Source: a virus
Reading direction: 5' to 3' (one strand)
Virus record (IMG/VR): IMGVR_UViG_3300025117_000061
Coordinates: 1-64,000 of that record
DNA: 64,000 nt
Part shown: positions 1-64,000 of the stretch, piece by piece
Position numbering within the stretch: position 1 is the first letter of the stretch
How the letters are laid out: every line of letters starts with the position of its first letter
Notes under the pieces: generated by a model
The model's database searches: none
Seen by the model: only the letters and a program-made list of their open reading frames with translations
What the model was told of the DNA's origin: nothing
Position numbers and translations under genes: made by a program

Positions 1-90
1 GCGGGTGGAGCCACGGCTAGAGCTGTCCCAATTTACGATGAATCCGGAACGCTCCTTGGATATATTCCGGTGTATGCCGTCCAATGGTGA
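1..90 (+). CDS. C-terminal end of an unidentified protein, cut by the window edge
   Basis: Reading from base 1, frame 1 is open for 29 codons and ends at TGA 88-90. The visible peptide includes PIYDESGTLLGYIPVYAVQW, a compact hydrophobic beta-type tail end with no lysine-rich or zinc motif. It lies on the plus strand, like the virion block at the right end of the window. If the genome is circular or circularly permuted, this could be the end of the late operon. That link is inference. Family unknown. Confidence 0.5.
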   Translation, partial: AGGATARAVPIYDESGTLLGYIPVYAVQW

Positions 91-98
91 TGCATCTC

Positions 99-124
99 GG
101 GGCATCCGGCCAACCCGGAGCCCC
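99..124. terminator. Stem-loop in the convergent gap 91-369
   Basis: GGGGC (99-103) pairs with GCCCC (120-124), and TCCGG (105-109) with CCGGA (115-119), around the loop ccaac, leaving one bulged base. It lies between a plus gene ending at 90 and a minus gene ending at 370, where a terminator is expected. There is no clear run of T after it, so a factor-independent terminator is not certain. The remaining gap holds no reading frame I would call. Confidence 0.3.
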
Positions 125-369
125 ACCCTTTATACAGATTCCGACCGGCCGCCGAGCTGCGCGTCTAACGCTGCCCATCAACCTGATACGGCGACTGGCC
201 GGTACTTCGAAGCACAAATTTGACTCACTTAAAATCTCATCTTCGGAGGATATCCACATCAGTGGATTATGTGTCCGTTCCGGGGTGGTCCCTGGATTTC
301 CAACTCATCGCTCGTTCTCCTTGTTGTGCACCACGTTGATTTCACAGAGGAACCCGTGGGGGCTCAACC

Positions 370-612
370 CTACAAATACACCTTCAAGGCATGCACGACG
401 CCTCGAAAGATAAAGTCTTTCGACTGCTGCTCGCGGGGCAGTTGATCGAATGGCACCATGCACGGATGCTGCTTGAGATCGGGGCGCTTCTCCGGGCCGT
501 AGGTCCATCCTTCATCGGTCTTCTGTTTCATCCAACTGATGTGGGACGCTTCCGGGCCGAAATCGCCCATCTCGTGCAGATCGACACCCATCCGGCCCGA
601 CATCTCCATCAT
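370..612 (-). CDS. RyR-domain protein
   Basis: The C-terminal half carries a RyR (ryanodine receptor repeat) domain of the phage and bacterial kind: GWTYGPEKRPDLKQHPCMVP followed by FDQLPREQQSKD and FRGVVHAL. The stretch GPEASHISWM before it is also usual in phage RyR proteins. The biochemical role in phages is not established. The 80-residue frame starts at an ATG ATG lying directly against GGGGAG. A better start, with AAGGAGGCAAGG before it, lies at 634 in another frame (MSLEAW). Removing one G from the GGGG run would join the two, so the N-terminus may be broken by an indel. Confidence 0.75.
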   Translation of the reverse strand: MMEMSGRMGVDLHEMGDFGPEASHISWMKQKTDEGWTYGPEKRPDLKQHPCMVPFDQLPREQQSKDFIFRGVVHALKVYL

Positions 613-630
613 CTCCCCATGCTTCTAAAC

Positions 631-852
631 TCATCCTTGCCTCCTTGGTCTTGCGGCATTGTGCCAGTCTCTCCCCTCTGGAGTCTCTTTTATCCATCGC
701 TCATACGGCAAACGGCTGTCCATCCAATCCGTTCTCGGCTGTCCACTTTGAGGCTCGGGATGATCATGAACTCTGGCCCGTTCACCATTCGGATCATACC
801 ACTCATCGCACATGGCGCAACGGGACCAACCTTTCGGAATCCAACTCCTCAT
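631..852 (-). CDS. Small protein with a CxxC/HxH motif
   Basis: 73 residues. The start overlaps the stop of the upstream gene (ATGA), which indicates translational coupling. The N-terminal part has CAMC and VHDH, a possible zinc site, and the rest is rich in Trp, Pro and Arg. Its stop overlaps the well-placed ATG at 634 that probably begins the RyR gene. No family recognised. It is the second or third gene of a short minus operon led by a helix-turn-helix gene. Confidence 0.6.
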   Translation of the reverse strand: MRSWIPKGWSRCAMCDEWYDPNGERARVHDHPEPQSGQPRTDWMDSRLPYERWIKETPEGRDWHNAARPRRQG

Positions 853-1187
853 TGTCCCGCTTCTTCCTTCTTCACAACCACTTCTTGCTCTTGCCAGTCA
901 AGCTTTTTGGTAGCCACGACAACAAACCGATATTTATCACTAAACCGGAGCCCGCGCCGACACGACGGCCACGTTAAATCAACAGTCATGTTATCGAATG
1001 GGATATAGTTCGCATACGAAGCCCCAATGGTTAGATAGGATGTGTTTTCCCACCATTCGATAAAGTAGTCAATCCCACATGCTGAGAACTGGATTTTGCG
1101 CTGGAATGACTCTTCTTTTAGTGATGATCTTAATGGACGACATCCCTCCTTTTCCAGTAGATCAACTATTTCCTGGATATCTTGCAT
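849..1187 (-). CDS. Conserved-looking phage protein, function unknown
   Basis: 112 residues with a strong ribosome site (AAAAGGAGGGATC, then ATG). The sequence is mixed alpha/beta, with no signal peptide or membrane segment. An acidic N-terminus (DIQEIVDLLEKEG) is followed by several aromatic strands and a Lys/Glu-rich tail. It overlaps the end of a small frame upstream and couples to the next gene by ATGA. Function not recognised. Confidence 0.7.
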   Translation of the reverse strand: MQDIQEIVDLLEKEGCRPLRSSLKEESFQRKIQFSACGIDYFIEWWENTSYLTIGASYANYIPFDNMTVDLTWPSCRRGLRFSDKYRFVVVATKKLDWQEQEVVVKKEEAGQ

Positions 1188-1361
1188 CTGATCCCTCCTT
1201 TTCTTTTAGAATATCACTCAACTTCCGCCGAGTGATCCCGACATACTCCCGCGCCAGTTTCGCCGGCCATTCATGACTGCTTCTCTTTTCGCCCACCATC
1301 CACCAGATTCGCTCAGAGTTTGCGACCCGACCTGATGGCGTGAGGAATGCGGTTTAGCCAT
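1162..1361 (-). pseudogene. Small HTH-like protein, apparently split by one base
   Basis: An ORF too short for routine calling runs from ATG at 1299 to TGA at 1162 and contains EWPAKLAREYVGITRRKLSD, which resembles a compact helix-turn-helix. The same frame is open upstream (FLTPSGRVANSERIWW) but has no start codon. An ATG at 1361 (MAKP) lies one base out of frame. Adding one base near 1350 would give a continuous protein of about 66 residues. It is either a frameshifted gene, a sequence error, or a short gene starting at 1299. Confidence 0.45.
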
Positions 1362-1410
1362 CGCTGGCTTGCCCAGGACCGTCAGCGTAGCCGTTGGAGC
1401 GGGCGTTTAG

Positions 1411-1623
1411 TTACTTCTTCTTTGCTTTGATCGCCTTCCCGGCCAACAGGTTATCGACGCGCTTTTCCTGACTGGCGGGGATACCAACTGTGGTCCAATT
1501 CGCTATTGTGCGCTCTGTGACTCGTAGCTTGTCAGCCACATCCTTCCACGTACCGTATCTCTCACGCAGCGCGAGAAGTCTCAAGTCAATCGTTTTAATG
1601 CTTCTTTCCAGCTTCCGCCCCAT
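1411..1623 (-). CDS. Helix-turn-helix transcription regulator
   Basis: 70 residues from the ATG that follows AAGGAGATCGAGG. The middle holds a helix-turn-helix (TWKDVADKLRVTERTIANWT) and the tail is basic (KAIKAKKK), as in small Cro/YdaS-like phage regulators. It is the first gene of the minus operon. Its promoter (1652-1680) overlaps one copy of a TTTCATGAA motif and a second copy lies 23 bp further out, so self-regulation and control of the divergent plus promoter are likely (inference). A role in a lysogeny switch cannot be shown, since no integrase was seen. Confidence 0.75.
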   Translation of the reverse strand: MGRKLERSIKTIDLRLLALRERYGTWKDVADKLRVTERTIANWTTVGIPASQEKRVDNLLAGKAIKAKKK

Positions 1624-1651
1624 CCTCGATCTCCTTTCAGTTTCGGTGAAA

Positions 1652-1680
1652 ATATTAAAGCAGATTTCATGAAAGGTCAA
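1652..1680 (-). promoter_or_regulatory. Sigma70-type promoter for the left minus operon
   Basis: On the minus strand TTGACC (1675-1680) and TAATAT (1652-1657) are 17 bp apart, a near-consensus arrangement about 30 bp before the helix-turn-helix gene. Confidence 0.6.
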
Positions 1681-1697
1681 ATTATATTTTCATGAAT
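1665..1697. promoter_or_regulatory. Operator candidate: two TTTCATGAA repeats
   Basis: The palindrome TTTCATGAAA (1665-1674) and the near copy TTTCATGAAT (1688-1697) are centred 23 bp apart, about two helical turns. The first lies between the -35 and -10 of the minus promoter; the second is just upstream of the plus TTGACA at 1705. A dimeric regulator bound here could control both directions. Confidence 0.45.
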
Positions 1698-1704
1698 TTT
1701 CCAC

Positions 1705-1733
1705 TTGACATGCTCGTAATTTTCGCCGATTCT
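1705..1733 (+). promoter_or_regulatory. Candidate promoter for the plus early operon
   Basis: A perfect TTGACA (1705-1710) is followed after 17 bp by GATTCT, a weak -10. It lies 45 bp before the first well-supported ribosome site of the long plus-strand operon, and no other promoter is evident there. Confidence 0.4.
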
Positions 1734-1777
1734 TTATCCACCATCGAAAACAACCACAACTCAAAAGGAGGAATCTT

Positions 1778-1819
1778 ATGGCTCCAGAAACGCCGCCGCC
1801 TCCGAGACATCGCCCATGA
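1778..1819 (+). CDS. Leader peptide candidate (13 residues)
   Basis: ATG preceded by the excellent ribosome site AAAAGGAGGAATCTT opens a 13-codon frame, MAPETPPPPRHRP, ending at TGA 1817-1819 in an ATGA overlap with the next small frame. The run of prolines could stall ribosomes and work as a leader rather than as a protein. An AACCACA motif lies just upstream of the ribosome site. Confidence 0.4.
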   Translation: MAPETPPPPRHRP

Positions 1820-1917
1820 ATCTAGGCGACGAAACCGAGCATCCTGAAAACACTGGCTCTTCAGAGCCGTCAAGAATGTGGGGGCATCGAGGGCACGAGG
1901 AACGGATGACAAAATGA
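1816..1917 (+). CDS. Small hydrophilic protein (33 residues)
   Basis: It starts in an ATGA overlap with the leader frame and ends in an ATGA overlap with the next, so the three form a coupled chain. The sequence is polar (MNLGDETEHPENTGSSEPSR at the start) with no recognised family. The chained overlaps are the main evidence that it is translated. Confidence 0.4.
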   Translation: MNLGDETEHPENTGSSEPSRMWGHRGHEERMTK

Positions 1918-1961
1918 GATGGAAACGCATTCTTATTTTCATGCTTATTCGCACCCGCTAA
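1914..1961 (+). CDS. Tiny hydrophobic peptide candidate (15 residues)
   Basis: The frame MRWKRILIFMLIRTR, coupled by ATGA to the frame before it, is a short hydrophobic stretch between basic ends, as in very small membrane-active peptides. The gap 1962-2085 after it holds no convincing gene. Confidence 0.3.
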   Translation: MRWKRILIFMLIRTR

Positions 1962-2085
1962 GTGAGCGACCTGGACCCCCGCTTTAAAACCTGCCGCAAA
2001 AACAGAGCGGCGCCGGAGCGGGTAACCGGACTCGATTCCCCTGCGAGTGTCAGGGGTAATCTAACCACACAAAAGGAGAAGAACC

Positions 2086-2370
2086 ATGTATGAAGGGGAA
2101 GCATTACGAGCAGAAACATCGAAAGTAGAGGAATCCATGGAGTTCCACTCTTTACTCAGGAGAACCACCGAGGTCACCGAACAGGCCACAAGTGTTAGGA
2201 TCGACGCCAATCGAAAGATCAATGTGCTTGTTGGTCCGCGACTGGAAGAGAGCAACAAAGCCATTGACAAGGCTCCTAAACCGTCCAGCCTTTACGGTGA
2301 GGTTCTGTCCCTACTGGACTCTATCTCTCAGTCCCTCAACTCCATTTCCAGTCAGATCGGCCGGCTGTAG
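2086..2370 (+). CDS. Coiled-coil-like small phage protein
   Basis: 94 residues after AAAAGGAGAAGAACC-ATG. The sequence is mostly helical and polar with no membrane segment; the C-terminus SLLDSISQSLNSISSQIGRL is an amphipathic heptad-like helix suited to oligomerisation. An AACCACA motif lies before its ribosome site. Function unknown. It is the first full-sized gene of the plus early operon. Confidence 0.7.
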   Translation: MYEGEALRAETSKVEESMEFHSLLRRTTEVTEQATSVRIDANRKINVLVGPRLEESNKAIDKAPKPSSLYGEVLSLLDSISQSLNSISSQIGRL

Positions 2371-2440
2371 CGTAGCCAAGATCAGATCATCGCAAGGGCA
2401 GCTCCGACGTGGGGCCGCTCATAAAAGGAAGGGGAAACCA

Positions 2441-2611
2441 TTGAGAGCCGTATTGTTTCTTTCGGCTATGTTGCTTGTAGATGCTATTGAGAAGGCTACG
2501 GTTTTAGCTACAGGGAAAGAGTGGCCACCGGTTCCAGAGGGCGTCACGGGTGGATCATTAGTTATGTTGGCCGTCTTCTTTATTATGGATTTCATTGAAT
2601 TATTAAAATAA
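2441..2611 (+). CDS. Small two-helix membrane protein
   Basis: 56 residues from TTG, chosen because AAGGAAGGGG lies at the right distance. Hydrophobic segments are at about residues 2-14 and 38-54, joined by a polar loop (ATGKEWPPVPEGVTGG). Size and topology recall small holin-like proteins, but the early position argues against lysis. Function unknown. Confidence 0.6.
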   Translation: MRAVLFLSAMLLVDAIEKATVLATGKEWPPVPEGVTGGSLVMLAVFFIMDFIELLK

Positions 2612-2627
2612 GACGGGGGGGGGGTAG

Positions 2628-2795
2628 ATGATTGAGTTCCTATCAAACCATCCAGGATATGTCGGGTTCATTGTGGGGGTGTTTGTCGGCGCCCCGATTG
2701 GAGTCCTTGCTGTGTGCCTGCTACAGATGGCGGCTATTGGGTCAAGGTCACAGGAGGATGATGGGGCTCGGGGTAATCCGGTCGATGGTACATAG
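2628..2795 (+). CDS. Small single-pass membrane protein
   Basis: 55 residues. A run of ten G before TAG-ATG supplies the ribosome site. One long glycine-rich membrane helix (GFIVGVFVGAPIGVLAVCLL) is followed by a polar tail (SRSQEDDGARGNPVDG). It resembles the DUF3789-type tiny phage membrane proteins in layout. Function unknown. Confidence 0.65.
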   Translation: MIEFLSNHPGYVGFIVGVFVGAPIGVLAVCLLQMAAIGSRSQEDDGARGNPVDGT

Positions 2796-2814
2796 AAAAA
2801 TAGGGGGGGTATTT

Positions 2815-3375
2815 GTGTCTGTAGAATTGAAGTCAACTAACCCAATGATTCTTCTTCATGGCGCAGGTCCATCCGGAGTCATGTGCCGTCATTGTGACCA
2901 TCTTGATCCGGGCAAGGTCAAGGGTAACGCCCATTGCAAGAGGGCCGCAGAGCACACGACCGGACCCGAGTGGAAGCAGTACCGTAAGGGTGGTCATCGG
3001 CTCATGTGGGCACCGTGCTCCTTGTTCTCGGGAGAGACGAGCTATACTTACGTCTGCTCTGGTCCGTGCGGCAAAGAACACACAATCAGCCTTATCGCAA
3101 AAGGCGCACGCAGATTCACCGGATGGTGCAAAGCTTGTGGTGAAATCTCCGGGAAGGCCAAGAGGGACAAGGCGAAGAAGTCATTGGTGCTTCCTGAGTT
3201 CAATGGGTGTCATCCGGTCAAGACTTTTCGAGAGGGAAACCGATGCCCTCAAGAATGTGAAAACAGGCCGTTGTGCTTAAACTATACGGCTAAACGGGAT
3301 TGGCCCGGATTCAAAGCCAGCAAGAAGGAGGGGGGTTATGACTCAGTTCGACAAAGTAAGACATATCATCATTGA
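2815..3375 (+). CDS. Cysteine-rich, probably zinc-binding protein
   Basis: 186 residues from GTG after AGGGGGGGT. Cysteine pairs occur in three groups: CRHC and GNAHC near residue 25, CSGPCGKEH and WCKACG in the middle, and CPQEC with PLCLNY near the end. This suggests two or three zinc sites and possible nucleic-acid binding. Its last 38 bases overlap the next gene. The same frame is open upstream to 2632, but that part is a shadow of the membrane gene before it. Family not recognised. Confidence 0.65.
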   Translation: MSVELKSTNPMILLHGAGPSGVMCRHCDHLDPGKVKGNAHCKRAAEHTTGPEWKQYRKGGHRLMWAPCSLFSGETSYTYVCSGPCGKEHTISLIAKGARRFTGWCKACGEISGKAKRDKAKKSLVLPEFNGCHPVKTFREGNRCPQECENRPLCLNYTAKRDWPGFKASKKEGGYDSVRQSKTYHH

Positions 3376-3826
3376 CATTGGAGAAGGCGTACCGTTTACG
3401 GTTGACTCAATTGTAAAGAAAGATGGGGATCTGGCTCGCGTTACAGTTTCATCGTACATGAGCAAACTCAAGAATGCAGGGGCACTCAAGAAACAAGAGA
3501 TAGGGTACGTCTGCGAAGACTTGGATCGAATCACGTTCTTTGGGAAGTGTTCGTCTAAAGATGTTCAATCTCAACCCACCAACCCCGTGACGCCCATCCC
3601 CACCAACGGGACCGGACTCGATGCGTTGAAAGACATGGTGGAAAGCCTGGACTGGCTCATTAATGAGCACATTCCCGCGCTTGAGGCCAAGAATCAGAAG
3701 CTTAACGAAGAGAACCGATCCATGTACTGCTTTCTTAACAAGTTCACGGGACAACTCAGCAAGGCCAAAGAGATCCGCATGGCCACGGCAAGGGAAGAGG
3801 ACGACAAAGAAGCTATTGTGAATTAG
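3338..3826 (+). CDS. Winged-helix protein with C-terminal coiled coil
   Basis: 162 residues after AAGGAGGGGGGTT-ATG. Residues 1-65 fit a winged helix-turn-helix: PFTVDSIVKKDGDLARVTVS, then SYMSKLKNAGALKKQE. A Pro-rich linker (QPTNPVTPIPTNGTG) leads to a coiled coil from about residue 90 (IPALEAKNQKLNEENRS). The layout suggests a dimeric DNA-binding protein. Target unknown. The start overlaps the preceding gene. Confidence 0.7.
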   Translation: MTQFDKVRHIIIDIGEGVPFTVDSIVKKDGDLARVTVSSYMSKLKNAGALKKQEIGYVCEDLDRITFFGKCSSKDVQSQPTNPVTPIPTNGTGLDALKDMVESLDWLINEHIPALEAKNQKLNEENRSMYCFLNKFTGQLSKAKEIRMATAREEDDKEAIVN

Positions 3827-3845
3827 GAGAAAAGGGAGGGGAACA

Positions 3846-4028
3846 ATGACGTGCCCAGTTTGCAAGCAAGGAGTCAAGCGTCTCAAAGCCATAGCGCTCT
3901 TGGTGGTCACTAACGGCCAGCATCAACGAGCCTCGGCAGGGGTGAGTTGCCCGAAGTGCGGAGACATGTTCGTCGTGGCAAGGACCGTTGACCATGGTCA
4001 GGCGAAGCACAAGTGGAGGGTCGCATGA
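3846..4028 (+). CDS. Zinc-ribbon protein
   Basis: 60 residues with two CxxC pairs, CPVC (residues 3-6) and CPKC (about 35-38), spaced as in a zinc ribbon, and a basic C-terminus. AAGGGAGGGGAAC provides the ribosome site. It couples to the next gene by ATGA. Role unknown; binding of nucleic acid is the usual use of such folds. Confidence 0.65.
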   Translation: MTCPVCKQGVKRLKAIALLVVTNGQHQRASAGVSCPKCGDMFVVARTVDHGQAKHKWRVA

Positions 4029-4273
4029 ACAGAATCGAGTGGAACGGAAAACCGGCAGACCATATCAACCAGATGGCAGAACATTGGGGCAATTCTGGTA
4101 ATGGACATCATTGTGAGTCGTGCGAAAGATCGGACGGCCTTCACGATTACCACGAACAAAGTTCACCGGAAAACGAGATCACCAGGCTCCGCAAAGCCCT
4201 GGCCGACATTCTTGGCTGCTCGTCCCTCAGAAAAGCATGGGGCGTGGCAGAGGAGGCATTGAAAGATGCTTGA
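4025..4273 (+). CDS. Small phage protein with a Cys/His patch
   Basis: 82 residues from ATG 4025, which has GGAGGG seven bases upstream and overlaps the previous stop. HHCESCERSDGLHDYH near residue 30 may bind zinc, and the C-terminal part (EITRLRKALADILGCSS) is a helical segment. No family assigned. It overlaps the next gene by 8 bases. Confidence 0.65.
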   Translation: MNRIEWNGKPADHINQMAEHWGNSGNGHHCESCERSDGLHDYHEQSSPENEITRLRKALADILGCSSLRKAWGVAEEALKDA

Positions 4274-4526
4274 GAACATAACAACGGAAGAATTGAGGGC
4301 CGAACTGGATCGCAGGGAGAATGCAGAGAAAGAGATTGCCAAGCCCAAACAGCTTGAGTCCATGGATTTCACAGCCCTTCGCAGTCTATGTCAACGCTAC
4401 ATAGACGACATAGACAAAGTTGGCGGATACGTTGATGAAAATTACCGTCACTACATCTATGAGACAGCTATCTCTGCCATCTTTGGGAAGGGAGTGTGGG
4501 AATGGATCAATCAAAAGAGAAAGTAA
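4266..4526 (+). CDS. Small helical phage protein
   Basis: 86 residues, strongly charged at the N-terminus (TTEELRAELDRRENAEKEIA), then a second helical region ending EWINQKRK. No cysteine motif and no membrane segment. Its start overlaps the previous gene and its end overlaps the next, so it belongs to the same coupled series. Function unknown. Confidence 0.65.
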   Translation: MLENITTEELRAELDRRENAEKEIAKPKQLESMDFTALRSLCQRYIDDIDKVGGYVDENYRHYIYETAISAIFGKGVWEWINQKRK

Positions 4527-4777
4527 CGTTGGCAGTCGGTGCCTTTCTGACCTTCGTTCTCATGGTCATATTCGTGTCCGCTGGCTTCTTCGTCGGCTAC
4601 GGCATGGCAGGCGGAAGGGACAAGTGCGATGCTCAAGCATACGTTGAACGGTGCGAAACTATGCGACAACACGCAATAGTCAACTCTGATTCAGAGGTTC
4701 TAACTCGCGCCGTTATACTGGTTGTCGATTACATTCAGCAAGTCAAGACGCCTGGGTTTCATGGGGAATTGCCATAA
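4502..4777 (+). CDS. Single-pass membrane protein
   Basis: 91 residues from ATG 4502 (AAGGGAGTGTGGGA upstream). Residues 9-32 form one hydrophobic helix (TLAVGAFLTFVLMVIFVSAG) followed by a glycine-rich turn and a soluble C-terminal domain with two cysteines. No cleavable signal site is obvious, so it is probably anchored in the inner membrane. Function unknown. Confidence 0.65.
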   Translation: MDQSKEKVTLAVGAFLTFVLMVIFVSAGFFVGYGMAGGRDKCDAQAYVERCETMRQHAIVNSDSEVLTRAVILVVDYIQQVKTPGFHGELP

Positions 4778-4807
4778 CGCCCATCGGCGCAGCTTGAAGG
4801 GGAAGTG

Positions 4808-5023
4808 ATGTTGATCGTAGTCCCAAACGGAGCATGGGTGGGACGTCTTCTCGGCACCCCGTCACGATGGCGCGGGCCGGCCACGCACGCCATAGATCCG
4901 CTTGATCCAGCCAAGACCCTATGTGGGAAGAATCCAGAGGGGTGGGACTACGAGGACGGTGATATTGGAATCGTTTCATGCAAGGTGTGCAGAAAAAAGA
5001 TTGGAAGGGGAAGCGATGATTGA
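4808..5023 (+). CDS. Small Cys-containing phage protein
   Basis: 71 residues after GGGGAAGTG-ATG. Features are THAIDPLDPAKTLCGK and SCKVCRKKIG, matching a common phage layout in which one His and three Cys make a zinc site. Ends in an overlap with the next start. Function unknown. Confidence 0.6.
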   Translation: MLIVVPNGAWVGRLLGTPSRWRGPATHAIDPLDPAKTLCGKNPEGWDYEDGDIGIVSCKVCRKKIGRGSDD

Positions 5024-5177
5024 GAAAAAGTTCCTGTGTGATTTATGTCGGAAGAAACACGAGATAAGATGCATGGACGGCCCCAATCGAATGATAGGGA
5101 TTCTCTGGACGCCCCTTAATGCGTTAGTGGAGTGCCCACCAAAACAATCAGAGCATCACCTACCCGGCAACGAGTGA
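5016..5177 (+). CDS. Small zinc-finger-like protein
   Basis: 53 residues from ATG with GGAAGGGGAAGCG upstream. CDLCRKKHEIRC gives a CxxC and another Cys/His close by. The rest has no motif. The stretch 5178-5270 after it holds a weak frame from 5214 and a GC-rich repeat (GCCGGCCGGC) but no convincing gene. Confidence 0.55.
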   Translation: MIEKKFLCDLCRKKHEIRCMDGPNRMIGILWTPLNALVECPPKQSEHHLPGNE

Positions 5178-5270
5178 TCGCCAATGCCCTCGATGTAAGG
5201 CGACGGTGAAGCGATGACAAGCCGGCCGGCGCGTCGGCATAAAAAAACTTACGAAAGGAGAAGAATCTTT

Positions 5271-5471
5271 ATGGATACAAGAACAGGCGAAATCCACGAT
5301 TTCCCGTACGAGAAAATGATGGAGCACATGGATTCCATAGACCGGAAATACATGATGCAGCTCAACCCAACACTTGAACAGACCGAGAAACGGAAGGTGG
5401 GCAGGAACGAACCGTGCCCGTGTGGGTCAGGAAAGAAATTCAAACGGTGTCATCTTGGAAAGCCGGCATAG
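5271..5471 (+). CDS. SEC-C motif protein
   Basis: 66 residues starting at the ATG after GAAAGGAGAAGAATCTTT. The C-terminus [18 protein letters not shown] is a clear SEC-C zinc motif, the metal-binding module known from the end of SecA and from many small proteins. Residues 1-40 are acidic and helical. In SecA the motif binds SecB, but the function of small phage SEC-C proteins is not known. Confidence 0.75.
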
Positions 5472-5483
5472 GGAGCAATGAGC

Positions 5484-5666
5484 ATGAACGAAAACGATTG
5501 GATCTATGAGTTGGCCCGAAAAGCCTATGAGGCCTACTGCGAATCGACGGGATGGAAAAGCGCGGTCACCGGTGCAGATCTTCCTCTGTTCGATAATTGC
5601 CCCGGCGCGGTCAAAAAAGGGTGGGTCGCGGTGGCCGAAAAGATGCTTTTGGAGATCGGAAAATAG
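5484..5666 (+). CDS. Small phage protein, paralogue-like to the product at 10592
   Basis: 60 residues if it begins at 5484 (8 bases from GGGAG) or 62 from 5478. It contains ARKAYEAYCESTGWK and GAVKKGWVAVAEKM. The gene at 10592 has the same arrangement (MYEAYRAQ, then AMKSGWLAVAHEVE), suggesting the two share a short helical family. No known function. Confidence 0.65.
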   Translation: MNENDWIYELARKAYEAYCESTGWKSAVTGADLPLFDNCPGAVKKGWVAVAEKMLLEIGK

Positions 5667-5695
5667 CCGGCAGGGGTGTCGGCGGGAGGATGAGA

Positions 5696-5779
5696 ATGGA
5701 GTTCTGGCCGGTATACTTTGGAGCACAAATAGCTGTGCATGTCGGGCTCGCTGCCGCATATTTTATTTGGTTTAGTTAG
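5696..5779 (+). CDS. Very small membrane peptide (27 residues)
   Basis: MEFWPVYFGAQIAVHVGLAA continues to a hydrophobic end, giving one membrane helix with almost no soluble part. ATG 5696 has GGGAGG six bases upstream. Function unknown. Confidence 0.45.
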   Translation: MEFWPVYFGAQIAVHVGLAAAYFIWFS

Positions 5780-5792
5780 CCGGGAGGATGAG

Positions 5793-5993
5793 ATGAAAAT
5801 GGGTTGGCCCAGAGGTCGCTACAATGGATGCAGAATCGAGGGGTTCAAGGTGTGCGTCTCGATGCACGTTTTGAGCTGGCGATTTGTCCCGCTCCTGACG
5901 TGGAATTTTGGAGAGCTCGTGTTTATCTGGCTGTGCTTCACGATTCGGGCAAAGTGCGAGTATGAATATCGAAGCCATCAAGCGGGGGAATGA
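5793..5993 (+). CDS. Small membrane-associated protein
   Basis: 66 residues after CGGGAGGATGAG-ATG. Residues 27-48 are hydrophobic (SWRFVPLLTWNFGELVFIWL), flanked by basic ends. The ribosome site region repeats the GGGAGGATGAGA pattern of the preceding tiny gene. Function unknown. Confidence 0.5.
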   Translation: MKMGWPRGRYNGCRIEGFKVCVSMHVLSWRFVPLLTWNFGELVFIWLCFTIRAKCEYEYRSHQAGE

Positions 5994-5995
5994 GA

Positions 5996-6175
5996 ATGGA
6001 AGACCAGAAACGATACACAGTACCACACCCGGAGATCGACAAGCGCCATCCCTACTTACGGAAACCCTCATACGGAGATTCAGCCCGAGCGGTGCGACAA
6101 CTGCGGGCGAGAACGGTCGAGACGGCGTGGAAGGATTGCCACTTTTGCGGGCACTGCTTGCGGAGCTGCGGATGA
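5996..6175 (+). CDS. Small basic protein with a C-terminal Cys cluster
   Basis: 59 residues from ATG 5996 (GGGGG upstream). The end CHFCGHCLRSCG has five cysteines in ten positions with CxxC spacing, typical of a bound zinc. The N-terminal half is basic with several prolines. Function unknown. Confidence 0.55.
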   Translation: MEDQKRYTVPHPEIDKRHPYLRKPSYGDSARAVRQLRARTVETAWKDCHFCGHCLRSCG

Positions 6176-6193
6176 CATCAGGAAGAAAAATAT

Positions 6194-6451
6194 ATGGCCG
6201 AAAAAGCAGTAACGGTAACACAGTCGGTCAGAATCACTTACGACGAATCGAAGTTCACCGAAGAGTGGATGGCTGAATTCAGGTCGTATATGTATTCTTT
6301 TGAGACCATTGACAATCATCTGAAATACTTATCGCAATTAGCAGCCGTGGGGATTTGGGTCAACACCGATAGTTTCCTTGAAGGCTACGGAATAGCCAAA
6401 GACTTTGGCCTAAATTTCGAGATTGAGGATATTGAGACGGAGATTGAGTAA
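6194..6451 (+). CDS. Small soluble phage protein
   Basis: 85 residues after GGAAGAAAAATAT-ATG, acidic, with no cysteine pairs or membrane segment. The C-terminal GYGIAKDFGLNFEIEDIETE is strongly acidic. No family recognised. Confidence 0.6.
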   Translation: MAEKAVTVTQSVRITYDESKFTEEWMAEFRSYMYSFETIDNHLKYLSQLAAVGIWVNTDSFLEGYGIAKDFGLNFEIEDIETEIE

Positions 6452-6477
6452 CCCAACATCAAAGGAGAGTAACCAAC

Positions 6478-6834
6478 ATGAGCACCCACCCGAATGTAAT
6501 CTTGATGGTTGTTATAACGCCGGAAGGTCTGTCCAGAAAGACCATGAAAAAAATTTTGGCCGATAACGGCATTGACGATCCAGAAGGAGAGATAACCATC
6601 GGAACAGAGCAGTACAGATTTATTGTCATGGAAGAGACTTACGACAAGTCAAACCAAATAGAGGCCAAGGAGGGAGACCTAATATTTTTCGATCTTGTGA
6701 CCTATGGGTATGGCGAATCCATCACATGGTCGAACCTTCAGGAAAGGAAGGAAGCATTGGAGCGGTGGGCTTTCGAAACGAGCGGGAAGCACCACTGTTC
6801 CTTTGAAATCAGAGTTTCCGCTAACTATTGGTAA
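6478..6834 (+). CDS. Soluble phage protein, unknown
   Basis: 118 residues after AAAGGAGAGTAACCAAC-ATG. The N-terminus (NVILMVVITPEGLSRKTMKK) looks like a beta strand followed by helix; no catalytic motif is visible. The gene is well separated with its own ribosome site. Function unknown. Confidence 0.65.
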   Translation: MSTHPNVILMVVITPEGLSRKTMKKILADNGIDDPEGEITIGTEQYRFIVMEETYDKSNQIEAKEGDLIFFDLVTYGYGESITWSNLQERKEALERWAFETSGKHHCSFEIRVSANYW

Positions 6835-6844
6835 AGGAGACGCC

Positions 6845-7027
6845 ATGCCAACATTCGTACAAGTTTCACGCCCAGGTATGGGCAGCTACACCGACGAACT
6901 AAAGAACCTCCCCAATATTCTGCAAGGAGAATTTGAGCAGAAGGACGTGGGCGCCAAGGTTTCTTTTGAGTTCGTCGCAATGACACAGGAAGAGTTTGAT
7001 TCTCTGCCCGAATTCACTGGATGGTGA
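6845..7027 (+). CDS. Small acidic phage protein
   Basis: 60 residues after AAAGGAGACGCC-ATG. Short strands and acidic loops (MTQEEFDSLPEFTGW at the end) with no recognised motif. It follows the previous gene by 10 bases in the same operon. Confidence 0.6.
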   Translation: MPTFVQVSRPGMGSYTDELKNLPNILQGEFEQKDVGAKVSFEFVAMTQEEFDSLPEFTGW

Positions 7028-7055
7028 TTTAACTTACAGCAAAGGAGAGGACAGA

Positions 7056-7292
7056 ATGCCACTTTGTGAGTGCTCCAATTGGGCAAGAGAAAGTTCAAAG
7101 GTCTTCACGGACCATCATCCCAGGTGCCAACAGTATGATCCAGAAGGAGATGCCTTCAAGATTGTTGTGGCCCTGATTGAAGGTATTGACGCTTGGGCCG
7201 GAGATGAAGACGGAGTGCATCCCGATTGTTGGGGTGCCTATAAAATGGCAGAGGCTTTTGTTGGTCGAATCCCCAAGAACAGGGGAGAATAG
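7056..7292 (+). CDS. Small Cys/His phage protein
   Basis: 78 residues after AAAGGAGAGGACAG-ATG. CECSNWA at the start plus DHHPRCQQYDPEGD resembles a phage family with the same opening Cys/His pattern, presumably metal-binding. The rest is helical. It is the last gene before the structured intergenic region 7293-7514. Confidence 0.6.
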   Translation: MPLCECSNWARESSKVFTDHHPRCQQYDPEGDAFKIVVALIEGIDAWAGDEDGVHPDCWGAYKMAEAFVGRIPKNRGE

Positions 7293-7330
7293 GAGGAATT
7301 TTCACTTGTGTTTCTAGCGCGATTCTTCTC

Positions 7331-7359
7331 TTGCGATTCGTACATTCCCGTGCTAATAT
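7331..7359 (+). promoter_or_regulatory. Sigma70-type promoter before the HNH leader RNA
   Basis: TTGCGA (7331-7336) and TAATAT (7354-7359) are separated by exactly 17 bp in an intergenic region. Predicted transcription begins near 7366, so it would first make the structured RNA that follows. Confidence 0.55.
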
Positions 7360-7365
7360 GGTTGT

Positions 7366-7499
7366 ACCAAATTAAGCACGGGAGCCTCCGTTATGGCATT
7401 TTTTATTTGCAGACAATTATTTAGCGCCAAGGGAGGCGGTAGCCGAAAGGCCCGCGGGCTTTGCTTAAGCCTGGCATCCCCTTGGCGCTTTTTATTTTT
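7366..7499 (+). ncRNA. Structured leader or small RNA ending in a terminator, upstream of an HNH gene
   Basis: An 11 bp stem pairs AGCGCCAAGGG (7423-7433) with CCCTTGGCGCT (7479-7489). Inside it are GCC-GAAA-GGC (7442-7451) and GGCTT-TGCTT-AAGCC (7457-7471), so the whole is a three-way junction. It is followed by TTTTTATTTTT, so the outer stem can act as an intrinsic terminator. With the promoter at 7331 this gives an RNA of about 130 bases. The HNH start is 26 bases downstream, so the element may be an attenuator, or a separate small RNA. Confidence 0.5.
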
Positions 7500-7514
7500 C
7501 TGGGGGAGACAATT

Positions 7515-8054
7515 ATGCCGAAAAACAATGATGAGATAAGCCTGTATCGCACCTGGAACACAATGAAGCAACGGTGTTACAATGCTAAGAGTAAAGATTA
7601 TAAATACTATGGTGCAAGGGGTATCGCTATTTGTGAGGAATGGAGAAACAGTTTTCATATCTTCAAGAAAGACATGGGGCTGAGGCCTTCTCCAGGTCAC
7701 ACCATAGACAGGATCAACAACGACGGTAATTATTGTCTCGAAAATTGTAGATGGGCGACACGTCGGGAGCAAAACGAGAACCGTAAGCCCAACCACAGTT
7801 CCACCCGTAGACCTTACTGTAAGCATATTCCTTCATCTCTACGAAGGGGAGTAAAAATATCCTACCAAATAGCCAGCCAAATAAGGGCATCAAGGGCCGA
7901 CGGCGTCTCCGTCAAGGACCTACATAAAATATATAAGATCAGTAGTCAGATGATTTCCCTGATATTATTAAATCGTTGCTGGCACACCGAACTTCCTGCG
8001 GGGCACATATTTCTTGACGTGGACGGGAACCAACCGCACCACACGGGGGCATAG
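7515..8054 (+). CDS. HNH homing-type endonuclease
   Basis: 179 residues after GGGGGAGACAATT-ATG. The N-terminal 80 residues hold the phage HNH pattern: RTWNTMKQRCYNAKSKDYKY, YGARGIAICEEW, then TIDRINNDGNYCLENCRWAT with the conserved Asp/Arg and Asn. Proteins of this type cut DNA and often move as free-standing homing genes. The C-terminal part (VKDLHKIYKISSQMISLIL) is a helix-turn-helix-like DNA-binding segment. It sits between small early genes and a DNA methylase, behind its own promoter and terminator, as expected for an inserted mobile gene. Confidence 0.85.
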   Translation: MPKNNDEISLYRTWNTMKQRCYNAKSKDYKYYGARGIAICEEWRNSFHIFKKDMGLRPSPGHTIDRINNDGNYCLENCRWATRREQNENRKPNHSSTRRPYCKHIPSSLRRGVKISYQIASQIRASRADGVSVKDLHKIYKISSQMISLILLNRCWHTELPAGHIFLDVDGNQPHHTGA

Positions 8055-8068
8055 TTGGAGGATGAGCA

Positions 8069-9613
8069 GTGCCAGTCTACTATAACGACATAGATCCAAT
8101 CTCATGTGCAGTGACCAGAGAGCTAATTCAGGACGGGCTATTGCCGAAAGGATACGTGGATGAGCGACCAATCCAGGAAGTACAGGCAGATGACCTTGTG
8201 GGGTACACTTGGGCATCGTTCTTCAACGGCTTCGGGGGGTGGGTCCACGCCCTTGAGCTTGCAGGATGGCCGAGAGATCGACAAGTTTGGCTCGCGTCCT
8301 TGCCATGCCAGCCATGGTCTTGCGCCGGCAAAGGAGAAGGGGAAGCCGACGAGCGTCATTTGTGGCCCGTCTTCCGCGATCTCGTTGCTCAGTGTCGCCC
8401 TGACTTCATCCTTGGGGAACAGGTGCCGGGAGCGGTTGGGAAGGGTTGGCTCGATGGAGTACGACATGACTTGGAAAATCTCAACTTCGCCGTTGGGGTG
8501 GTCGTACTCCCAGCTTGCGGCCAGGGCGAGGAAGAAGCCATTCTTGTACTTGGGGAAGACGGCTTGCGGGAGAAGAGTGTTCTCGTCGGGCCACCCCACA
8601 TCCGACAACGTTTATTTTGGGGAGCTGTGCGGGTGGCAGACGTGCAAGGCTCACGATGGGGAATGGAGTTCTCCAAGGACGAGCGGAAGACCCATAGAGA
8701 AATCGACGCACCTACAGACTCAGGTTCAGGCTTGTCTGGCGGGATGGCCGACTCCGAAAGTTCAGGAAGCGGAATCCAAGGAGAGGCCAAGTCGGGCGGC
8801 AACCGGACGGACTACGGAGTACCTGGGGAGACAGGTTCAGGGATGCGTCCTAACGGGATGGAACACAACCAGAGCGACAGACTGCACGAACGGGGGGCCG
8901 AATCAGGCGGGCGGTGCGCTGCCGGCGGATGCTGCGATGATCTGCGGATACCCAACGCCGAGAACGATCACGGGCGGCGCGGAGAGTACGGAGAGGAAGC
9001 AGGAGCTTGGCAGGACGGAGAGCGGCGGCGGGGACTTACAGGCTGTTGTGTGCTTGATGGACGGATGGAGAACGCCCAACGCTCAGATGATCGAGCCGAA
9101 GGGCAATGTGACGAAGCTCTGTTGTCGGACTCCGCAAGACCCACAAGTGGGATTGGCGGATCAAGTTGTGATGGTTCAGGGGTGGTGCTCACCAATGGCG
9201 CAGGACCACACGCGGGGGACGGCTCCACCGCGCCCGCAAGACTCAGGGGTCCCACTCAGTCAGCAAGTATCTGGTCTGACTATACCATCGTCACCTGCCG
9301 AGACCGAACCAAGGACGGAATCCCCAAAGCCAGGCGCATCCCAAGGCAGATTGAACCCGGCATTCTCCGCTGTAGCGCTGATGGAATTCCCTATGTCGTT
9401 TCTTCTCTCGGCTCACCGGGCAATCCTGAAATACAACGTTGCGAAGAAGGCCGCGAAGAAGGGGAAGTCTCCACGTTCCCGCTCAGCCCCAAAGAAGCGT
9501 GGCAAGGAAGCAGAGTCGGGCTGTTGAAGCTGGCCGGGAACGCAATCAACTGCAAAATCGCGGCTGAGTTCGTGAGAGGATTCATGGAGTGTATCAACAG
9601 CGACGCACAATAA
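8069..9613 (+). CDS. DNA cytosine-5 methyltransferase
   Basis: 514 residues after GGAGGATGAGCA, starting GTG. It transfers a methyl group from S-adenosylmethionine to cytosine C5. Visible family motifs are FFNGFGGW (about 51-58, motif I), LPCQPWSC (78-85, motif IV with the catalytic Cys), GEQV (116-119, motif VI in a variant form), QRLFW (motif VIII) and, near the end, LAGNAINCKIAAEFVRGFM (motif X). Between motifs VIII and X lies a long polar, low-complexity target-recognition region of about 230 residues that includes repeated ADSES, NAEN and MENAQ phrases. Much of the gene is also open in the +1 frame (next entry). It may protect the phage genome from host restriction (inference). Confidence 0.9.
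   Translation: MPVYYNDIDPISCAVTRELIQDGLLPKGYVDERPIQEVQADDLVGYTWASFFNGFGGWVHALELAGWPRDRQVWLASLPCQPWSCAGKGEGEADERHLWPVFRDLVAQCRPDFILGEQVPGAVGKGWLDGVRHDLENLNFAVGVVVLPACGQGEEEAILVLGEDGLREKSVLVGPPHIRQRLFWGAVRVADVQGSRWGMEFSKDERKTHREIDAPTDSGSGLSGGMADSESSGSGIQGEAKSGGNRTDYGVPGETGSGMRPNGMEHNQSDRLHERGAESGGRCAAGGCCDDLRIPNAENDHGRRGEYGEEAGAWQDGERRRGLTGCCVLDGRMENAQRSDDRAEGQCDEALLSDSARPTSGIGGSSCDGSGVVLTNGAGPHAGDGSTAPARLRGPTQSASIWSDYTIVTCRDRTKDGIPKARRIPRQIEPGILRCSADGIPYVVSSLGSPGNPEIQRCEEGREEGEVSTFPLSPKEAWQGSRVGLLKLAGNAINCKIAAEFVRGFMECINSDAQ
8160..9527 (+). CDS. Long overlapping +1-frame ORF with GW-TP repeats inside the methylase gene
   Basis: 455 residues, wholly inside the methylase gene in the +1 frame. 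AAAGGA lies seven bases before its ATG. The product is not random: it carries repeated units GWPTPKVQEAES, GWNTTRATDC, GYPTPRTITG, GWRTPNAQM and GWCSPMAQDH, then SQGRLNPAFSAVALMEFPMS and a basic tail (KKAAKKGKSPRSR). From memory, similar overlapping proteins occur with other phage methylases; I could not check this. Conserved repeats in a frame that must also encode the methylase recognition region suggest true dual coding. Function unknown; a shadow kept open by composition is the alternative. Confidence 0.5.
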   Translation: MSDQSRKYRQMTLWGTLGHRSSTASGGGSTPLSLQDGREIDKFGSRPCHASHGLAPAKEKGKPTSVICGPSSAISLLSVALTSSLGNRCRERLGRVGSMEYDMTWKISTSPLGWSYSQLAARARKKPFLYLGKTACGRRVFSSGHPTSDNVYFGELCGWQTCKAHDGEWSSPRTSGRPIEKSTHLQTQVQACLAGWPTPKVQEAESKERPSRAATGRTTEYLGRQVQGCVLTGWNTTRATDCTNGGPNQAGGALPADAAMICGYPTPRTITGGAESTERKQELGRTESGGGDLQAVVCLMDGWRTPNAQMIEPKGNVTKLCCRTPQDPQVGLADQVVMVQGWCSPMAQDHTRGTAPPRPQDSGVPLSQQVSGLTIPSSPAETEPRTESPKPGASQGRLNPAFSAVALMEFPMSFLLSAHRAILKYNVAKKAAKKGKSPRSRSAPKKRGKEAESGC

Positions 9614-9648
9614 CCCCCACGCACATGTGGGTTGAGAGGGGAGATGAG

Positions 9649-10287
9649 ATGACACTTAAGGACAGAATCCTGAGAGCTTGCAAGGCTGATTCAATTCCAG
9701 AAGGCGAATCCGGGTTGTGGTCGGTCAACAAGTTTGTCGCAGAGACGGACATCCAAGGATTGAGAGGAGACAAGGAGGAACTACTTCCGGCAGGCAATTA
9801 TACCTACCTTCGCAGGCTTACCACGGGGACGATGCACCGAAACCCGCCCGGCGAAATCGTCATGGAGGACACGGACGTTGAACTGCTGAAGCACATGAAC
9901 TTTATGCTCAAGGTTTACGGTCGAGTCTTAGTGACGGGTCTTGGCCTGGGCTGTGTAGTTCGCGGACTTCTCATGAACCCCGCCGTTGAATCCGTCGTGT
10001 GCATTGAGAGATCTGCCAACGTGCTCAAACTCGTTCGGGACTACATGCCGAAAGAGCGGTTGACCGTTATTCATGCAGACGCCCTTGAATGGACCAAATC
10101 AAACAGTGAGCACTTCGACTGTGCGTACCATGATCTTTGGACCGACCGGGAAGCTGGCGAGCCTCACTTGCAAGTTTGGCACGGTAAGCTGTTAAAGTAT
10201 TGTCGCAACATAGCGAAGCTTCAAGGTGCTTGGGCTTTCCCTCATCAACTCAAGCGAGCCTATGGGCGCCACATAGAATTGGCGTAG
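9649..10287 (+). CDS. Class I SAM-dependent methyltransferase-like protein
   Basis: 212 residues from the ATG after GAGAGGGGAGATGAG. RVLVTGLGLGCVVRGLLMNP is a glycine-rich SAM-binding loop, followed by VVCIERSANVLKLVRDY (acidic residue closing the second strand) and VIHADALEW (adenine-side Asp), in the spermidine synthase-like order. The substrate cannot be told. It follows the cytosine methylase directly, so another DNA or small-molecule modification is possible. A short hairpin (CCCAC/GTGGG) lies in the gap before it. Confidence 0.75.
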   Translation: MTLKDRILRACKADSIPEGESGLWSVNKFVAETDIQGLRGDKEELLPAGNYTYLRRLTTGTMHRNPPGEIVMEDTDVELLKHMNFMLKVYGRVLVTGLGLGCVVRGLLMNPAVESVVCIERSANVLKLVRDYMPKERLTVIHADALEWTKSNSEHFDCAYHDLWTDREAGEPHLQVWHGKLLKYCRNIAKLQGAWAFPHQLKRAYGRHIELA

Positions 10288-10302
10288 GAGGGAAAAGACG
10301 TC

Positions 10303-10587
10303 ATGAACACATGGCCCAATGGCTACAGACACGCAATGGATCAAGACGAACATGAGCGGTGGAATTCGTACAACTACCCAGGCACTCGGCAACTCTGTGT
10401 CGAGTGTGACGAGCCCACCGGACGATGTGAGGACGATTCGATTTACACTGAGGATGGGCATGGTCCGCTTTGTTTGGAATGTTGGCACCAGACTGATGAA
10501 TCCGAGAAGGATGGCCGGCTCGACTGGCGAAAGAAGCATCAGGGGTTTGCGATTGTTGGAGTTGTTGGCGAGAAGAAGGAGGGATAA
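10303..10587 (+). CDS. Small zinc-binding phage protein
   Basis: 94 residues after GGAGGGAAAAGACGTC-ATG. CVECDEPTGRCEDDSIY and PLCLECWHQ give two CxxC pairs about 27 residues apart, matching a phage zinc-ribbon style. The tail is basic. Function unknown. Confidence 0.65.
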   Translation: MNTWPNGYRHAMDQDEHERWNSYNYPGTRQLCVECDEPTGRCEDDSIYTEDGHGPLCLECWHQTDESEKDGRLDWRKKHQGFAIVGVVGEKKEG

Positions 10588-10591
10588 AATA

Positions 10592-10921
10592 ATGAGTAAC
10601 GCAAGCCGAGAGGCAGCCAAGACCATGTACGAAGCCTATCGCGCCCAGATCGCAGAACTGGCCCCGGCATGTTACCGGCGCTTGGAATTCGAGGAGCTGA
10701 AGCCGGCCATGAAGAGTGGTTGGCTTGCCGTGGCGCATGAGGTCGAGCAGCGCAACTACCAGCTTCTCAACGCCGTTCAAATGGCCTACCGTAAGCACCA
10801 CCTGGGCGACGAGTCTATCGGGTGGGAAGAACTGGGGAATGTCCTCCTTGACGCTCTTTGTGAGGCCATGGGAGATGATGGGTATCAACGATGGGTCGAG
10901 AAAACAAAGGAGGAGGGTTGA
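10592..10921 (+). CDS. Helical phage protein related to the one at 5484
   Basis: 109 residues after GAAGGAGGGATAAAATA-ATG. It shares the pattern MYEAYRAQ ... PAMKSGWLAVAHEVE with the 5484 gene and continues with a further helical region (VQMAYRKHHLGDESIGWEEL). Function unknown. Confidence 0.65.
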   Translation: MSNASREAAKTMYEAYRAQIAELAPACYRRLEFEELKPAMKSGWLAVAHEVEQRNYQLLNAVQMAYRKHHLGDESIGWEELGNVLLDALCEAMGDDGYQRWVEKTKEEG

Positions 10922-10924
10922 CCA

Positions 10925-11161
10925 ATGAAGCTATCAGAACTAATCGCAGCCATTGGCGATGACAATGTGTTTGTCCAGAATTTGGCCGACAACGTGGTGA
11001 ATGCTACAGCCACGAAGAGCCGGGGCGACAAGGTAACATTCATGGCCCCGACCGGGAAGGGGGTGGCACTGGCGACTTGTGCCTTGACCGGACACAAACC
11101 CGAGTGGGTGGGGTTGGTTCTTTGGATTTCGAGAGACAAGATTCCGGAGGATATGAAATGA
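10925..11161 (+). CDS. Small soluble phage protein
   Basis: 78 residues after AAAGGAGGAGGGTTGACCA-ATG. Alternating strands (KVTFMAPTGKGVALATCALT) and few charges at the end. This layout is common among accessory phage proteins. It couples to the next gene by ATGA. Function unknown. Confidence 0.65.
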   Translation: MKLSELIAAIGDDNVFVQNLADNVVNATATKSRGDKVTFMAPTGKGVALATCALTGHKPEWVGLVLWISRDKIPEDMK

Positions 11162-11310
11162 ATCAGGTAGTTATAACGTCAACAGAACATATCGTCGATT
11201 TATCAGAAGACGCGACCCGCATCGAGCGCGAACGGTGCCTCAAGATTTGTGACGAGGCGGTGGTAAATAGCTGGAGGTTTGCGGGCCTTTTTTTGGGGGA
11301 TGACCGATGA
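11158..11310 (+). CDS. Small phage protein (50 residues)
   Basis: Starts in an ATGA overlap, with GGAGG nine bases upstream. It contains HIVDLSEDATRIERERCLKI, a helix-rich acidic segment seen in several small phage proteins. Function unknown. Confidence 0.5.
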   Translation: MNQVVITSTEHIVDLSEDATRIERERCLKICDEAVVNSWRFAGLFLGDDR

Positions 11311-11383
11311 GTTCTTGCCAATCGTGATCGGGAATGTTTGGGAGAATCTCGAGCTTCTTGGGGGCGATGAAATTTCCTCTTGA
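11300..11383 (+). CDS. Tiny ORF (27 residues)
   Basis: MTDEFLPIVIGNVWENLELL and seven more residues follow a GGGGG immediately before ATG. It overlaps the end of the preceding gene, and its stop lies within the -35 of the promoter below. Translation is possible but unproven. Confidence 0.3.
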   Translation: MTDEFLPIVIGNVWENLELLGGDEISS

Positions 11384-11418
11384 CATCCCATGACACATAC
11401 ATTAATGTTTACACATTA
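11380..11418 (+). promoter_or_regulatory. Promoter with overlapping inverted-repeat operator
   Basis: A perfect TTGACA (11380-11385) is followed after 17 bp by TAATGT (11403-11408). TAATGT-TTAC-ACATTA (11403-11418) is a perfect 6 bp inverted repeat covering the -10. The gene 23 bp further on encodes a ribbon-helix-helix protein, the type that usually represses itself at such a site. Confidence 0.55.
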
Positions 11419-11440
11419 CATCGGAAAGGGAGGTGATTGA

Positions 11441-11632
11441 ATGAAGCAAAAGGCTATGGCGCGGACTCAGCTCTGCATTCCAGAAGATCTCAAGGATTGG
11501 CTTTTGGGCCATGCTCACTCCAAGGGCATGAGCATGGCTGAACTTGTCAGGAAAATTGCGGGTGATTTCATGGCGAAGGAAAAGAAATGGGAAAAAGCAA
11601 AGCAAGGAGGGTCGATAAGTGAGAGAAGATAA
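11441..11632 (+). CDS. Ribbon-helix-helix DNA-binding protein (Arc/CopG-like)
   Basis: 63 residues after GGGAGGTGATTGA-ATG. The pattern is a beta strand RTQLCIPEDLKDWL, helix A, a turn at SKGMSMAELVRKIAGDF and a basic tail. It matches the Arc/CopG fold, in which a dimer inserts the strand into the DNA major groove. The inverted repeat over its promoter is its likely own operator (inference). It heads a new transcription unit. Confidence 0.7.
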   Translation: MKQKAMARTQLCIPEDLKDWLLGHAHSKGMSMAELVRKIAGDFMAKEKKWEKAKQGGSISERR

Positions 11633-12053
11633 CGGGATTGCTTTCTGTGTGTGCCCGGTATGCTGGACCAAGTTTGATCCTCCAGAGTTGGGCGATAACG
11701 AGCATGGAATCATCAACAAAACGTGGTGCTGCTCAGAGGGATGCGCCAAACAAAGAGATACCAATGTCAAAACATTAAGACCGGCACATACTCTATTGGC
11801 TCTCAGGCGTCAGCCGTTCGAGATGTCAAATTTAGAGCACAGGGCCGTGGTTGAGAATGCAATTGGGAAACCACTTAGGCGAACCGCGCCCGTTCATCAT
11901 GTCAATGAAAACAAGCGCGATAATTCTCCGTCAAATCTGGTCGCTTGCGACAGTACGGCGTACCATCATTTGCTACACCGGAGGCAACGAGCCTTTTATG
12001 CCTGCGGAGATCCCAATAAGACGCTCAACACAAGGACCGGAAGATGGGAATAA
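11619..12053 (+). CDS. HNH endonuclease with N-terminal zinc motif
   Basis: 144 residues from GTG after GGAGGGTCGATAA. CPVCWTKFDPPE with WCCSEGC near residue 40 forms a likely zinc site. The C-terminal half is an HNH nuclease: RAVVENAIGKPLRRTAPVHH, VNENKRDNSPSNLVACDS, then AYHHLLHRR. This is one of three HNH proteins in the window; the others begin at 7515 and 28867. Free-standing homing endonuclease is the usual role. Confidence 0.8.
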   Translation: MREDNGIAFCVCPVCWTKFDPPELGDNEHGIINKTWCCSEGCAKQRDTNVKTLRPAHTLLALRRQPFEMSNLEHRAVVENAIGKPLRRTAPVHHVNENKRDNSPSNLVACDSTAYHHLLHRRQRAFYACGDPNKTLNTRTGRWE

Positions 12054-12113
12054 ATGGCAGACTCGGATTCAACCGGGTAGTGGTATTCACGCGGGAACGG
12101 AAGGAGGGCGAGA

Positions 12114-12329
12114 ATGGCGTGCTTATTGAATCACCACAAGGTCTTAAACGAAGCGGGTGAGGGCAAATGTTCGGTCCCGATGTGGCAAGGGGGAATGCCA
12201 GCCGGTTTTTGTGACATAGTAGCTTATGGGAGGCAGGAACCAAAACAGCGTAGATATGACGGATACTGCCCTGCCTTGGCTTGTTATGGGCATGGTGGGC
12301 CGCTTGAACGGAAGGATGGTGAAAAGTGA
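12114..12329 (+). CDS. Small Cys-rich phage protein
   Basis: 71 residues after GGAAGGAGGGCGAGA-ATG. Four cysteines are spread through the chain (KCSVPMWQGG, FCDIVAYG, YCPALACYGHGG), matching a phage family with a conserved CPxLAC-type end. A 37-residue frame from 12045 overlaps its start but has a poorer ribosome site. Confidence 0.6.
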   Translation: MACLLNHHKVLNEAGEGKCSVPMWQGGMPAGFCDIVAYGRQEPKQRRYDGYCPALACYGHGGPLERKDGEK

Positions 12330-12583
12330 GCGAGCACAAGACGAGGTTTGAGATCGGTGAAGAGGTGTTTACGGTACGAAACGATGACGAAATGGTGAGG
12401 GGGGAAATCTCATGGCGGAAAATCGTTACCAATGCCGGTAATGATTCGGTGGAATATTGCATCGTTGGACGGGCTTCATGGACTGCGGATGAATCTCGCG
12501 TCATGACCCGTTCCGAGGCCATGGCTTGGTACTGGAAAAAAGCCACGGACGATTTCATGGCCCTGTTTGGAGGCGCGCGATGA
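12326..12583 (+). CDS. Small soluble phage protein
   Basis: 85 residues from GTG overlapping the previous stop, with GGAAGG upstream. Mixed strands, then a C-terminal helix (SEAMAWYWKKATDDFMALFG). No motif recognised. Confidence 0.6.
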   Translation: MSEHKTRFEIGEEVFTVRNDDEMVRGEISWRKIVTNAGNDSVEYCIVGRASWTADESRVMTRSEAMAWYWKKATDDFMALFGGAR

Positions 12584-12762
12584 AGATCATCTTCAAGCGC
12601 AACGCCAACGACCGCGAAATGTGGGACATGATCACAGAGGTCAAGTCCCAGGGGAAACGCACGGTATGGGCCACGATCCATGAGGACTTTTTGCCTGGAA
12701 CATACGAGGATCGGTTGGACACAAACGAGGTCGTTTTGATCGCCGGGGTGGATGATGACTGA
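12580..12762 (+). CDS. Small soluble phage protein
   Basis: 60 residues in an ATGA overlap with the preceding gene and GGAGG upstream. Begins MKIIFKRNANDREMWDMITE and ends in an acidic tail. Function unknown. Confidence 0.6.
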   Translation: MKIIFKRNANDREMWDMITEVKSQGKRTVWATIHEDFLPGTYEDRLDTNEVVLIAGVDDD

Positions 12763-12949
12763 TTATTCCCGCGAGAAGCATGAGGCATTACGAGACCAAG
12801 ACCAGCCACCGATCAATCCGAGATACTACCGGAGATACGCCGACGTGGTTGACCGCATGGGGGTGTGGTGGTTGGAAGAGAAGGTGTTGGAGTGGGATCA
12901 TCCTGAGACTGTGCCGAGAAGGAGGGGAGTCAGTGGGCGTAGAGAATAA
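12752..12949 (+). CDS. Small basic phage protein
   Basis: 65 residues starting at tandem ATG codons after GGGGTGG, overlapping the previous gene. PRYYRRYADVVDRMGVWWLE suggests a helical core; the tail is Arg-rich. It overlaps the next start by 17 bases. Function unknown. Confidence 0.5.
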   Translation: MMTDYSREKHEALRDQDQPPINPRYYRRYADVVDRMGVWWLEEKVLEWDHPETVPRRRGVSGRRE

Positions 12950-13439
12950 GTACCCGATTTATAGCACATCTGCAACGTGGATCGAGAAGGGCATGGATCA
13001 CCCAAACAGCACATCTTTCCAGACCATGTTCCCAATCGGTACAACTATTGAGGGTGCCCGCCAAGATGCCATTCGGTGGTGGGATGCCTACCAGGAATCC
13101 ACTGGATGGAACAAGGACAAGCCCCCTCTCGGTGACCGGCTTATCGGATTGGTGTCCATTGAGGTGAGATATGTAGAGCATGAATCGTGGGTATCGGGAT
13201 GGTTTCAGCATATCACGAGGAATGTTCATTTGTCAGACGATGAAATATTGCAGTCGTTCTCCGATTTTGTGTCCAGAAAAACACGTCAAAACATAAGGAA
13301 TGGCCACGAGTCCACGGACACGAACTTCGATAGCAAGCTTCCGTATCATTGCCTGATGGGGGCCGAAGACGAATGGCGGTGGAAACTTTGCCGGTGTGAG
13401 CACTGTCAAAAACGAGGGGTGGTCACCATTGACCATTAA
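12933..13439 (+). CDS. Unknown phage protein with C-terminal Cys pair
   Basis: 168 residues from GTG preceded by GGAGGGGAGTCA. The frame is open further left only as a shadow of the previous gene. Features are GARQDAIRWWDAYQESTGW and, at the end, LCRCEHCQKRG, a possible metal site. It directly precedes the recombination genes. Function unknown. Confidence 0.65.
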   Translation: MGVENKYPIYSTSATWIEKGMDHPNSTSFQTMFPIGTTIEGARQDAIRWWDAYQESTGWNKDKPPLGDRLIGLVSIEVRYVEHESWVSGWFQHITRNVHLSDDEILQSFSDFVSRKTRQNIRNGHESTDTNFDSKLPYHCLMGAEDEWRWKLCRCEHCQKRGVVTIDH

Positions 13440-13454
13440 GAAGGAGGGGAGAGC

Positions 13455-14336
13455 GTGAATGAAGAGAGGCAGCGATTCATAGGCGGGTCAGACATTGCGG
13501 CCATCTGTGGGTTGTCTCCCTGGAAGACAGCCTTTCAGGTGTGGCAAGAAAAAGTGGGGGAGTCTGAGGGGCAATCTGACAACGATGCCATGGCGTATGG
13601 TCGGCTCATGGAGTCTGTAATTCGTCAATGGTACAGCAACGAGACGGGAAGAGTGGTTGTCGTTCCAGATACGAAATTGATTCACCCGAAGTACCCGTTC
13701 ATCTGTGCATCTCTGGACGGGATAGCCGATATGAAGCGGATAGTTGAGATCAAGACCACGCGTAGCGGATCTGATTGGGGCGAGCCCGGAAGCGATGAGA
13801 TCCCAGTGTACTATCGGCTTCAAGTCGAACAGTATATGATGATTACCAAGCTTGAGGTGGCAGACGTTCCAGTCAGTGTTGCTGGGTCCATCCCTGTAAT
13901 TTACGAGGTAGAGGCGGACATTGAAATTCAAGAGATGATCGTTGAGCAGGCCGTCTTGTTTTGGGGGATGGTGCAAAGGAGAGAACCTCCTGAGTTAGTT
14001 GGCATTCGGGATGTTGTCGCCAAGTTTGGCCGGTCATCCATGGCGGGATTGGTGACGGCTACGCAAGACACGGAGATGGCAGTTGCTAAGATCAAACAGA
14101 TTCGAGAGGAAATAGACAAACTCAAGAGCGAAGAGGATGCCTTGAAGTTCCTTGCCATGAAGGAAATAGGGGAGAAAGACACTTTGACGGCTATCAACGG
14201 AAGCCTCCTAGCCACGTGGAAGATGTCACGAAGCGGGAAGAAGTTTGACGAAGCGAGTTTCAAGAAAGACAATCCAGAACTGTACGCGAAGTATCTAAAC
14301 GATAAACCTGGGTCCAGGAAATTTTTACTGAAATAG
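13455..14336 (+). CDS. YqaJ-family viral exonuclease (recombination)
   Basis: 293 residues from GTG after GGAGGGGAGAGC. Family motifs are FIGGSDIAAICGLSPWKT (9-25), ESVIRQWY (53-60), SLDGIAD (87-93), EIKT (98-101) and QVEQYM (123-128). The Asp, Glu and Lys of SLDG and EIKT form the PD-(D/E)XK metal site. Such enzymes resect double-stranded DNA 5' to 3' to expose single strands, as lambda Exo does. A lysine-rich C-terminal region (about 205-240) is coiled-coil-like. The annealing protein follows 11 bases later, completing a Red-like pair. Confidence 0.85.
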   Translation: MNEERQRFIGGSDIAAICGLSPWKTAFQVWQEKVGESEGQSDNDAMAYGRLMESVIRQWYSNETGRVVVVPDTKLIHPKYPFICASLDGIADMKRIVEIKTTRSGSDWGEPGSDEIPVYYRLQVEQYMMITKLEVADVPVSVAGSIPVIYEVEADIEIQEMIVEQAVLFWGMVQRREPPELVGIRDVVAKFGRSSMAGLVTATQDTEMAVAKIKQIREEIDKLKSEEDALKFLAMKEIGEKDTLTAINGSLLATWKMSRSGKKFDEASFKKDNPELYAKYLNDKPGSRKFLLK

Positions 14337-14347
14337 GAGAAAAACAC

Positions 14348-15382
14348 ATGAATGAAGTAGCTAATCCATACGGAAACATTGCCGTAACGACTCCGCAAAG
14401 AACCGGAATGGCCGTTGATGTCGAAAGTGCAAGAGCAGTGGCAGAGGTTCAGGCCATGGTGCTCATGGCCAAGAGGTTTCCTAGAGATCCCATTCAGGCC
14501 ACCGAGCGAATCTTGAACGAATGTCAGCGCCAAGGATTGGCAGAAGTGGCTATTTACAGTTACGCAAGGGGTGGCACGGACATTGCTGGCCCATCCATTC
14601 GCCTTGCCGAGGCGATTGCAAGAGCGTGGGGCAATCTTGATGTCGGGGTCAAGGAACTTTCTCAATCCAATGGTCAATCCGAGATGATGTCATATTGTTA
14701 TGACATGGAAACAAACGTCCGGCACGTGAAGCTCTTCACCGTGAAGCACGAGAGGTTTACCAAGAAAGGGTCCTACAAACTCGAAGACCCAAGGGACGTG
14801 TACGAGCAAACCGCAAACCAAGCCGCAAGGCGCCTTCGAGCCGTTATCTTGGCGGCAATCCCAGGAGACGTGATAGAGGCTGCGGTGTCTCAGTGTGAGC
14901 AGACCTTGAAGGCCAAGGCCGACACATCTCCCGAAGCCGTAAAGAAGATGGTTGAGAAATTCTCGGAGATCCAAGTTACGAAAGATCAGATCGAAAAGAG
15001 AATCCAGCGTCGAGTGGACGCCATAACCCCGGCTCAGATCATATCTCTCCGTAAGGTATACAACTCCATCAATGACGGGATGAGCGTGGCTTCTGACTGG
15101 TTTGAAGTTGTGGACGCATCGGAAACCCCGATGGATAATCTTAAGACTGGTACTGAAAAGGCCAAGGAGGCCTTGAAGCGTGGCCGCAAGCCCAAGGATC
15201 AGTCCACAACCGAGCCTACGGGAATTAAGGCAGAACCGGCAGTCGTGGTTGATGAGCCCGACGAGCTGGTTGATTGCCCAAACGGGGACCGGATGAAGGC
15301 GAGTTACTGCAACCAGGGATGCTCAAGCCGCGAAAACTGCCCGGCATGGCCCGAACGCGAGCCCGGTCAAGACAGTGAATAG
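14348..15382 (+). CDS. Phage single-strand annealing-type recombinase (RecT-like, by context)
   Basis: 344 residues after AGGAGAAAAACAC-ATG. The core AKRFPRDPIQATERILNECQ followed by YSYARGGTDIAGPSIRLAEA and QAARRLRAVILAAIPGDVIE belongs to a phage family usually paired with YqaJ exonucleases, which suggests it anneals complementary single strands. A Lys/Pro linker leads to a C-terminal Cys cluster (CPNGDRMKASYCNQGCSSRE). The assignment to annealing proteins rests mainly on the neighbour and on recalled similarity. Confidence 0.65.
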   Translation: MNEVANPYGNIAVTTPQRTGMAVDVESARAVAEVQAMVLMAKRFPRDPIQATERILNECQRQGLAEVAIYSYARGGTDIAGPSIRLAEAIARAWGNLDVGVKELSQSNGQSEMMSYCYDMETNVRHVKLFTVKHERFTKKGSYKLEDPRDVYEQTANQAARRLRAVILAAIPGDVIEAAVSQCEQTLKAKADTSPEAVKKMVEKFSEIQVTKDQIEKRIQRRVDAITPAQIISLRKVYNSINDGMSVASDWFEVVDASETPMDNLKTGTEKAKEALKRGRKPKDQSTTEPTGIKAEPAVVVDEPDELVDCPNGDRMKASYCNQGCSSRENCPAWPEREPGQDSE

Positions 15383-15401
15383 TACAAGGGAGGGACATCC
15401 A

Positions 15402-15863
15402 ATGTCGGTAATTCCAGAATTTGGAGACAACATCACCACGTTTCAACTTGGGTCGCTCATAGAGAGAACCGGGAAGGCACTCCAACAGCTTCCAATGGCA
15501 TCAATCAAGAACGCTGAGGAGTATGCCGTAGAAGCCATCCAGGGGCTTGAAGGCAGGTTAAAGGCCACGCTCCAATACTTGCAGACCTTTGAAGCCAAGG
15601 TTAATGAGATCGAGAGAGAGGCTTATGAGGTAACTGAGGCCGCATATTCCAAGATGTACGAGCATCGCAAGCGGCTTGAGAAGAAACTTTCCGAGCTTCC
15701 AAAGGTCGAATTCCCCAAAAACCTGAACCTCTATGAGCTCAAGAATTTTCTGGATGTAGCCGACAAACTCTGCGCTATGTCTGATCGTTCATGGGAGCGT
15801 CTTGTGAAAATCATGGAACTGTATAACCAAAGACCCGACTCGGTTGTACCAGAAACGGAATAG
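15402..15863 (+). CDS. Coiled-coil protein
   Basis: 153 residues after AAGGGAGGGACATCCA-ATG. Residues 40-110 are a long charged coiled coil (KVNEIEREAYEVTEAAYSKM, then YEHRKRLEKKLSEL). No catalytic motif. Its place after the recombination genes suggests a structural partner for DNA metabolism (inference). Confidence 0.65.
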   Translation: MSVIPEFGDNITTFQLGSLIERTGKALQQLPMASIKNAEEYAVEAIQGLEGRLKATLQYLQTFEAKVNEIEREAYEVTEAAYSKMYEHRKRLEKKLSELPKVEFPKNLNLYELKNFLDVADKLCAMSDRSWERLVKIMELYNQRPDSVVPETE

Positions 15864-15909
15864 CCAACCACGCAATGGCCGGGTCACCACGACCGGCCAA
15901 GGAGGGGAT

Positions 15910-16890
15910 ATGTTGAAGCTTATTGCAGTAGTAACGCCAACGTTTACATACCTGAGCGATTCGGAAGAAAACAGGAATTCACTTAGAACGTCAATTGAAA
16001 AGATGGAATTTGACGGAGCAATTCCACTTTCAACGTTTCATCCCAAGTGGGTTCGTGTAAATCACCTGCCAAAAAATATTCAAGAATGGAAGGCACAGCC
16101 CAACATCAACAAGCGGTGGGAACTCAAAGACAAAGATCTCGCTTCGGACAAGATTCCCCTTGTTCTGTTGCCGGAAGACGTTGGTGAGTACCGTGACGAA
16201 GAATATGATTGGCACTGGAAGGAAGGAATGGACACGTTGAGACCGCTCTATGAGATGCTGTCCGATCCTGCTCCACCCGCGCTGATTAATGTGCCATTCG
16301 AAATCGTTCAACGCATTGATCTTGACGATGTGATTGACTTCAAGGGTTTTAGCTACCCGGTAAAGCGCGACGGGATATGGGACAAGAAAACTACTCCGGT
16401 GACCGACAAAGATGTGAGCCATCAACTTCTTGATCGGATACTCTTCCCGGAAATTGTCCTGGCATCCAGACCGTGCAAGCTTTCATCGAGAGACAGTTAC
16501 GATATCGTCAGGTGCCATGTCCAAAACAACATCGACCCCAAGTATGCCAAGATTACCTCGGACTACGATTTTTGTTTCGCCGTGGAGAAATTGCTTCGAT
16601 ACCACGAGCCGATCCAGTACCAATATGACGCTAATTGGGCCAAGAAACGAGCGAGGCCCAAAATGGTAACGTCATATCGCCAACATCGAACCATGAAGGT
16701 TTTTGAAATGACATGGAGTCCGGAGAACTACAAGGGCTATTCGCCCATCCAGGGATTCCAGGGAGATAGCCATGAAGATCTACACGCCAATATTGAGGCA
16801 TACTTGACGGCACTTATACACGAGATCAACAAACCGATTATGGATTGCCCTACGTGTAAGGGATCTGGCGTAATTGTTGATCCACAATAA
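15910..16890 (+). CDS. Large phage protein, unknown
   Basis: 326 residues after AAGGAGGGGAT-ATG. The centre is rich in Asp, Trp and Tyr (YDWHWKEGMDTLRPLYEMLS), and the end is CPTCKGSGVIVDPQ, a short zinc-knuckle-like turn. No clear nuclease or ATPase motif. It may belong to a conserved phage family near replication genes. Function unknown. Confidence 0.65.
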   Translation: MLKLIAVVTPTFTYLSDSEENRNSLRTSIEKMEFDGAIPLSTFHPKWVRVNHLPKNIQEWKAQPNINKRWELKDKDLASDKIPLVLLPEDVGEYRDEEYDWHWKEGMDTLRPLYEMLSDPAPPALINVPFEIVQRIDLDDVIDFKGFSYPVKRDGIWDKKTTPVTDKDVSHQLLDRILFPEIVLASRPCKLSSRDSYDIVRCHVQNNIDPKYAKITSDYDFCFAVEKLLRYHEPIQYQYDANWAKKRARPKMVTSYRQHRTMKVFEMTWSPENYKGYSPIQGFQGDSHEDLHANIEAYLTALIHEINKPIMDCPTCKGSGVIVDPQ

Positions 16891-16906
16891 GGAGGGGAAT
16901 AAACAT

Positions 16907-17164
16907 ATGGATCTAATTTGCCCGTATTGTGAAGCCAAAATGGAAGATCCAGACGATAATATTAACCACAATGTTTCGGATCATGAATGGCGATGTGGCT
17001 ATTGCGATAAAAATTTCATTTTCAGCGTGGAGTATGAACCGATTTACACCTCACACCAGGTGCCTTGTTTGAACGGTGAGCCTCATGATTATCAACCGGC
17101 AACGAACGTCAATTATGTGATTTGTCGGCATTGTCACAAGGCAAAGTTGAAGGAGGCAATATGA
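16907..17164 (+). CDS. Zinc-ribbon protein
   Basis: 85 residues after GGAGGGGAATAAACAT-ATG. CPYCEAKM with CGYCDKNF makes one zinc site, and CLNGEPH with CRHCHK a second. Probably nucleic-acid or protein binding. It ends in an ATGA overlap with a tiny frame. Confidence 0.65.
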   Translation: MDLICPYCEAKMEDPDDNINHNVSDHEWRCGYCDKNFIFSVEYEPIYTSHQVPCLNGEPHDYQPATNVNYVICRHCHKAKLKEAI

Positions 17165-17211
17165 GAAAATCCCAAACAGAAGCCCTGCAAGCCGCGCTGG
17201 TCGAGTGCTAA
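17161..17211 (+). CDS. Micro-ORF (16 residues)
   Basis: MRKSQTEALQAALVEC, coupled by ATGA to the zinc-ribbon gene. Only the overlap supports translation. Confidence 0.25.
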   Translation: MRKSQTEALQAALVEC

Positions 17212-17228
17212 AAAAGGGGGGGGATAAC

Positions 17229-17465
17229 ATGGTGACACGTGATCAACATCGCAAATTTGGGGACGCCTTCCTGCAATCCATAATCGAATGGATCAAAGAA
17301 AACATCGAGCCGGACGAGGTGTTTGGTGAAGAGGCGATGGAGGCCGTCAAGAAGCAATGGTGTAAGGACTATGCGAGCACTCACTTTGCGCCCTGGGAGC
17401 TTTTTGCTCGTTCCGATTTGGAAGCGTGGGCAGAAGATGAGGGATTTGTGGAGGCCAGCGAATAA
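17229..17465 (+). CDS. Small acidic phage protein
   Basis: 78 residues after a run of eight G and ATAAC-ATG. Helical, with Glu and Trp throughout (LEAWAEDEGFVEASE at the end). No motif recognised. Confidence 0.6.
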   Translation: MVTRDQHRKFGDAFLQSIIEWIKENIEPDEVFGEEAMEAVKKQWCKDYASTHFAPWELFARSDLEAWAEDEGFVEASE

Positions 17466-17477
17466 GGAGATGGGGAT

Positions 17478-17882
17478 ATGCCAAGCAAAGTCAACGACCC
17501 AATGACTGCGGAGAAGTTCAGGAAAGAGCTTCAAAATATAATGCCTGGGTATAAGTGGACGATCCGCCGGGGAAGTCGCATTTATAGATGTCCCGAAATT
17601 ACCAGTTTTGGAGCAACCGGCATACAGTCGGCAGGATTCAATCGGATTTCCACTTTGGAAGTGATTTACAGGAAGAAGGACGGGAAGGTCGAGTACGAAG
17701 TGAAAAGCTCCGGTTTTGGCGTGAAAGCGCCGTGGGGTCATGAATGCACAAGGGAGACGCTTGCTCGGGCATTAAGGGGTTTGCAGGACCACTATGAGAA
17801 TCAATCATGCCATTACGGAAGGCTCGCATCGGACTTGGAAGCGGGCAGAAAAAAGTCGGAGGATATAAATGGCAAAAAGTGA
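17478..17882 (+). CDS. Soluble phage protein, unknown
   Basis: 134 residues after AAGGAGATGGGGAT-ATG. Contains PGYKWTIRRGSRIYRCPEIT and a central beta region (LEVIYRKKDGKVEYEVKSSG). The C-terminus is basic. It overlaps the following small gene by 14 bases. Function unknown. Confidence 0.65.
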   Translation: MPSKVNDPMTAEKFRKELQNIMPGYKWTIRRGSRIYRCPEITSFGATGIQSAGFNRISTLEVIYRKKDGKVEYEVKSSGFGVKAPWGHECTRETLARALRGLQDHYENQSCHYGRLASDLEAGRKKSEDINGKK

Positions 17883-18033
17883 CCCAGTAACCGTATTCGT
17901 AAACGCCGGCAACGAGATCTGGATACCCAAGAGCCAGATCGAGGATGATTTTGATTGGGACTCTTTTGAGCGCGGCGACATCCTGGACCTCGATATCCCG
18001 GAGTGGCTTGCGGAAGACAAGGGGTTGTGGTGA
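17869..18033 (+). CDS. Small acidic protein (54 residues)
   Basis: ATG preceded by GGAGGATATAA opens MAKSDPVTVFVNAGNEIWIP and an acidic second half (DDFDWDSFERGDILDLDIPE). It ends in a TGATG overlap with the DUF5131 gene, so the two are probably co-translated. No family recognised. Confidence 0.6.
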   Translation: MAKSDPVTVFVNAGNEIWIPKSQIEDDFDWDSFERGDILDLDIPEWLAEDKGLW

Positions 18034-18863
18034 TGAGCGGAAAAACCAATATTGAATGGACGGATTACTCATGGAATCCCATTGTGGGCTGCTCTAAGTG
18101 CAGTCCGGGTTGCCTCAACTGCTACGCCGAGCGCATGGCATGCCGACTCGCGCACATGAATATCAGGGCTTACCAGGACGTGACCGAGGGCGATGAGGAT
18201 AACTGGTTTCGACGCTGGAACGGGAAAACTGAGTTCCGGCCCGAAGAGCTCAAGAAGCCCTTGCGATGGAAAAAACCGCGCCGGATTTTCGTGTGCTCCA
18301 TGGGGGACCTCTTCCACGAGACGGCTGATTTTAAGAATATCCTATCGGTTTTTTCTATCATGGAGCGATGCCGGCAGCACACGTTTGTGGTGCTCACCAA
18401 ACGGCCTCAGCGCATGCTCGATTTCTGCGGTAACTATGGAATTGGGAGCGGTAATGTGTGGCCGTCAAATATATGGGCCGGAGTGACGACCGAGAACCAG
18501 AAGATGGCCGATGAGCGCATTCCGCTCCTCCTTCGGGTTCCGGCGCCAATCCATTTTATTAGCGTCGAGCCAATGCTTTCAGGGGTTAATATCCAAAGGT
18601 ATTTTCGAGGCCACAAAACCGGAGCGGATATTCCGCAAGGATGGTTTCGACTTCACGGGATTGACTGGACCATCTGCGGTTCCGAGACTGGGCCAGGCGC
18701 AAGGCCAATGGCGATTGAGTGGGCAAAATCGCTCCGGGATCAGTGCGTATCGGCAAAGGTTCCTTTTTTCTTCAAAAAAATGATCCTGGCATCAGGTCAA
18801 AAAGAGCACACGCTGAACGGCCAAACGTGGGAGCAATTCCCGGAGGTGCCGCATGGCGAGTAG
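18033..18863 (+). CDS. DUF5131 (phage Gp37/Gp68) family protein
   Basis: 276 residues from ATG in the TGATG overlap. The N-terminus NIEWTDYSWNPIVGCSKCSP then GCLNCYAERMA has the Cys-rich signature of this family, thought to bind an iron-sulfur cluster in a radical-SAM-like fold. Further family blocks are IFVCSMGDLFHE, FVVLTKRPQRM, IWAGVTTENQ, FISVEPML and GSETGPGARPM. The reaction is not known. These genes are common in phages and mobile elements. An HD-type gene follows. Confidence 0.85.
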   Translation: MSGKTNIEWTDYSWNPIVGCSKCSPGCLNCYAERMACRLAHMNIRAYQDVTEGDEDNWFRRWNGKTEFRPEELKKPLRWKKPRRIFVCSMGDLFHETADFKNILSVFSIMERCRQHTFVVLTKRPQRMLDFCGNYGIGSGNVWPSNIWAGVTTENQKMADERIPLLLRVPAPIHFISVEPMLSGVNIQRYFRGHKTGADIPQGWFRLHGIDWTICGSETGPGARPMAIEWAKSLRDQCVSAKVPFFFKKMILASGQKEHTLNGQTWEQFPEVPHGE

Positions 18864-18921
18864 TGCGTTTCAATACGAGTTAGCCGGGCGGGCGGTGGAT
18901 CTTTGGAGGGAGACGGCATGA
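18853..18921 (+). CDS. Micro-ORF between the DUF5131 and HD genes
   Basis: A 22-codon frame (MASSAFQYELAGRAVDLWRE start) overlaps the end of the previous gene and the start of the next. GGAGG lies before it. Its second half lies in the 25-base repeat that recurs at 20204. Confidence 0.3.
   Translation: MASSAFQYELAGRAVDLWRETA
18891..18915 (+). repeat. 25-base direct repeat, copy 1
   Basis: The sequence from GGCGGTGGATCTTTGGAGGG to GACG matches 20204-20228 with a single mismatch. It carries the ribosome site of the HD gene. The two copies bracket about 1.3 kb holding the HD gene, the ClpX-type zinc protein and a frame-broken gene. Confidence 0.6.
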
Positions 18922-19469
18922 ATGAGGGGACGAAATCGGTGTTATTCGGATGTCACAATCCCGTTTTGCACGGGCTGGCAGTGCTGCGAGCATGGAAGCA
19001 GGAATACGGCTCGTGGCCTGAATGGTGGCAGGTAGTCGGGATTTTTCTCCACGACATAGGCGTGTGGGGGCGTCAGTATTTAAGCGACGACGAGGCCAAG
19101 AAGGGTCATTGGATGAGAGGAGCGTGGAAGACTTGTTTTGTAGTCCTTCGGATTGGACAGTGGTTCCTTCGAGAGTCTTATAAAGACGCAAATCGCAGGG
19201 CATCGTATGCCTGGCTTTTTTGTGCAGGTCATTGTCCGAAAGAATCAGGATGGCCCCAAAGTAAGCTTGCCCGTGCCGATAAGAGATCATGGCTCGTGGC
19301 TCCGATGTGGTGGCTTTGGTGGAATTATTATGTGGAGTGGCATGGAAAGGGGATTGGCGTAACGCCTCCACCTGTGTGGCGAAAGTTGGTGGCCGAGAAC
19401 CTGAAGCGTGAGAATCCTATGGGGAATCACGAACTTTACATGCGGAATCGAGTGAGGGAGACGGCATGA
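18918..19469 (+). CDS. HD-domain-like hydrolase
   Basis: 183 residues from the ATG after GGAGGGAGACGGC. VLHGLAVLRAWKQEYG gives an early His, VGIFLHDIGVWGRQYL the HD pair, and KKGHWMRGA and FCAGHCPKES further His residues, in the order of HD metal-dependent phosphohydrolases. KLARADKRSWLVAPMWW is a late conserved-looking block. The substrate is unknown; nucleotide or phosphoester cleavage would be usual for the superfamily. Confidence 0.6.
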   Translation: MNEGTKSVLFGCHNPVLHGLAVLRAWKQEYGSWPEWWQVVGIFLHDIGVWGRQYLSDDEAKKGHWMRGAWKTCFVVLRIGQWFLRESYKDANRRASYAWLFCAGHCPKESGWPQSKLARADKRSWLVAPMWWLWWNYYVEWHGKGIGVTPPPVWRKLVAENLKRENPMGNHELYMRNRVRETA

Positions 19470-19747
19470 TAGTAGACCATTGCTCTTTTTGTGGGCGACA
19501 CAAATGGTACGTTGACATGCTTTACACCGGGGTATCGGGTGCGGCTATCTGCTCGATGTGTATAGCGCGGAACTTGCGGAAAGTCGTGGGCGATATAACA
19601 GATCGTCGAGTATGGATCGAGCGAGCGCGGCTCGGCGAGCTTTCAGAGATTGGCTCATCCGGATTTTATGACGTGGTTGATTCCTTTTACGACTGGACGG
19701 ACATGAGGGATGTTTGGTGGGGAGACGAGAATCCGTTTGTGGCTTAA
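19466..19747 (+). CDS. ClpX-type C4 zinc-finger protein
   Basis: 93 residues overlapping the previous stop by ATGA. CSFCGRHKWYVDMLYTG then ICSMCIARNL is the C4 zinc motif found at the N-terminus of ClpX, where it binds adaptors and substrates. No AAA domain follows; the remainder is a short acidic region. It might mimic ClpX zinc domains to affect host proteolysis (inference). Confidence 0.7.
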   Translation: MIVDHCSFCGRHKWYVDMLYTGVSGAAICSMCIARNLRKVVGDITDRRVWIERARLGELSEIGSSGFYDVVDSFYDWTDMRDVWWGDENPFVA

Positions 19748-19791
19748 TGGGACGGCGGCATGAGCCGTTGCAGATGAGAGGATATGAAGGC

Positions 19792-20212
19792 ATGAAAGAT
19801 GAACTGGGACACATCATCGCTGTTATGTGCGGATTTTGCGAGAAAAAAGCCATGGACAAGCAATTGTTGCATATTTTGCAACACTCTCTCGGCCTGGGTC
19901 AGTACGGCCAGGGGAAGCAATACCGTAACCATTTCGTGGCTGGTGACGACGACGCCGAAAAGTGCCGTGAGTTGGTTGGGATGGGATTCATGACCGAGCA
20001 CCGAGCCAGTGAATTGACCGGGGGGAGATCCGCTTTTCCGAGTGACGCGGGCCGGCATTGATGCCGTGGCAGTTGAAAGTCCGAAGCCTCCAAAGCTTAC
20101 TCGTGGGAAGAAAAGGTATCGGGCATATCTATCGGCGGATTCTGAAGAGACGTTTGGCGAGTGGCTGAAAAACCCTTATTGGGATGATTACCGGAAGAGG
20201 GCAGGCGGTTGA
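19792..20212 (+). pseudogene. Phage protein broken by one extra G
   Basis: From ATG 19792 the product reads KKAMDKQLLHILQHSLGLGQ and on to ASELTGG, then meets a run of six G (20020-20025) and ends soon after in frame at 20061. With five G, the frame continues DPLFRVTRAGIDAVAVESPK, through RYRAYLSADSEETFGEWLKN, to TGA 20210-20212. The pattern (RNHFVA, then MTEHRA, then FRVT-AG) matches a common phage family, so the long version is surely the original. Either a real frameshift or a homopolymer error. Confidence 0.7.
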
Positions 20213-20228
20213 TCTTTGGAGGGAGACG
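20204..20228 (+). repeat. 25-base direct repeat, copy 2
   Basis: Matches 18891-18915 at 24 of 25 positions. It spans the end of the frame-broken gene and the ribosome site of the next gene. Confidence 0.6.
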
Positions 20229-20233
20229 ACGTG

Positions 20234-20608
20234 ATGGGACTATCGTGCAGTTGTCATGATTGGGATCGTAGTGATCCTGGGGCTTGGGCTTATTACTTTC
20301 CAGAGGATTTCACAATCTTTCCCGGTGTCGGGAAAAGTAAGCGGAGAACTCGTTGTTCGAGTTGCAAGAGACTGCTTTCCATTGGTTCCGAATGCCTTGA
20401 ATTCCAGCGTATCCGATCTCCGTATACCGAGATGGAGGAAAGATTTTCTGGAGAAGAGATTCCTATTCCATCGCTCTGGCATTGCTCTGAGTGTGGCGAA
20501 CAATACCTCAATCTGCATGATATTGGATACTGTCTGACCCCCGGGGATGACATGCGGGAGTGCCTGAGGGAATATCACCGGCTGACTGGGTTCAAAGCCT
20601 CGGTGTGA
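20234..20608 (+). CDS. Zinc-binding phage protein
   Basis: 124 residues from ATG after GGAGGGAGACGACGTG. RRTRCSSCKRLLSIGSECLE and LWHCSECGEQYLNLHDIGYC contribute two CxxC pairs in the order of a widespread phage family of unknown role. No membrane segment. Confidence 0.7.
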   Translation: MGLSCSCHDWDRSDPGAWAYYFPEDFTIFPGVGKSKRRTRCSSCKRLLSIGSECLEFQRIRSPYTEMEERFSGEEIPIPSLWHCSECGEQYLNLHDIGYCLTPGDDMRECLREYHRLTGFKASV

Positions 20609-20660
20609 GCGCGAAGGATCGCGGCTCCGGTTTTACGTTGACACCCCATAGGAAAATCCG

Positions 20661-20900
20661 ATGACAAAAACGAAAGCCAAGCGATGCAGGGAGCACCATA
20701 TTTGCGACTGCCATCTTTATCAACTTGAGCAGGCACAAAAGGCCCTAGCGATAATCCAGACATGGGCGAAAGTCGATGCGGACCACATTGAATCGTGGAT
20801 GAAGCGGCCGGCGCTGGATCGGGTAATGGATGCCGGCGATGTCCTGCTTAAGCTGCGACTGATCCAGGTGAAGGCCGAGGAGGGGCTTGAAAAGATTTGA
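20661..20900 (+). CDS. Small helical phage protein
   Basis: 79 residues after AGGAAAATCCG-ATG. HHICDCHLYQLEQAQKALAI shows Cys and His at the start followed by helices. Function unknown. The 20609-20660 gap contains a TTGACA but no matching -10. Confidence 0.6.
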   Translation: MTKTKAKRCREHHICDCHLYQLEQAQKALAIIQTWAKVDADHIESWMKRPALDRVMDAGDVLLKLRLIQVKAEEGLEKI

Positions 20901-20996
20901 CACTGAAAACGGGCGGGGATAGATTGGTTGTGTCGTCGGCTGGAGTGACGCCTGGCTGGCAGATTTGTCCACATTACAACTGGAGCGCGCAACCTC

Positions 20997-21128
20997 ATGA
21001 AACCCATAATAGAATCGAGCCACCGAGACCGAGGGGGAACCTTGCTCCCATCTCTGCGCTCCGAACGTGAGAAGTACCCGCGTCAACTCGCTTTCGGTGG
21101 CTCGACTGTGCTATGGAGTCAATTATGA
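20997..21128 (+). CDS. Small ORF (43 residues) upstream of the nuclease gene
   Basis: The frame MKPIIESSHRDRGGTLLPSL continues to an end overlapping the next gene by ATGA; GGAG lies ten bases before its ATG. A competing 47-residue frame starts at TTG or GTG near 20929 after GGCGGGG and overlaps it. I cannot decide between them. An 11 bp inverted repeat (21016-21026 and 21094-21104, CGAGCCACCGA) lies inside, so part of this stretch may act as RNA structure. Confidence 0.35.
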   Translation: MKPIIESSHRDRGGTLLPSLRSEREKYPRQLAFGGSTVLWSQL

Positions 21129-21700
21129 GTGAAGAAATCAGAGGCGCCAATTCAAACGTTGTTGATGTATACTCCTTGGGGAATTGGGACAAGGAGGCCG
21201 ACTCGGTATCTTACCTTGACAAGATCATCCGATCAACAAGTCTGTTCACGATCTATCCCGAAATAACCGGAAATCTCCTTTTTATGAAACCCCATCAGAA
21301 ACAACAAGGCATGCGAATAGACATGATTATCTCCCCTAAACCAGCAATGGTTTTGGCCGGATGGGATCGTGGAGCCATAGGAATCGAATGCAAGAAGTCG
21401 GGTGAAAAAATAAATCATGCGTTCGCTCAAGCCTGCGACTATTCAAATACTCTGTGGCAGCTCCCGAATGGCTTTACTACCATGTGTGAGTTCTCTTTTT
21501 TGTGGCCATTTCCAAAAATGGGTGGATTTGCGGCTAGCCAGATGGCTCAATGTAAAATCGGTACACTTTCTCACAAAGATGGCAACTGGCCTGTATTGAA
21601 GTTCTTTTGTGGGGAATCAAAGGTTATCAAGATAGACCTGACAAACAATCAAGTAGAAATCGGGAAACTCAACTTCGGGAACAAAACTGGAAGCAGGTGA
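21125..21700 (+). CDS. PD-(D/E)XK-type nuclease
   Basis: 191 residues from the ATG in the ATGA overlap. MRIDMIISPKPA (Asp) followed by IGIECKKSGEKINHAFAQAC (Glu-x-Lys) is the metal-binding arrangement of this nuclease fold, and the later Gln/His residues fit its supporting helix. It probably cuts DNA, perhaps branched or single-strand-tailed substrates. It directly precedes the primase-helicase, from which it is separated by one base, so a replication or repair role is likely. Confidence 0.65.
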   Translation: MSEEIRGANSNVVDVYSLGNWDKEADSVSYLDKIIRSTSLFTIYPEITGNLLFMKPHQKQQGMRIDMIISPKPAMVLAGWDRGAIGIECKKSGEKINHAFAQACDYSNTLWQLPNGFTTMCEFSFLWPFPKMGGFAASQMAQCKIGTLSHKDGNWPVLKFFCGESKVIKIDLTNNQVEIGKLNFGNKTGSR

Positions 21701-21701
21701 G

Positions 21702-23882
21702 ATGGGGCAAATCGAGGAATGGGAATCGTTGTCTGGATTTTTCTCCATGATCCCCCTGGAGGGAAAGCGACCGATTGAAGATAACTGGAGCCAGTGGTGC
21801 CTCAAAAAAAGACCATTCGACCGCAAGGATTTTGAGGGACGTAACGCTGGCGTAGCATGTGGGCCGGCAAGTGGTGTCATTGTTCTTGACATAGACAACT
21901 CTGACCTGTTCAAAGAGCTGCGTGTTGAGCGAGGATGGGATGTTCCTGAAACATTAATCATTAAGACTGGTAAGGGTTTCCATCTTTATTTTGAATATGG
22001 TCAGAATGGAAAACGTTATGGTTGCACATCATTCAAAGATCCCAAGGGCCGCCTTGATGAAAAAGGCAAGCCAATCACCGTCTTCGATGTTAGAGGGATT
22101 GGTGGTCAAGTTGTCGCACAAGGATCAATTCATCCCGTTACGGGAAAACCATACTCCGTATTTAGGTCTACTACAATCAAACCTTGCCCAAAGTGGATAC
22201 TTGATCTGGTTGTCGAAGAGGATGCTCCTAGATATGTCCATTCAATCCGTTTAGCTTCAGCGTGGACTGGAGATATTTCCGATCTCCCTATCTCGAAAGA
22301 AGTCAAGGACAAGATCCTGAATGGTGGTGATAAAGGTGAACGTTCCGAATTTATTATGAGTGTTGTTAATGCTTTGGTTTTTGCCAATCTCACCGATGCA
22401 CAAATCCAAGATGTTTTCGAGAATTACGCAATAGGAAATAAGTATCGAGAAAAAGGACGTGGTAAAACCAAATGGCTTGGCAGACACATTCAGAAAGCCC
22501 GCTCATTTGTGACGGAAAGATATGACGATCAACAAAATGATTCTTGCTACAAAGATAGGCCTTATGTGAGTGAGAGAGTAAAAACAAATATTAACATTTT
22601 ATCTAATACAGATAATTGCAATGGGGATGCCAATTGTGAGGTACCAAACCATGAAGCCAATACAGAGGTTGCAAACCAAGAGCCAGAGCCAATAGAAAAT
22701 TTTGACGACAAAAGACGACGTGAGACGACACTTGACGACACCGTGACGACAGAAAGACGACAACTTGAAAATGATAACGGAATCAGCAAGTTACTAAAAC
22801 AATCAGGGATTCCCGACCAAGATGTTATCAATCTATTGGAAATCGTTGACAAAACATGCGAACGAGAGTTTGACGCTCCCTATCTGGAAAATCTCTGTCG
22901 TCAACTTGTCGTCACGTTGTCGTCGGATGTCGTCAGCCGTCGTCTTGTATCCTCGTGTCGTCAAGTGTCGTCAAAATTGGTTGATGACGTGAGAGGTTGG
23001 GTTTTCTCGGCTGATGGAGAATTTTCCATCAACGATATTTACCGCGATCTCTGCATTACCTCACGGGACGTAAAGAAAAATACTTCAAAATGCCTTGAGC
23101 GCATACAACAAGAAGGCTTGATCGAGAAGGTTGGTTCAAAGCGGGGATCTTTTAGGTTGGTGCAAGGCGAATGTGAAGAGATTGATTTCTGGAATGAGTC
23201 GGGCGGATCAATGAGCCTCTTGTGGCCGTTCGGCATTGAGTCGTTGGCCAAGATTTACCCTGGAAATATCATCGTTATCGCAGGTGAGAGCAACGCCGGG
23301 AAGACGGGGTTCCTTCTCAACTTTGTTGCCAAAAACATGTGGAAGCACAAGATCCATTTTTTCTCTTCTGAAACCAAGAAGCAGGAGCTCCATGGTAGAT
23401 TGAAAGACTTTGCCTCTGTCGGTGTAGATCTTCAAGAATGGAAACGAGCAAGGGACGCAGGGCAAGTCACGTTTTTTGAGAGGGACTGCAACTTTTCCGA
23501 CGTGATCCGTCCCGGTATTGGTAACATCAACATAATAGACTTTCTTGAGGTTTATGAAGACTTCTACAAGGTTGGCAGGTACTTCTTTGAGATATACCGG
23601 AAGTTGGAAGGTGCCATAGCGATCATCGCAATTCAGAAAAATCAGGAGCAGAGCCACGGACTCGGAGGCGCGCGAAGCATAGAGAAGGCGCGGCTTTATC
23701 TGTCTATTGGTTACAGGTGGGCTCAACTCATGAAAGTGAAGGAGCCGGTTAGACCTTTCCCGTTGGGTGAGCATCCAGACAAGCATGCCATCAATTTTGA
23801 TTATATTGGAGGGTGTGATTATTGCGTTACTAAGTCGTGGTTTAAGCCAAAGAATCAAGATGATATAAAGCCAAAAAAATAA
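21702..23882 (+). CDS. Primase-polymerase/helicase fusion protein
   Basis: 726 residues. Residues about 10-175 are a primase-polymerase (AEP) domain: GVACGPASGVIVLDIDNSDL with the catalytic DxD (63-65), GKGFHLYFEY, and a late RGIGGQVVAQGSIHP block. After a helical region and a charged linker, a winged helix spans about 430-490, and a RecA/DnaB-type ATPase follows with Walker A GESNAGKT (528-535). It should make primers and unwind DNA at the fork. The linker codons at 335-353 and 399-424 are made of phased GACGAC and GTCGTC repeats, a likely origin. The start follows the nuclease stop by one base. Confidence 0.85.
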   Translation: MGQIEEWESLSGFFSMIPLEGKRPIEDNWSQWCLKKRPFDRKDFEGRNAGVACGPASGVIVLDIDNSDLFKELRVERGWDVPETLIIKTGKGFHLYFEYGQNGKRYGCTSFKDPKGRLDEKGKPITVFDVRGIGGQVVAQGSIHPVTGKPYSVFRSTTIKPCPKWILDLVVEEDAPRYVHSIRLASAWTGDISDLPISKEVKDKILNGGDKGERSEFIMSVVNALVFANLTDAQIQDVFENYAIGNKYREKGRGKTKWLGRHIQKARSFVTERYDDQQNDSCYKDRPYVSERVKTNINILSNTDNCNGDANCEVPNHEANTEVANQEPEPIENFDDKRRRETTLDDTVTTERRQLENDNGISKLLKQSGIPDQDVINLLEIVDKTCEREFDAPYLENLCRQLVVTLSSDVVSRRLVSSCRQVSSKLVDDVRGWVFSADGEFSINDIYRDLCITSRDVKKNTSKCLERIQQEGLIEKVGSKRGSFRLVQGECEEIDFWNESGGSMSLLWPFGIESLAKIYPGNIIVIAGESNAGKTGFLLNFVAKNMWKHKIHFFSSETKKQELHGRLKDFASVGVDLQEWKRARDAGQVTFFERDCNFSDVIRPGIGNINIIDFLEVYEDFYKVGRYFFEIYRKLEGAIAIIAIQKNQEQSHGLGGARSIEKARLYLSIGYRWAQLMKVKEPVRPFPLGEHPDKHAINFDYIGGCDYCVTKSWFKPKNQDDIKPKK
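22704..22972. other. Candidate replication origin: two inverted arrays of phased repeats
   Basis: GACGAC occurs at 22704, 22714, 22724, 22734, 22745 and 22756. Its reverse complement GTCGTC occurs at 22897, 22908, 22919, 22929, 22939, 22957 and 22967. Within each array the spacing is 10-11 bp (one 18 bp step), so all copies face one side of the helix. The arrays point in opposite directions and flank 135 bp. Such iterons inside an initiator gene are a known origin style, as in lambda O. Activity is inference. Confidence 0.55.
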
Positions 23883-23896
23883 GGAGGGAAACCCAA

Positions 23897-24082
23897 ATGG
23901 AAACCGAAAGAGAAAACACGAAGTTTTACCGAGTCCAGGATGACCAAGGCAACGACATAGGCAAGGTGTGCATCGAGCCAACCGGGGATGGGTTTATAGT
24001 CATGGAGGCTTTCCCTGGCATAGTCCTCCGCTTGGTCCCAAAGCTAACCGGTGGCAAGTGGTCAACAACAAAGGAGGGGTGA
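23897..24082 (+). CDS. Small soluble phage protein
   Basis: 61 residues after AAGGAGGGAAACCCAA-ATG. Beta-rich (KVCIEPTGDGFIVMEAFPGI) with a basic end. Directly downstream of the primase-helicase. Function unknown. Confidence 0.6.
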   Translation: METERENTKFYRVQDDQGNDIGKVCIEPTGDGFIVMEAFPGIVLRLVPKLTGGKWSTTKEG

Positions 24083-24083
24083 G

Positions 24084-24332
24084 ATGCAAACGAAAGAAGA
24101 CACAGACAGACTCATAAACCACTTTTTGCCGGTGGCAGAGGGTCCAAGCGCTTTACAAATAGCCAGAGAGTATTTCCCCGAAGCCACGGAAGAGGAAATA
24201 GAGTACGTCATTTGGGAGCAGACCGGCTTCCCGTCTTTCTGGCAGATCCCCAAGGATGGAGCTACGCCGGAAGAGTGTTTCAGAAAGCAACTGGCTGAGT
24301 TCGCGGCTTCGGTTAAGGAAGGACAATCATGA
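24084..24332 (+). CDS. Small acidic phage protein
   Basis: 82 residues after AAGGAGGGGTGAG-ATG. Helical, containing YFPEATEEEIEYVIWEQTGF, a pattern resembling short phage helix-turn-helix-like proteins. Function unknown. Confidence 0.6.
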   Translation: MQTKEDTDRLINHFLPVAEGPSALQIAREYFPEATEEEIEYVIWEQTGFPSFWQIPKDGATPEECFRKQLAEFAASVKEGQS

Positions 24333-24338
24333 GCGACA

Positions 24339-24596
24339 GTGTACCAATTTGACGGCCTGACCATTGACGAGGCAAAACGCGCCGTGAATTATGGCGTCAA
24401 CGCCGTGAGGAATTCCAAGGGGGCATTTGAGTGCTATTGTGATTTTGATCCAAAAGATGGTCCTGATCGTTGTGAAATTGACAAGGGAACCCCTGAATTT
24501 TGCGTATATGCTGGGAACTTAGTCAAGAAAGGTTCCGATCAGTGGTCTTGTGTTTACTGGAGGGCCATTCCCGATGGAGAGAAGGAGGATGTGTGA
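24339..24596 (+). CDS. Small Cys-containing protein with a doubtful start
   Basis: 85 residues from GTG. FECYCDFDPKDGPDRCEIDK and EFCVYAGNL give several cysteines. The nearest strong ribosome site (GGAAGG) fits ATG 24329, whose frame reads MSDSVPI and stops. Deleting one base between would join MSD to VYQFDGLTIDEAK. The N-terminus may therefore be shifted by an indel. The stop overlaps the SSB start. Confidence 0.55.
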   Translation: MYQFDGLTIDEAKRAVNYGVNAVRNSKGAFECYCDFDPKDGPDRCEIDKGTPEFCVYAGNLVKKGSDQWSCVYWRAIPDGEKEDV

Positions 24597-25099
24597 TGCC
24601 AAATTTATTATGTGCTCTGCGTAGAATTGACCAACCAACCACGATCCAGGAGATGGTGGAAGTCAAGAAGTACGAGATGGCCTTCATTGCGGGTCATTGT
24701 GGGAAAGATCCATCTACACGAACAACGGCTGGCGGGAAGTCGATCACGTCTGTATCGGTTGCAGTTAGTTGGGGCAAGCGTGGTGAGCCCGACCAGAAGA
24801 CGGAGTGGGTGGAAATTTTGGCGTGGGAGAACCAAAGTGAGATCCTGAGTCAATTCAAGAAAGGCGATGCAATTATGGCTGCGGGGAAGCTTTCTCTTAA
24901 CCGTTGGACCGGGAATGACGGTGTTGAGCGGGTTGCCGGCCAGATCACGGCATGGGAGATTGCAAAACCAAAGCGTGTTCAACGAGATCAGCCTCCCCAA
25001 CAACAAATCCAGTCGTCCGGCGCAACCACTTCCGGGCCAGGTAGCCAAGTCGGGATGCCTCCTGCGGGCGGTGGGGATAGTGAGGGAATCCCGTTTTGA
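24596..25099 (+). CDS. ssb: Single-stranded DNA-binding protein
   Basis: 167 residues from ATG after GGAGGATGTGTG. An OB-fold-type N-terminal domain is visible (FIAGHCGKDPSTRTTAGGKS, VSVAVSWGKRG, TEWVEILAWENQSEILSQF, KKGDAIMAAGKLSLNRW), then a Gln/Gly/Pro-rich linker and the acidic tip DSEGIPF. SSB coats single strands at forks and its tip recruits partners. It sits among replication genes. The first 25 residues before the OB core are longer than usual. Confidence 0.85.
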   Translation: MPNLLCALRRIDQPTTIQEMVEVKKYEMAFIAGHCGKDPSTRTTAGGKSITSVSVAVSWGKRGEPDQKTEWVEILAWENQSEILSQFKKGDAIMAAGKLSLNRWTGNDGVERVAGQITAWEIAKPKRVQRDQPPQQQIQSSGATTSGPGSQVGMPPAGGGDSEGIPF

Positions 25100-25123
25100 T
25101 TGGCAAAAGAAAGGAGAGGAATC

Positions 25124-25447
25124 ATGACCAAGAAACAATGGATTGACCGAGTGGCAGCCTTTATGGATTGCCCGAAGGTCCGCGCTAAGTGGCTGTGGAA
25201 TTTCCTGTCTACGGAGAATGCTTCGGCGCTTTCCTTTCCTCACGGTGACGGGGTGGTTCCCGTTCCAGGCATCGGCAAGATTCGGCGCAAGTATCGGCGG
25301 CCAACGACGAAGCGGAATCCCAACACGGGGGAGGCTATCGAGGTCCCTGCGCGCCTAGTGGCCGCGCTTCGGGAGAGTGCCGAGTTCAAGGCGTTTATGA
25401 ATCCCGAGAGCGCGTCAATCGTCGGGTTGGCTAAGAGGGGGGAGTGA
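25124..25447 (+). CDS. HU/IHF-like DNA-binding protein
   Basis: 107 residues after AAGGAGAGGAATC-ATG. VPVPGIGKIRRKYRRPTTKR and NPNTGEAIEVPARLVAALRE correspond to the beta arm and following region of HU/IHF proteins (compare the RNPxTGE signature). The N-terminal helices are present but divergent. It could bend DNA at the origin or during packaging. Confidence 0.7.
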   Translation: MTKKQWIDRVAAFMDCPKVRAKWLWNFLSTENASALSFPHGDGVVPVPGIGKIRRKYRRPTTKRNPNTGEAIEVPARLVAALRESAEFKAFMNPESASIVGLAKRGE

Positions 25448-25713
25448 TGGGAAAATCAACAGTAGGAAACGCAGAACAAGCCCTAGCCTATATAACCGAT
25501 TGCACCTTGGCAACCGTGGAACACATGGCATCACTGGAAAGCAAGCGGAAGGGTCATGAATACAGGCGCCAGATTGCCATAGCACAATGCGCTATTGGTT
25601 GGATTCAGAAGTTCGGTGTGGACTACTCAGAGACTAGGGCGAAGGAAGTCGTGGAGCGATTTAACGGGGATGTTGCGAAGTGGGCAGAGAGCTACATGGG
25701 GGATCGGTTGTGA
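25447..25713 (+). CDS. Small helical phage protein
   Basis: 88 residues from ATG after GGGGGGAGTG (GTG 25444 is an alternative). Helical throughout: TLATVEHMASLESKRKGHEY and a C-terminal AKEVVERFNGDVAKWAESYM. No motif recognised. Confidence 0.6.
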   Translation: MGKSTVGNAEQALAYITDCTLATVEHMASLESKRKGHEYRRQIAIAQCAIGWIQKFGVDYSETRAKEVVERFNGDVAKWAESYMGDRL

Positions 25714-25943
25714 TAAATATCAGCGTTGAGATATGGCCTCATGGCGACGAATCCAAAAAAGAGGAAATCGCCAAGGGCATGATTGCAAACGACGGGACCG
25801 GGACGCCAGAGGTTGGGAATTACGTCTACTCGATCCACTCCACAAAGAGACACATCAAGGGGAGGGTACAAGGGCATAACCGGGAGTTGGACGTGCTGGA
25901 GTTGTTGCGGTTGGTTCTAAATCAACACAAGGGAGGGGAGTGA
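25710..25943 (+). CDS. Small soluble phage protein
   Basis: 77 residues from GTG with GGGGGATCGG upstream, overlapping the previous stop. Mixed alpha/beta (NISVEIWPHGDESKKEEIAK). Couples to the next gene. Function unknown. Confidence 0.55.
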   Translation: MINISVEIWPHGDESKKEEIAKGMIANDGTGTPEVGNYVYSIHSTKRHIKGRVQGHNRELDVLELLRLVLNQHKGGE

Positions 25944-26398
25944 TGGTCATTGGTATAGATCCAGGCAAGACCGGGGCGATATGTGCCGACAAGCCCAAGA
26001 AGAAAGCCAAGAAGACTTCTCCAACGCAGCGAAGTCTTTCCGCTCTCAGGAAAGAGGGGGCCATAGCTCACATTGTTGAAAAATGGCAAGCAATACCTGG
26101 GCATCCTGCTGGTGGAGTAAGGATCGACGCTTGGGGTTTTGGGGATTTGCTTGTTGCCTTCCCGGGTGAGCCCGGCGCCGTCTTGGTGCAGACTACGAGC
26201 GGCCCCAATTTGGCGGCACGAAGGACAAAGGTTCTCGGCATACCAGAGGCCAAGGTGTGGTTGGAGTGTGGGAATCGGATCTTACTGGAAGGATGGAGAA
26301 AAACGAAGCCTCGTGGTCAGAAGGTAGCGAGGTGGTCCGCGAAGAGAGAATTTGTGACGCTGGAGGATTTTGACGGTAGCGGCAAGACTCAGACATAG
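25943..26398 (+). CDS. Nuclease-like protein with a RuvC-like N-terminal remnant
   Basis: 151 residues from ATG after GGGAGGGGAGTG. The first dozen residues, MVIGIDPGKTGAI, match the first strand and catalytic Asp of RuvC-type resolvases, but the RuvC fold does not continue. A basic linker leads to TSPTQRSLSALRKEGAIAHI, then DAWGFGDLLVAF, VLVQTTSGPNLAARRTKV and LEGWRK, the pattern of a small PD-(D/E)XK phage nuclease (Asp, Gln-Thr-Thr-Ser). It looks like the product of a deletion fusing two genes. Confidence 0.6.
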   Translation: MVIGIDPGKTGAICADKPKKKAKKTSPTQRSLSALRKEGAIAHIVEKWQAIPGHPAGGVRIDAWGFGDLLVAFPGEPGAVLVQTTSGPNLAARRTKVLGIPEAKVWLECGNRILLEGWRKTKPRGQKVARWSAKREFVTLEDFDGSGKTQT

Positions 26399-26506
26399 CC
26401 GTTTTTAGTGGTACGTGGTAGCCTAGAATCAAAGATCAGCTTTCGACCGTCCCGAAGTAGGGTGGAGAGTCTGGCAATCAACCACGCTCAAAATAGGAGG
26501 AACAGA

Positions 26507-26719
26507 ATGGACATCGAGAAACTCAAGGATGAGCTTCGCAGGAGCATTGCGATTGATGAGCAGTGGCTGAAGCAGGAATACGAGGACACAGCTCGACTGA
26601 CGCCGAGTATTGCTCGCCACGAGGGGAGAGTGGAGGCGATGAAGTGGGTATTGGAGAGATTGCAAGGCACAAAGGCGACGCCGGCCACGCAGTCCGATGT
26701 TCCGTGCGAGACCGAGTAG
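26507..26719 (+). CDS. Small helical phage protein
   Basis: 70 residues from ATG after AATAGGAGGAACAGA. DIEKLKDELRRSIAIDEQWL and HEGRVEAMKWVLERL make two amphipathic helices. The same frame is open from 26408 without a ribosome site. The 26399-26506 gap shows nothing else. Function unknown. Confidence 0.6.
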   Translation: MDIEKLKDELRRSIAIDEQWLKQEYEDTARLTPSIARHEGRVEAMKWVLERLQGTKATPATQSDVPCETE

Positions 26720-26764
26720 GCTAGCGCGGGTTATCGCCACGTTAGACGGTGGGGAGGTGATTTG

Positions 26765-27034
26765 ATGGCACAAGTCGTTATGGAAATGACAGCCCTCGCG
26801 GTTTATGGCTCCGAGTCGTGCTCGGGATGCGACAAGGCTTTCGAGCGCGGCGAATTGATGAGCGCCGTAGAGGCGCAGGATGGGGCAAAGCTGGGATGGT
26901 TTTGCCGGCAGTGTTTGGCTGACTGGTCTAACCATCAAAATGCAGCGAACCCGCCAGTCGGTGAAGCCGCGGGAATCGGCGATGTCATCGGGACATGTCG
27001 AAGGCGGGATTGCCGGAATATCGAGGCAGGATGA
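26765..27034 (+). CDS. Zinc-binding phage protein
   Basis: 89 residues after GGGGAGGTGATTTG-ATG. ESCSGCDKAFERGELMSAVE and WFCRQCLADWSNH form a two-CxxC zinc site; CRRRDC near the end may bind as well. Function unknown. Confidence 0.6.
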   Translation: MAQVVMEMTALAVYGSESCSGCDKAFERGELMSAVEAQDGAKLGWFCRQCLADWSNHQNAANPPVGEAAGIGDVIGTCRRRDCRNIEAG

Positions 27035-27083
27035 GGCGGAGACGATTACCTCATGTAAGATGGAAAATTAAGGGGAGTAGGAT

Positions 27084-27311
27084 ATGAAAATGATTCGGCT
27101 GGATCAAGACACGATAATAGATCCATCGGGAATCAAAGCGATCCGTGCCGTTAAAAGGCAAGATCTTGGTGATATGTTTTTCGGTCCTCGCGTCGTTATC
27201 GATTATGAGGTAGGAGGAAAGAAAAATTATATCGTTTTAGACTTCGACACAATAGAGGAAGCCAGGAATCGGGTAGGGGAGATATGGGAAGAGATGAAGA
27301 TGATGTCTTGA
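27084..27311 (+). CDS. Small beta-rich phage protein
   Basis: 75 residues after GGGGAGTAGGAT-ATG. KMIRLDQDTIIDPSGIKAIR and VVIDYEVGGKKNYIVLDFDT alternate strands, similar to small phage proteins of unknown function. Ends in an acidic helix. Confidence 0.6.
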   Translation: MKMIRLDQDTIIDPSGIKAIRAVKRQDLGDMFFGPRVVIDYEVGGKKNYIVLDFDTIEEARNRVGEIWEEMKMMS

Positions 27312-27330
27312 TATGAGAAGGGAACAAGCC

Positions 27331-27693
27331 ATGAGCGAAGACCAGAAGGAATTCAACGCGCCATCGGACGTGGAGCTGGGTCAAATCCGATACAAGTCAA
27401 CAGCGCAGGTCCTTGACCCATCATTCGGGGAGACCTTCGCAACGTGTCCAAGATGTGGCAAGTGGAAACGGGTTGACGATTCAGGGCATTGCAAGGACTG
27501 TCGTACCATCGTTGTGAAAGATCCAGTCCGAGAGGCAGCCATAGACAAGCGCATTCATCAAGTCCAGCAGATCGACGAGATCGTGCGGGACATGACGGAT
27601 AGTATGGACCTGCAAGAGTTGATCGTCCACGGACGGTGGATTTTGAGTAGGAAGATCGGGAATCCTTTGGCGGGAATCATGGGAGGGAAGTGA
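27331..27693 (+). CDS. Zinc-ribbon phage protein
   Basis: 120 residues from ATG after AGAAGGGAACAAGCC. FATCPRCGKWKRVDDSGHCK with DCRTI forms a zinc ribbon at about residues 38-58; the C-terminal half is helical. It couples to the next gene by TGATG. Function unknown. Confidence 0.65.
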   Translation: MSEDQKEFNAPSDVELGQIRYKSTAQVLDPSFGETFATCPRCGKWKRVDDSGHCKDCRTIVVKDPVREAAIDKRIHQVQQIDEIVRDMTDSMDLQELIVHGRWILSRKIGNPLAGIMGGK

Positions 27694-27830
27694 TGGTAAA
27701 ATTTGTGGCTTCGTGGATAGTGGCGATGGTCCTACATGTTGCGTGGACCTACACGACAGATCCGCCAGCATGGGTACAACTTCCTGGATTCGTGGTCATG
27801 ATGGCTTCAGTTCGAGCAATGCTTTGGTGA
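27693..27830 (+). CDS. Small membrane protein (45 residues)
   Basis: MVKFVASWIVAMVLHVAWTY gives one membrane helix, then a Pro-rich turn and a second hydrophobic stretch (PGFVVMMASVRAMLW). GGGAGGG lies before its overlapping ATG. Last gene of the plus early operon. Function unknown. Confidence 0.6.
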   Translation: MVKFVASWIVAMVLHVAWTYTTDPPAWVQLPGFVVMMASVRAMLW

Positions 27831-27833
27831 ATA

Positions 27834-27902
27834 CCTGCCACGCCTATTGAAGAAGCGCACCCCGGCAGGTGAATGGCCCCCTTGAGACTGGCTCTTGGGG
27901 GC
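27834..27902. terminator. Hairpins between convergent operons
   Basis: ACCTGCC (27834-27840) pairs with GGCAGGT (27864-27870). A second hairpin pairs GCCCCC (27876-27881) with GGGGGC (27897-27902), followed by TTTGCTTT. They separate the plus operon ending at 27830 from the minus operon ending at 27909 and probably end transcription from both sides. Confidence 0.65.
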
Positions 27903-27908
27903 TTTGCT

Positions 27909-28289
27909 TTATTCCTCTGATTCTTCGCAGTCCACACCAAAGAGCGCCTTGGCATAGTCCATCTGCCCACTTACACGTGCCGAGATAGTCTCTCGTCCTG
28001 AGTAGATTGCGGCGGCAAACCGGTGATTTCCATCGGTCAGAAGCCATTGCCGGTGATACCCAACCACGGGGATTCCTACGTCAATCTCTATGGGATCTTC
28101 GGAAGGATTCTCAACGAGATAGGCAACTCTTCCGTCGTGGTCTTCTGTTGCGTGTTCAGCCACAAGTCTTCCATCCCTGAGAGCTTTCCTTACCGATCTC
28201 CGGTTGAATCCCTTTGCTCCCCATGGGTTGGTATGACAAAATGGATTGCAATAGCGCATCAGCCGCTTGACTGGAATTTGTACTGGCAT
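27909..28289 (-). CDS. ParB/sulfiredoxin-fold-like protein
   Basis: 126 residues after AAAGGAGAGGATGA-ATG. WLLTDGNHRFAAAIYSGRET resembles the GxHRxxA box of the ParB/Srx fold, and PIEIDVGIPVVGY forms a preceding strand. The N-terminus has two Cys and several His. A nuclease or nucleotide-binding role is possible but unproven. It is the last gene of the long minus operon. Confidence 0.55.
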   Translation of the reverse strand: MPVQIPVKRLMRYCNPFCHTNPWGAKGFNRRSVRKALRDGRLVAEHATEDHDGRVAYLVENPSEDPIEIDVGIPVVGYHRQWLLTDGNHRFAAAIYSGRETISARVSGQMDYAKALFGVDCEESEE

Positions 28290-28348
28290 TCATCCTCTCC
28301 TTTCAAAATCGCCTCCCGGCATGGGTCGGGATGGCTGAAAGCCCGCAG

Positions 28349-28867
28349 TCACGAACTCTCCTTCTTTTTCTTTGCTTCCCTATGGATTTTATTATGTTCG
28401 CCAGGAGATACAATCTTTAGATTTTCCAATGAATTATCCAGCTTGTTTCCATTGATGTGATGTATATATTCGAACGTGTCTAGTCTCCTACCCAAAGATA
28501 TCTCGACCACATGCCGATGTTCGGGTCTCATTCTTTCTAGGTCGGTACTCCACAACTCAACGTATCCACGTTCGTTGATTTCCTTATACGGGTATTCTTT
28601 GTATCCGGAAGGTTCAAGCCTGCCAATCCTAGCCAGTGTTTTTGCTGAAGATACACGGAAGGATTCAATATCTGGGAGCATGTTTTTGATCATATAAAAA
28701 TGCGGGTTGAATATTTCAGGCGTATTAGATCTGCATGGGCGATCATTGATTCCGATGTCAAGTTCTTCGTCTAAGTCTTTAATTATTTTTACTATTTGAG
28801 ATAGTGCATTGTCTATTTTTTTGATAGATGGGGCAAGTTTGGAATGTTTGCGACGGAGCTTTTTCAT
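28349..28867 (-). CDS. HNH endonuclease
   Basis: 172 residues from ATG 28867 after AAGGAGATGCTTG. The N-terminal half is basic and helical. The nuclease domain is RMRPEHRHVVEISLGRRLDT, then FEYIHHINGNKLDNSLENLK and EHNKIH, with the catalytic His pair and Asn of HNH enzymes. A three-way-junction RNA structure lies 35 bases upstream (28902-28961). A similar relation exists for the HNH gene at 7515. Probably a mobile homing gene. Confidence 0.85.
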   Translation of the reverse strand: MKKLRRKHSKLAPSIKKIDNALSQIVKIIKDLDEELDIGINDRPCRSNTPEIFNPHFYMIKNMLPDIESFRVSSAKTLARIGRLEPSGYKEYPYKEINERGYVELWSTDLERMRPEHRHVVEISLGRRLDTFEYIHHINGNKLDNSLENLKIVSPGEHNKIHREAKKKKESS

Positions 28868-28901
28868 CAAGCATCTCCTTCCGACAAAGGATTGTTGGAT
28901 A

Positions 28902-28961
28902 GTCCGGCTGTTAAATCATGTCGGTGATTTAACGCGCGGGTGGCGACCCCGCTGGCCGGAC
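28902..28961 (-). ncRNA. Three-way-junction RNA structure upstream of the HNH gene
   Basis: Outer stem GTCCGGC (28902-28908) with GCCGGAC (28955-28961), then GTTAAATCA with TGATTTAAC (28910-28918, 28925-28933), then GCGGG with CCCGC (28936-28940, 28948-28952). All three stems are perfect and joined by only one or two unpaired bases. The symmetrical pairing fits either strand; the minus strand reads into the HNH gene. It is not a tRNA, because the T-loop and D-arm are missing. The neighbouring stretch 28962-29041 holds nothing I can call. Confidence 0.5.
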
Positions 28962-29041
28962 CAAATAGACACAACCATTTTACACTAACACAGGATTACT
29001 GCAAGAAAAATCACGTCAATAGGCTCCCTCCTTCTAGTGGT

Positions 29042-29287
29042 TCACTTCACCGTTGTCTTAATCCACCCCTTAGCGCCCATGCATTGATCCCGGAGTTGAA
29101 CCCGCTGGATGATATCAGCGAATGCTCCCCCGTACACGGCCACGGGGAGCATGGCGGCATCGCGTTGACAGGAATATGCATCTTGCTGGAATTCCTGCAT
29201 CGTGGCTCCGGGCTTAACCCATTGGGTTGAGGCGCAGCCGGACAAAAGCAATGTGGCGGCGGTCAGTATTGCTATTTTGGGGTTCAT
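29042..29287 (-). CDS. Small lipoprotein
   Basis: 81 residues from ATG after GGAGGATACCAAGACC. NPKIAILTAATLLLSGCAST is a signal peptide with a lipobox (LSGC), so the mature protein is lipid-anchored, probably to the outer membrane. WVKPGATMQEFQQDAYSCQR is a pattern found in many bacterial lipoproteins. Host-envelope modification or exclusion is possible (inference). Confidence 0.7.
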   Translation of the reverse strand: MNPKIAILTAATLLLSGCASTQWVKPGATMQEFQQDAYSCQRDAAMLPVAVYGGAFADIIQRVQLRDQCMGAKGWIKTTVK

Positions 29288-29312
29288 GGTCTTGGTATCC
29301 TCCTTCGTTGGG

Positions 29313-29732
29313 TTAGTCGTCCTCTTCCTCTTCCTCTTCAGGGTCAGTATCAATTGCAATGTGACCGAAGTGGATCACTCCACCCTTCTCGTAGCACTCA
29401 AATGGATCGGGGAAGTTGACGAGCCTTCCTCCATCGAAATCAACGTTCTTTATCCCGACGTCACTTACGAGCATAATTCCGATCATTCCGGCGTCAACAC
29501 CGTAGCTATTTCCCTCTTGGTCGAAGTATTCTCCATCGCCGTAGGATGTCCCGAAGGCTACAACATGGACCATCTTGCGGCCCTTCTTGTAGTGGCCCAG
29601 GTTTCCGTCAAGGAGACCGTTGTCCAATACTTCGCTCCAAAATTCATCAGGAACCTGGTAGCATGGATCGGAGATTATGTATCTACCTGGTGCAAGCGTA
29701 AAGCGTTCGTTCTCGTTGTTGATTATTCGCAT
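29313..29732 (-). CDS. Soluble phage protein, unknown
   Basis: 139 residues from the ATG after GGAAAGGAATGGGGAAAG (an upstream TTG is possible). FTLAPGRYIISDPCYQVPDE and VHVVAFGTSYGDGEYFDQEG belong to a family recalled from other phages and bacteria, of unknown role. The end is a run of Glu and Asp (DPEEEEEEDD). Confidence 0.65.
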   Translation of the reverse strand: MRIINNENERFTLAPGRYIISDPCYQVPDEFWSEVLDNGLLDGNLGHYKKGRKMVHVVAFGTSYGDGEYFDQEGNSYGVDAGMIGIMLVSDVGIKNVDFDGGRLVNFPDPFECYEKGGVIHFGHIAIDTDPEEEEEEDD

Positions 29733-29752
29733 CTTTCCCCATTCCTTTCCAA

Positions 29753-29968
29753 TCAAACTGGCACTGTCTCAAGCTTCAGTTCGCGCCAGGTGACCCGCAG
29801 CGCCTCACTCTGAGTCATCCCCTGGACCATGTGGTACGCCGTGTAGCATTGGAGGTCGTGGCTTTCGTTGATCTCGGCGATTCGTCTCATGGCACCTGGG
29901 CCGACGAGACGAACTTGAAGCGACGCGAGGTCCTGGACTATGGAGATTCGGTTAGGGTTGATTGGCAT
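29753..29968 (-). CDS. Small phage protein
   Basis: 71 residues from ATG after AAAGGGAGCACAAT. Helical: VQDLASLQVRLVGPGAMRRI, then a Thr/Gln-rich segment. No motif recognised. It overlaps the upstream gene by 17 bases. Confidence 0.6.
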   Translation of the reverse strand: MPINPNRISIVQDLASLQVRLVGPGAMRRIAEINESHDLQCYTAYHMVQGMTQSEALRVTWRELKLETVPV

Positions 29969-30191
29969 ATTGTGCTCCCTTTGCCAAGACTCTCCACGCG
30001 TGTGTTTCGATGTCAGGATTAAGCCAATCTTTATTTGACGGTAGATCGTCGATGATTGACTTGAGGACAAAGATAGCCTCTGCCAGGGATTCCTTGAGTT
30101 TGATCTCCCGCGCAGTTCTGGCCTCGGTGAATTGAGACCACTCCAGGTAAAGCTTGTCGAGTGTTTCAGTTTGTCGGTTAGAGGTCTTCAT
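29952..30191 (-). CDS. Small helical phage protein
   Basis: 79 residues after GAAAGGGGCGAATT-ATG. A central coiled-coil-like stretch (EIKLKESLAEAIFVLKSIID) dominates. It overlaps its upstream neighbour by 14 bases. Function unknown. Confidence 0.6.
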   Translation of the reverse strand: MKTSNRQTETLDKLYLEWSQFTEARTAREIKLKESLAEAIFVLKSIIDDLPSNKDWLNPDIETHAWRVLAKGAQYANQP

Positions 30192-30423
30192 AATTCGCCC
30201 CTTTCACGCCCTCTATCGTTCGGTTTCGCGTAATGTCCAGGACGATAGCCAACTCTGCCCCGGACCATCCATCACGGAGGTCCTCCGGGGGCATGTCGGG
30301 ATTGCCGTGGACTTGGGCCATTTTCGCCAACGATTGGCAGCGTTCCCACGGTCTAACATCAGCCTGCCATAGTTGATTGGCGAGAGCTTGTTTCGGAGGT
30401 GTTTCGATCACGAATTGTTGCAT
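30178..30423 (-). CDS. Small phage protein
   Basis: 81 residues, with GGGAAGGGGAAATC upstream. Contains PWERCQSLAKMAQVHGNPDM and ELAIVLDITRNRTIEGVKG; no clear family. It is coupled on both sides by overlaps. Confidence 0.6.
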   Translation of the reverse strand: MQQFVIETPPKQALANQLWQADVRPWERCQSLAKMAQVHGNPDMPPEDLRDGWSGAELAIVLDITRNRTIEGVKGANYEDL

Positions 30424-30599
30424 GATTTCCCCTTCCCTTTCTTGGTTATGGTCAAAGCAAGTTCCCGGTCAATGAGCATCCTGACCCATGAACCGAACGA
30501 GCGCCCGCCGTCAATTTTGGCCGCGATAGTTGCAGCCTCAGCCTGTGTGACGTCTAACAGGATGGTCTTTTGGACCTTCCCCGGTGGTAATTTTGGCAT
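30408..30599 (-). CDS. Ribbon-helix-helix-like protein
   Basis: 63 residues after GGGGAAGGAGAGTAACCC-ATG. KTILLDVTQAEAATIAAKID then GGRSFGSWVRMLIDREL follows the strand-helix-turn-helix layout of Arc/CopG proteins, with a basic C-terminus. Likely a small DNA-binding regulator. Confidence 0.6.
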   Translation of the reverse strand: MPKLPPGKVQKTILLDVTQAEAATIAAKIDGGRSFGSWVRMLIDRELALTITKKGKGKSCNNS

Positions 30600-30602
30600 G
30601 GG

Positions 30603-30686
30603 TTACTCTCCTTCCCCTTTTCTGTGATCGTCAACTCCAACTATCCCGACTCCATCCCATGCCACGACTCTCCACGTTCGCGGCAT
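30603..30686 (-). CDS. Tiny ORF (27 residues)
   Basis: MPRTWRVVAWDGVGIVGVDD and a charged end. No good ribosome site, but it fills the gap between two genes and has a protein-like composition. Its stop lies in the ribosome site of the following gene. Confidence 0.3.
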   Translation of the reverse strand: MPRTWRVVAWDGVGIVGVDDHRKGEGE

Positions 30687-30704
30687 GGCAAAAAGGCGGG
30701 AATA

Positions 30705-30893
30705 TTAAAAGCACGTTGTTCGTCCGCAGTATTCGCAGACGTAGACATTTGTTTGCCATGTCAGGCGCATTTCTATTGGGGTACTGGATTGTCCCGACAT
30801 TTCCTCCCCCTGTCGTTTGTCTCGGAGTATCCATTTGTGGTTTCCCGTTCCTGGACTCGTTCGATCTGGCGCTTGGATGCATGGAGTATTCAC
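30705..30893 (-). CDS. Small protein with a CxxC end
   Basis: 62 residues from GTG after AAAGGAATGAATT. The end LTWQTNVYVCEYCGRTTCF holds CEYC and a final Cys, a zinc-knuckle pattern. A second frame from ATG 30900 is less convincing. Function unknown. Confidence 0.5.
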   Translation of the reverse strand: MNTPCIQAPDRTSPGTGNHKWILRDKRQGEEMSGQSSTPIEMRLTWQTNVYVCEYCGRTTCF

Positions 30894-30939
30894 AATTCAT
30901 TCCTTTCCGCCCGCCGAAGCGGGCTTGGTGGGGTGGTTA

Positions 30940-31374
30940 TTACCACTGCGAGTCATGCTCGGCGATAAATTCGGCATCCCGTTTTGTGTCCTCACGCCTC
31001 ATGTACTCGGACAATTCCTTGCGCTCTTTGACAATTCGCCCGTCAAGGCATCGCTCAATCAGGTCTTGGAGCCACACCGTTTTACTCGTAGCTCTCATAT
31101 GGTAATCGTCGCGGTAGTTCGACGGGTCGGTCTCAAACTCGTACTGCGCCAAATCGTCGGGCAGGATTCGGACACCAGCAATCTCGATCCAACTCCCCTG
31201 ATGGCCTACGTTGCCATATCCATGCTCCATGCTCTCCGAGTGTTCATGGAGATCCGTGATGGCTCTCATGAGGTTGCGGGGGCCTATTTTGTAGGTGTAG
31301 TACGTGAGCGTTTTTCCGCCTATGCTGGCGATTCCATAATGGAAACTGGTTTTGATTTGGATTGTCTTTTTCAT
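30940..31374 (-). CDS. Soluble phage protein, unknown
   Basis: 144 residues from ATG after AGAGGGAGAACGACC; the frame upstream of this is a shadow. It begins MKKTIQIKTSFHYGIASIGG and includes RATSKTVWLQDLIERCLDGR. No motif recognised. Part of the coupled minus operon. Confidence 0.65.
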   Translation of the reverse strand: MKKTIQIKTSFHYGIASIGGKTLTYYTYKIGPRNLMRAITDLHEHSESMEHGYGNVGHQGSWIEIAGVRILPDDLAQYEFETDPSNYRDDYHMRATSKTVWLQDLIERCLDGRIVKERKELSEYMRREDTKRDAEFIAEHDSQW

Positions 31375-31402
31375 GGTCGTTCTCCCTCTCTCGGTGGGTG
31401 GG

Positions 31403-31699
31403 TTAATCGGTGACAACGACGCGGGCCACATGCTCATCATCCCAGGGATACCATTCAGGCTCTCGCGGCTCTCCGTCGCTGTCAACGATATCGTCATCAT
31501 CAAACAGGTAGATTTTGAGGCATTGCCGCCCATCGGGGAGCTTTGCGGGCTCTGCCCATTCCTCGGCATATCCTGCGTCGGAGCTGCCATCGAGGACGCG
31601 AGAGGTGGGGTATGCGTTGTCGATGCCCTTAACCGTTGCCGGATTGATTTTACCTACTGCGTGATCGCTGACGTGGTCATAGTGCAGGTTGACGTTCAT
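31403..31699 (-). CDS. Small acidic phage protein
   Basis: 98 residues after AAGAGGGAGACAAAC-ATG. Very acidic middle (LFDDDDIVDSDGEPREPEWY) with several Trp. An AACCACA motif sits 13 bases before the ribosome site. Function unknown. Confidence 0.65.
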   Translation of the reverse strand: MNVNLHYDHVSDHAVGKINPATVKGIDNAYPTSRVLDGSSDAGYAEEWAEPAKLPDGRQCLKIYLFDDDDIVDSDGEPREPEWYPWDDEHVARVVVTD

Positions 31700-31799
31700 G
31701 TTTGTCTCCCTCTTGTCTGTGGTTGTCGCTTACTTCGCCTGCCTTCTCCCCGCGCTCCCGGTGTCCAGTCGAGAGCGTAGGGGGAAATCAGGATCTGCG

Positions 31800-32135
31800 T
31801 TATTCTTCTTCTTCGTCGCTCTCATCCAGTTTGGCTGCCTTGGCTTCGGCCATTTTTACGGCGGCGGTCAGGTCAGACGCATAACCATGGATTACCTCGA
31901 TACTGCCAGGAGACGAAAGCTCGGCCACCATCCAGGCCGAAGCTGCATGCATACTCGTATCTCCCTCGGGATAGACGGGATAGACGACAATGTCCACGTC
32001 GCCCAGGTCGTCGCCAGTCTCACCGAAATATCTACCCTGGTACGTGGCAGCGTGGCGGTAGTCGCCCAGCTCGTAGCCGGCTCGGTGGAGGTCGGTAAGC
32101 GTGGTGCAGTTCATGATTTTGTCTAGGTGTTTCAT
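31800..32135 (-). CDS. Small acidic phage protein
   Basis: 111 residues after GAGAGGGAGAAGACA-ATG, again with AACCACA upstream. Begins MKHLDKIMNCTTLTDLHRAG, and ends in an acidic tail (LDESDEEEE). The gap 31700-31799 below it holds only leader sequence. Function unknown. Confidence 0.65.
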   Translation of the reverse strand: MKHLDKIMNCTTLTDLHRAGYELGDYRHAATYQGRYFGETGDDLGDVDIVVYPVYPEGDTSMHAASAWMVAELSSPGSIEVIHGYASDLTAAVKMAEAKAAKLDESDEEEE

Positions 32136-32268
32136 TGTCTTCTCCCTCTCGGTTGTGGTTGCTCTGTGTCTCGTTGTCCGCGTCGCTCTCTCATACTTAC
32201 GACCCAGCCCTGCCCGCGAAGGGTTGGGGGCTCGGCCTCTTAATTAGGAGGGTACGTAGTACGGGCTC

Positions 32269-32580
32269 TTAATATCGTCGCCATTGTCCGTCCTGGTACG
32301 ACTTGGCCCACCGTGGGCGCTTGATCGGCTCTACTTCTCGGCGAATGGATACCGTCTCACCGCCGTTCACTAACTGGATGGGGAAGCGCCGGCCGTTGTC
32401 GTACAACTCATACACCGATCCGCCGAAGCCGCGCACGGTCATCCCTACCCAATCTGGATAGTCAGCCGTTTTACGACCTATCGGCCAGTAATTGCGGTAT
32501 CTCTCGGGCTGGAGAAAGTCCTGTTGCCATTCGTCTACAATACAGAGCTGGCCCTTGTGATCGGCTATTGTGTAGGTCAT
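32269..32580 (-). CDS. Small phage protein, unknown
   Basis: 103 residues, starting 5 bases after GGGCATGGACA with GGGAGGG a little further up. Aromatic and basic (DFLQPERYRNYWPIGRKTAD). AACCACA precedes the ribosome site. The 130-base gap 32136-32268 shows no gene. Confidence 0.6.
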   Translation of the reverse strand: MTYTIADHKGQLCIVDEWQQDFLQPERYRNYWPIGRKTADYPDWVGMTVRGFGGSVYELYDNGRRFPIQLVNGGETVSIRREVEPIKRPRWAKSYQDGQWRRY

Positions 32581-32681
32581 TGTCCATGCCCTCCCGTGTT
32601 GTTTGTGGTTGTCCTCGCCTCATAGCTTCCATGCTGCCCACCGGCGCCGAAGTTCACGGCATACCGATGGGCAGGAGCAGG

Positions 32682-32879
32682 CTAGGAAACGTGGTTGGCA
32701 GCGCGAACGAGATCCCAAAACTTGTCTTCGGCTTGTCGGAATGTCCCGGTGAAAATATGAAGCCCACCATCAGCCTTAACCGTTCCCATTGTTCCGGACT
32801 GGATCAGACGCACTGTTCGCCTCGCATTGGGGTTTTTCCCGTCGGCCAACATTTTCCCGACTGACACTTGTGTTTCCAT
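32682..32879 (-). CDS. Small basic phage protein
   Basis: 65 residues after GGAAGGGGACCAC-ATG. Contains KNPNARRTVRLIQSGTMGTV and a helical end. No family recognised. Confidence 0.6.
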   Translation of the reverse strand: METQVSVGKMLADGKNPNARRTVRLIQSGTMGTVKADGGLHIFTGTFRQAEDKFWDLVRAANHVS

Positions 32880-32899
32880 GTGGTCCCCTTCCCTGTGGC

Positions 32900-33229
32900 T
32901 TAGGATGCGTTGAACAACGCTAAAAGCTTGTTGTATCTTGGGTTGTCGTGGTGGAACGATTCATGATGATATTTCATATCCCCGTTCATGATTGTGATGA
33001 TGCCATATGTGGAGGAAAGCTCTGCGATATAGGTCCGACCGTCCGATCCATCCACGATACGAGCCTTTGTGACATACGTGAGTTTCTTGACGGCTCCGGT
33101 AGTCTGCCGGGTAGCTCTCTCTCCGCGCTTCGGGTTCTGTTCGATTGCAAACACGGCAGTTACCTTGCGGCTACCGCTCGGCCAATTCTCGATTGTTGCG
33201 CTCATTCTCGGATTCGAATACTCTATCAT
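32900..33229 (-). CDS. Small soluble phage protein
   Basis: 109 residues after GGAAGGGGAAACGCC-ATG. Basic N-terminal half (IEQNPKRGERATRQTTGAVK), beta-rich centre and a His-rich segment (YHHESFHHDNPRY). It overlaps the upstream gene by ATGA. Function unknown. Confidence 0.6.
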   Translation of the reverse strand: MIEYSNPRMSATIENWPSGSRKVTAVFAIEQNPKRGERATRQTTGAVKKLTYVTKARIVDGSDGRTYIAELSSTYGIITIMNGDMKYHHESFHHDNPRYNKLLALFNAS

Positions 33230-33450
33230 GGCGTTTCCCCTTCCTTCTCGGACGTGGTTTTAAGCTCAGTGTCGAAAAAATACAGTCCACCTTGACGCTC
33301 CTGCATATCTGTAAAGTCCAAGTGGGCAGGAACGGAGTCGAACGTGTCCAAATGCACGCAAAAACGGGTTGCTAAAATGCCCACATCGCCTTCGCGTTTT
33401 ACTACCGTTCCCGGTCCATACGGGGTGGTTACTCTGGGTCCTGGGCTCAT
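33226..33450 (-). CDS. Small phage protein
   Basis: 74 residues after AAGGAAGGGGAAGCT-ATG. RVTTPYGPGTVVKREGDVGI looks like a small SH3-type barrel start, a layout seen in several phage proteins. Function unknown. Confidence 0.6.
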   Translation of the reverse strand: MSPGPRVTTPYGPGTVVKREGDVGILATRFCVHLDTFDSVPAHLDFTDMQERQGGLYFFDTELKTTSEKEGETP

Positions 33451-33506
33451 AGCTTCCCCTTCCTTTGTCTTGCCCCGAACGTTGGCGCGCCTCGGGGGCT
33501 TTCTGG

Positions 33507-33650
33507 TTAACCGTTTATCGCGGCATCCAGGACCTTTCTCATTCCGTCCCAGAGTTTCAGGTAAAATTCTTGCGAGCTGCGTTTCGGGAAGAGGCCCAAT
33601 CTAACAGCCTCTTTCATGGCTCTCTCTACCATTTCTTGCGTTACTTCCAT
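33507..33650 (-). CDS. Small helical protein (47 residues)
   Basis: ATG preceded by AGAAGAGGGGATAAA opens MEVTQEMVERAMKEAVRLGL, then FPKRSSQEFYLKLWDGMRKV and a short end. All-helical and well coded. AACCACA occurs again before its ribosome site. Function unknown. Confidence 0.6.
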   Translation of the reverse strand: MEVTQEMVERAMKEAVRLGLFPKRSSQEFYLKLWDGMRKVLDAAING

Positions 33651-33748
33651 TTTATCCCCTCTTCTCTTTGTGGTTGTCGTTGCCCTTGCCCTTGTCCCTG
33701 TCTTCGCACTAGCCCACCACCATGCTTCGGTGATGGGCAGGCGTGAAA

Positions 33749-33955
33749 TTAGGAAGGTTCGTGGCCAGCGGCTCTTAGATTTTTGACCGCCTCATATCCG
33801 TTCTTTCCCCAAGGACGGCCTCCGAGCTTATTCATTTTGATTTCTTCTTGCGTGAGAACAACTGGCGGACCTCCGGTCTCAATCGGTGAGCGCCATTGTC
33901 CGTGTGAATAGCGTAATCCCATTGCCTTTAGCGTTTTTGCGTAGTTTTCAATCAT
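33749..33955 (-). CDS. Small phage protein
   Basis: 68 residues from ATG after AAAGGAGAGGGACA, with AACCACA just upstream. MIENYAKTLKAMGLRYSHGQ and a basic second half (GGRPWGKNGYEAVKNLRA). First well-supported gene of the minus operon that runs from 34.2 to 27.9 kb. Confidence 0.6.
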   Translation of the reverse strand: MIENYAKTLKAMGLRYSHGQWRSPIETGGPPVVLTQEEIKMNKLGGRPWGKNGYEAVKNLRAAGHEPS

Positions 33956-34139
33956 TGTCCCTCTCCTTTGTGGTTGGTAGTGGTGGGTGTTGCCGATCAT
34001 CCTTCGGTGCATGCCATGATAGATGATTTGTTCGGGCTTGTTCATGGCATCCACGAAAGGATGAGTCAAATATCTCTTTCGTTCGGGCTTGTACTCTTGA
34101 CCACTGAGGGCTTGCTTTTGTGTTCACCCGGTCGGCCAT
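33948..34139 (-). CDS. Doubtful first ORF of the minus operon
   Basis: 63 residues with no clear ribosome site. The frame overlaps the next start and lies about 100 bases downstream of the promoter at 34243. A repeated CAAGCCCGAAC occurs twice in it. It may be a gene or only the leader of the operon. Confidence 0.35.
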   Translation of the reverse strand: MADRVNTKASPQWSRVQARTKEIFDSSFRGCHEQARTNHLSWHAPKDDRQHPPLPTTKERDND

Positions 34140-34242
34140 GCTGCTAAGCTCTGAAGTCTACCCGCTGATTCGCCGCTTTCTCGGTTTTGGGAGAGGCTTG
34201 TTTTCGCGTCCCGTTTTTGCTTTTCCTCCGTCGTTAGGTAGG

Positions 34243-34271
34243 AAGATAGCACCCCAAAAAACCAATGTCAA
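34243..34271 (-). promoter_or_regulatory. Strong promoter for the 34.1-27.9 kb minus operon
   Basis: On the minus strand TTGACA (34266-34271) and TATCTT (34243-34248) are exactly 17 bp apart. The spacer is T-rich. The region 34140-34419 between the divergent promoters holds no gene; an imperfect inverted repeat (CCCCAAAAA at about 34252 and TTTTTGGGG at about 34286) brackets the -35. Confidence 0.65.
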
Positions 34272-34385
34272 CATTTTTTTGGAGGTTTTTGGGGTTGAAA
34301 GTGGGTATTCGAGTGGGTAGGGTTGTGGGTGCTCTGCTTGGATTGGCTTTGGGGGATGATTTGTGAGGATAAAATACCTTCAAGC

Positions 34386-34415
34386 TTGCCATTTACCCGA
34401 TTCGTACTGTATCTT
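34386..34415 (+). promoter_or_regulatory. Promoter for the terminase-small-like gene
   Basis: TTGCCA (34386-34391) and TATCTT (34410-34415) are separated by 18 bp, about 70 bp before the plus gene. The -10 is identical to that of the divergent promoter at 34243. Confidence 0.5.
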
Positions 34416-34482
34416 GTAAGTGAAAATGAACAATATTCTCCACTTTTTTGACCGTCCTCTAACGCAAAAATGGGAGCCAGCC

Positions 34483-35094
34483 ATGGGAATTATGGGAAGA
34501 CCACCACTCGAAAATACCGTGCAGATCGCGGAAATGACGGCTGCCGGTTACTCTCAAAGGGCCATCGCCGCCGAATTGGGGTGTTCCGCGCCTACGGTCA
34601 ACTACAAGCTCAAAAAGGCCGAAGTCAAGGCCTTGGTCGAACGCATGGGGCAAGAACTTATCACCAGGTCCGCCGGGTTGCTTGTTGAGAATCACGTCCT
34701 CGCCCTCCAGAAAGCCCATAAGATCCAAGCCAGGCTCGCCAACTCTGAGTCCGAAGAGATCGAAACCGGGGGCGAAGACGACGAGACAGAAGCAGGCAAG
34801 CAAGCTGCCAAACCCAAGAGACACAGGAAGATCCGCTCCGAAGAGTTGTCGGATTCCGAGAAGGTCATTCTGGCTCTCGCCGACAAAAAAGAGTACCGGC
34901 TTGGACAGATGATGGGGATCTTCCCCTCTCACGCACCTTCCGTATTGGTCCAGAACATATTCCAGGCCGGGAGTGCGGCGGTTCTCCTGCCCAACGTGGC
35001 CGCAGCTCTGGGTCAAGCCGGTATCCAATTCCAGGCGGAACCGGAGCTTCCAGACGAAGACGAGGACGGAGTGATTGACGTTGGGGACGATTGA
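34483..35094 (+). CDS. Helix-turn-helix protein, possibly a terminase small subunit
   Basis: 203 residues from ATG after GGGAGCCAGCC (the frame is open to 34420). GRPPLENTVQIAEMTAAGYS, then QRAIAAELGCSAPTVNYKLK is a helix-turn-helix as at the start of many small terminases. A long helical region is interrupted by an acidic segment (EEIETGGEDDETEAG), and the end is acidic (DEDEDGVIDVGDD). The large terminase gene is 12 kb away, so a regulator of the early/late switch is the alternative. It stands alone between two minus operons. Confidence 0.5.
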   Translation: MGIMGRPPLENTVQIAEMTAAGYSQRAIAAELGCSAPTVNYKLKKAEVKALVERMGQELITRSAGLLVENHVLALQKAHKIQARLANSESEEIETGGEDDETEAGKQAAKPKRHRKIRSEELSDSEKVILALADKKEYRLGQMMGIFPSHAPSVLVQNIFQAGSAAVLLPNVAAALGQAGIQFQAEPELPDEDEDGVIDVGDD

Positions 35095-35441
35095 GGCATC
35101 GTACACTTACGGCGGATATGATGCATAGTTGTTATATTGTCGATATGTGTGTGAAAGGTTTAGAATATTCTAAATTGAAAGACTTCCAGGTTTACATAAT
35201 GCATGTTATCGGAAGTTACTGAAATCCCGATTTATGCTCCCGACCTCGACTCCATCCTTAAGTGATACCGGGTATCCACCATCCCCGCCGGGTAGAGGAC
35301 TAGCCCCATGGGGTAGGGCAGAGACCCATGGGGATGCATGGGGGTGGATGGAGCGGGACGGGCTGGCTCACCTCCGGCACCCTAATCGCCTTCTCATAAA
35401 CACACGCTCACACCCACACACAGACAGAGACTCTTAGATCC
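35095..35441. other. Gene-free convergent region with a palindrome
   Basis: The strongest element is TTTAGAATATTCTAAA (35159-35174), a perfect 16 bp palindrome. Other elements are ACTTCC (about 35182) with GGAAGT (about 35211), and three CATGGGG repeats near 35308-35345. A weak plus frame (35234-35437) is not supported. A binding site, origin accessory or terminator function is possible. Confidence 0.35.
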
Positions 35442-35660
35442 CTACACCGATACGCTCCCAAAGACTCCTTGAAGGTAATTCAGTAATTCTCCGGCTTTTT
35501 TTACGCAAAGCGGCATAAGGCAGAATGCGGCATGGCTTTGGTGTGTGTCCCCGATGAAGATGCTCCTTCCGAATGGATCTTTAAACGTCAAGTCAATTTG
35601 GTAGTACAAATCACTCCCGGGCTCGATGGTTTTGCCACAAGATCTACACGTTCTAGTCAT
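35442..35660 (-). CDS. Small zinc-binding phage protein
   Basis: 72 residues after AGAAGGAGCGAAACC-ATG. TCRSCGKTIEPGSDLYYQID opens with CxxC, and FCLMPLCVKKAG supplies a second Cys pair. Function unknown. Last gene of a short minus operon. Confidence 0.6.
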   Translation of the reverse strand: MTRTCRSCGKTIEPGSDLYYQIDLTFKDPFGRSIFIGDTHQSHAAFCLMPLCVKKAGELLNYLQGVFGSVSV

Positions 35661-35673
35661 GGTTTCGCTCCTT

Positions 35674-36054
35674 CTACGCTTCGATGATTTGTTTAGCCAT
35701 GCACTTGACGATGATTTCGGTCAGTTTTTCGCTGAGTCGTTCTGCGACCATGTGGAGGATTTGTGTGTCATTGTGTATGTGACGGTCTTCTATGGGGATT
35801 TTGAGCTCGAAGGTTTTCCCGCTCAGGACCAATTTGACCATCAGTATGATTTCTCCCAGCAGAATGTCCCGGTACGCGAAGCCCGAGAAGTCGATGGTTC
35901 CCTCCTGTGTCCTCATTGATCGCAGGATGGAGGTTCTGGCCTTGTCCAGCATCTCCCCATAGAGTCGGATAGAGTCGTCAGTAGGTGCTCGCTTCTCTTC
36001 TTTGACGTATGGGACGTACTCTTTTGTGGATCTGGTCACATAGGTGTCAAACAT
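35674..36054 (-). CDS. Soluble phage protein, unknown
   Basis: 126 residues from ATG after AAAGGAGCAAAGACC. Helical N-terminal half (YGEMLDKARTSILRSMRTQE), then strands and a C-terminal helix (VAERLSEKLTEIIVKCMAKQ). No motif recognised. Confidence 0.65.
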   Translation of the reverse strand: MFDTYVTRSTKEYVPYVKEEKRAPTDDSIRLYGEMLDKARTSILRSMRTQEGTIDFSGFAYRDILLGEIILMVKLVLSGKTFELKIPIEDRHIHNDTQILHMVAERLSEKLTEIIVKCMAKQIIEA

Positions 36055-36083
36055 GGTCTTTGCTCCTTTGTGATTATGCGTTA

Positions 36084-36548
36084 TCAGGGAGGGCATGGCA
36101 GTAGAATCCAGTGAGTGGGGGAGACTTCGTGGAGGCAGTCGTCATCTTCGGTCCACACGCCATTATGGAATGATGCCCAGGTAGGTCTTGAGTATGTTGG
36201 GATGAAGACGAGGACTAAAGATCCATCTCTTGGTGCAGAGTGTATCGGTAGCCATTTGGGTCCCCCTGTAGTACATGGGTATGGTTCTTTTATTGGGGGT
36301 ATTGTTGTGTACAGCCCTGGTCCATAAGTGCCGTCTTCTGTCCTGGATGTGTTCTGTGTTTTGGTAGCATGGATGAGGGAAAGGATTTCCGTTACAGATT
36401 CCATTGCAAGGACGGATGAGCATGAAAGTAGGATAAAGGATTTGGCGTCAAAACTGGGGAGAGTGGGGGTGATGGAGATAATCTGTGAGATGTTGACGAC
36501 GAAGTTTCTGCCTTCGTTTGGTGAGGTAAGTTCGATAAAGCTGTTCAT
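36084..36548 (-). CDS. Fusion: FlbD-like N-terminus and DUF551-like C-terminus
   Basis: 154 residues after CAAGGAGCGAAGATT-ATG. Residues 1-60 (MNSFIELTSPNEGRNFVVNI, then SQIISITP) resemble the small FlbD-like or phage family that begins with FIELT. Residues about 95-154 (KWLPIHSAPRDGSLVLVFIP, WASFHNGVWTEDDD, THWILLPCPP) match DUF551, a phage and bacterial domain of unknown role. The joining segment is Thr/Pro-rich. Two small families in one chain is unusual. Confidence 0.65.
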   Translation of the reverse strand: MNSFIELTSPNEGRNFVVNISQIISITPTLPSFDAKSFILLSCSSVLAMESVTEILSLIHATKTQNTSRTEDGTYGPGLYTTIPPIKEPYPCTTGGPKWLPIHSAPRDGSLVLVFIPTYSRPTWASFHNGVWTEDDDCLHEVSPTHWILLPCPP

Positions 36549-36639
36549 AATCTTCGCTCCTTGGTGCGGGTTGGTGGTTATCAGGGTTATCGGTTGCCAT
36601 ATCTTATTTTAGGCAACCAGATTGCCAGTTCAGCGTTGT

Positions 36640-36819
36640 GTGGTACGGATCTAAGTGATAACCATCTCCATCTTTGGAACCCCTTCAAACTGTGGTTGGG
36701 GAGGGTCTTAATGTAGCTCTTATAATAAAAGATAGAGGGCACCACAAAAAAAGTGGTACGCGGCACCACAAAATAGTTTTTGCTATGGGCCTTCTGGCAC
36801 CACATTGTTTGTGGTACGG
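36640..36819. promoter_or_regulatory. Operator cluster of GGCACCACA/GTGGTACG repeats
   Basis: Full units with the two half-sites facing each other lie at 36738-36760 and 36796-36819. A lone GGCACCACA lies at 36762-36770, and a lone GTGGTACGG at 36640-36648. The last full unit overlaps the end of the winged-helix gene, encoding its TTNNVVP residues. The cluster sits between that gene and the next minus gene (start 36548) and is likely a binding site for a dimeric regulator. Confidence 0.55.
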
Positions 36820-37133
36820 TCATCTCGGTACGGTTCATCAATTATCAAGTATCTACAAGCTTTTCTATTCTTTGTCGTCTTAAATTGCAGGTAGCCATTC
36901 ATCTCTAGTTCGTGCCGCGCCGATAAAATGGTGTTTGGGTGCATCGCCATGAGGATGCCTAGCTCTTTGTCAGAAAACCTTAGCCATCCATCTTTTTGTT
37001 TAGCTCCATTCCTTGGTCTGTTTCGGAGTCGGCACATGTGGAAGAAAAATAACTGTGCTGATTTTGATTGAAGGACAAACCGATCTTCACCGGCGGATTT
37101 GTGCGAGACCTTAAAGAAGTTATTCTTTGGCAC
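36783..37133 (-). CDS. Winged-helix DNA-binding protein
   Basis: 116 residues from GTG after AAGGAGCCGGCAT. WLRFSDKELGILMAMHPNTI, LSARHELEMNGYLQFKT is a winged helix typical of plasmid/phage replication or regulatory proteins. Its last codons lie in an operator-like repeat that recurs downstream, so autoregulation or an origin function is plausible. It overlaps the excisionase-like gene by 14 bases. Confidence 0.65.
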   Translation of the reverse strand: MPKNNFFKVSHKSAGEDRFVLQSKSAQLFFFHMCRLRNRPRNGAKQKDGWLRFSDKELGILMAMHPNTILSARHELEMNGYLQFKTTKNRKACRYLIIDEPYRDDRTTNNVVPEGP

Positions 37134-37332
37134 ATGCCGGCTCCTTGCTCTCGTCCTTGTTCCCGTTCCGCCCTGACTTTGCCATAAACTCATTAAGAGA
37201 CGCTTGGCTAATCCTGACGGTGTGAGAAGAAATCCGGTTCACGGATAACTGACCCGTTCTCATCCAGTAGCGCACGGTTTGGACTGAAACCGACAAGATT
37301 TCAGCCACTTGCTTGTAGGTGTACCATTTCAT
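37120..37332 (-). CDS. MerR/excisionase-type helix-turn-helix protein
   Basis: 70 residues from ATG after GGAGAGCCCAAA. WYTYKQVAEILSVSVQTVRY, WMRTGQLSVNRISSHTVRIS is the usual excisionase/MerR DNA-binding fold (helix-turn-helix with a wing ending in Arg-Ile). No integrase was found, so a regulatory role is as likely as excision. It has a strong promoter at 37385. Confidence 0.7.
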   Translation of the reverse strand: MKWYTYKQVAEILSVSVQTVRYWMRTGQLSVNRISSHTVRISQASLNEFMAKSGRNGNKDESKEPACAKE

Positions 37333-37384
37333 TTTGGGCTCTCCGATTTCTGCTTGTATTTTATCTTCCACTATAGTATTAATG

Positions 37385-37413
37385 CTTATATAGTAGAAGA
37401 CAAACAATGTCAA
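37385..37413 (-). promoter_or_regulatory. Strong sigma70-type promoter (minus strand)
   Basis: TTGACA (37408-37413) and TATAAG (37385-37390) are 17 bp apart, 53 bp before the start of the excisionase-like gene. Confidence 0.65.
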
Positions 37414-37433
37414 CCAAGATGAAGGGATGACCG

Positions 37434-37571
37434 ATGGGTGAATTAGTTAACGGAGAGTATGAACCATGCACGAGAGATCATTGGTGTGAGAATCATTGTC
37501 CGCGACGCCTAGAATCTGAGGGCGGAATGCCGTCATGCGATTGTGACCAGTTTGAGGACGATGAGGAATAA
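37434..37571 (+). CDS. Small Cys-rich protein (45 residues)
   Basis: ATG after GAAGGGATGACCG opens MGELVNGEYEPCTRDHWCEN, then CPRRLESEGGMPSCDCDQFE. Five Cys and two His in 45 residues suggest a bound zinc. Divergent from the excisionase-like gene, it begins a plus operon. Function unknown. Confidence 0.55.
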   Translation: MGELVNGEYEPCTRDHWCENHCPRRLESEGGMPSCDCDQFEDDEE

Positions 37572-37627
37572 ATCATCATCAGGAGACAGAATTAAGTAGA
37601 ATGTCAACCAGAGAAAGGAGCGACAAA

Positions 37628-37864
37628 ATGAGCACCAAAGTAGAAGAGATCAAGGCGAAGAAAGAAAGCATGGGATACTATGACAAGCCCCTGTATCATC
37701 GCTGCCGGGCATGCGTGAACGTCCAGGTCAAGAAGAAAAAGAAGGAAGGCAACTACGGGAATTACTACACGGAGGCTCTTGTGTGTGGTCTCGGCGGATT
37801 TCCGGTGAAACCGAATTCGTGCTGTTCTGTTTTTGATCTCAAGGTGGGTTACAAGCCGGTGTGA
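37628..37864 (+). CDS. Small zinc-binding phage protein
   Basis: 78 residues after GAAAGGAGCGACAAA-ATG. YHRCRACVNVQVKKKKKEGN and LVCGLGG with SCCSVFD place Cys in two groups. The middle is strongly basic. Function unknown. Confidence 0.6.
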   Translation: MSTKVEEIKAKKESMGYYDKPLYHRCRACVNVQVKKKKKEGNYGNYYTEALVCGLGGFPVKPNSCCSVFDLKVGYKPV

Positions 37865-37986
37865 GACGGGCTCGCCAGTATGTCGAGGTCATGCGCGCCG
37901 TACTCGAGGCGTGAGACGGGGAGCCGGTTGTTGAGATGGCCACGCTGGAATCATGGAAGGCGTCACAAGCAAAGAATGAGGGATAA
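37861..37986 (+). pseudogene. Short frame interrupted by an in-frame TGA
   Basis: From GTG 37861, overlapping the previous stop, the frame reads RRARQYVEVMRAVLEA, meets TGA (37912-37914), and stays open as DGEPVVEMATLESWKASQAK to TAA 37984-37986. A TGG to TGA change would explain it. Alternatively, only MATLESWKASQAKNEG or nothing here is translated. Confidence 0.3.
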
Positions 37987-37997
37987 AAAGGGGAACC

Positions 37998-38432
37998 ATG
38001 AGGGGATATTTTGAGATCGGAATCTATCATACCAAAACAGAGGCAAATGTAGGCACCCTGTGGAGATCTGCGTATCAACTTGGGGCTAGCGGCATCTTCA
38101 CGATAGGGCGCAGATACAAGCAACAGGCCAGCGATACTGTTTGTTCCCCACGTCATATACCATTGAGACATTATGTCTCTTTCGAGGAATTCAAAGCATC
38201 GCGTCCGGTTGGGGCCGTATTGGTGGGGGTTGAAATGGGCGGGACTCCGCTAGAGGGGTGTACTCATCCCGCACAAGCTATTTATCTGTTGGGGGCTGAA
38301 GACAATGGCCTTCCAGATTCCGTAGTTCAGCAATGCAATAGGGTGATCTCGTTGTCTTCAGTGAGAGTGAATTCGTACAACGTGGCTGTCGCAGGCTCTA
38401 TTGTCATGTACCACAGGAGTTTTCTGGCATGA
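37998..38432 (+). CDS. SPOUT (TrmH/SpoU) RNA methyltransferase
   Basis: 144 residues after AAAAGGGGAACC-ATG. The early block VGTLWRSAYQLGASGIFTIG, then IYLLGAEDNGLPDSVVQQCN and VNSYNVAVAGSIVMYHR are the three SpoU/TrmH motifs of the knotted SAM-binding fold. It likely methylates ribose or a base in tRNA or rRNA. At about 145 residues it lacks extra RNA-binding domains. The gene overlaps the next start by 4 bases. Such enzymes are uncommon in phages. Confidence 0.85.
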   Translation: MRGYFEIGIYHTKTEANVGTLWRSAYQLGASGIFTIGRRYKQQASDTVCSPRHIPLRHYVSFEEFKASRPVGAVLVGVEMGGTPLEGCTHPAQAIYLLGAEDNGLPDSVVQQCNRVISLSSVRVNSYNVAVAGSIVMYHRSFLA

Positions 38433-38794
38433 GACTATCGAAGCCGCAGAAGAATCTACTGGAAGAATTGCAAGAAGCAAAGGGCGCATGGTGCGAGTGC
38501 ATGGGCAGCGAATACAGGACGGCCAAGGCACTCCAAAACATGGGATTAATCGAGATCAGCGAAGAATGGGGGCCGGTCAAGACACACGATGACCGTTTCG
38601 AGGCTCGGTCTATGGCAGGCCAAATCCTTCAATCCCAGAGCGATCCAACAGTTATTTATGAGATGGGTGAGAACGGTAACCGATGGAGATGCCAGGTTCA
38701 GCCCGGTGGGGTGAATTCAATAACCCAAAAAGAAGCCGCCGAGATTGCGGCCAAGATCGTTGAGGCTCTGAATGAATGGAGGGCCAGCCAATGA
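38429..38794 (+). CDS. Small phage protein
   Basis: 121 residues in an ATGA overlap. The start MRLSKPQKNLLEELQEAKGA with ALQNMGLIEISEEW recalls a winged-helix-like fold. The C-terminal half is a helix-rich region (SITQKEAAEIAAKIVEALNE). Function unknown. Confidence 0.6.
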   Translation: MRLSKPQKNLLEELQEAKGAWCECMGSEYRTAKALQNMGLIEISEEWGPVKTHDDRFEARSMAGQILQSQSDPTVIYEMGENGNRWRCQVQPGGVNSITQKEAAEIAAKIVEALNEWRASQ

Positions 38795-39069
38795 ACGTTG
38801 ACGTAGTGGCGATGTTGCAAGGTGTCCACAACGCCAGGGATGCCAAGAAGATCCCCCAAGCCATGCACTCGGCTATTGTTCACGCGATAGTGGCCGTGGC
38901 CAAGCCTGGGCCTGTGCGACGTAGCGAGATAGACTATGGGGTGATGCTCCGGGAAATCGCGGGGGTTGATGGATTCCCGGCGTGTCAATGGGCGGGTCTG
39001 TGGCCGTATCTCGGGAAGTCCATTGCCGAAGGTATTGGCGTTGCAAGTCATGGGCACATTGAGTGTTGA
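38791..39069 (+). CDS. Small phage protein
   Basis: 92 residues after GGAGGGCCAGCCA-ATG, overlapping the previous stop. Begins NVDVVAMLQGVHNARDAKKI and contains GVMLREIAGVDGFPACQWAG. No motif recognised. Confidence 0.6.
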   Translation: MNVDVVAMLQGVHNARDAKKIPQAMHSAIVHAIVAVAKPGPVRRSEIDYGVMLREIAGVDGFPACQWAGLWPYLGKSIAEGIGVASHGHIEC

Positions 39070-39076
39070 GACACAA

Positions 39077-39247
39077 ATGATTGAAGTGGTTAAAGATTTT
39101 TTGTGGGCAGCAAAGCATGGCCATTGGTATTTCGGATTTGGAAACTATCCTGGAAAGCCCATGCTATCTTTTCACCGGGTTCAGCATGACGGGCTGTGGA
39201 TCAACGCATTGCATATAGGCGCGTTTTGGGTAGAGTGCTCATATTAA
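39077..39247 (+). CDS. Small protein with an uncertain start
   Basis: 56 residues from ATG 39077, or 65 from ATG 39050; neither has a strong ribosome site. VVKDFLWAAKHGHWYFGFGN, LSFHRVQHDGLWINALHI looks genuine, rich in aromatic and His residues. Function unknown. Confidence 0.45.
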   Translation: MIEVVKDFLWAAKHGHWYFGFGNYPGKPMLSFHRVQHDGLWINALHIGAFWVECSY

Positions 39248-39288
39248 AAAAATAGTCAAGGAGGAAAGGGGAGAGGACAAACACGACC

Positions 39289-39495
39289 ATGGAAAATTAC
39301 AAGTGGGGAACCGGCAAGTGGGGCCGCAAGAAGCATCTATGGAGGGGAAGCGGGGACGGAGCTTTTCCTTTTCACGCCGCATGCGATGAGCCGGCCGATG
39401 CGGTGTCTGTGGAGTGGTCGGATACCGAGCCAAGATGTAAGGCATGTTTGCGGTTGATAAGGCGAACGAAGCAGGAGGGGGGACAGGATGAATGA
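39289..39495 (+). CDS. Small basic phage protein
   Basis: 68 residues. The start region is GGAGGAAAGGGGAGAGG, about 15 bases before ATG. WGTGKWGRKKHLWRGSGDGA, then AACDEP and CKACLRLIRR, so a His/Cys zinc site as in other small phage proteins here. Function unknown. Confidence 0.55.
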   Translation: MENYKWGTGKWGRKKHLWRGSGDGAFPFHAACDEPADAVSVEWSDTEPRCKACLRLIRRTKQEGGQDE

Positions 39496-39522
39496 TTGGG
39501 AGAGCCACGACAGGAGCAACCC

Positions 39523-39735
39523 ATGAACATCAGAATGACCAAGACCAGGCCGACCAAAAGAGGCGACTACCTGTGCATATTCTCCGGATCGGCTCATCCT
39601 GACTATGTGAGGGTGAGAGAGACAGAGTATGGCCTGTTTGTGTATGGCTACTCGTTTAAGATGCGGCCACTTGAGTTAATCACAGACGCTCTGTGGTCAG
39701 AAGAGATCGGTTTGGAATTTGGGGAGGGGGAGTAA
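39523..39735 (+). CDS. Small phage protein
   Basis: 70 residues from ATG after GACAGGAGCAACCC. TRPTKRGDYLCIFSGSAHPD, YVRVRETEYGLFVYGYS has a beta-rich look shared with small phage proteins of unknown function. A 12-codon frame overlaps its start. Confidence 0.55.
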   Translation: MNIRMTKTRPTKRGDYLCIFSGSAHPDYVRVRETEYGLFVYGYSFKMRPLELITDALWSEEIGLEFGEGE

Positions 39736-39869
39736 TGCCAAGGGAAGGTGAATCATTTGCTTACATTTTCATCGGGTCTGTAATTATTGGGTTCGGTTTT
39801 GGATTTTGCGCCGGGATGGGAGTTTTCTTTATTTCCTGTGGGATAGCCGTGAGGATAAGCGATGAGTAA
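39735..39869 (+). CDS. Small membrane protein (44 residues)
   Basis: MPREGESFAYIFIGSVIIGF, then GFGFCAGMGVFFISCGIAVR: one long membrane helix with glycine-rich packing and short polar ends. GGGGAGGGGGAGTA precedes ATG. Function unknown. Confidence 0.6.
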   Translation: MPREGESFAYIFIGSVIIGFGFGFCAGMGVFFISCGIAVRISDE

Positions 39870-40086
39870 CAGCACCCGTGACCCAAGAAGAGATCCGATA
39901 CCAGGCGATGAGATCCAGCATTGCGTTACAGGGATAAGACGAGAAGTAGTCCCTGCGCTCAATGCCATGAGCGGCATGGTGCTATATAGAAGGGTGATGT
40001 ACTCACTTATTCGCAGATGTACGCTTGCCACCTGGCGCCAGTGGGCGAGGGGCGCGAAGGTCTTAAAGAGAGGGGATGAGCCATGA
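39862..40086 (+). CDS. Small basic phage protein
   Basis: 74 residues overlapping the previous gene by 8 bases. Basic helices (LYRRVMYSLIRRCTLATWRQ). No motif recognised. Confidence 0.55.
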   Translation: MSNSTRDPRRDPIPGDEIQHCVTGIRREVVPALNAMSGMVLYRRVMYSLIRRCTLATWRQWARGAKVLKRGDEP

Positions 40087-40505
40087 ATGCGAGAGCCATA
40101 AAGAAAAAGCGTGCGCGGATGAAGACTGCCGTTGCATATCTCCAGAATTACATGAGCACGTACTCGGGCCAAGTGGGATACGAGGACTACGCCGACGAAA
40201 CTCTGATTGACGATGTTCTTTATGGGTTGGGTATGGCCCTTGATCCAGAGAACAATCAATACGGCAACGGGTTTATGCGGTTTAAGGGCATTCTCATGGA
40301 GCATCTTGCCGGGAAGCCAAAATACCTCACAGCCGATCAACTCACGGAGCCGGGGTATTACTGGTGGCTGCCGGAGAAATCTCCGTCCAGTGATTGGAGG
40401 TCAGGCGAATGGATGATCTGTCCTCTCCCGGAAGCGAAATCTCCCAAACCCAAAAAGGGCGGTGTTTTCGTTGGCCCGCTCAAGGCTCCGACGAAGAAAG
40501 GGTAA
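40083..40505 (+). CDS. Phage protein, unknown
   Basis: 140 residues in an ATGA overlap. Basic start (MNARAIKKKRARMKTAVAYL), an acidic helical centre and a Lys/Pro-rich tail. LTADQLTEPGYYWWLPEKSP resembles a phage domain with a PGYYWW core. Function unknown. Confidence 0.6.
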   Translation: MNARAIKKKRARMKTAVAYLQNYMSTYSGQVGYEDYADETLIDDVLYGLGMALDPENNQYGNGFMRFKGILMEHLAGKPKYLTADQLTEPGYYWWLPEKSPSSDWRSGEWMICPLPEAKSPKPKKGGVFVGPLKAPTKKG

Positions 40506-40508
40506 GCC

Positions 40509-40649
40509 ATGCAATCAGCACCAATAATGGAGTGGGTACAGTGCGCGAACTGCGGAGAGTGGACGCTCGTTGATCTAATACCGGGCTTCGAGTATGCGTA
40601 TTGTCCGGAGTGTGCATTTGCTCCTGTGTTGGCTTGGGGCGCAGGATGA
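40509..40649 (+). CDS. Small zinc-ribbon protein (46 residues)
   Basis: MQSAPIMEWVQCANCGEWTL and YCPECAFAPVLAWG form a two-CxxC zinc ribbon. AAAGGGTAAGCC lies before the start. Function unknown. Confidence 0.55.
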   Translation: MQSAPIMEWVQCANCGEWTLVDLIPGFEYAYCPECAFAPVLAWGAG

Positions 40650-40663
40650 AAGGGGGATGAGCC

Positions 40664-40918
40664 GTGACGTTTGAAGAGTGGTGGGGACAATACGCCATGG
40701 AGCAAAGAATAAACCATCCTGGCAGAGAAACCATGTTGAAATCGGGGACTAGAGCGGCTTTCGAATTGGCCGAATCCCAGTCCAATGAGCGAATTGCCGA
40801 ACTTGAACAGCTCCTTGATGATCTTACAGACATCGTGATGATCTCAGATATTATCTCGAACAAACAGGAACTGGCAGAGCGGGTAAACAAGGTGCTCACT
40901 GAAAAGTTCTTGACATGA
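40664..40918 (+). CDS. Small helical phage protein
   Basis: 84 residues from GTG after AAGGGGGATGAGCC. MTFEEWWGQYAMEQRINHPG and coiled-coil-like ESQSNERIAELEQLLDDL. Last gene of the plus operon, ending 15 bases before a terminator. Confidence 0.6.
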   Translation: MTFEEWWGQYAMEQRINHPGRETMLKSGTRAAFELAESQSNERIAELEQLLDDLTDIVMISDIISNKQELAERVNKVLTEKFLT

Positions 40919-40933
40919 GTTTTGGAAGTAGAG

Positions 40934-40968
40934 ACGGCCACCCTTTTGAGCGGGAGTGGCCGTTTCTG
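40934..40968. terminator. Bidirectional terminator between convergent genes
   Basis: ACGGCCAC (40934-40941) pairs perfectly with GTGGCCGT (40956-40963), and T-rich tracts follow on both sides. It separates the plus gene ending at 40918 from the minus gene ending at 40972. Confidence 0.65.
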
Positions 40969-40971
40969 GTT

Positions 40972-41205
40972 TTAGTGGGGAAGTAGTCGGTTGAGGGCTT
41001 GGTCTAGGGCTTCGGCTTGTTCTTGATTGCGAATGATCCATGTTTTGCGCTTACGGTCTCGTGATGTGTAAACGTGGTGCATTACTCCACTTGCAGCCGT
41101 GCAAACCTCATCCATGGCCTTGAGCCAGTCGGCCAAGTCGCGCTCTGGCGGACAGTGAACAAGTTCCTTGACGGTGGATATTAGGTCTTCAGCCTCGGTC
41201 TTCAT
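40972..41205 (-). CDS. Small helical phage protein
   Basis: 77 residues from ATG after GAAGGAGGGATGACC. VKELVHCPPERDLADWLKAM and a basic segment (YTSRDRKRKTWIIRNQEQAE). Follows the sigma gene in the same minus unit; it might be an anti-sigma or partner, but nothing in the sequence proves it. Confidence 0.55.
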   Translation of the reverse strand: MKTEAEDLISTVKELVHCPPERDLADWLKAMDEVCTAASGVMHHVYTSRDRKRKTWIIRNQEQAEALDQALNRLLPH

Positions 41206-41221
41206 GGTCATCCCTCCTTCT

Positions 41222-41941
41222 TCATGTGGTTTGTGCCTTTTTCTTCCCTCTCGGATCAACCTGTAATTTGGCGCGCGGCGCAGGTGGTACTTGAATATCT
41301 CCGCACCTTCCAGCCTTCTTCATCAGCTTTCCCATGGCCTTCTTCTCTGCGATGTCAATGGCCTGGGGGGTTATCCCCAACACTTTGGCCATTTCTCTGG
41401 TTGATTTCTCTGAAAGTCTTCGCTGCCGAATCATCCATTCTTGCCGCGGAGTGAGTTGACACAGTAGTCCGTTGAGTCTTTCTGGAGCAGACATGGATTC
41501 GGCTTCGTCTTCCGGGCTCGGCCCCGGATGTGGCAGAACATCATTGAACGTTACTGGCGTGACGGGATTTACAATATCGCAAATGATTGGAGTCTCGAAG
41601 CTTATCTCGTTACGCTTTAGTCTATAGTAGCCCTTGATGTATCGGATTATCTCCCAATGGATGGGTCTCTCTGCGTGCGTAGCGAATTTAAAACCGAGTG
41701 ATGGGTCAAAGCTGACAGAAGCGTAAATGAGCCCTTCCATCCCGGCCTGAATAAGGTCAATGAGAGGAATTCCACAATGCTTATACTTTTGCACGGCCCC
41801 AGTTACCCGGAAAAGACAGGAACAAATCAACTGATGTTTGTCGGTAGGATCTGGATTGTAGTTTGTTACTCGTTTGGCGTCGTTGTAGAAGAGTTTCAGA
41901 AGATCCAAGTCTGATGTGTCAATGTGCCTTACATTCCCCAT
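41222..41941 (-). CDS. Phage sigma factor (sigma-70 family)
   Basis: 239 residues after TAAAGGGGGGATAA-ATG. Residues 55-105 match region 2: LIDLIQAGMEGLIYASVSFD, SLGFKFATHAERPIHWEIIR, YIKGYYR. Residues 162-210 match region 4: LTPRQEWMIRQRRLSEKSTR, EMAKVLGITPQAIDIAEKKA. It should join host core RNA polymerase and direct it to phage promoters, probably the late operon that begins 250 bases away on the other strand (inference). A near-consensus host-type promoter (41977-42005) precedes it. Confidence 0.85.
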   Translation of the reverse strand: MGNVRHIDTSDLDLLKLFYNDAKRVTNYNPDPTDKHQLICSCLFRVTGAVQKYKHCGIPLIDLIQAGMEGLIYASVSFDPSLGFKFATHAERPIHWEIIRYIKGYYRLKRNEISFETPIICDIVNPVTPVTFNDVLPHPGPSPEDEAESMSAPERLNGLLCQLTPRQEWMIRQRRLSEKSTREMAKVLGITPQAIDIAEKKAMGKLMKKAGRCGDIQVPPAPRAKLQVDPRGKKKAQTT

Positions 41942-41976
41942 TTATCCCCCCTTTAGTTGTGTGTGATGTGCCCTGC

Positions 41977-42005
41977 ATTGTATGCCAATTCGGATAGATG
42001 TTCAA
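41977..42005 (-). promoter_or_regulatory. Promoter of the sigma factor gene
   Basis: On the minus strand TTGAAC (42000-42005) and TACAAT (41977-41982) are 17 bp apart, 36 bp before the sigma start. A TTGACA also occurs on the plus strand near 42017 but has no good -10. Confidence 0.6.
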
Positions 42006-42187
42006 ACCTATTTTATTTGACACGCACACATGGCTTGAGTTATCTCTTACACGTGGTGTTGGTTGTCTTTCTCCTGTGCAAGGGCTCCAGCGGGCCGTCA
42101 AAGTCGGGTTTCGATTCCCCTCCTTTCCCGGTTTCTGGCCCCGGAGCCCGATGCAACGGGGGAACCGAGAAGGAAGGGGGCTTATTG

Positions 42188-42433
42188 GTGGGGTGGCTTT
42201 GCCGTAAATGGTATTCTTTATTGTTCCATCGACATGCGAAGACTGACGCCACACCTACCTCTATCTCATTGATCCCATCCCTTCAAGACATTGAACGCAC
42301 CAGATCTCTCGCAATGTCCGCCCTCAGAAATCACAAATGGCCTCTCGCTAAAGCATATCTCCAAGAGCAAAAACGATACATCCGTGAATTGGAAGCCCTT
42401 CAAGAGACTAATGGAGGGGATGATGCCGATTAA
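42188..42433 (+). CDS. Small helical phage protein
   Basis: 81 residues from GTG (or TTG 42185) after AAGGAAGGGGGCTTATTG. The C-terminal region SLQDIERTRSLAMSALRNHK, WPLAKAYLQEQKRYIRELEA is convincing; the N-terminal 25 residues are less so. It begins the late plus operon. Longer frames upstream lack support. Function unknown. Confidence 0.5.
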   Translation: MGWLCRKWYSLLFHRHAKTDATPTSISLIPSLQDIERTRSLAMSALRNHKWPLAKAYLQEQKRYIRELEALQETNGGDDAD

Positions 42434-42668
42434 CTCCATCCTTGCCAAAATCTCATCTTACATTGAAGCCTCAAAGGGCTCCGCAGCTTTGGCCGAGAAA
42501 GAGCTTTGGAACTTAGTTCACACTGAATCTGAATTGTTGCCCGACAAGGGGGCTCATGACCTGGCGGTTGTTGCAGGGAACCTTTCGGCTACTGGGCTAC
42601 AAATGCGTGCGCACCTTGAGGTAGTGCAGAGTTTTATTACACGGGTCATGGAGACAACGAAAAAATGA
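42423..42668 (+). CDS. Small helical phage protein
   Basis: 81 residues from ATG 42423 with GGAGGGG upstream, overlapping the previous gene. SILAKISSYIEASKGSAALA, then helices to the end (VVQSFITRVMETTKK). Function unknown. Confidence 0.6.
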   Translation: MPINSILAKISSYIEASKGSAALAEKELWNLVHTESELLPDKGAHDLAVVAGNLSATGLQMRAHLEVVQSFITRVMETTKK

Positions 42669-42678
42669 GGCGAGAGCG

Positions 42679-42885
42679 TTGGAATGGGTAAAGCTATTCG
42701 AGGTTCCAGGCCTCCTTTTGGCGGCGGGCGTGATTGGGATGCTATTTCGGTTGCTGTCCAGGATTGTGGATCAGGAGTCGGAACGTATGCATCAGCGCAC
42801 GGAAGAGCGAGCGTTGATGGCGGAGATGGCTACCATGCTTCGCCAGTTGTGCAGGATCGACAGGGACGGGGAGCGCGACCGATGA
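42679..42885 (+). CDS. Small membrane protein, possible holin
   Basis: 68 residues from TTG after GAGGCGAGAGCG. One membrane helix (FEVPGLLLAAGVIGMLFRLL) is followed by a charged coiled-coil-like tail (ESERMHQRTEERALMAEMAT). Position at the head of a group of membrane and lipoprotein genes makes a lysis role possible, but no endolysin is adjacent. Confidence 0.5.
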   Translation: MEWVKLFEVPGLLLAAGVIGMLFRLLSRIVDQESERMHQRTEERALMAEMATMLRQLCRIDRDGERDR

Positions 42886-43073
42886 AATGGCTGCGGACCT
42901 TAGTCGATATATGGAGCGGTGATTTCTGGCGGGAGGAGCGCGAGAAGTCGCGTGAGGTATTGGAAGATGCTCGAAGGGTAGTGAACGAGAGTCGCGCCAT
43001 GCTTGACGGTGAAGATGACTGGCTGATCCCCCTGGAGAGGAGAAGGCGATATTGTGACTTCCCAAAAAAATAA
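42882..43073 (+). CDS. Small charged phage protein
   Basis: 63 residues in an ATGA overlap, with GGGGAG upstream. A helical Arg/Glu-rich centre (WREEREKSREVLEDARRVVN) suggests a coiled coil. Overlaps the next start by 20 bases. Function unknown. Confidence 0.55.
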   Translation: MKWLRTLVDIWSGDFWREEREKSREVLEDARRVVNESRAMLDGEDDWLIPLERRRRYCDFPKK

Positions 43074-43635
43074 ATCAGTCCTGAATGGATACAGGATAGC
43101 CTTCTTCTGGGCCATATCTAGCGGGCTGGTTGGCGCTGTTACGATTATAGATCACTATGAAATAGCGGACGCGCTACTTCTTTATCATGGGATTATCGCT
43201 GGCATTTGTATGATATGTGCCGTGATGTTCGCGGACTGGTGGCGAGTCAAGGGATCGGCGTCCAGCATTTTCAAATGGATCACGGTTCTACTGTTTGCAG
43301 TTGGGATTAATCAATGTGCTCAGTTTGTTTCGCACTGGGTTTCTCTTTACGGCCCGTGTTTTTATAGTGAGCTCGTGTGCTCAAGGTTTTTGGTGTGGCA
43401 ATTGGTTCCGCTGTTGGTGGCGATGGTGTACTTGCTTTCGTTTGCTATCTGGCAGCGATTCGGGCGTGGTTCAACATATCATGACGGGATTCGGAATGAT
43501 ATGGCTAATGGGTTTGAGAAGCTGTCGGCGAGAATCGTTGATGGAGAAATCAAATTCTTACATCATTCACATGACGGATTGGTGTTGGATGCCAAGATAA
43601 TTCTGAGAAACATTGAGGAGGGAGAGAGCAAATAA
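43054..43635 (+). CDS. Multi-pass membrane protein
   Basis: 193 residues from GTG after GGAGAGGAGAAGGCGATATT. Four hydrophobic segments at roughly 13-33, 41-60, 71-95 and 112-130 are followed by a soluble C-terminal domain with several His. Probably in the inner membrane. No family recognised. Followed by a possible RNA pseudoknot. Confidence 0.65.
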   Translation: MTSQKNKSVLNGYRIAFFWAISSGLVGAVTIIDHYEIADALLLYHGIIAGICMICAVMFADWWRVKGSASSIFKWITVLLFAVGINQCAQFVSHWVSLYGPCFYSELVCSRFLVWQLVPLLVAMVYLLSFAIWQRFGRGSTYHDGIRNDMANGFEKLSARIVDGEIKFLHHSHDGLVLDAKIILRNIEEGESK

Positions 43636-43655
43636 TTAGCCTTGCAAGGGGCGTT

Positions 43656-43709
43656 GGTCATTCGCCTCCGTTGGGCTCTGGAATGACCGGGGCACAGCAA
43701 CCCAACGGA
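43656..43709 (+). ncRNA. H-type pseudoknot candidate in an intergenic leader
   Basis: GGTCATTC (43656-43663) pairs with GAATGACC (43681-43688). TCCGTTGGG, inside that loop (43667-43675), pairs with CCCAACGGA outside it (43701-43709). Both stems are perfect (8 and 9 bp), and the connecting loops of 3, 5 and 12 bases fit a classic pseudoknot. The ribosome site of the lipoprotein gene follows about 9 bases later, so control of its translation is possible. Confidence 0.45.
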
Positions 43710-43732
43710 ACAAAATAAGGAGGAAGAGAAAA

Positions 43733-44197
43733 ATGGAGAGACACAGTAAAGCACGTGGGGTCGAGAGAGTAGCTATGGCAATGGCGGCGGCAACGCTGGC
43801 GCTGATTTTCTTCGGGGCACTTTTCCTTCTTCATGGGTGTGCAGGAATGTCCACGAAAGATACGGTGGATTCAATCGCCGAGAAGGCTGGTTTTGCGGCA
43901 TATTCCTACCTTCCCAAGCATAAAGACATCATCGTCACAACCTGCACGGTCAAGGATATTGTTCAGGACAGCGACGACCCGATTGCCATCCAGGGTCTCA
44001 TCTCTGAGCAGATCGGTCGAATTTGGGTCAAAGCGACTGAGAGCGATAAAGTGTTTGTGGCTCTTTTGCTTAACGACATGGTGCGAATCATGGGGCTCAA
44101 GACCACGAATCCCACGATGACAAACGTTGTTGAGTGGCTGAGTGTGCTCGACGCTTTTTGTGGGGGTGTGGACCTGGCCTCGAAGGTGAAGGGATGA
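43733..44197 (+). CDS. Lipoprotein
   Basis: 154 residues after AAGGAGGAAGAGAAAA-ATG. Residues 15-36 form a signal peptide (ATLALIFFGALFLLHGCAGM) with lipobox LHGC. The mature part is helical and acidic, without a known domain. Probably anchored in the host envelope. Could serve lysis (spanin) or virion entry; neither is shown. Confidence 0.65.
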   Translation: MERHSKARGVERVAMAMAAATLALIFFGALFLLHGCAGMSTKDTVDSIAEKAGFAAYSYLPKHKDIIVTTCTVKDIVQDSDDPIAIQGLISEQIGRIWVKATESDKVFVALLLNDMVRIMGLKTTNPTMTNVVEWLSVLDAFCGGVDLASKVKG

Positions 44198-44201
44198 TCC
44201 A

Positions 44202-44498
44202 ATGATGACGGAGAAATGGCAGGCGAACCAACTGGGCAGGTTACTGGTGTCCATAGCGACGTGGGTTACGTTGATTATCGTGGTCGGGCTTTGCTCAAGT
44301 TGTGCTAGCGGTGCCAACATGCGCGAGGCGCGGATCACGGTCAATCTTCCTCCTGGCATGACGGCGATTGCTACTGTTGACGCCGAGGGCAAGGGTGTCC
44401 CCGCAGTCCAGGTAAACATCGGGAACACCACGCGCACGGTGGACATCGAGACGGCGCGGGAGGCTTCGGCTACTATCCCCATGGCGGGGGCGTTGTAA
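44202..44498 (+). CDS. Small lipoprotein or membrane-anchored protein
   Basis: 98 residues from tandem ATG codons. A long N-terminal hydrophobic segment (SIATWVTLIIVVGLCSSCAS) ends in a lipobox-like LCSSC, followed by a beta-rich domain (EARITVNLPPGMTAIATVDA). Follows the other lipoprotein by 4 bases. The pair might be co-functional. Function unknown. Confidence 0.6.
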   Translation: MMTEKWQANQLGRLLVSIATWVTLIIVVGLCSSCASGANMREARITVNLPPGMTAIATVDAEGKGVPAVQVNIGNTTRTVDIETAREASATIPMAGAL

Positions 44499-44502
44499 TC
44501 TC

Positions 44503-44744
44503 ATGTCAATGCGCTGCATGGTAATCACCTTCAAGGTCACTGTGACGATGAAGTCCCAGGGCACCGCAAGCTAAAACGGTCTCATGAGCGGCGCAGATTC
44601 ACCATAGAGTATTTTGCGCCACGGGATGGGGTGTGGCGTAGGTGGACCAAAAAATATGCTACCGAGAGATCCAGGGATGAAGCTGTTACGATGTTGACCG
44701 AGAAATGCCGGTCGATTGGATGGGTGTTTCGAGCTGGAAGATAA
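44503..44744 (+). pseudogene. Small protein apparently split by one missing base
   Basis: ATG 44503 opens MSMRCMVITFKVTVTMKSQG and stops at TAA 44572. One frame over, a well-formed sequence runs on with no start codon: HERRRFTIEYFAPRDGVWRR, WTKKYATERSRDEAVTMLTE, to TAA 44742-44744. One extra base near TAAAACGG would join them into an 80-residue basic protein. Real frameshift or sequence error. Confidence 0.5.
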
Positions 44745-44761
44745 GCTGAGAGGGTAAGGAT

Positions 44762-45154
44762 ATGAGAAAGATGGGACGCAAACTATCGGTTGAGGATTCT
44801 GCCAGGATTTATGACGCAGCCGTGTCGTGCCTCAAAAGCTGTCAGACTATTGGGCACTTGGAGGTAGGCAGGAAATTTGCCAAGAGGGCAATGGCTATAT
44901 TGGAAGAAATGTCATGCAAGAGTGGGGACTTCTGTAGCGAGGCGTATTGGAGCATTCACGGCTTGATTGACAAGACGGAGAAAAGGCTGAACCCCGACAG
45001 TGCGATGATTGCACCGCATAACCCTTTGCGGCAGTTTCCGTATGGGGATTGGAGATATATTGCGGCGATGACTTCTACGCTTCCCAACTGGCTATGGGGT
45101 TTATCTTCTGACGTTCGATGTGGGCCGGCAAACCAGTCCGAAAAAAGGTTTTAA
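44762..45154 (+). CDS. Phage protein, unknown
   Basis: 130 residues after GAGAGGGTAAGGAT-ATG. Helical N-terminal half (SVEDSARIYDAAVSCLKSCQ, KFAKRAMAILEEM); the C-terminal part is Pro/Trp-rich. No motif recognised. Confidence 0.55.
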   Translation: MRKMGRKLSVEDSARIYDAAVSCLKSCQTIGHLEVGRKFAKRAMAILEEMSCKSGDFCSEAYWSIHGLIDKTEKRLNPDSAMIAPHNPLRQFPYGDWRYIAAMTSTLPNWLWGLSSDVRCGPANQSEKRF

Positions 45155-45164
45155 TCACAACAAC

Positions 45165-45311
45165 ATGGAAATGCACCGAATCCTAAACTGCGGCTGTGCG
45201 GCGTGCCGGATGCGAGAGCGAAATGAGCTGTGCGATGCCGAGTCTATGATCTCGCGGCTCGGTTGGATTTGGACTTGGGCGATGAAGCCGTATCGAGACA
45301 TGTGGACGTAG
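45165..45311 (+). CDS. Small Cys-rich protein
   Basis: 48 residues from ATG 45165, without a clear ribosome site. MHRILNCGCAACRMRERNEL has three close Cys; the rest is Trp-rich. A start at 45120 would extend it by 15 residues. Function unknown. Confidence 0.4.
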   Translation: MEMHRILNCGCAACRMRERNELCDAESMISRLGWIWTWAMKPYRDMWT

Positions 45312-45323
45312 GGAGGTGGCAAG

Positions 45324-45620
45324 GTGGACGGATTCCCGCGCAATTGTACCATCTGTGGTACTCGAATACTTGACAAAGAACAATTCCATCGACACACAAG
45401 AATGGCCTCCCATATAAGGGCTCGAGAATCTATGGCGCGAAGAGAAGACGCGAGAAGAGATGCCGAAGCAAAGAACCTCCATGATAAATTAGAGCTGGCG
45501 TCCGCCCTTGAAGGACACAGTTTGTTTCCCGGAGATGAAGTGACCACGAGAGAAGGTCGGGCGTTTAAGGTGGACATCTATGGGAAACTCTTCGAGGTTC
45601 CGTGCGGGAGTGTTGGATGA
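45324..45620 (+). CDS. C2H2 zinc-finger-like protein
   Basis: 98 residues from GTG after GGGAGGTGGCAAG. CTICGTRILDKEQFHRHTRM, ASH has C-x2-C-x12-H spacing plus a second His, like a single zinc finger. A charged helix and a small beta domain (LFPGDEVTTREGRAFKVDIY) follow. Function unknown. Confidence 0.65.
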   Translation: MDGFPRNCTICGTRILDKEQFHRHTRMASHIRARESMARREDARRDAEAKNLHDKLELASALEGHSLFPGDEVTTREGRAFKVDIYGKLFEVPCGSVG

Positions 45621-45635
45621 GAATAAGGTGACATC

Positions 45636-45977
45636 ATGCCAGAATGCAGCGCAGTCCACATCTCAACGAAAGCCGGCTACCGTGAAGGCACGATGGTCCG
45701 TGTCGAGAATCCTGCGGGCCGGTGGATAGAGCGTTGCATTCATTGCGGCGGAACGTGGCTGAGCTTGCGGCCTGGTGAGTTTGAGAGGGAAGTTGAGAGA
45801 AAAACCGAGAGGGAGGGGGATTTTGACCGAGAAATACGAGCCGATGTTCCTGGAAGATCTTGTGAGAAGCGTGAGGTTCGAAAGCAGCGCGAGCCATGCC
45901 CCGATGAGTGCGGAGAATGTGGGGAGCATGGATCTGTCGTCAAACTCAGACATCATGGGAATGGACGATATTATTGA
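45636..45977 (+). CDS. Small zinc-containing protein overlapping the next gene
   Basis: 113 residues. GTMVRVENPAGRWIERCIHC then GGTWLSLRPGEFEREVERKT is a CxxC-containing start; the later part (EPCPDECGECGEHG) may be a shadow, since it overlaps the next frame by 155 bases. There is no strong ribosome site. The real end may be earlier if an indel is present. Confidence 0.45.
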   Translation: MPECSAVHISTKAGYREGTMVRVENPAGRWIERCIHCGGTWLSLRPGEFEREVERKTEREGDFDREIRADVPGRSCEKREVRKQREPCPDECGECGEHGSVVKLRHHGNGRYY

Positions 45978-46128
45978 CGAAGGGTTTTCTCTGGAAGATA
46001 TAAAAGGATGGCAACGGATGGCTTGCCTGGCATGCGAGATTGTTTGGGCTACGCCTCCCAATCCTGTTAGGATGAGTATGCCGTGTGCCAAGTGCGGTGG
46101 GATGGCTCACAATGATGGAGTGTTCTGA
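45823..46128 (+). CDS. Small protein with a C-terminal zinc ribbon
   Basis: 101 residues from TTG after GAGGGAGGGGGATT. An acidic N-terminal half (MDLSSNSDIMGMDDIIDEGF) is followed by ACLACEIVWATPPNPVRMSM, PCAKCGG, a two-CxxC zinc site. Ends in an overlap with the next start. Function unknown. Confidence 0.6.
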   Translation: MTEKYEPMFLEDLVRSVRFESSASHAPMSAENVGSMDLSSNSDIMGMDDIIDEGFSLEDIKGWQRMACLACEIVWATPPNPVRMSMPCAKCGGMAHNDGVF

Positions 46129-46313
46129 TGGGAATTGAACAGCAACTTATAGATCTGGCCGTAAAGATGGCTACTCGAGCCGCAATGAATGGGGTGCCTC
46201 TTTCCGGAATGGTTTGGATTCCACCCGCGTCGGCCACCGATAATCCATTGGGTGTTTTCGTGGTGAAACACTATCAACCGTCAACGACCGAAACGCCGCC
46301 ATGGGATCAATGA
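46128..46313 (+). CDS. Small phage protein
   Basis: 61 residues starting in an overlap with the previous stop. IEQQLIDLAVKMATRAAMNG, then a Pro/Thr-rich end. Function unknown. Confidence 0.55.
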   Translation: MGIEQQLIDLAVKMATRAAMNGVPLSGMVWIPPASATDNPLGVFVVKHYQPSTTETPPWDQ

Positions 46314-46325
46314 GGAAGTGATACA

Positions 46326-46610
46326 ATGACCGAAGAACAACAACGGCTTCCCGAATGCGAAACCAAACCAGCCGGCATGCTTCAGGACGAAAAGGGCAAC
46401 GGCAGCTCCAGCCGACTCGTGAAGGTTATGTGGGTTGCTGGGCTCATTGGAATTCTGAGCATCGTGGCGTGGAGGTCCAATCCGGTGGTTGTTCCCGATG
46501 TCCCCTGGGGTATCGTCATGATTACGCTCATCATCATTGGCGGCGGGGCCGTGGGGAAGTGGATGGAACTTGGCGGGACTTTGCAGGGAATAATGAAAGG
46601 AGAGATGTAA
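46326..46610 (+). CDS. Two-helix membrane protein
   Basis: 94 residues after GAGGAAGTGATACA-ATG. Two hydrophobic stretches at about 31-48 (VKVMWVAGLIGILSIVAW) and 55-75 (VPWGIVMITLIIIGGGAVGK), after a polar N-terminus. Class II holins look like this; the position just before packaging genes is compatible. Not proven. Confidence 0.55.
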   Translation: MTEEQQRLPECETKPAGMLQDEKGNGSSSRLVKVMWVAGLIGILSIVAWRSNPVVVPDVPWGIVMITLIIIGGGAVGKWMELGGTLQGIMKGEM

Positions 46611-46611
46611 C

Positions 46612-46734
46612 ATGGCAAAAAAGTGCATGATGGGTGGTGGTGCGGGAATGCCGAAGGACAAGAAAATGCGGTCAGGCGGCAAGAAGAAGCAGGGTGGAAA
46701 GAAGCAGGGTGGAAAGAAGCAGGGGAAGTCGTAA
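46612..46734 (+). CDS. Small basic Lys/Gly repeat protein
   Basis: 40 residues after AAAGGAGAGATGTAAC-ATG. MAKKCMMGGGAGMPKDKKMR, then KKKQGG-type repeats coded by a 15-base tandem repeat (46684-46725, about 2.8 copies). Similar Lys/Gly-rich peptides occur near terminase genes. It may bind DNA non-specifically. Confidence 0.5.
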   Translation: MAKKCMMGGGAGMPKDKKMRSGGKKKQGGKKQGGKKQGKS

Positions 46735-46738
46735 ACGA

Positions 46739-48595
46739 GTGAGCAACGACAACGACAACGATATAGCGATAAAGCAGCTCAACGAGTTTGCTGTTTTCAT
46801 AAGTTTCAAGCCAACATGGCTTTTGAAGCAATACTTACTTTTGCCTCATAAGTACGACAAAATATGTCTTTTCTGTGGAAATCAGGCAGGAAAATCATGT
46901 CTAATGGCATACTCCTATGCATTAAGGATGTTCGGGAGCCATCCATGTCCCAGAAAAAACCTTTTGTATTTTGAATGTGACAATGGCCACGAGTTCACTC
47001 GCCCAGCGCCATGGCCGGGCTTTCATACTTTTAAGTTGGAGTCGGGCCAATGTTTTTGGACGAAAAACGCCAACGTCCAGCCGAAGCCCATCCTCTTCCC
47101 GGTCAGCATGATATGCCCTGAATGCGGGGGAAAAATAAGGATACATAAGAGGGGCTCTCATGTTTTGCGGATGGCTTCGGAGAATCTCCCGGAAGATAAG
47201 GATGGCGAGGGTGAGGATAGCTCGGAGATCAAAAACAGGACGTATCCCGAGTTCAAGAAGTGGCTTCCTCCTTTCTTGGTGAAGAGGGATATCACGGCTC
47301 GTACCAAGTCCATGATCATCAGGAACATGAACAAGGGGGAGAAGTTCGGGGTTGGAGAAAACGTCGTGGTTTACGATGGCAAGGACATCGTTTTGGAGTT
47401 CATTTCGTATAGCCAGGGGGCTCAATCCGGAGCTGGGTCTCAGCGGGTTTCCGTGGCGTGCGATGAGGAGCCCGACCCGGCGACATGGGAGGAACAGCTT
47501 CCCCGTTTGTTTGCCGAGAATGGAACGATAGAGCTCTTCCTTACGCCGGCCAGGAAGATGACATGGACATATTCCGGATTGTTTGAGCAGGCCGAGATCA
47601 TACTCAGGTCTAAAACCATCCAAGATTTTTATCGAGGGAAGGGGGAGCTAGCAAATGCGGTTCCGTTGACGAGAATGGGCAACCATACCGGGATTGCCGT
47701 TTTCCAGACATCTTCGTATGACAACCCCACTTTGAGCCGTGAAGCCATAGACAGCAAGGCCTCGACTTATGAAGATCCGGAAGTGAAAGAGGCGCGCGTC
47801 TTCGGCATCTTCCACCAGGCTAGCGGCCGAATCTTCAAGATGTATGATCCCAAGATCCACGAGATTGATGAGAACGAGTATTTTCCTCATGGCATCCCGC
47901 ACTTTTGGACGCACGGAAGGGGGATAGACATCCATCCTCATGTGAATTGGGCATGTGGGGCGGCGTCGATGAGTCCGACGAATGAGATGTTTATCTGGGG
48001 GGAGTGCTGGCTTTCTCCAGATAAGTACACGACTTTGGATATTATTTCCGAGTTTGTGAGCCGATGCATGGACTATAGGTTTAAGATCAATCTCGTGGAC
48101 CCAGAGGCGAGAACGATCCAGAAGGACACCATTACTCTCCTGGACGATATCAACCGGATTTCGCTGGAGCTGAAGAAGGCGGGGAATGGGACCGGGGGTT
48201 ACTGGACTCCGTGGGACACCAAGGGGCTTGTGGGGAGGAACGAGATCAAGATGAGGCTCCAGAATAGTCGGCTGGTGGGGAGGCCATTCAATAATCTCGT
48301 TTCTCGGGATGGTGGAAGCAAAAGGCTCCCGACGCTTTGGTTGTTCAGGACATGCAGGAACGCAGCGGAGCACATGCGAAAGTGGTCGTGGGATGTATGG
48401 GCTGATTCCAGAACGTCTTCCATGAAGGATGCCAAGGACACTCCCCAGCAGAAGTACAGCCATTTGAATATGGTGTGGGAGGCGTTGCTAAAGAACCCGT
48501 ACTTCAAGGCGGGCACGACGAATGCTCCGGTTGAGAGGCACGAGGGACGGCAGTATTACAAGTCGGCTACGGGGATTGGTGGCGGCCGGCGATAA
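46739..48595 (+). CDS. terL: Terminase large subunit
   Basis: 618 residues from GTG 46739; the frame is open further left only over the Lys-repeat gene. Walker A is CGNQAGKS (46-53), Walker B VSVACDEE (237-244). Cys pairs (HPCPRKN, FEC, ICPECGG) within the ATPase half suggest a zinc-stabilised insert. The C-terminal nuclease half has GIDIHPHVNWACG, NLVDPEAR and KYSHLNMVWEALL, with acidic residues placed as in the RNase H-like terminase nuclease. It powers DNA packaging and cuts concatemers. The ribosome site is weak, so coupling to the preceding gene is likely. Confidence 0.9.
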   Translation: MSNDNDNDIAIKQLNEFAVFISFKPTWLLKQYLLLPHKYDKICLFCGNQAGKSCLMAYSYALRMFGSHPCPRKNLLYFECDNGHEFTRPAPWPGFHTFKLESGQCFWTKNANVQPKPILFPVSMICPECGGKIRIHKRGSHVLRMASENLPEDKDGEGEDSSEIKNRTYPEFKKWLPPFLVKRDITARTKSMIIRNMNKGEKFGVGENVVVYDGKDIVLEFISYSQGAQSGAGSQRVSVACDEEPDPATWEEQLPRLFAENGTIELFLTPARKMTWTYSGLFEQAEIILRSKTIQDFYRGKGELANAVPLTRMGNHTGIAVFQTSSYDNPTLSREAIDSKASTYEDPEVKEARVFGIFHQASGRIFKMYDPKIHEIDENEYFPHGIPHFWTHGRGIDIHPHVNWACGAASMSPTNEMFIWGECWLSPDKYTTLDIISEFVSRCMDYRFKINLVDPEARTIQKDTITLLDDINRISLELKKAGNGTGGYWTPWDTKGLVGRNEIKMRLQNSRLVGRPFNNLVSRDGGSKRLPTLWLFRTCRNAAEHMRKWSWDVWADSRTSSMKDAKDTPQQKYSHLNMVWEALLKNPYFKAGTTNAPVERHEGRQYYKSATGIGGGRR

Positions 48596-48614
48596 CGAGC
48601 AAGGAGGGGAAAAA

Positions 48615-48845
48615 ATGAAGGCGAAGGCAAGAACGAAAGCAGTAGCGGTGGGAATGATTCTATTTTTTATGGCGTTATTGCTGGTGGGTTGCGCGACGAC
48701 AAGACCAACGGCGACAACCATTGACGGAGTAACGATGGTGACGAATCAAGCCAAGCCGCTCGAGAAAAAGAGTGATGGGCAGCATATCTTCGAGGATATC
48801 GTTGACATTGCGATCATGGCGATAACGATTCCGATTGTGTACTAA
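48615..48845 (+). CDS. Small lipoprotein
   Basis: 76 residues after AAGGAGGGGAAAAA-ATG. AVAVGMILFFMALLLVGCAT is a signal peptide with lipobox LVGC; the mature part is short and polar, ending in a hydrophobic stretch (IVDIAIMAITIPIVY). Located between terminase and portal, an unusual place for a lipoprotein. Function unknown. Confidence 0.65.
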   Translation: MKAKARTKAVAVGMILFFMALLLVGCATTRPTATTIDGVTMVTNQAKPLEKKSDGQHIFEDIVDIAIMAITIPIVY

Positions 48846-48858
48846 GAGGAGAGGGTGT

Positions 48859-49041
48859 GTGAAGACCAGCAGAGTCTATGATTATCATTGCAAACATTGT
48901 GGATACAAGGCAGAGTGCTTCGTATCCTTTGATTGCGACCCGGACGAACAGCATCCGGAATGCCCGTGCTGTCAAGGGAAAATGGACAAGTTGATGCCGG
49001 CCCCGGTGTGGTCGTGGGCTTCGGGGAGTCGAGGTTTTTGA
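48859..49041 (+). CDS. FmdB-type zinc-ribbon protein
   Basis: 60 residues from GTG after AGAGGAGAGGGTGT. YDYHCKHCGYKAECFVSFDC then HPECPCCQGKMDKLMPAPV is the FmdB/zf-ribbon pattern with two CxxC pairs. It overlaps the portal start (TGATG). In some tailed phages a small zinc ribbon sits here. Function unknown. Confidence 0.7.
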   Translation: MKTSRVYDYHCKHCGYKAECFVSFDCDPDEQHPECPCCQGKMDKLMPAPVWSWASGSRGF

Positions 49042-51056
49042 TGGCGAAGAAGAAGACATCCAAGCGCAAGTACGACGAAACCATTGAAGGGGCCATGTGC
49101 TCCGCGATGATGCATGAGTACGAGACCTGTAAGCAGAATCAGCGAGTGGACTTCGATGACTTCGAGTCGTACTTGGCCCTTCTCGATGCCGAGAGGACGG
49201 AGAAAGACTATGATTGGATGTCCGACATTCACATTCCGGAGTTCCTCTCTCACATGCTTACTCAACTCAGCATGGATGTGGATACTTACTATCAATCCAG
49301 GGATTTCGTGGAGTGCTACCTCCAGGACGAGTCAATAGAAGCCCTGCGCGCGTCGGACGCCACAAAGGAGCTTATCAACCGAACGTTGAATCAGCGCTCA
49401 TTGTTTCATTACCTCAAGTTTGTCAGGGCTCGGCTTTTGAACCGGTTGGACGGGAAGGTTTACGCCGAATGCTTGTGGAATCAGCAGAGCAGAAAGGCTA
49501 TCACGGGATACGAGGAGGTTTATCAGGAGCTCGATGTTGACGTTGACGGGAACCCGATAGAAGATCCGGAGACACAGGAGGCCAAGATTGAACTTGTTAA
49601 GAGGCCGGTTTACGGTGAGAAGGTTTTCATTGACCAGTTCGAGTATGAGATCCTTGATCCTCGCAACGTATTCACGGACAACTCCTATGTGTATTCGCTC
49701 CAGCAGAAGCCTTATGTCATAATCAGATCAGAAAAAACGCTGTCTCAGCTCAAGCGGGATAAGGACCGGGCCGGATATTTCAACCTGGACCTGCTGGAGG
49801 AAGTTGGGACCGGGGAAGAGACCGAGACGGCACGGGAGACTTACAACAAGGATGAGAACAAGGAGTACGCTCCTCCCAAGGGAGAGAAGAAATTCGACAT
49901 TCTGAAACGATACGGCGAGGATTGGTGCCTTGTAGATGAAATGGACGACATGGTCGGGCTTCCGAGTAAGGTGAGCCCTGGAGTTGACGAGGACGGGGAG
50001 CCGCTGGAGAAAGCGGAGCTCCATCACGTCATCAAGGAAATAGCCATGTCTGATGGAAGCAGCGGGACGTTGATCGCCTTCCATGTGACTCCGTATCTCG
50101 ACGCCAGCGACATTCCGTACATCCCGGTTATCCGTGGACTTTGCTATCCTCATCCGGTTAATGATGGAGGGTTCGGGGATGCTAAGCATGTGAAGGACCT
50201 GCAAATAGCCATCGACGACACCTTCAATTTGTGCCAGGACGGAACCATGCTGGCGACCATTCCTCTCTTCCAGGGGAAAGAGTTGAGCATAGAGGACAAC
50301 GATTCCCTCTTCGTAGAGCCGGGGCACATTATGAGTGTCAAGGAGATCGGGGACCTTCAGCAATTCCCGATCAGAACGGACATTGGTGGGTCGATGAATC
50401 AGTTGTCGATGCTGTTTTCTAAGATGCAGCAGTTCGACGCGACCTTCCCGACGACCATGGGGGACGTCCCGAGCCGGGCATCCACGACGGCAACGGCCGT
50501 GGCTGGGGCCGAAGGCCGGTCAAATCAGAGATCCAATTTCAAAGCTCTTACCTTCGAGCATACCTTTGACGATCAGCTTTATTGGATGATCCAGCAGATG
50601 ACATGGAGGTTCGCCAAACCAGAAACCGGGTACAAGCTCATGGGCCAGAAGGTTTTACACTTCGATCCCACGAGGGATTATTGGTTCAAGCCGTTATCCC
50701 AGGCGCTGGAAGGAGAGCAGAGCAAACAGGCCAAGATCCGCAACCTGCTTCAATTTATTCAGGCTCTTTCTCCATATTCTCAGCTCTATGCGAACGATCC
50801 TCAGTTCAAGGTGTTCATGAACTACTTGTTCGAAAGAAGCGCAACCTACATGGGTGACGAGGTTGTGAATGTGTCAAGGAAGCTCTTGAACCCCAATGTC
50901 ATGCCTCGGTTGCAGGCGCCTGGGGGAAATGGTCAGCAAGGTGGAGGACCGGCACTCCCCGGAGCGTCATTCGAGGCACCGACCGGGAATCAGAACGGGA
51001 TGCCGCAGAGCGATACAGAGGTCATGGCGAGAGCCAACGCGGGAGGAGGAATGTAA
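49041..51056 (+). CDS. Portal (head-tail connector) protein
   Basis: 671 residues from ATG in the overlap with the zinc gene. The acidic N-terminal part contains LSHMLTQLSMDVDTYYQSRD; a long centre with strands includes DILKRYGEDWCLVDEMDDM and YIPVIRGLCYPHPVND. GFGDAKHVKDLQIAIDDTFN, then IEDNDSLFVEPGHIM and SRASTTATAVAGAEGRSNQR resemble the portal stem region of podovirus-like phages. Gly/Gln-rich tail. Position directly after terminase supports it. It forms the ring through which DNA passes. Confidence 0.75.
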   Translation: MAKKKTSKRKYDETIEGAMCSAMMHEYETCKQNQRVDFDDFESYLALLDAERTEKDYDWMSDIHIPEFLSHMLTQLSMDVDTYYQSRDFVECYLQDESIEALRASDATKELINRTLNQRSLFHYLKFVRARLLNRLDGKVYAECLWNQQSRKAITGYEEVYQELDVDVDGNPIEDPETQEAKIELVKRPVYGEKVFIDQFEYEILDPRNVFTDNSYVYSLQQKPYVIIRSEKTLSQLKRDKDRAGYFNLDLLEEVGTGEETETARETYNKDENKEYAPPKGEKKFDILKRYGEDWCLVDEMDDMVGLPSKVSPGVDEDGEPLEKAELHHVIKEIAMSDGSSGTLIAFHVTPYLDASDIPYIPVIRGLCYPHPVNDGGFGDAKHVKDLQIAIDDTFNLCQDGTMLATIPLFQGKELSIEDNDSLFVEPGHIMSVKEIGDLQQFPIRTDIGGSMNQLSMLFSKMQQFDATFPTTMGDVPSRASTTATAVAGAEGRSNQRSNFKALTFEHTFDDQLYWMIQQMTWRFAKPETGYKLMGQKVLHFDPTRDYWFKPLSQALEGEQSKQAKIRNLLQFIQALSPYSQLYANDPQFKVFMNYLFERSATYMGDEVVNVSRKLLNPNVMPRLQAPGGNGQQGGGPALPGASFEAPTGNQNGMPQSDTEVMARANAGGGM

Positions 51057-51388
51057 TGGCCGACGCACTCCAAAGAGACAAGCTCTCGCAGTTTGTCCAG
51101 TCCTTCGGGAAGAAGCGGACGGTCAACATCCTTTCCACGCTGGGGAAGGGGCAGGCGTTTATTGATGCCATGTCGAGCGTCCCAGGCCAGCAGATCCTTG
51201 GCGAAGCGCAGGCCGAATGGAGTGCCTTGCTGGTCAAGATTGCCAAGCAAGAAGCCACCCCGGAGGATTCGATCAAGTTCAGAGTTTTGGATCAGCTCTT
51301 GGTTTCATGGGCTTCCAAAATCGCCAAGCATTTCGATTATGAGTTGAAGATAGAGGATCAGCTTAAAACCTACAAAGGCGGGAGCTAA
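51056..51388 (+). CDS. Small virion-region protein
   Basis: 110 residues starting in an overlap with the portal stop. Helical (DKLSQFVQSFGKKRTVNILS, KFRVLDQLLVSWASKIAKHF). Possibly a head completion or packaging factor by position only. Confidence 0.6.
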   Translation: MADALQRDKLSQFVQSFGKKRTVNILSTLGKGQAFIDAMSSVPGQQILGEAQAEWSALLVKIAKQEATPEDSIKFRVLDQLLVSWASKIAKHFDYELKIEDQLKTYKGGS

Positions 51389-51389
51389 C

Positions 51390-51548
51390 TTGGACGAGAA
51401 GCAAGTCACGATAGACAGGATAGTTGAGCAGATCAAGGTGTGGATGGACCGGAAGAAGTACGGAAACATCCAGATCAACTTCTTTGCCGGCGGGGTGAGC
51501 AACATCAACTTGAATGAGAGCGTCAAGGTAACCGAAAAGAGGGGATAG
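51390..51548 (+). CDS. Small protein (52 residues)
   Basis: TTG start after GGCGGGAGCTAAC. MDEKQVTIDRIVEQIKVWMD, RKKYGNIQINFFAGGVSNIN is well formed and short. Last gene before an internal promoter. Function unknown. Confidence 0.55.
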   Translation: MDEKQVTIDRIVEQIKVWMDRKKYGNIQINFFAGGVSNINLNESVKVTEKRG

Positions 51549-51558
51549 ATAATTTTTC

Positions 51559-51703
51559 TTGACAACGGCAAGTAACCACGTAATTATATTGGCGTAACTC
51601 TAAGAAGGATACTCCTTCAAGGAATCCTTCGAGACTTATCACACAATCCGCACTCCAAGAGACTCCTATCAAGGCAAGCTTGGAAGCCATGATAGGAGTT
51701 TTT
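51559..51703 (+). promoter_or_regulatory. Promoter candidate with tandem hairpins that hide a ribosome site
   Basis: TTGACA (51559-51564) is followed by an AT-rich stretch with a poor -10 (AATTAT at 17 bp). The region then holds GAAGGAT with ATCCTTC (51604-51610, 51624-51630) and ACTCCTATCA with TGATAGGAGT (51662-51671, 51690-51699) followed by a T run. The second hairpin is a good terminator, and its 3' arm contains the TAGGAG ribosome site of the scaffold gene (ATG 51708). So the same stem could limit both transcription and translation. Confidence 0.5.
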
Positions 51704-51707
51704 CTTT

Positions 51708-52607
51708 ATGCCACCCGAAGCCGCCAACGAAGCCAGCCAGTTGCAAGATCAAGACATCAGTCTCGATGATCTGCACCGGGCCGCAGAGGAAGCCAGATCC
51801 TTTGTTGAAAACGAACCCGTTGCAGCAGACAAGGAAGAAGAGATCCCCCGAGAGGAAAGGTCCGAAGAATTTCCTGTAGAAGCCAAGGAAGAGCCAGAAG
51901 AGCCCGCAAGAACCGAGCGCGAAGAAGAGGAGCCACCGGAGCCCAGAGACAACAAGGAACGGTCACAACTCGGGCGCAAGGTAGCCGCTCTTGAAGGAAC
52001 TCTCAAGGCCTACGAGCAGCAAATTCAACAGACCAACATGCTTCTGAATACGCTGTTGCAGCAAAACGCTCCACCCGCTCCCGTCGATCAGACCGTGGAA
52101 GGGGAGGATGAAGCCGAGTACATTCCTTCAACCCGCAAAGAGTTCGATGCTCTGCTCGAAAAAAGAATCAAGCAGATTCAGGAAAAGGAAACTCAAGAAC
52201 AGACCGCTCAAAGAACACAATACGAGACGGGGTATCTTTCGACGCTCACCAAACTTGGAGCCGAATCAGACGACTCTGCCCTGCATGAAGAGGCCTTTAA
52301 GCTTTCAACCGAGGCCGGTGCTCCGTACAACGTGGTTCGTACGGGAAACCCGCTCATTGATGCCGAGACAAACTATCATGCCGCGCAGGTACATGTCCTG
52401 AAACAAAGGCTCACGAGAGCGAAGAAGGATGAAGCCCCCAAAAACCCGCTCAAGGGAGATCCGCCGCGGGCTCCTCTTGGGGCACCTTCGGGGATGGCTG
52501 CTAAGGTAAAGGAGCCACCAAAGATCAAGCTTGACGACCATGCCAGGCGCGCGGCCATGAGGATGGGGCTTACCGACGCCGACGTATCCGACATTTTGGG
52601 AGCATAG
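51708..52607 (+). CDS. Capsid scaffold protein
   Basis: 299 residues. Highly acidic N-terminal half (EEEIPREERSEEFPVEAKEE), a coiled coil (NKERSQLGRKVAALEGTLKA, YEQQIQQTNMLLNTLLQQ), then a helical, more basic end (KIKLDDHARRAAMRMGLTDA). This composition and its place between portal and capsid are typical of scaffolds. The scaffold directs capsid assembly and leaves before maturation. Starts inside the terminator-like region above. Confidence 0.7.
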   Translation: MPPEAANEASQLQDQDISLDDLHRAAEEARSFVENEPVAADKEEEIPREERSEEFPVEAKEEPEEPARTEREEEEPPEPRDNKERSQLGRKVAALEGTLKAYEQQIQQTNMLLNTLLQQNAPPAPVDQTVEGEDEAEYIPSTRKEFDALLEKRIKQIQEKETQEQTAQRTQYETGYLSTLTKLGAESDDSALHEEAFKLSTEAGAPYNVVRTGNPLIDAETNYHAAQVHVLKQRLTRAKKDEAPKNPLKGDPPRAPLGAPSGMAAKVKEPPKIKLDDHARRAAMRMGLTDADVSDILGA

Positions 52608-52611
52608 GTTC

Positions 52612-53064
52612 ATGTCTTTAGGGAGAGAATACAGGCTTGGAGGAAGAACGCGCATCAGGCATGACGCCCGCACACTTCTTCTTCGCGGGAAAGATTCTCC
52701 CGGCAAGAAGGAACATGGTCGCTACGTCAAGTGTTGGAATTGCGGGTTTATCTGTGACACGGAACGGGATGATTTGGGGGGGGCACAGTCGAGAGCCGGG
52801 GATGGAGCGGAGTTTTACTATGCGATGTATCCGCAATCTTCCGGGAGTGACCGAGGCGTGGTTGCCACTTTGAGTCTGTTCGAAGAAGGGATGAGCGGTG
52901 AGTCGTTGACCCTGGCTTCATATTCCATGAGGCGAGGACATCGAAGGGGGATGCTTCTTGGTCCCGATGGATCGGAGGTCCCGATTGAATTGACGTATGT
53001 CTCGAAGGTAACTGGCGGCTGTTCTTTTTGCGGAACCAGAAATTATCGAGGCGATTTTAGATAA
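52612..53064 (+). CDS. Virion-region protein with two Cys pairs
   Basis: 150 residues, starting 2 bases after the scaffold stop. YVKCWNCGFICDTERDDLGG and GCSFCGTRNY give two Cys pairs. Beta-rich centre. Could be a head-associated protein. Function unknown. Confidence 0.55.
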   Translation: MSLGREYRLGGRTRIRHDARTLLLRGKDSPGKKEHGRYVKCWNCGFICDTERDDLGGAQSRAGDGAEFYYAMYPQSSGSDRGVVATLSLFEEGMSGESLTLASYSMRRGHRRGMLLGPDGSEVPIELTYVSKVTGGCSFCGTRNYRGDFR

Positions 53065-53075
53065 GGAGCATTTCA

Positions 53076-53894
53076 ATGGCTGAAGTAGTTTCCCAAAATC
53101 CTCAACTGATTTGGGCTCCGGTAGCCACCAATGCTGCGAACACACTCTGTGAGGGCTCCATTGTAACCGATGGGACCACGGGTGTTATTGCTCTTGGTGC
53201 TGCTGCTGGTGTTGGTGATACGACCGGGAAAAATGCAACTCTTACTACTGCGGGGGTTCCGCTGGGTGTCGTCGTGGGAACGAGTCGTCAGGAGCCTCTC
53301 TACAATTCTACCGCGAGGCGGCAGAGCATTGCTTCCATCATTACCAGCAATGCCAACATGACGGTGGATATGATGGGTATCGAGGGCGAGTGGGGGAACG
53401 ACAAGCAGGCGTATGTCCAAATCGCCAAGATCACCCCTGAAACCTTGCTTCGCGTTCCCATCTATGATGGAGCGGTTGGTACGGCACCCACAGCGTCTAC
53501 GGTTACGGGCGGGGCCAGTGCTACCGGCATGGGTTTCAACACGGCGGCTCTTGATTTCACGACCATCGCCAGCGTTACGACCGCATACTGTACCAAGGGC
53601 CTAAACATGGGATTGTATCGCACCCTCTCCAGTGCGAGTACCACGACCCATACGGTGACGTCGCCGTTTCCTTATGCCACGGCGGTCGGAGATAAGTTCC
53701 TGATTTCCTCTGTCAAGATGTTCGGGACTTCGCTTGTTCAATTCGACGCCACGTCTTCGTACATCGAAAATGATGCGGCTCTGTCCGCCGACTATTACTG
53801 GATTGACGTTACCAGGCTTTATCTGGGTGAATCCGGCAAGGAATACGTCGAGTTCCGGTTCAACCTTTTTCAGTTCATGCCCGCCTTGGCGTAA
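53076..53894 (+). CDS. Probable head decoration protein
   Basis: 272 residues after AAGGAGCATTTCA-ATG. Gly/Ala/Thr-rich beta protein (ANTLCEGSIVTDGTTGVIAL, GAAAGVGDTTGKNATLTTAG), ending YVEFRFNLFQFMPALA. Composition and place before the capsid gene suit a decoration or minor head protein. Confidence 0.55.
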   Translation: MAEVVSQNPQLIWAPVATNAANTLCEGSIVTDGTTGVIALGAAAGVGDTTGKNATLTTAGVPLGVVVGTSRQEPLYNSTARRQSIASIITSNANMTVDMMGIEGEWGNDKQAYVQIAKITPETLLRVPIYDGAVGTAPTASTVTGGASATGMGFNTAALDFTTIASVTTAYCTKGLNMGLYRTLSSASTTTHTVTSPFPYATAVGDKFLISSVKMFGTSLVQFDATSSYIENDAALSADYYWIDVTRLYLGESGKEYVEFRFNLFQFMPALA

Positions 53895-53932
53895 CGGCAT
53901 CCCTGCCGCATGAATGAAAGGAGTAAATCACC

Positions 53933-54856
53933 ATGGGTAGCCCTGTAACAAGTGCCCAGTTCAGGAAGTTGGTCGAGGGAAAGGTTCAGCGGGTTGTGCG
54001 TAACACGTACGACCAGATCCCGTCCGTGAAGGACAAGATTTACGACGTCATCACATCCGACCGAGCCTACGAGGATTTTTATGGAATCACCGGGATACAG
54101 GATATCCCCAGGTTCAACGGTCAGCTTTCGTACCTTTCCATGTTTCCGGGATGGTACACTAAAATCGAGCCCAAGGAGTTTGCCGGCGGTATCCAGTTCG
54201 AGCGCAAGCTGTTGGACGATGAGCGGTATGGCGTTTTGACCGACCGGGCTAGTCTCCTTTCCGAGTCTGTTCGGCGTGTCCAGGTCAAGTACGAGGTTCG
54301 CCCCTTCGCATATGCGGCCACGGCGGCCTTCGATTTCACCACGTCCGAGGAGGGGGTGGCTTTGGCGTCCAATAGCCATGCCACCAAATCGGGAGTGAGC
54401 ACGTCGTCTGGTTTTGATAACCTGGGGACCTCTCCCATTACCAATACGTCCATAGCGACCACGCGGCTCACCATGAAGATGTTCCGGGACGATATTGGAG
54501 AGCGGTTCAACATGCCCGACGACTTGGTCCTGATTGTTCCGCAGACCCAGGAAGAGGCGGCATGGACCTTCGTCAAGACCCAATCCGGGTATCAAACGGC
54601 GGCTTCGGATAAGAACTTCCACGCTGACCGCTACGAGATCATGGCCCTCCCGTATCTGGACGACTACGATACGGCGAGTTGGGGTATGGCGAGCAAGTCC
54701 CTCATGAAGAAGTACATGAAGTGGATCGAGCGGATCAAGCCGGACCCCAATACCACCTGGGACTTCGATACCTTCATGCTGAAGCTTTCCATCTATCTGC
54801 GGTTCGCCAACGGGGTTACGGGCTGGAGGCACCTGTACTGGCACCAGGTTACATAG
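53933..54856 (+). CDS. Major capsid protein (HK97-type, Mu-like)
   Basis: 307 residues after AAAGGAGTAAATCACC-ATG. Phage Mu gpT-type head protein look: YDQIPSVKDKIYDVITSDRA, YEDFYGITGIQDIPRFNGQL, FPGWYTKIEPKEFAGGIQFE, FERKLLDDERYGVLTDRASL, LVLIVPQTQEEAAWTFVKTQ. This coats the capsid in hundreds of copies. Short hairpins before (53896-53910) and after (54883-54906) may protect the message ends. Confidence 0.75.
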   Translation: MGSPVTSAQFRKLVEGKVQRVVRNTYDQIPSVKDKIYDVITSDRAYEDFYGITGIQDIPRFNGQLSYLSMFPGWYTKIEPKEFAGGIQFERKLLDDERYGVLTDRASLLSESVRRVQVKYEVRPFAYAATAAFDFTTSEEGVALASNSHATKSGVSTSSGFDNLGTSPITNTSIATTRLTMKMFRDDIGERFNMPDDLVLIVPQTQEEAAWTFVKTQSGYQTAASDKNFHADRYEIMALPYLDDYDTASWGMASKSLMKKYMKWIERIKPDPNTTWDFDTFMLKLSIYLRFANGVTGWRHLYWHQVT

Positions 54857-54882
54857 GTGCCCGTCTGTTTACGTGAACACTG

Positions 54883-54906
54883 CGGGGTGGTCAAGAAGAC
54901 ACCCCG
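54883..54906 (+). terminator. Hairpin after the capsid gene
   Basis: CGGGGTG (54883-54889) pairs with CACCCCG (54900-54906) around a 10-base loop. No T run, so it may act as a partial terminator or to set the 3' end of the capsid message. Confidence 0.4.
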
Positions 54907-54940
54907 GAACAAACGAGATATTCAATAGAAGGAGTACACC

Positions 54941-56734
54941 ATGCCTCTCAGTCCTTTTCCTCAAGGGCTTTCGACCTTTGGTGTTCCCGTGCTCCCTGGG
55001 GCCGGTACTCCGCCCATTACCGGAGATGTTTTTTGGGTGGATAACGGAGATCCTATTGCGTCTGATACGCCGAGCAATGGAACATTCGAGCAACCCTTTG
55101 ATACGATCAACTATGCATCCACGAGATGCACCGCAAGCAATGGGGATCAGATCTTCGTCAAGGCCGGGCACGACGAAGCCGTGTCTGCCATCGCCGGCCT
55201 CAGTCTTGCCAAAGCCGGGGTTACGGTGTGGTTTTTGGGTGAAGGTGCAGACAAAGCCAAGGTAACATTTTCAGGCGTTGCCGGTGCCGACATGGATATT
55301 GATGCGGCCAGCATTACCCTGGTCAACCCGAAGTTTGTTGCGGCTCTCGATGCATTGACCGGACCCATCGACGTTAATGCCGCGGACTTCACCATCATCA
55401 ACGGTGAGTATCACGACGGAACCACCATCGATACCACGGACTGTATCGTTGTGACTTCGGCCGCCATCCGGCTCAAAATCCACGGATGGAAGTATTACAA
55501 GGGAAATGAGGCCGGGACTGCGAAGCAGAGCGGGATTCAGCTCAACGGCGTCGATGATGCTGAACTGTTCGACATCGACATCTTCGGTGCGTTCGACGAA
55601 GGCAATATCGAGTGTTTAACGGACGAGTGGCTGAACATGCGCATGAAGAATGTGACGCTCGTTAACACCGATACCGATCCCAGTCCATGTATCGTGGGCG
55701 ATGCAAATATGACCGGCGTTGCCGAGAACGTGAAGTGCCGTGTGGCCTCTGGAACGACCTACGTTTCCAACGTGGGCAAAATGTCTTGGGGTGCGGACTG
55801 CGAAGGGTTCAGCACGGACGGGTACGGTGGTGAGCCCATTGGTACGGCGGTGAGTACGGGTGTTGAAGGAAAACTCGATACAATTACCACGGCCATCGGT
55901 GTCATTGACGAATTCCACGACGTTCCGGCCGCCAATAACGTCCTGAATGCTCAAATCAATGAGGTGATCGGAAATAAGACAGATACAGCGACAACCGGAG
56001 CCGTATCGGCTACCGCTACTTTGGTGGCATATATCAAACAGCTTGTCACCGAGGGTATCGCGCGCGATGCGGCCATCACCACCATTGATAATTTTCTGGA
56101 TACCGAAGTGGCGGCGATTCTTGCCGATACCGATACTATCTCTGGGATTACTCTTCCCTCTAACCCGGTGGCCAATTCTCTCGCCGCGTTCATCGCTTCT
56201 GGTGGAACGGCCCTCGGGACCGAATTGGCTGACAGTAAGTCCATCGTGGATGCTATTGGATTCGATGGATCTGCATTCGTTGCCGGCGGGCTTGGCATGT
56301 ATCTTCCTCGCTGTGTCGAAAAATCAGACGGAGCCGTACTCACTGGAAACGACAATCTCTTTACTATCACTGGCGGCCCTGTCCGAGCAAAGATTGTTGG
56401 ATATGTCTCCGTCGAGATTGGCGGGGCATCGAACGGGGATCTGCAGATCGTAACGACCGCCCCGGCTGCCACCGCTGACCTGAATGCGGCTCCGGTCGCC
56501 ATTACAAGCGATGCTGTCGGGACCGCCTATCACAATGTTGGTGCGACCAGTGTTTTTACCCCGACAACTGCTGGCGCCGTTATCCTTGATCCCGTGACCG
56601 AGGAGGAGGTTGAATTTATTCTTCCTCCCGGGACCGTTCATTTTCGGAGCTCTGGTGCTCAGACTGGAACGATCAAATGGTACATGACCTACACGCCGCT
56701 TTCTCCCCTTAGCGTTGTGACGGCTGCCGCCTAG
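54941..56734 (+). CDS. Large beta-rich virion protein
   Basis: 597 residues after AGAAGGAGTACACC-ATG. Gly/Thr/Asp-rich repeats and a start FWVDNGDPIASDTPSNGTFE, QPFDTINYASTRCTASNGDQ, which looks like the opening of a right-handed beta-helix (pectate-lyase type) protein. The later half has a helical linker (LVTEGIARDAAITTIDNFLD) and a final beta domain. May be a decoration, adhesin or tail-associated protein. Confidence 0.55.
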   Translation: MPLSPFPQGLSTFGVPVLPGAGTPPITGDVFWVDNGDPIASDTPSNGTFEQPFDTINYASTRCTASNGDQIFVKAGHDEAVSAIAGLSLAKAGVTVWFLGEGADKAKVTFSGVAGADMDIDAASITLVNPKFVAALDALTGPIDVNAADFTIINGEYHDGTTIDTTDCIVVTSAAIRLKIHGWKYYKGNEAGTAKQSGIQLNGVDDAELFDIDIFGAFDEGNIECLTDEWLNMRMKNVTLVNTDTDPSPCIVGDANMTGVAENVKCRVASGTTYVSNVGKMSWGADCEGFSTDGYGGEPIGTAVSTGVEGKLDTITTAIGVIDEFHDVPAANNVLNAQINEVIGNKTDTATTGAVSATATLVAYIKQLVTEGIARDAAITTIDNFLDTEVAAILADTDTISGITLPSNPVANSLAAFIASGGTALGTELADSKSIVDAIGFDGSAFVAGGLGMYLPRCVEKSDGAVLTGNDNLFTITGGPVRAKIVGYVSVEIGGASNGDLQIVTTAPAATADLNAAPVAITSDAVGTAYHNVGATSVFTPTTAGAVILDPVTEEEVEFILPPGTVHFRSSGAQTGTIKWYMTYTPLSPLSVVTAAA

Positions 56735-56758
56735 TAAGAGTCTCCAACAAGGCAACGA

Positions 56759-56776
56759 ACGGCCCTTCGGGGCCGT
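56759..56776 (+). terminator. Tight hairpin with TTCG loop
   Basis: ACGGCCC (56759-56765), loop TTCG, GGGCCGT (56770-56776). Very stable but without a T run. It lies between two virion genes and could be a processing or stability element. Confidence 0.4.
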
Positions 56777-56798
56777 AACCCCAACCAAAAGGAATCCA

Positions 56799-57617
56799 AT
56801 GGAAACGACCACGACCACAACAATAATCGACAAAACGGCCGGCGCCGATCAGATCAGCTTTTTTGGCGCGGTTGACCGCAAGAACGGGCACAAAGACGGT
56901 GCGATCATGTCGTCATATCCCGCATGGTTTTTCAATCGTCACATTGACGACCTCAAGGAATCCATTGCATCGGACGAACGGATGATGGAGCGGGGGCAAG
57001 TCCCGGTCGAGGCACAGCCGACCCACATTGCCGATATCAAGCAGAGAAAAGAGCGGCTCGATCAGATCTTGGAGTCTCAACCCGGCCTCAATGTGGGTCA
57101 AAGAATGCATCTCGAGCGCGTGCATCGTGAGCTCGAAAGCCGCATAGTGGATGCCAGGTTTACCTATGACGAGATGAGATATGGCTCGGCGTCGCCTCAT
57201 GACGAGATGATGCGCCAAAAGATGCCATGCATCAAGATGGAGCCGGACATCATCCAGTCCCTCAATCTCAGGGCCAATGCCGATAGTCTGGTTTCCCGAG
57301 ACGAAGCCGAGAAGGCATGGAAAATCATAGGGCGGCGCCTGGGCCGGCAGAGCAACACGGGAGTTCTCGAACAGAGGAAGGCCACATGCAGGACCGAAAA
57401 GGTTTCAGCCTTCACGGGAGATCCGGAGAACCCCATGGCTGCACTCTCGGCCATGATCGCCGTCATGGTGAAGGATCAAATCGCCGAAGTTTCTGCGGCG
57501 GGAGCGGGCAACCCGGCACCGGGGGGAGTAGAGCGAACTTTCGAAACCTTCGCAACCGTACTGGAAAGAAACCAGGGTCAGGAGTCCAAGCGTGGACGGA
57601 AAGCTCTTAATACGTGA
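56799..57617 (+). CDS. Virion-region protein, unknown
   Basis: 272 residues after AAAAGGAATCCA-ATG. Helical (IKQRKERLDQILESQPGLNV, RMHLERVHRELESRIVDARF) with a Thr-rich start. No known domain. It overlaps the next gene by 26 bases. Confidence 0.6.
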   Translation: METTTTTTIIDKTAGADQISFFGAVDRKNGHKDGAIMSSYPAWFFNRHIDDLKESIASDERMMERGQVPVEAQPTHIADIKQRKERLDQILESQPGLNVGQRMHLERVHRELESRIVDARFTYDEMRYGSASPHDEMMRQKMPCIKMEPDIIQSLNLRANADSLVSRDEAEKAWKIIGRRLGRQSNTGVLEQRKATCRTEKVSAFTGDPENPMAALSAMIAVMVKDQIAEVSAAGAGNPAPGGVERTFETFATVLERNQGQESKRGRKALNT

Positions 57618-58509
57618 GTTGAAAGACCTTCTGAACGAATCTTCCAATTCGGGATGGTTCAGTGAATTCACGGCCTATCAATATCTCTACCAGGCGGCGG
57701 TTGAGTTCACCATGCGCACGAAATGCCTTCGATCCACGCAGGCCATTACCACGGAGGCCAGCCAAAGTGACTATACCTTGAATGCCGACTTCCTGGACTT
57801 CTTTATGCGGGAGGACGACAACCGAAGGTTCATTAAACTGAACGATGGAAGCACGGACTATTTTATCCCGTTCAGGGATTACGAGGATGTGTTTTACGGG
57901 AACAACACCACGGCACAGCCCGTTCCTGATTACTTCACCATAACGGACGTGCCTTCTCTCTCGGCCCGCATTACCGGGACGGCCTCTCTTGCAGGAGCGA
58001 CATCAGGAGGGGAATGCACATTGACGGATACCAGCTCGAGCACGAAGTTCGCTAATGTGTCAGCCGGGGACATCGTTCACAACACCACGGACGGGTCGGA
58101 TGGGATTGTCCTTTCCAAGACCAGCGACACGGCCTTGGTGGCAGCCCTCTTCGAGGGAACCGCGAATGATTGGACGCTCGGAGATTCGTATGTGATCCAG
58201 CCCCAGGGCAGGTACAAGATCGTGGTCGATCCTCCAACGTCCGCGGCCGGATACACAATCACGGTTCCCTACGTGACCCGGCCAGCTCCCGTCTTCTCGG
58301 ATTATGGGATGTATAAATTCCCATCCCAGTATTCGTCAGCCCTCGTGAAGTACGCCTTCTGGCTCTACAAGTATCGAGATGGAGAGCCTTCGTTCGGGGA
58401 TGCCATGTACGTGTTCTTTGACAATCAGTGCAGACTTTTCGGATCGAGTGTTACGAAGAGCCTGCGGGAGAAGCGTCAAATCTCGGTCAATTTCAGGGCA
58501 AGACGTTAA
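57592..58509 (+). CDS. Adaptor / head-tail joining-like protein
   Basis: 305 residues from GTG after AGGGTCAGGAGTCCAAGC. N-terminal ELKDLLNESSNSGWFSEFTA, YQYLYQAAVEFTMRTKCLRS is the all-helical start usual for podovirus adaptor proteins; a beta insert (ITGTASLAGATSGGECTLTD) and a final FPSQYSSALVKYAFWLYKYR, DGEPSFGDAMYVFF follow. Sits between the head genes and the large tail protein, as an adaptor should. Confidence 0.6.
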   Translation: MDGKLLIRELKDLLNESSNSGWFSEFTAYQYLYQAAVEFTMRTKCLRSTQAITTEASQSDYTLNADFLDFFMREDDNRRFIKLNDGSTDYFIPFRDYEDVFYGNNTTAQPVPDYFTITDVPSLSARITGTASLAGATSGGECTLTDTSSSTKFANVSAGDIVHNTTDGSDGIVLSKTSDTALVAALFEGTANDWTLGDSYVIQPQGRYKIVVDPPTSAAGYTITVPYVTRPAPVFSDYGMYKFPSQYSSALVKYAFWLYKYRDGEPSFGDAMYVFFDNQCRLFGSSVTKSLREKRQISVNFRARR

Positions 58510-61500
58510 TGGCTGAAAACCGGCTCACGAAGGAAATAGCTCTTCAAGGGAAATTGATCACGGCCCTTGACGGGACATTAGTCGGGACTAACTATGTTGC
58601 ACTCAAAAACTTGAGGTACACGGACGCCGGGCTAAAGGGGATTGCTGGTTGCACCAAGATCAACACCACGGCGTTGTCGTCTCATCCTCTTATTGACAAC
58701 GCTTTTCACTTCACGAAGTCGCGCCCGGAAGAGAGTCATCTTTTGGTCCAGGCGTTCAACACAGCGGAGACGCAGAGCAAGATCTTCACAAACGATACGG
58801 CCATTCCCGGTCAAGGCGATTTCAATGCGGTAGCATTGCACACGGATTCCGCGGACGCATCTCGGGGGTATTTCTCCAAGGCTCCCAACGGGAACATGGC
58901 GTATTGCAATTCGGCGGAATCGTGTATTTGGGGTGGAGACGAGCTAAAAATAGGGGCGTTTGTAAATTACGATCCGAATGGTACGTTCAAATACGACTAC
59001 ACCGATGCCCTTCGGAACAATTTGACCGATTCAGACAACATTGCCACCCTGCATACCATCGAGGGTGGGATCGACGTTTACACGCTCCTTCTCCTTTCCC
59101 TGAACAGCAACGTTACCGATACGAGCCCAACCACGCCCCACACGGTCACGGATAACAACGTGACATGGGATACGACCAATAAGAAGTTTGGGACGGCTTC
59201 GGCGGCATTCGGAGGGGTCAATTCATATTTGACCATTCCCGACAACGCCGACTTCAACTGGACAGCCGGAACATTTACCTATGATAAATGGATCAGGACG
59301 ACAAGCCTTGCCGCTGTCCAATGTCTCTATTGCCATTACACAGACGCCAACAACTGGTTCTCAATCGAGGTTACGACCACGGGGGCGGTGCGCATCAGGG
59401 TTGACGTGGCTGGAGTCGTCAGCACGATAGCTACCAGCGGAGCGGGGAAGATTGCGACGAATACATGGTATCACGTCGAAATCTCTGAAAGTGGGGATGC
59501 GTGGCGCATCTTCGTGAACGGAGACATGCTTGCAAGTGTCTCTTCGGCACTTCGGGCCGCAAACTACACCGGAGTCGTTCAAATCGGAAGATTTTACGAC
59601 GGAGCAACCGACCAATACTATTTCACCGGAAACATGGACGAGATTCGGCTGAGCAGCGTGGCTCGCCATACAAGGAACTTCAATCCTTCGAATCGTCCCT
59701 ACAACAACAGCACGAACGAGGCTTATTGCTACGTTGGCTCCACCAGACCCATACAGTCGCTACGAGCATACATTCAAACCGCCAATGCGGTGAATGGAAC
59801 GGTGTACGTTGATTACTGGAATGGATCTACGTGGACGGCGGTCGGAACCCTTGTTGACGGAACCAATGGATTGACCGAAACGGGGAGGATACTCTTCGAT
59901 TCCACGGAAACCCAGGCCAAACTCAGCATAATCGACATGGTTTCTCTGTACTGGTACAGGCTTTATATTTCGAATTCCACCAGCACGGCCCTGTACTATC
60001 TCACTGTTGATGCCCCCTTCCAAACCATCAAGGACGTATGGGATGGAATCGAAAGGACAATAGCCTCGTGCCAGAAGAGCGAATCCGACAAATACGCCGA
60101 TTACACCCTGAATGTTTTTGACACGACCTATGAGCCATCCACCACCACGACGTACTTGGATGTCGGGAGTATGGCCACGACGGATCATTTCGTGGTGGGG
60201 TTTCCGGACAGAATGATGGGGCTGCACATCTACATGCCGGGAGACATGACCAATGCGCAGGCCAACACCATTTGCACGGTATCCTACTGGAATGGAACGG
60301 CGTGGACGAGCGTAGGAAGGTTGAGTGATGCGACGAGTCATGAAGCCATTTCTCTTTCACGGTCGGGAGTCATTTCGTGGAATGCGCCGGCCAAATCTCT
60401 TGAGTTCACACATATCATGGACGATCCGTCCCTGGCCGGGACATCTCCTGACCCGACATCCACGACACCCCCGGTTCTAAACCAGACGGATGTAACGTAT
60501 TTTGGGCAGGTCCCCCTATACTTTTACAAGGTGTCCTTTGACCAGACAATCGATGCTGATACGAGAATTTACAACATAACCGGCATCCCGGCTCAAACGG
60601 AAATCGCACCTTACAAATTTCCGCTGTATGCTCTCGGCCGCTTGTTTCTTTGCAATCGGGTAGGCAGTAAGCCAAATGCCGCGATCTACTCGGCAACGGA
60701 AAGTGCCGAAGTTTTCAATGGAGATGATTCAGGCGAGCTGTATTTTGGAGACGAATCCAGCCTCATGGGAGGATCTTGGCTTTACAGCCAATTCGGGTCC
60801 AGCCTTTACAACGTGGTGGTGTTCTTCAAGGCAAATGAAACATGGGTCATTGCCGGTAACTCTCCGGAGGATTGGGCCACGTATCAGGTATCGGCCTCCA
60901 TCGGTTGTCCGTCTCCCAAGACGATTGTGACCACCAACGCACCCATTGAGCTCTATGCACAGTCGAATCGAACCATCACTATCTTCCAGGGATCGGCAGG
61001 CATTTACATCTTCGATGGTAAAGGGTTCGTTCCGATTCACACCGATATCGAGGATTGTTTCGATCAGAGATATTCCAACTCTATCAACCTGAGCGAGATA
61101 CGAGAATCGGAAGCATTCTACGATCAAACCAAGGATGAATATCATTGGTGCTTTGCGTCAGGGACAAGCGCCACATGCGACCGAGAAATGGTTTACGACC
61201 TCAAGCGCAAACGATGGTACGAGATTGACCGAGGAACAGGGAAATATCTTCAGACCGGGCTCCGCGTGAGATCGATCAAGGGAGCCGTCCACAACTACGG
61301 CATGATCGACAGTGGATACGTTGTTCGGCTGGACAACGGGACCGATTTTGATGGAAACGACATCGTTCATGTGGTTGAGACCGGAGATATTGCACTCCAC
61401 GAAGGAAGCATTTGGGTCGTTACCAAAGTCAGGAATTTTATGTTTCATTGCGTGGCCAAGACCGTTACGACCAATACCGTGGCTTTGACTCACTACGGAG

Positions 61501-61706
61501 ACACTTCGGCCACCGGAACCGCTTATACCCTTTCTCCGTCTCATGCCGGCTACCGGATTGCTTCCCCAAAGCTGAGCGAGAAGGACATGGGGGATTACGT
61601 GTATCACCGATTCAAACTGTCCATGACGACGGACAATGAAGCCGTGGGGTTTGAGCCACTGTTTCTTGGAATCAAGTATTTGATAGTCCGGGAAGATACG
61701 AAATAG
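58509..61706 (+). CDS. Large tail (nozzle/stabilisation-type) protein with LamG-like insert
   Basis: 1065 residues from ATG in a TAATG overlap with the adaptor. The N- and C-terminal parts (IALQGKLITALDGTLVGTNY, NLRYTDAGLKGIAGCTKI; later ALGRLFLCNRVGSKPNAAIY, NVVVFFKANETWVIAGNSPE) resemble podovirus tail nozzle proteins. Residues about 190-395 are a concanavalin/LamG-type lectin fold: GVNSYLTIPDNADFNWTAGT, WYHVEISESGDAWRIFVNGD, FTGNMDEIRLSSVARHT. The lectin part may bind host sugars. Confidence 0.7.
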   Translation: MAENRLTKEIALQGKLITALDGTLVGTNYVALKNLRYTDAGLKGIAGCTKINTTALSSHPLIDNAFHFTKSRPEESHLLVQAFNTAETQSKIFTNDTAIPGQGDFNAVALHTDSADASRGYFSKAPNGNMAYCNSAESCIWGGDELKIGAFVNYDPNGTFKYDYTDALRNNLTDSDNIATLHTIEGGIDVYTLLLLSLNSNVTDTSPTTPHTVTDNNVTWDTTNKKFGTASAAFGGVNSYLTIPDNADFNWTAGTFTYDKWIRTTSLAAVQCLYCHYTDANNWFSIEVTTTGAVRIRVDVAGVVSTIATSGAGKIATNTWYHVEISESGDAWRIFVNGDMLASVSSALRAANYTGVVQIGRFYDGATDQYYFTGNMDEIRLSSVARHTRNFNPSNRPYNNSTNEAYCYVGSTRPIQSLRAYIQTANAVNGTVYVDYWNGSTWTAVGTLVDGTNGLTETGRILFDSTETQAKLSIIDMVSLYWYRLYISNSTSTALYYLTVDAPFQTIKDVWDGIERTIASCQKSESDKYADYTLNVFDTTYEPSTTTTYLDVGSMATTDHFVVGFPDRMMGLHIYMPGDMTNAQANTICTVSYWNGTAWTSVGRLSDATSHEAISLSRSGVISWNAPAKSLEFTHIMDDPSLAGTSPDPTSTTPPVLNQTDVTYFGQVPLYFYKVSFDQTIDADTRIYNITGIPAQTEIAPYKFPLYALGRLFLCNRVGSKPNAAIYSATESAEVFNGDDSGELYFGDESSLMGGSWLYSQFGSSLYNVVVFFKANETWVIAGNSPEDWATYQVSASIGCPSPKTIVTTNAPIELYAQSNRTITIFQGSAGIYIFDGKGFVPIHTDIEDCFDQRYSNSINLSEIRESEAFYDQTKDEYHWCFASGTSATCDREMVYDLKRKRWYEIDRGTGKYLQTGLRVRSIKGAVHNYGMIDSGYVVRLDNGTDFDGNDIVHVVETGDIALHEGSIWVVTKVRNFMFHCVAKTVTTNTVALTHYGDTSATGTAYTLSPSHAGYRIASPKLSEKDMGDYVYHRFKLSMTTDNEAVGFEPLFLGIKYLIVREDTK

Positions 61707-61718
61707 AAGGAGCATGAA

Positions 61719-62516
61719 ATGCCTGATGCTGGAGCTTCTGGAGGTGCCGAGGGCGCCGGGGGCGGACTCGGAGACGGAACCGCTGGAATGGGTGATTCTG
61801 GATATGGCGGCGGTGGAGATGTTGGCGGCGGCGGTTACGGAGACGGTGGTGGCTATGGCGGCGGCGGGCTTGGTGCGGGTGATGTTGCTGGAACCGGTTT
61901 GGGAGCCATGGATGTTGGGGCTCAGTCTGCCGGCGCACCCGGAGCTGGTGCAAGTGGGGCACAGGGGATTGGTGCCTCTACTGGAGCTGGGGAGGAATTT
62001 TCGATTTCTCAATATGCAAAAGGTTTTTTTTCAAAAGCCAAAACAATGATGGGATACGTTACCAACCCGATAGGAAGCCTTATGGGCCCGACGCAGATAG
62101 GAATAGCGCCCAACACTCCACCTTCAAAAATGGACGCGGCTATTGGGATGAGAGACAAGCAACTAGGCTGGGGAGGTGCCGCAAAAACCGTTGGGGCCGC
62201 TATTGGCAGTGTGATGGGTCCCGCCGGAACTGCATTGGGGGGGAGGGTGGCTGAACTTGGCGGCATGACGGCTGCAAGTCTAACCGATTTGGATGCAGCT
62301 TCCCTGACCACCGGTCCACTCGGGACCCACGATCCCGCCGCCGTGGCAAACTTCAATAGCATGATGGCCGACTCTCAACCCGGGGGTGGCGGATCAGAAG
62401 GCACGATATTGGATGAAATGAGGAAGAAAAGCGGGCTCCCGGCGATATCTCCAGCGACATATCAGCGGCCGGCCATAATGTCGCCACAGGCAAGAGCGGT
62501 GTATCAGAACCGATAA
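61719..62516 (+). CDS. Glycine-rich virion protein
   Basis: 265 residues after AGAAGGAGCATGAA-ATG. The first 85 residues are Gly/Ala/Asp-rich low complexity (GDVGGGGYGDGGGYGGGGLG), followed by a hydrophobic helix region (AAKTVGAAIGSVMGPAGTAL). Such proteins are often internal virion or ejection proteins in podoviruses. Function inferred from place and composition. Confidence 0.55.
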   Translation: MPDAGASGGAEGAGGGLGDGTAGMGDSGYGGGGDVGGGGYGDGGGYGGGGLGAGDVAGTGLGAMDVGAQSAGAPGAGASGAQGIGASTGAGEEFSISQYAKGFFSKAKTMMGYVTNPIGSLMGPTQIGIAPNTPPSKMDAAIGMRDKQLGWGGAAKTVGAAIGSVMGPAGTALGGRVAELGGMTAASLTDLDAASLTTGPLGTHDPAAVANFNSMMADSQPGGGGSEGTILDEMRKKSGLPAISPATYQRPAIMSPQARAVYQNR

Positions 62517-62531
62517 AAAGGAGGCCTTGAT

Positions 62532-63260
62532 ATGGCTGAAGGATATCAGCAAACCCTTTCTCCGCAAGTCCTGTCACAGATCAACGCACATTTGCGTCAG
62601 GTCAAGGCTTCCGGCCGTCCCGTTACAGACGCCGATATTCGAGCGGCTTATGCCGCGGCCTTGGACGTCGAGGCCGGGCGAGCTTTGCAGAATCGCGGCC
62701 AGGCTATTCAACAGGAGCAGTGGAAGAAAACGTATGAGCTTCAAAAGAAAGCCCTGGCCGATCAAAAAGACGCAGCCACGATGACGGGTGTCGCCACCAT
62801 AGGCAGTGCCTTGTGGCAGATGGGCGGCAAGGAAGCGATCATGGGAGGAATAAACAAGCTTCGAGGGACCCCGGCCGTTGGAACAGGAGGGGCTCAAACT
62901 CAAGTTCCAACGGGAGTTGGAGGGGTTGTGGCTCCGCAGAATCCGGTTTCGGCCTTAGCCCCGACATCTACCCCTTCTATGCTTCAAGATGCCGGACCAT
63001 CCAACATTCAGCCCGCAGGCTCCCCCGCCGTGGGCGCTGGGGCACCCGGCGGGGGAGCCATGGAATTCGCCAAGGATTGGGTTCTACCGGGAGTAGTCGG
63101 CTCGGGAATAGGATACGGAGTCAAATCCCTTACCGGGTCCACGGCGGCGGGAGTAGCGGTCGGGGCCGGCATTGGTGCCATTGGTGGGTATGCAATGGAG
63201 GGTGATGTTGTTGGCGGGCTCGTCGGAGGACTTCTCGGCGGCGTGGGCGGCTTCTTTTAG
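62532..63260 (+). CDS. Internal virion / ejection-like protein
   Basis: 242 residues after AAAAAGGAGGCCTTGAT-ATG. Helical N-terminal half (ALQNRGQAIQQEQWKKTYEL), a Pro/Gly-rich linker, and a C-terminal glycine-zipper (GVAVGAGIGAIGGYAMEGDV, VGGLVGGLLGGVGGFF) suited to membrane insertion. Fits a DNA ejection pore protein. Inference from composition. Confidence 0.55.
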   Translation: MAEGYQQTLSPQVLSQINAHLRQVKASGRPVTDADIRAAYAAALDVEAGRALQNRGQAIQQEQWKKTYELQKKALADQKDAATMTGVATIGSALWQMGGKEAIMGGINKLRGTPAVGTGGAQTQVPTGVGGVVAPQNPVSALAPTSTPSMLQDAGPSNIQPAGSPAVGAGAPGGGAMEFAKDWVLPGVVGSGIGYGVKSLTGSTAAGVAVGAGIGAIGGYAMEGDVVGGLVGGLLGGVGGFF

Positions 63261-63272
63261 GGAGGTACGATC

Positions 63273-64000
63273 ATGGGATTTCTTGATGCGGTAGGTCGGG
63301 CCTCCCCGGCGATCATGAGCAACATCGGCCAAATGAAGCAGATGGCCATTCAGGACGAGCAGGAGAAGCGTGAGGCCGTAAAGTTTCAGTATCTTCAAAA
63401 GAAGATGGCCGACGAAGAAGCGGAAGAAAGCAAGCCCATTCCCTTGGCTCTTTTGCAAACCACCCCACTTGCTCAACATCCGAGGGCATTCAACCTCCTC
63501 CTGGAAAATGCGCGACAAAATGGCTCCATTCAGAAGACGATAGGCGGGGAAGAGTTCATTACCAAGAAAAACATGAAAGGCGTGCTTGACACCATGAAGC
63601 TCGGGACCGAAGCCGGAAACGCCTGGATTGGTGAGTTGGTGAACGATAAGAAGGCACAGGTTGCCAATCTTTACCAGACCATGCAGAGCGGTAAGGTAAA
63701 GAAGCCGGAAGAGTTGGAGCAACTCAAGAAACAGTATTCGGCGGCCACGGAGGACCTGATAGAGCTCACCCGCATCAGCGACCCCGATTTTATCAAGGAG
63801 TACGTGAAGACTCAGGAACAGATGAAACGGGTTGCATACGAGCAGCAGACGAAGCCGCCTCATGTTGAATCCTTCATCCAAGGAGATGAACAGGTCCAGG
63901 GTCAATGGAATCCAACGACGAGGCAATGGGAACAGGTTGGGAAGGGGCCTCGTAGAATTGAATCAGATACCGAGATATCCCTGACAAACAAAGCACTCCA
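63273..64000 (+). CDS. Virion-region protein, cut by the right edge
   Basis: Open from ATG after AGGGAGGTACGATC to the last base (over 240 codons, no stop). Helical and charged: MKQMAIQDEQEKREAVKFQY, LQKKMADEEAEESK; later QGQWNPTTRQWEQVGKG, a short beta motif common in phage ejection or internal core proteins. It follows the ejection-like gene and is probably a large internal virion protein. Confidence 0.65.
   Translation, partial: MGFLDAVGRASPAIMSNIGQMKQMAIQDEQEKREAVKFQYLQKKMADEEAEESKPIPLALLQTTPLAQHPRAFNLLLENARQNGSIQKTIGGEEFITKKNMKGVLDTMKLGTEAGNAWIGELVNDKKAQVANLYQTMQSGKVKKPEELEQLKKQYSAATEDLIELTRISDPDFIKEYVKTQEQMKRVAYEQQTKPPHVESFIQGDEQVQGQWNPTTRQWEQVGKGPRRIESDTEISLTNKAL

Follow-up and report, generated by a model that had tools for sequence, protein, structure and literature searches.

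The methylase locus described here very probably encodes a single cytosine-5 methyltransferase in two overlapping reading frames, whereby frame 0 (alpha) would contribute the catalytic motifs and motif X, and the +1 frame (beta) the recognition region and motif IX. It lies in a 64,000-base stretch of viral DNA, hereafter the window, which corresponds to positions 1-64000 of a 76,110-base virus record. Comparison of relatives showed, at the level of sequence, that beta is under selection and that its start region is marked; assembly of the two chains, and methylation of DNA by alpha and beta together, are predicted from these comparisons. Under the proposed mechanism, the catalytic motifs and motif X of alpha would be joined by a spacer that is open yet unselected, and beta would have its own translation from an internal ATG with a ribosome site. 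An array of 30-45-residue GW-TP units in beta would replace the target recognition domain and be followed by motif IX. The chains would then assemble into one active enzyme in which each unit may read a DNA target of its own, and protection of the phage genome would thereby extend to several sites.

Layout of the locus in the window

The features of the locus are listed in Table 1. In profile searches alpha matched PF00145 (E 1.2e-8) and phrog_363 (E 1.3e-51), and beta matched phrog_1008, labelled DNA methyltransferase (E 2.9e-20), with no Pfam match for beta. The preliminary description had reported a +1 ORF of 455 codons whose ATG is preceded at seven bases by AAAGGA, and both were located as claimed. 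All five of the GW-TP units that it named were found, preceded by a sixth (GWQTC, 8631), and its LNPAFSAVALMEFP and basic tail were likewise present in the +1 frame. The phrases it had noted in the methylase frame overlap these units: ADSES (8747-8761) with GWPTP (8742-8756), NAEN (8954-8965) with GYPTP (8946-8960) and MENAQ (9065-9079) with GWRTP (9063-9077). The alpha-frame phrases and the beta units are thus a single DNA repeat set in two readings.

Table 1. Features of the overlapping methylase locus, with positions in the window
Feature	Position	Strand	Basis or remark
Alpha, cytosine-5 methylase frame, 514 aa, GTG start	8069-9613	+	ORF list, PF00145, phrog_363
Beta, overlapping +1 gene, ATG to TGA, 455 codons/aa	8160-9527	+	ORF list, phrog_1008, relatives
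AAAGGA, Shine-Dalgarno-like site for beta ATG 8160	8147-8152	+	Spacer TACGTGG, seven bases
Alpha motif II-like YYNDIDP	8078-8098	+	
Alpha motif III-like VDERPI	8156-8173	+	
Alpha motif I FFNGFGGW	8219-8242	+	
Alpha motif IV PCQPWS, catalytic Cys	8303-8320	+	M.HhaI profile match
Alpha motif VI GEQV	8414-8425	+	M.HhaI profile match
Alpha motif VIII PHIRQRLF	8594-8617	+	M.HhaI profile match
Alpha-frame spacer with ADSES/NAEN/MENAQ	8618-9347	+	Relatives: open, unconstrained reading of beta array
Alpha motif X LLKLAGNAI	9521-9547	+	
Beta N1, N-terminal, over alpha motifs I-IV	8160-8369	+	Relatives: kept open, protein unconstrained
Beta N2, helix and GSxxY hairpin	8370-8537	+	Both frames constrained in relatives; codon bias; confident AF2 elements
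Beta unit 1 GWQTC	8631-8741	+	Type shared with L179
Beta unit 2 GWPTP	8742-8855	+	
Beta unit 3 GWNTT	8856-8945	+	Type in 20 loci including L018 and L022
Beta unit 4 GYPTP	8946-9062	+	
Beta unit 5 GWRTP	9063-9179	+	
Beta unit 6 GWCSP and linker	9180-9347	+	Type in 11 loci
Beta motif IX-like RLNPAFSAVALMEFPMSF	9348-9401	+	Divergent in window copy
Beta basic C-terminal tail	9402-9524	+	

The window copy departs from the rules of the family in two places, namely the V119 codon (GTG) and motif IX, which has one additional residue and a G changed to E. Its activity is therefore unsure, though the +1 frame is open. Some 21 extra codons (approximately 8528-8590) separate alpha motifs VI and VIII; this insertion is open in both frames and was absent from the other 14 aligned relatives. 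Immediately before the methylase comes an HNH endonuclease gene (7461-8054; phrog_3377, E 5e-42), a possible homing neighbour, and the last 25 bases of alpha are shared with a second methyltransferase-like ORF (9589-10287; phrog_15480, E 1e-24).

The +1 frame is kept open across the family

Openness of the +1 frame was compared with synonymous shuffles that retain each gene's own codons. In the window methylase 466 codons lie between +1 stops, a length that none of 2000 within-gene shuffles reached (their mean was 163 and their maximum 412). Nothing unusual was seen in the +2 frame, which was equalled or exceeded by 1322 of the 2000 shuffles. Relatives were fetched by alpha alone, avoiding any choice based on the +1 frame, which gave 80 viral and 79 bacterial-genome loci; alpha was full in 72 and 75 of these respectively (147 in total), the other 12 being partial or at a locus edge. 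The 147 loci held 73 (34 + 39) stops in the +1 frame where shuffles predicted 524 (254 + 270), and 98 of them had a stop-free +1 frame against 5.7 expected. No such depletion was seen in the +2 frame (1887 stops, 929 + 958; expected 1809, 892 + 917). A larger set of 219 unique loci, mixing those fetched by alpha with those fetched by beta, gave 86 +1 stops against 583 expected and 2055 +2 stops against 1974 when grouped at 80 % alpha identity (161 clusters). A full beta match within one ORF was present in 210 of these 219 loci, beta-fetched loci included. Counting against the two-chain reading, the +1 frame of L004, the nearest distinct viral relative of the window copy, extends for only 232 codons.

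Such an opening could in principle be a side effect of methylase codon bias and GC content, given that the examined loci are GC-rich (0.50-0.71) and that some single genes are open by chance (e.g. L005, 258 of 2000 shuffles). We give this explanation almost no credence, as shuffles of the genes' own codons predict a sevenfold higher number of stops, the +2 frame conforms to expectation and selection is frame-specific; at the family level, it is refuted by these sequence comparisons. The overlapping +1 frame is, on the same kind of comparison, strongly supported as a conserved second gene. The suggestion of overlapping genes in the preliminary description was thus checked against homologues for +1 stops and for a lack of excess conservation in that frame, and it survived on both the stop deficit and the frame-specific selection.

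A marked start region for beta

Stops in the +1 frame were not depleted over alpha columns 1-30 (401 against 284 expected), began to fall over columns 31-40 (35 against 53) and were nearly absent from columns 41-175 (10 against 418). The onset of stop avoidance coincided with a cluster of ATG codons preceded by Shine-Dalgarno (SD) sites, and an SD and ATG pair was present in 177 of 219 loci compared to 79.7 expected. SD-like sites accompanied the ATG itself: at column 37 one was present in 77 of 118 loci with an ATG and 5 of 101 without, and at column 31, the start used in the window, in 47 of 93 loci with and 10 of 126 without. The start codon is not fixed, with an ATG at column 31 in 93, at column 37 in 118 and at column 41 in 74 of the approximately 219 loci. 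An ATG over alpha Asp31 as universal beta start was ruled out, the codon being GAT in 97 of 186 loci. We infer that translation of beta probably starts separately from that of alpha, at an internal ATG served by a dedicated ribosome site.

Each half of the locus is dominated by selection in one frame

Selection was measured as observed over expected amino-acid changes in 32 of 33 pairs of relatives, the expectation being the same substitutions placed at random. In N1 (32 pairs, as for all ratios below) alpha, which has motifs I-IV there, gave 0.36, and beta and the third frame both gave 1.12; protein-level constraint on beta N1 was accordingly not found in these pairs, which counts against the two-chain reading. 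In N2 the ratios were 0.64 for alpha, 0.83 for beta and 1.14 for the third frame. The order was reversed over the unit array and spacer, at 0.56 (0.51-0.62) for beta, 0.96 (0.91-1.00) for alpha and 1.07 for the third frame, and over motif IX, at 0.57, 0.84 and 1.18 in the same order. These ratios indicate one dominant frame per half of the DNA, with true double constraint in N2 and motif IX.

Codon positions gave a similar picture. Spacer differences fell at beta codon positions 1, 2 and 3 in numbers of 938, 845 and 1483 under a protein-guided alignment (33 pairs) and of 584, 549 and 935 under a frame-neutral DNA alignment (31 of 33 pairs). Differences between independent close pairs followed the codon pattern of alpha over motifs I-VIII and that of beta in the spacer. 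Codons that are silent in alpha were frozen where beta is conserved, for example V119 as GTT in 213 of 219 loci, P111 as CCT in 187 of 213 with Pro, G311 as GGG in 203 of 208 with Gly and L308 as CTG or TTG in 209 of 211 with Leu. In two loci, in-frame stops interrupt the alpha spacer (two in L083, one in L229) and beta is intact; motif X would there need reinitiation, or the gene is decaying.

The preliminary description considered both frames to be organised. This holds for dual constraint over a stretch of about 56 codons and over motif IX, but not for the repeat stretch, where only the +1 frame is constrained. Its assignment of the recognition region to the methylase frame is reversed by these results: since only beta is constrained across the GW-TP stretch, ADSES, NAEN and MENAQ are by-products, and the recognition region, together with motif IX, sits in the +1 frame.

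The unit array

In 188 betas with findable borders the array comprised 0-6 units at a median spacing of 36 aa; two or more were present in 169 loci, one in 18 and none in 1, and the window has six. Recurrence of unit types was measured in 187 betas. Between betas whose N-terminal parts are less than 50 % identical, types recurred in 140 pairs, 96 of them at different positions. The type of window unit 3, for instance, is also carried by L018, although the N-terminal parts of the two betas share only 25 % identity, and differences within this type fell mainly at the third codon position of beta (0.43 compared to 0.17 and 0.06). A repeated type within an array was seen in 0 of 163 arrays, where random drawing predicted 6.8 (sd 2.5). 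The vocabulary comprised 263 types at 60 % identity, of which 22 were found in five or more loci. Types that recur, are free of position and are never repeated behave as interchangeable specificity modules would, rather than as a structural tandem repeat would, and each unit may carry one DNA specificity.

Catalytic motifs in alpha and a probable recognition region in beta

Alpha carries motifs II/III, I, IV, VI, VIII and X and lacks motif IX. Its match to an M.HhaI profile covered motif I and IV-VIII and nothing further, and its C-terminal part matched motif X. Binding of AdoMet and provision of the catalytic cysteine, established roles of the motifs named, thus fall to alpha. When alpha was aligned with host methylases, its FAGIGG-like motif I followed the equivalents of II and III (8078-8320), giving the order II-III-I-IV, which is seen neither in canonical m5C methylases nor in the second lineage described below.

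When E. coli Dcm was combined with 10 host methylases, the resulting profile aligned with beta at motif IX only ('RRLTPRECARLMGF' with 'GQLNPAHSRWLMGLP'), at E 0.03 to 0.037, with 1 of 150 column shuffles scoring as well. The 10 host methylases were picked from 24 candidate ORFs by their motif IX pattern, a choice that favours the very motif being sought. E. coli Dcm alone gave nothing useful against the beta profile (hhalign), and the beta profile of the window family had no match among 11 cellular methylases.

Single-chain phage methylases provided a test free of that fault. In gp66 (L435) of Mycobacterium phage Batiatus, one chain holds motifs I-VIII, LPTP units, IX and X, the units lying between VIII and IX. 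The profile phrog_1008 covers beta and also gp66 residues 168-437 (E 4.3e-72), and the window-family beta profile matched gp66 residues 248-397 (E 7e-5). A beta profile aligned with a single-chain methylase profile over the units and motif IX (hhalign E 1.6e-10, score 80.7), compared to a maximum score of 20.0 in 60 column-shuffled profiles. The matched region comprised the GW-TP units and LNPAF... of beta and corresponded to the target-recognition region and motif IX of gp66. These profile alignments show beta to be a homologue of the recognition-IX part of the single-chain methylase.

An AF2 model of a single-chain methylase (range 1-438) superposed on M.HhaI with a Z of 22.0 over 258 to 259 of 327 residues, and its unit array was unstructured. 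Beta modelled alone (L158 and 106 other rows) was weak, with a mean pLDDT of 61.7 and pTM of 0.31. A Foldseek search of the PDB with this model returned no match at E 0.001; four were returned from BFVD at the same threshold, namely a Methyltransferase (Edwardsiella phage eiDWF), an uncharacterized protein (Xanthomonas phage FoX4) and two without a name. The weak model and lack of a PDB match mean that beta alone lends no structural support.

Relatives and intermediate arrangements

In a second lineage, the start of beta lies four bases after alpha, and the betas of this lineage and of the window lineage are homologues (E 1e-39). Alpha and beta stand in tandem in Streptomyces phage Samy (SAMYPH_49/50), Gordonia phage Upyo and Mycobacterium phage Katalie136. 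In L356 and L375 motifs IX and X are both in the beta frame, and the alpha of L356 stops after motif VIII. Split relatives of gp66 had beta in the +1 frame in five of six cases. Sorting of split forms by regular expression was rough (18 of 62 loci fell under 'other'), as was an earlier sorting of 120 loci (38 'neither', 24 'edge'), in which many loci fell under 'neither' because PCQDIS escaped the pattern used for motif IV. In six ORFs the supposed motif IV proved, on reading, to be a chance string such as LPSQA.

One mycobacteriophage methylase (L443) is 98.9 % identical in DNA to a single-chain form (L436) and is split by a one-base insertion that places beta in +1, which represents either a sequencing error or a natural switch. 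A group of small, distant methylases (L299-L305) has alpha ORFs of 231-318 codons and a +1 beta of about 230 aa with a single HTPT unit. Among 80 beta-fetched loci there was no stand-alone beta without alpha nearby (79 with a full alpha, one at an edge).

The family is widespread. The beta of one relative matched 221 INPHARED records, including epsilon15, BcepC6B and eiAU, and record titles point to phages and prophages of many phyla, including Verrucomicrobia, Planctomycetes, Bacteroidetes, Nitrospiraceae and Proteobacteria. Phage annotations are mixed: alpha is often named, the beta frame is sometimes listed, as in PMG1, where the annotated CDS lies in the beta frame, and some records name neither by function.

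Comparison with known systems

Among Bacillus phages, SPR, phi3T and rho11s have multispecific m5C methylases that carry several short target-recognising modules per enzyme. They resemble the present family in having several recognition modules between motifs VIII and IX, but they are single chains in a single frame. Batiatus gp66 likewise has the same TP units and motif IX as beta, but with all motifs in one chain and one frame. The tandem genes of Samy, Upyo and Katalie136 share a beta-like second gene in +1 relative to alpha, for which the Samy depositors note phrog_1008; they differ in being adjacent or barely overlapping, and in a beta that holds the C-terminal motifs including X.

The methylase M.EcoHK31I recognises YGGCCR, and Lee, Kam and Shaw reportedly found in 1995 that its small polypeptide is encoded within the gene of the large one in another frame. 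It would share with the window a second polypeptide inside the first gene in a different frame, and it fits the overlapping products that the preliminary description had tentatively mentioned for other phage methylases. As described in PMC3404938, motifs I-VIII and X are in its large subunit and IX in the smaller polypeptide, the same motif layout as here. The introduction to that paper places its predicted TRD in the larger subunit, whereas here the recognition array is in the small overlapping one. The same paper describes M.AquI, whose second polypeptide has motifs IX-X together with some of the recognition region, an arrangement resembling L356 and L375, with IX and X in beta; in the window, by contrast, alpha keeps motif X and is overlapped by beta over most of its length. 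The ShiLan element, described in PMC11855218, is an HNH endonuclease concealed in another frame of phage methylase genes. It shares the presence of a second frame within a phage methylase gene but is a homing insertion of unrelated function, whereas the second frame here would be part of the enzyme. No description of the phage family as a dual-frame enzyme was found in searches of a library of PMC papers. M.EcoHK31I is the nearest known kind, from which the family differs in its overlapping-chain recognition array and wide spread among phages.

Alternative readings of the two frames

Beta might provide motif IX only, as reported for M.EcoHK31I, with the GW-TP units a linker and target recognition residing in alpha. 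The predicted TRD of M.EcoHK31I in its larger subunit (PMC3404938, introduction) and a conserved alpha stretch ahead of motif X (DWLxCRDGKW) favour this arrangement, but it is unlikely given that the units are conserved in the beta frame, that their types recur independently of position and are never repeated in an array, and that the single-chain relative has its units between motifs VIII and IX. A programmed +1 frameshift that fuses alpha motifs I-VIII to the beta array and motif IX, in place of two separately initiated polypeptides, would restore the single-chain order of gp66 and suit the +1 position of beta in five of its six split relatives. We consider it improbable: stop avoidance and SD-ATG pairs begin near alpha codons 30-40, N2 is constrained although it lies upstream of any such junction, and the fusion would lose motif X.

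It is marginally less probable still that the +1 protein is real but has another job (e.g. as an inhibitor or regulator of the methylase), its recognition likeness being a relic. In favour of this, the model of beta alone has no solved relative. Alpha, however, has no constrained region between motif VIII and its C-terminal part and no motif IX, both of which beta supplies; moreover, the beta frame of L356 and L375 also carries motif X, and the alpha of L356 ends after VIII. The two-chain enzyme, with catalysis in alpha and recognition in beta, is the favoured reading. Apart from the points already named, it has against it the variable start codon of beta, the weak model of beta alone, the unstructured units in the single-chain model, the confinement of host methylase matches to motif IX and the divergence of the window copy.

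Origin and implications

As to how the two-chain enzyme arose, we lean towards reciprocal overprinting, in which a single-chain multispecific methylase would have been split by a +1 shift and the frame of each half extended across the other. Under this scenario two genes would occupy almost wholly the same DNA, with alpha constrained in the catalytic half, beta in the recognition half and both at once in short stretches only. The family also offers many natural examples of long overlaps between genes on the same strand, each half being dominated by one frame, and may inform the origin of overlapping genes.

Phages use methylases to shield their DNA against restriction by the host, and the range of hosts that can be entered depends on methylase specificity. 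If the recognition half lies in an overlapping frame that annotation often omits, cloning an annotated Dcm gene by itself would give a product without activity, and work on specificity would be directed at the wrong protein. Many 'complete' Dcm annotations in phages would then be catalytic halves only. Specificity would instead be encoded in a frame that frequently goes unannotated, as a series of exchangeable one-target modules that could be decoded, and the vocabulary of units makes the idea of one target per type testable.

Follow-up and report, generated by a model that had tools for sequence, protein, structure and literature searches.

In the window, a 64,000-nt stretch of a viral genome record, two inverted arrays of short, helically phased repeats lie inside the gene of a putative initiator primase-helicase. 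We propose that these repeats are iterons recognised by the winged-helix domain (wHTH) of the same protein and constitute the core of a replication origin located within the gene, a reading to which we assign a probability of about four in five. The parts of this proposal with support at the sequence level are the phased arrays, the use of one specific word per virus and the covariation of that word with the putative recognition helix of the wHTH.

Phased repeats inside a primase-helicase gene

The putative initiator is encoded by a plus-strand ORF (21702..23882) of 726 aa, in which a PrimPol domain is followed by a linker, a winged helix and a RecA/DnaB-C/KaiC-like ATPase. Pfam detected Prim-Pol in the N-terminal part (E 8.9e-20) and a DnaB_C/KaiC-like P-loop at residues 512-582, and the PHROG matches of the gene product were DNA primase and DnaB-like helicase. 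A sequence search against solved structures returned no convincing relative. In an AlphaFold2 model of residues 420-726 (pLDDT 93.1), the winged helix is positioned right after the right array. The wHTH (residues ~421-488; 22962..23165, plus strand) is predicted to adopt an H1-S1-H2-H3-wing order, and when modelled alone (pLDDT 85.8) its PDB matches were winged-helix proteins with Z up to 9.5, which is evidence of fold only. H3 (residues 455-470; 23064..23111, plus strand; model residues 36-51) is the modelled recognition helix, with R455, K459, S462 and K463 as predicted specificity residues based on covariation, and its codons in the window fall outside the repeats. The RecA-fold ATPase domain (residues ~500-715; 23199..23846, plus strand) has KaiC and Twinkle/DnaB-type proteins as its nearest folds. 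The initiator gene is flanked by genes for a RecE-like exonuclease, a phrog_3657 protein, an SSB and a phrog_379 DNA-binding protein (window 13455-16890 and 24500-25447), and the genes around it constitute a replication/recombination block. A DUF5131/phrog_2045 protein (E 6e-80) is encoded at window 18003-18863.

An earlier note on this DNA had listed six GACGAC and seven GTCGTC copies spaced by 10-11 bp with a single 18-bp step, the two arrays being opposed around 135 bp and every copy facing the same side of the helix. All 13 copies were found where it had placed them (22704-22761 and 22897-22972), and recomputation returned the same steps and a gap of 135 bp between the hexamers. The left array, six copies of (T)GACGAC(A) on the plus strand (22703..22762), has steps of 10, 10, 10, 11 and 11 bp, while the right array, seven copies of TGACGAC(A) read on the minus strand (22896..22973), has steps of 11, 11, 10, 10, 18 and 10 bp; both (22703-22973) fall within the putative initiator gene. 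The single helix face holds for 11 of the 13 copies and fails for the last two of the right array, which the 18-bp step shifts by ~0.3 turn. Phasing of the left array is tight (vector length 0.96 at 10.25-10.5 bp per turn). The conserved unit is the 8-mer TGACGACA rather than the hexamer first described. When the whole 76,110-bp record was scanned for phased arrays, these two scored 5.5 and 4.5 and everything else at most 2.4, making them the only strong phased arrays of the record.

The window linker is charged and of low complexity and the steps appear tandem, as would be expected of a protein repeat or a slippage expansion without DNA function. A repeat at the protein level needs steps divisible by 3, however, whereas steps of 10 and 11 switch the frame at every copy, so that the arrays are not of peptide-repeat making; the codon phases (0,1,2,0,2,1 on the left and 1,0,2,0,1,1,2 on the right) cover all three reading frames. 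The linker peptide (DDKRRRETTLDDTVTTERRQ; CRQLVVTLSSDVVSRR) is the DNA word translated in three frames. Nor was the pattern reproduced by 5000 synonymous-codon shuffles with protein and codon usage held constant, which gave on average 2.3 and at most 8 GACGAC/GTCGTC words in the gene against the 13 observed. In relatives, copies occur outside genes and covary with a distant helix (see below). A linker repeat lacking any DNA function is thus highly improbable, and protein repetition or codon slippage as the source of the arrays was rejected, being refuted by the use of all frames and by the non-coding copies.

The 133-bp spacer between the arrays (22763..22895) has 61% AT against 48.5% for the record and is a possible opening region. 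Within the gene, the AT content of 60-mers peaks at 77% (22563..22622), ~80 bp to the left of the left array, and this stretch may be an alternative one. A 27-nt direct repeat (74%), in frame with a period of 27, lies directly upstream of the left array (window 22626-22679).

Spacing and form of the repeats in relatives

A search of viral contigs with the single protein returned zero relatives, and an alignment of four relatives used as the query retrieved 56 viral and 28 genome loci. Viruses and prophage-like contigs of MAGs contributed the 83 non-redundant homologous loci surveyed. Methanosarcina virus MetMV and Methanomicrobiales virus vir555, both matched by tblastn, carry ...CCACAA and GTTGAA repeats, respectively, at the corresponding place. 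A short word phased at 10/11 bp was present in or beside the gene at 50 of the 83 loci (chain score at least 2.8), while control steps of 7/8, 13/14 and 16/17 bp gave 1, 0 and 0 loci; an 8/9-step scan gave 21 because the steps allowed there include 9 and 10. The repeat spacing, whose conservation in related phages the earlier note had wished to see compared, is thus shared across many different words, and no relative was seen in which an identical linker protein was encoded by other codons without repeats.

Many genes share a common plan of about 4 copies, a spacer near 226 bp and then 4 to 6 further copies. Direct repeats make up 19 of the 24 two-array loci (median spacer 226 bp), and the arrays are inverted in the window and in L004, a locus retrieved by a DNA-pattern search that carries a homologous gene and the identical word. 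Words vary between viruses and, when oriented alike, nearly all fit N5-ACA; the iteron register was selected to fit ACA, which is nonetheless fully conserved in most arrays. The word TGACGACA is used in the window, L003, L004, L024 and L088, and others include TGTCTACA, TGTCAACA, TGTCCACA, GCGTTACA, CCTTACA, CGTGACA and ACCACA. The spacers of gene-embedded arrays are on average only 3 points richer in AT than their own genes. Several relatives of 320-350 aa (e.g. L012, L014, L018, L031, L038 and L046) consist of wHTH and ATPase only; with PrimPol lying outside that ORF, the wHTH-ATPase together with its iterons looks like the core unit.

The arrays are not confined to the initiator gene. In L003, retrieved by the DNA word alone, they are non-coding and at least 9 kb from the initiator, and flank 203 bp at 70% AT (genome 54% AT). 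L014 has no gene array but two inverted TTCTACA arrays elsewhere in the record, with a 342-bp spacer of 74% AT that holds no ORF, and in L018 the TGTCCACA copies lie outside any ORF; in all three loci the arrays are far from the initiator gene. For about seven relatives that lack a gene array (L012, L019, L023, L032, L053, L054 and L055), scanning the whole record revealed no convincing one, and some of the records without an array may be fragments.

The TGACGACA pattern also occurs in L005, L007, L008 and L009, in whose contigs a homologous initiator was not found, and in L006, where initiator matches were weak only. At L006:166-345 and L007:2738-2966, TTGACGACAGC or GTGTCGTCACG words follow one another in 11-bp steps without a clear initiator homologue, and another system may use similar phased repeats there. 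A long array with a 10-bp period (TCTGACGACA/TCTAACGACA units) lies in or next to a gene end at L009:4220-4640, in a viral contig; a homologue of the initiator was looked for in this record and not found. The circular 67,826-bp MetMV record (MK170447; L096/L097) has an exact 8,697-bp terminal duplication with a period of 59,129 and contains the primase gene twice; its unit genome may therefore measure 59.1 kb. The MetMV authors describe 8,697-bp direct terminal repeats; their paper makes no mention of a primase, a helicase or an origin of replication (PMC7164591).

Covariation of the repeat word with the predicted recognition helix

Covariation was analysed at 43 non-redundant loci, for which the four bases before ACA were compared. 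Iteron similarity had no relation to RecA identity (rho 0.05, 43 loci). After RecA identity was regressed out, residue 462 was the best column of the whole wHTH-RecA region (r 0.58), followed by residues 459 (r 0.45), 466 (r 0.24) and 463 (r 0.23), while RecA columns in the same test had a mean of 0 and a standard deviation of 0.037; a partial Mantel comparison of iteron with helix H3 gave r 0.33 (p 2e-4, 43 loci). These four residues make up a single face of H3 and are encoded mostly by sequence outside the repeats. Lysine at 463 was accompanied by G at N1, directly before ACA, at 7/7 loci (Fisher 2.5e-5) and arginine at 462 by G at N3 at 14/15 (p 1.2e-7), both p-values treating loci as independent, which pairs of related viruses are not fully. 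Furthermore, I/V463 went with T at N1 (14 of 17 loci), S462 with C at N2 (15 of 16) and K/R459 with G at N4 (18 of 21). These residue-base pairings are chemically sensible. In a leave-one-out prediction by nearest neighbour, five helix residues recovered 65% of iteron bases, compared with 30% for the nearest neighbour in RecA, 33% for random pairs and at most 44% for five random variable RecA columns. Associations of residues 436, 443, 446, 452 and 453 were discarded because in many relatives the right array doubles as the coding sequence for this part of the wHTH, and R455 was weighted little, since it adjoins the last iteron in many of them.

L003, a locus outside this sample, follows the same pairing: its initiator has R455, K459, S462 and K463 (ITDRGSKKNISKILERL), exactly the residues common to the TGACGACA viruses. 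In addition, H462 accompanies CCTTACA in L051 and likewise in L073. The word of each virus therefore changes along with the helix of its own protein, suggesting that the repeats are very probably landing sites and favouring the winged-helix part as their reader, a possibility already raised for the window. A helix-to-iteron code appears legible from the alignments, with R predicting G at N3, K predicting G at N1 and I/V predicting T at N1.

Since the loci are related to one another, and most have the array next to the wHTH, word and helix might instead have been co-inherited by descent and be associated by chance, without direct recognition. This is quite unlikely: the word is uncorrelated with RecA identity, the signal is confined to residues 459, 462, 463 and 466 of one helix, the L003 arrays lie at a great distance from the gene, and both word and helix differ within pairs whose RecA domains are 81-85% identical (L031/L038, L031/L046 and L071/L080). 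The pair L071/L080 consists of two contigs from a single Syntrophaceae MAG and the pair L031/L038 of viral loci; RecA identity is 84-85% within each pair, yet the words (TGTCTACA versus GCGTTACA) and recognition helices are different. Nucleotide identity is high in the ATPase half and falls across the arrays, the wHTH and the N-terminal part, which looks like the exchange of a specificity cassette. Specificity thus seems to be re-keyed by a joint swap of helix and iterons, and L071/L080, with ATPases 85% identical and different wHTH and iterons, suggest two compatible related elements in one host.

Origin reading and comparison with known systems

An origin inside its own initiator gene, as the earlier note had put forward, is supported by the spacing in relatives and by the helix covariation; actual binding, ring assembly, strand opening, priming and origin firing are what we infer. 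In the proposed mechanism, several initiator protomers would bind to a single face of each array and use their recognition helices to read the constant ACA as well as the five variable bases. Array binding would gather the RecA-type ATPase domains, probably into one ring per array, AT-rich DNA nearby would open, and the helicase with its fused PrimPol would prime synthesis. Among the features of iteron origins, multiple direct copies at one place of the genome and a spacing of about one helical turn are present. DNA beside the arrays is clearly AT-rich in L003 (70%) and L014 (74%) and only moderately so in the window (61%). Cumulative GC skew, which had been suggested as a check, gave no support, being monotonic around the site in the window. 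In MetMV and vir555 the skew tracks gene direction, and its minima fall 4.3 kb from the arrays, where gene direction switches. Skew was thus dropped as origin evidence for all three, as it mirrors gene direction, and it neither helps nor refutes the origin reading.

The wHTH might bind the arrays mainly for the regulation of its own gene, through autorepression or control of copy number, and not for the start of replication. Initiators often autoregulate, and the word-helix covariation fits this equally well. However, the window arrays lie ~1 kb inside the gene and not at a promoter, those of L003, L014 and L018 are far from it, the L003 and L014 arrays flanking AT-rich non-coding DNA, and in initiators, binding normally goes hand in hand with origin function; we consider autoregulation as the main role unlikely. 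A packaging (pac) or partition site is very unlikely. The pac site of phage P1 consists of hexamers within pacA, the gene of its binding protein, which the two hexamer arrays in the window resemble, but here the host gene encodes a primase-helicase, whose own helix the specificity follows, and the gene for the large terminase subunit, at 46634, lies at a distance of 24 kb. The intragenic or gene-distant position of the arrays, their AT-rich surroundings in L003 and L014 and the distance to the terminase gene make both alternatives less likely than a replication origin.

Taken together, these data allow one joint reading, which we hold tentatively and at slightly less than even odds. Tailed viruses of archaea and bacteria would include a widespread class using an initiator helicase-primase that assembles itself on one DNA face via 4-8 phased N5-ACA iterons, which are usually written, in three frames, into the sequence coding for the initiator's own DNA-binding domain. 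Exchange of the wHTH and iterons as one cassette would re-key origin specificity and allow related elements of one host (L071 and L080) to keep separate origin identities, and the code would be readable from sequence.

Our search of the open-access literature turned up no description of phased N5-ACA iterons, of an intragenic origin with this PrimPol-wHTH-RecA initiator class or of a helix-to-iteron code. Origins are rarely known in viruses of uncultured archaea and bacteria, methane-cycling archaea included, and a probable origin can here be located by sequence alone in dozens of viruses. Origin specificity, the incompatibility of related elements and the cost of binding sites within coding sequence become directly testable, and the findings may aid in building replicons for methanogens.

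MecI/BlaI and Fur/PerR are dimeric repressors acting on palindromes; these and other winged-helix proteins share the DNA-reading fold of the wHTH at low sequence identity, a similarity of fold only. Phage lambda has four 18-bp palindromic-type iterons, and its O protein is neither an ATPase nor a primase. Iteron origins and origins within initiator genes are already known, the lambda origin lying inside gene O, its own initiator (PMC6022878, PMC7466680). As in lambda, the iteron arrays here are embedded in the coding sequence of their own putative initiator; different from lambda, they consist of 8-bp N5-ACA iterons with a 10-11 bp step, form two arrays and are not always intragenic, and the initiator is fused to PrimPol and a RecA ATPase. 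For PrimPol proteins, the winged helix was proposed earlier as an origin recogniser (accessible text of PMC5862659). The pRN1 ORF904-type replicon likewise combines PrimPol, ATPase and winged helix in a single protein, with an SF3 helicase and a 100-nt stem-loop downstream of the gene as its origin (accessible text of PMC4234260), and the accessible text of these two papers reports no phased iterons for pRN1. In contrast, the ATPase here matches DnaB_C/KaiC, not SF3, and the arrays are phased direct repeats instead of a stem-loop origin. In SaPI Rep/ori and SCCmec Cch2, short iterons are recognised by the DNA-binding domain of an initiator-helicase, for which a model of two hexamers was proposed (PMC7581432), and the loci described here share with them the short iterons and their predicted recognition by such a domain. 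In SaPI/SCCmec, the ori is found immediately downstream of the gene, and the helicases, which are DUF927 or D5-like, carry their DNA-binding domain at the C-terminus, whereas here the wHTH precedes a RecA/KaiC/DnaB-type ATPase and the arrays lie mostly within the gene.
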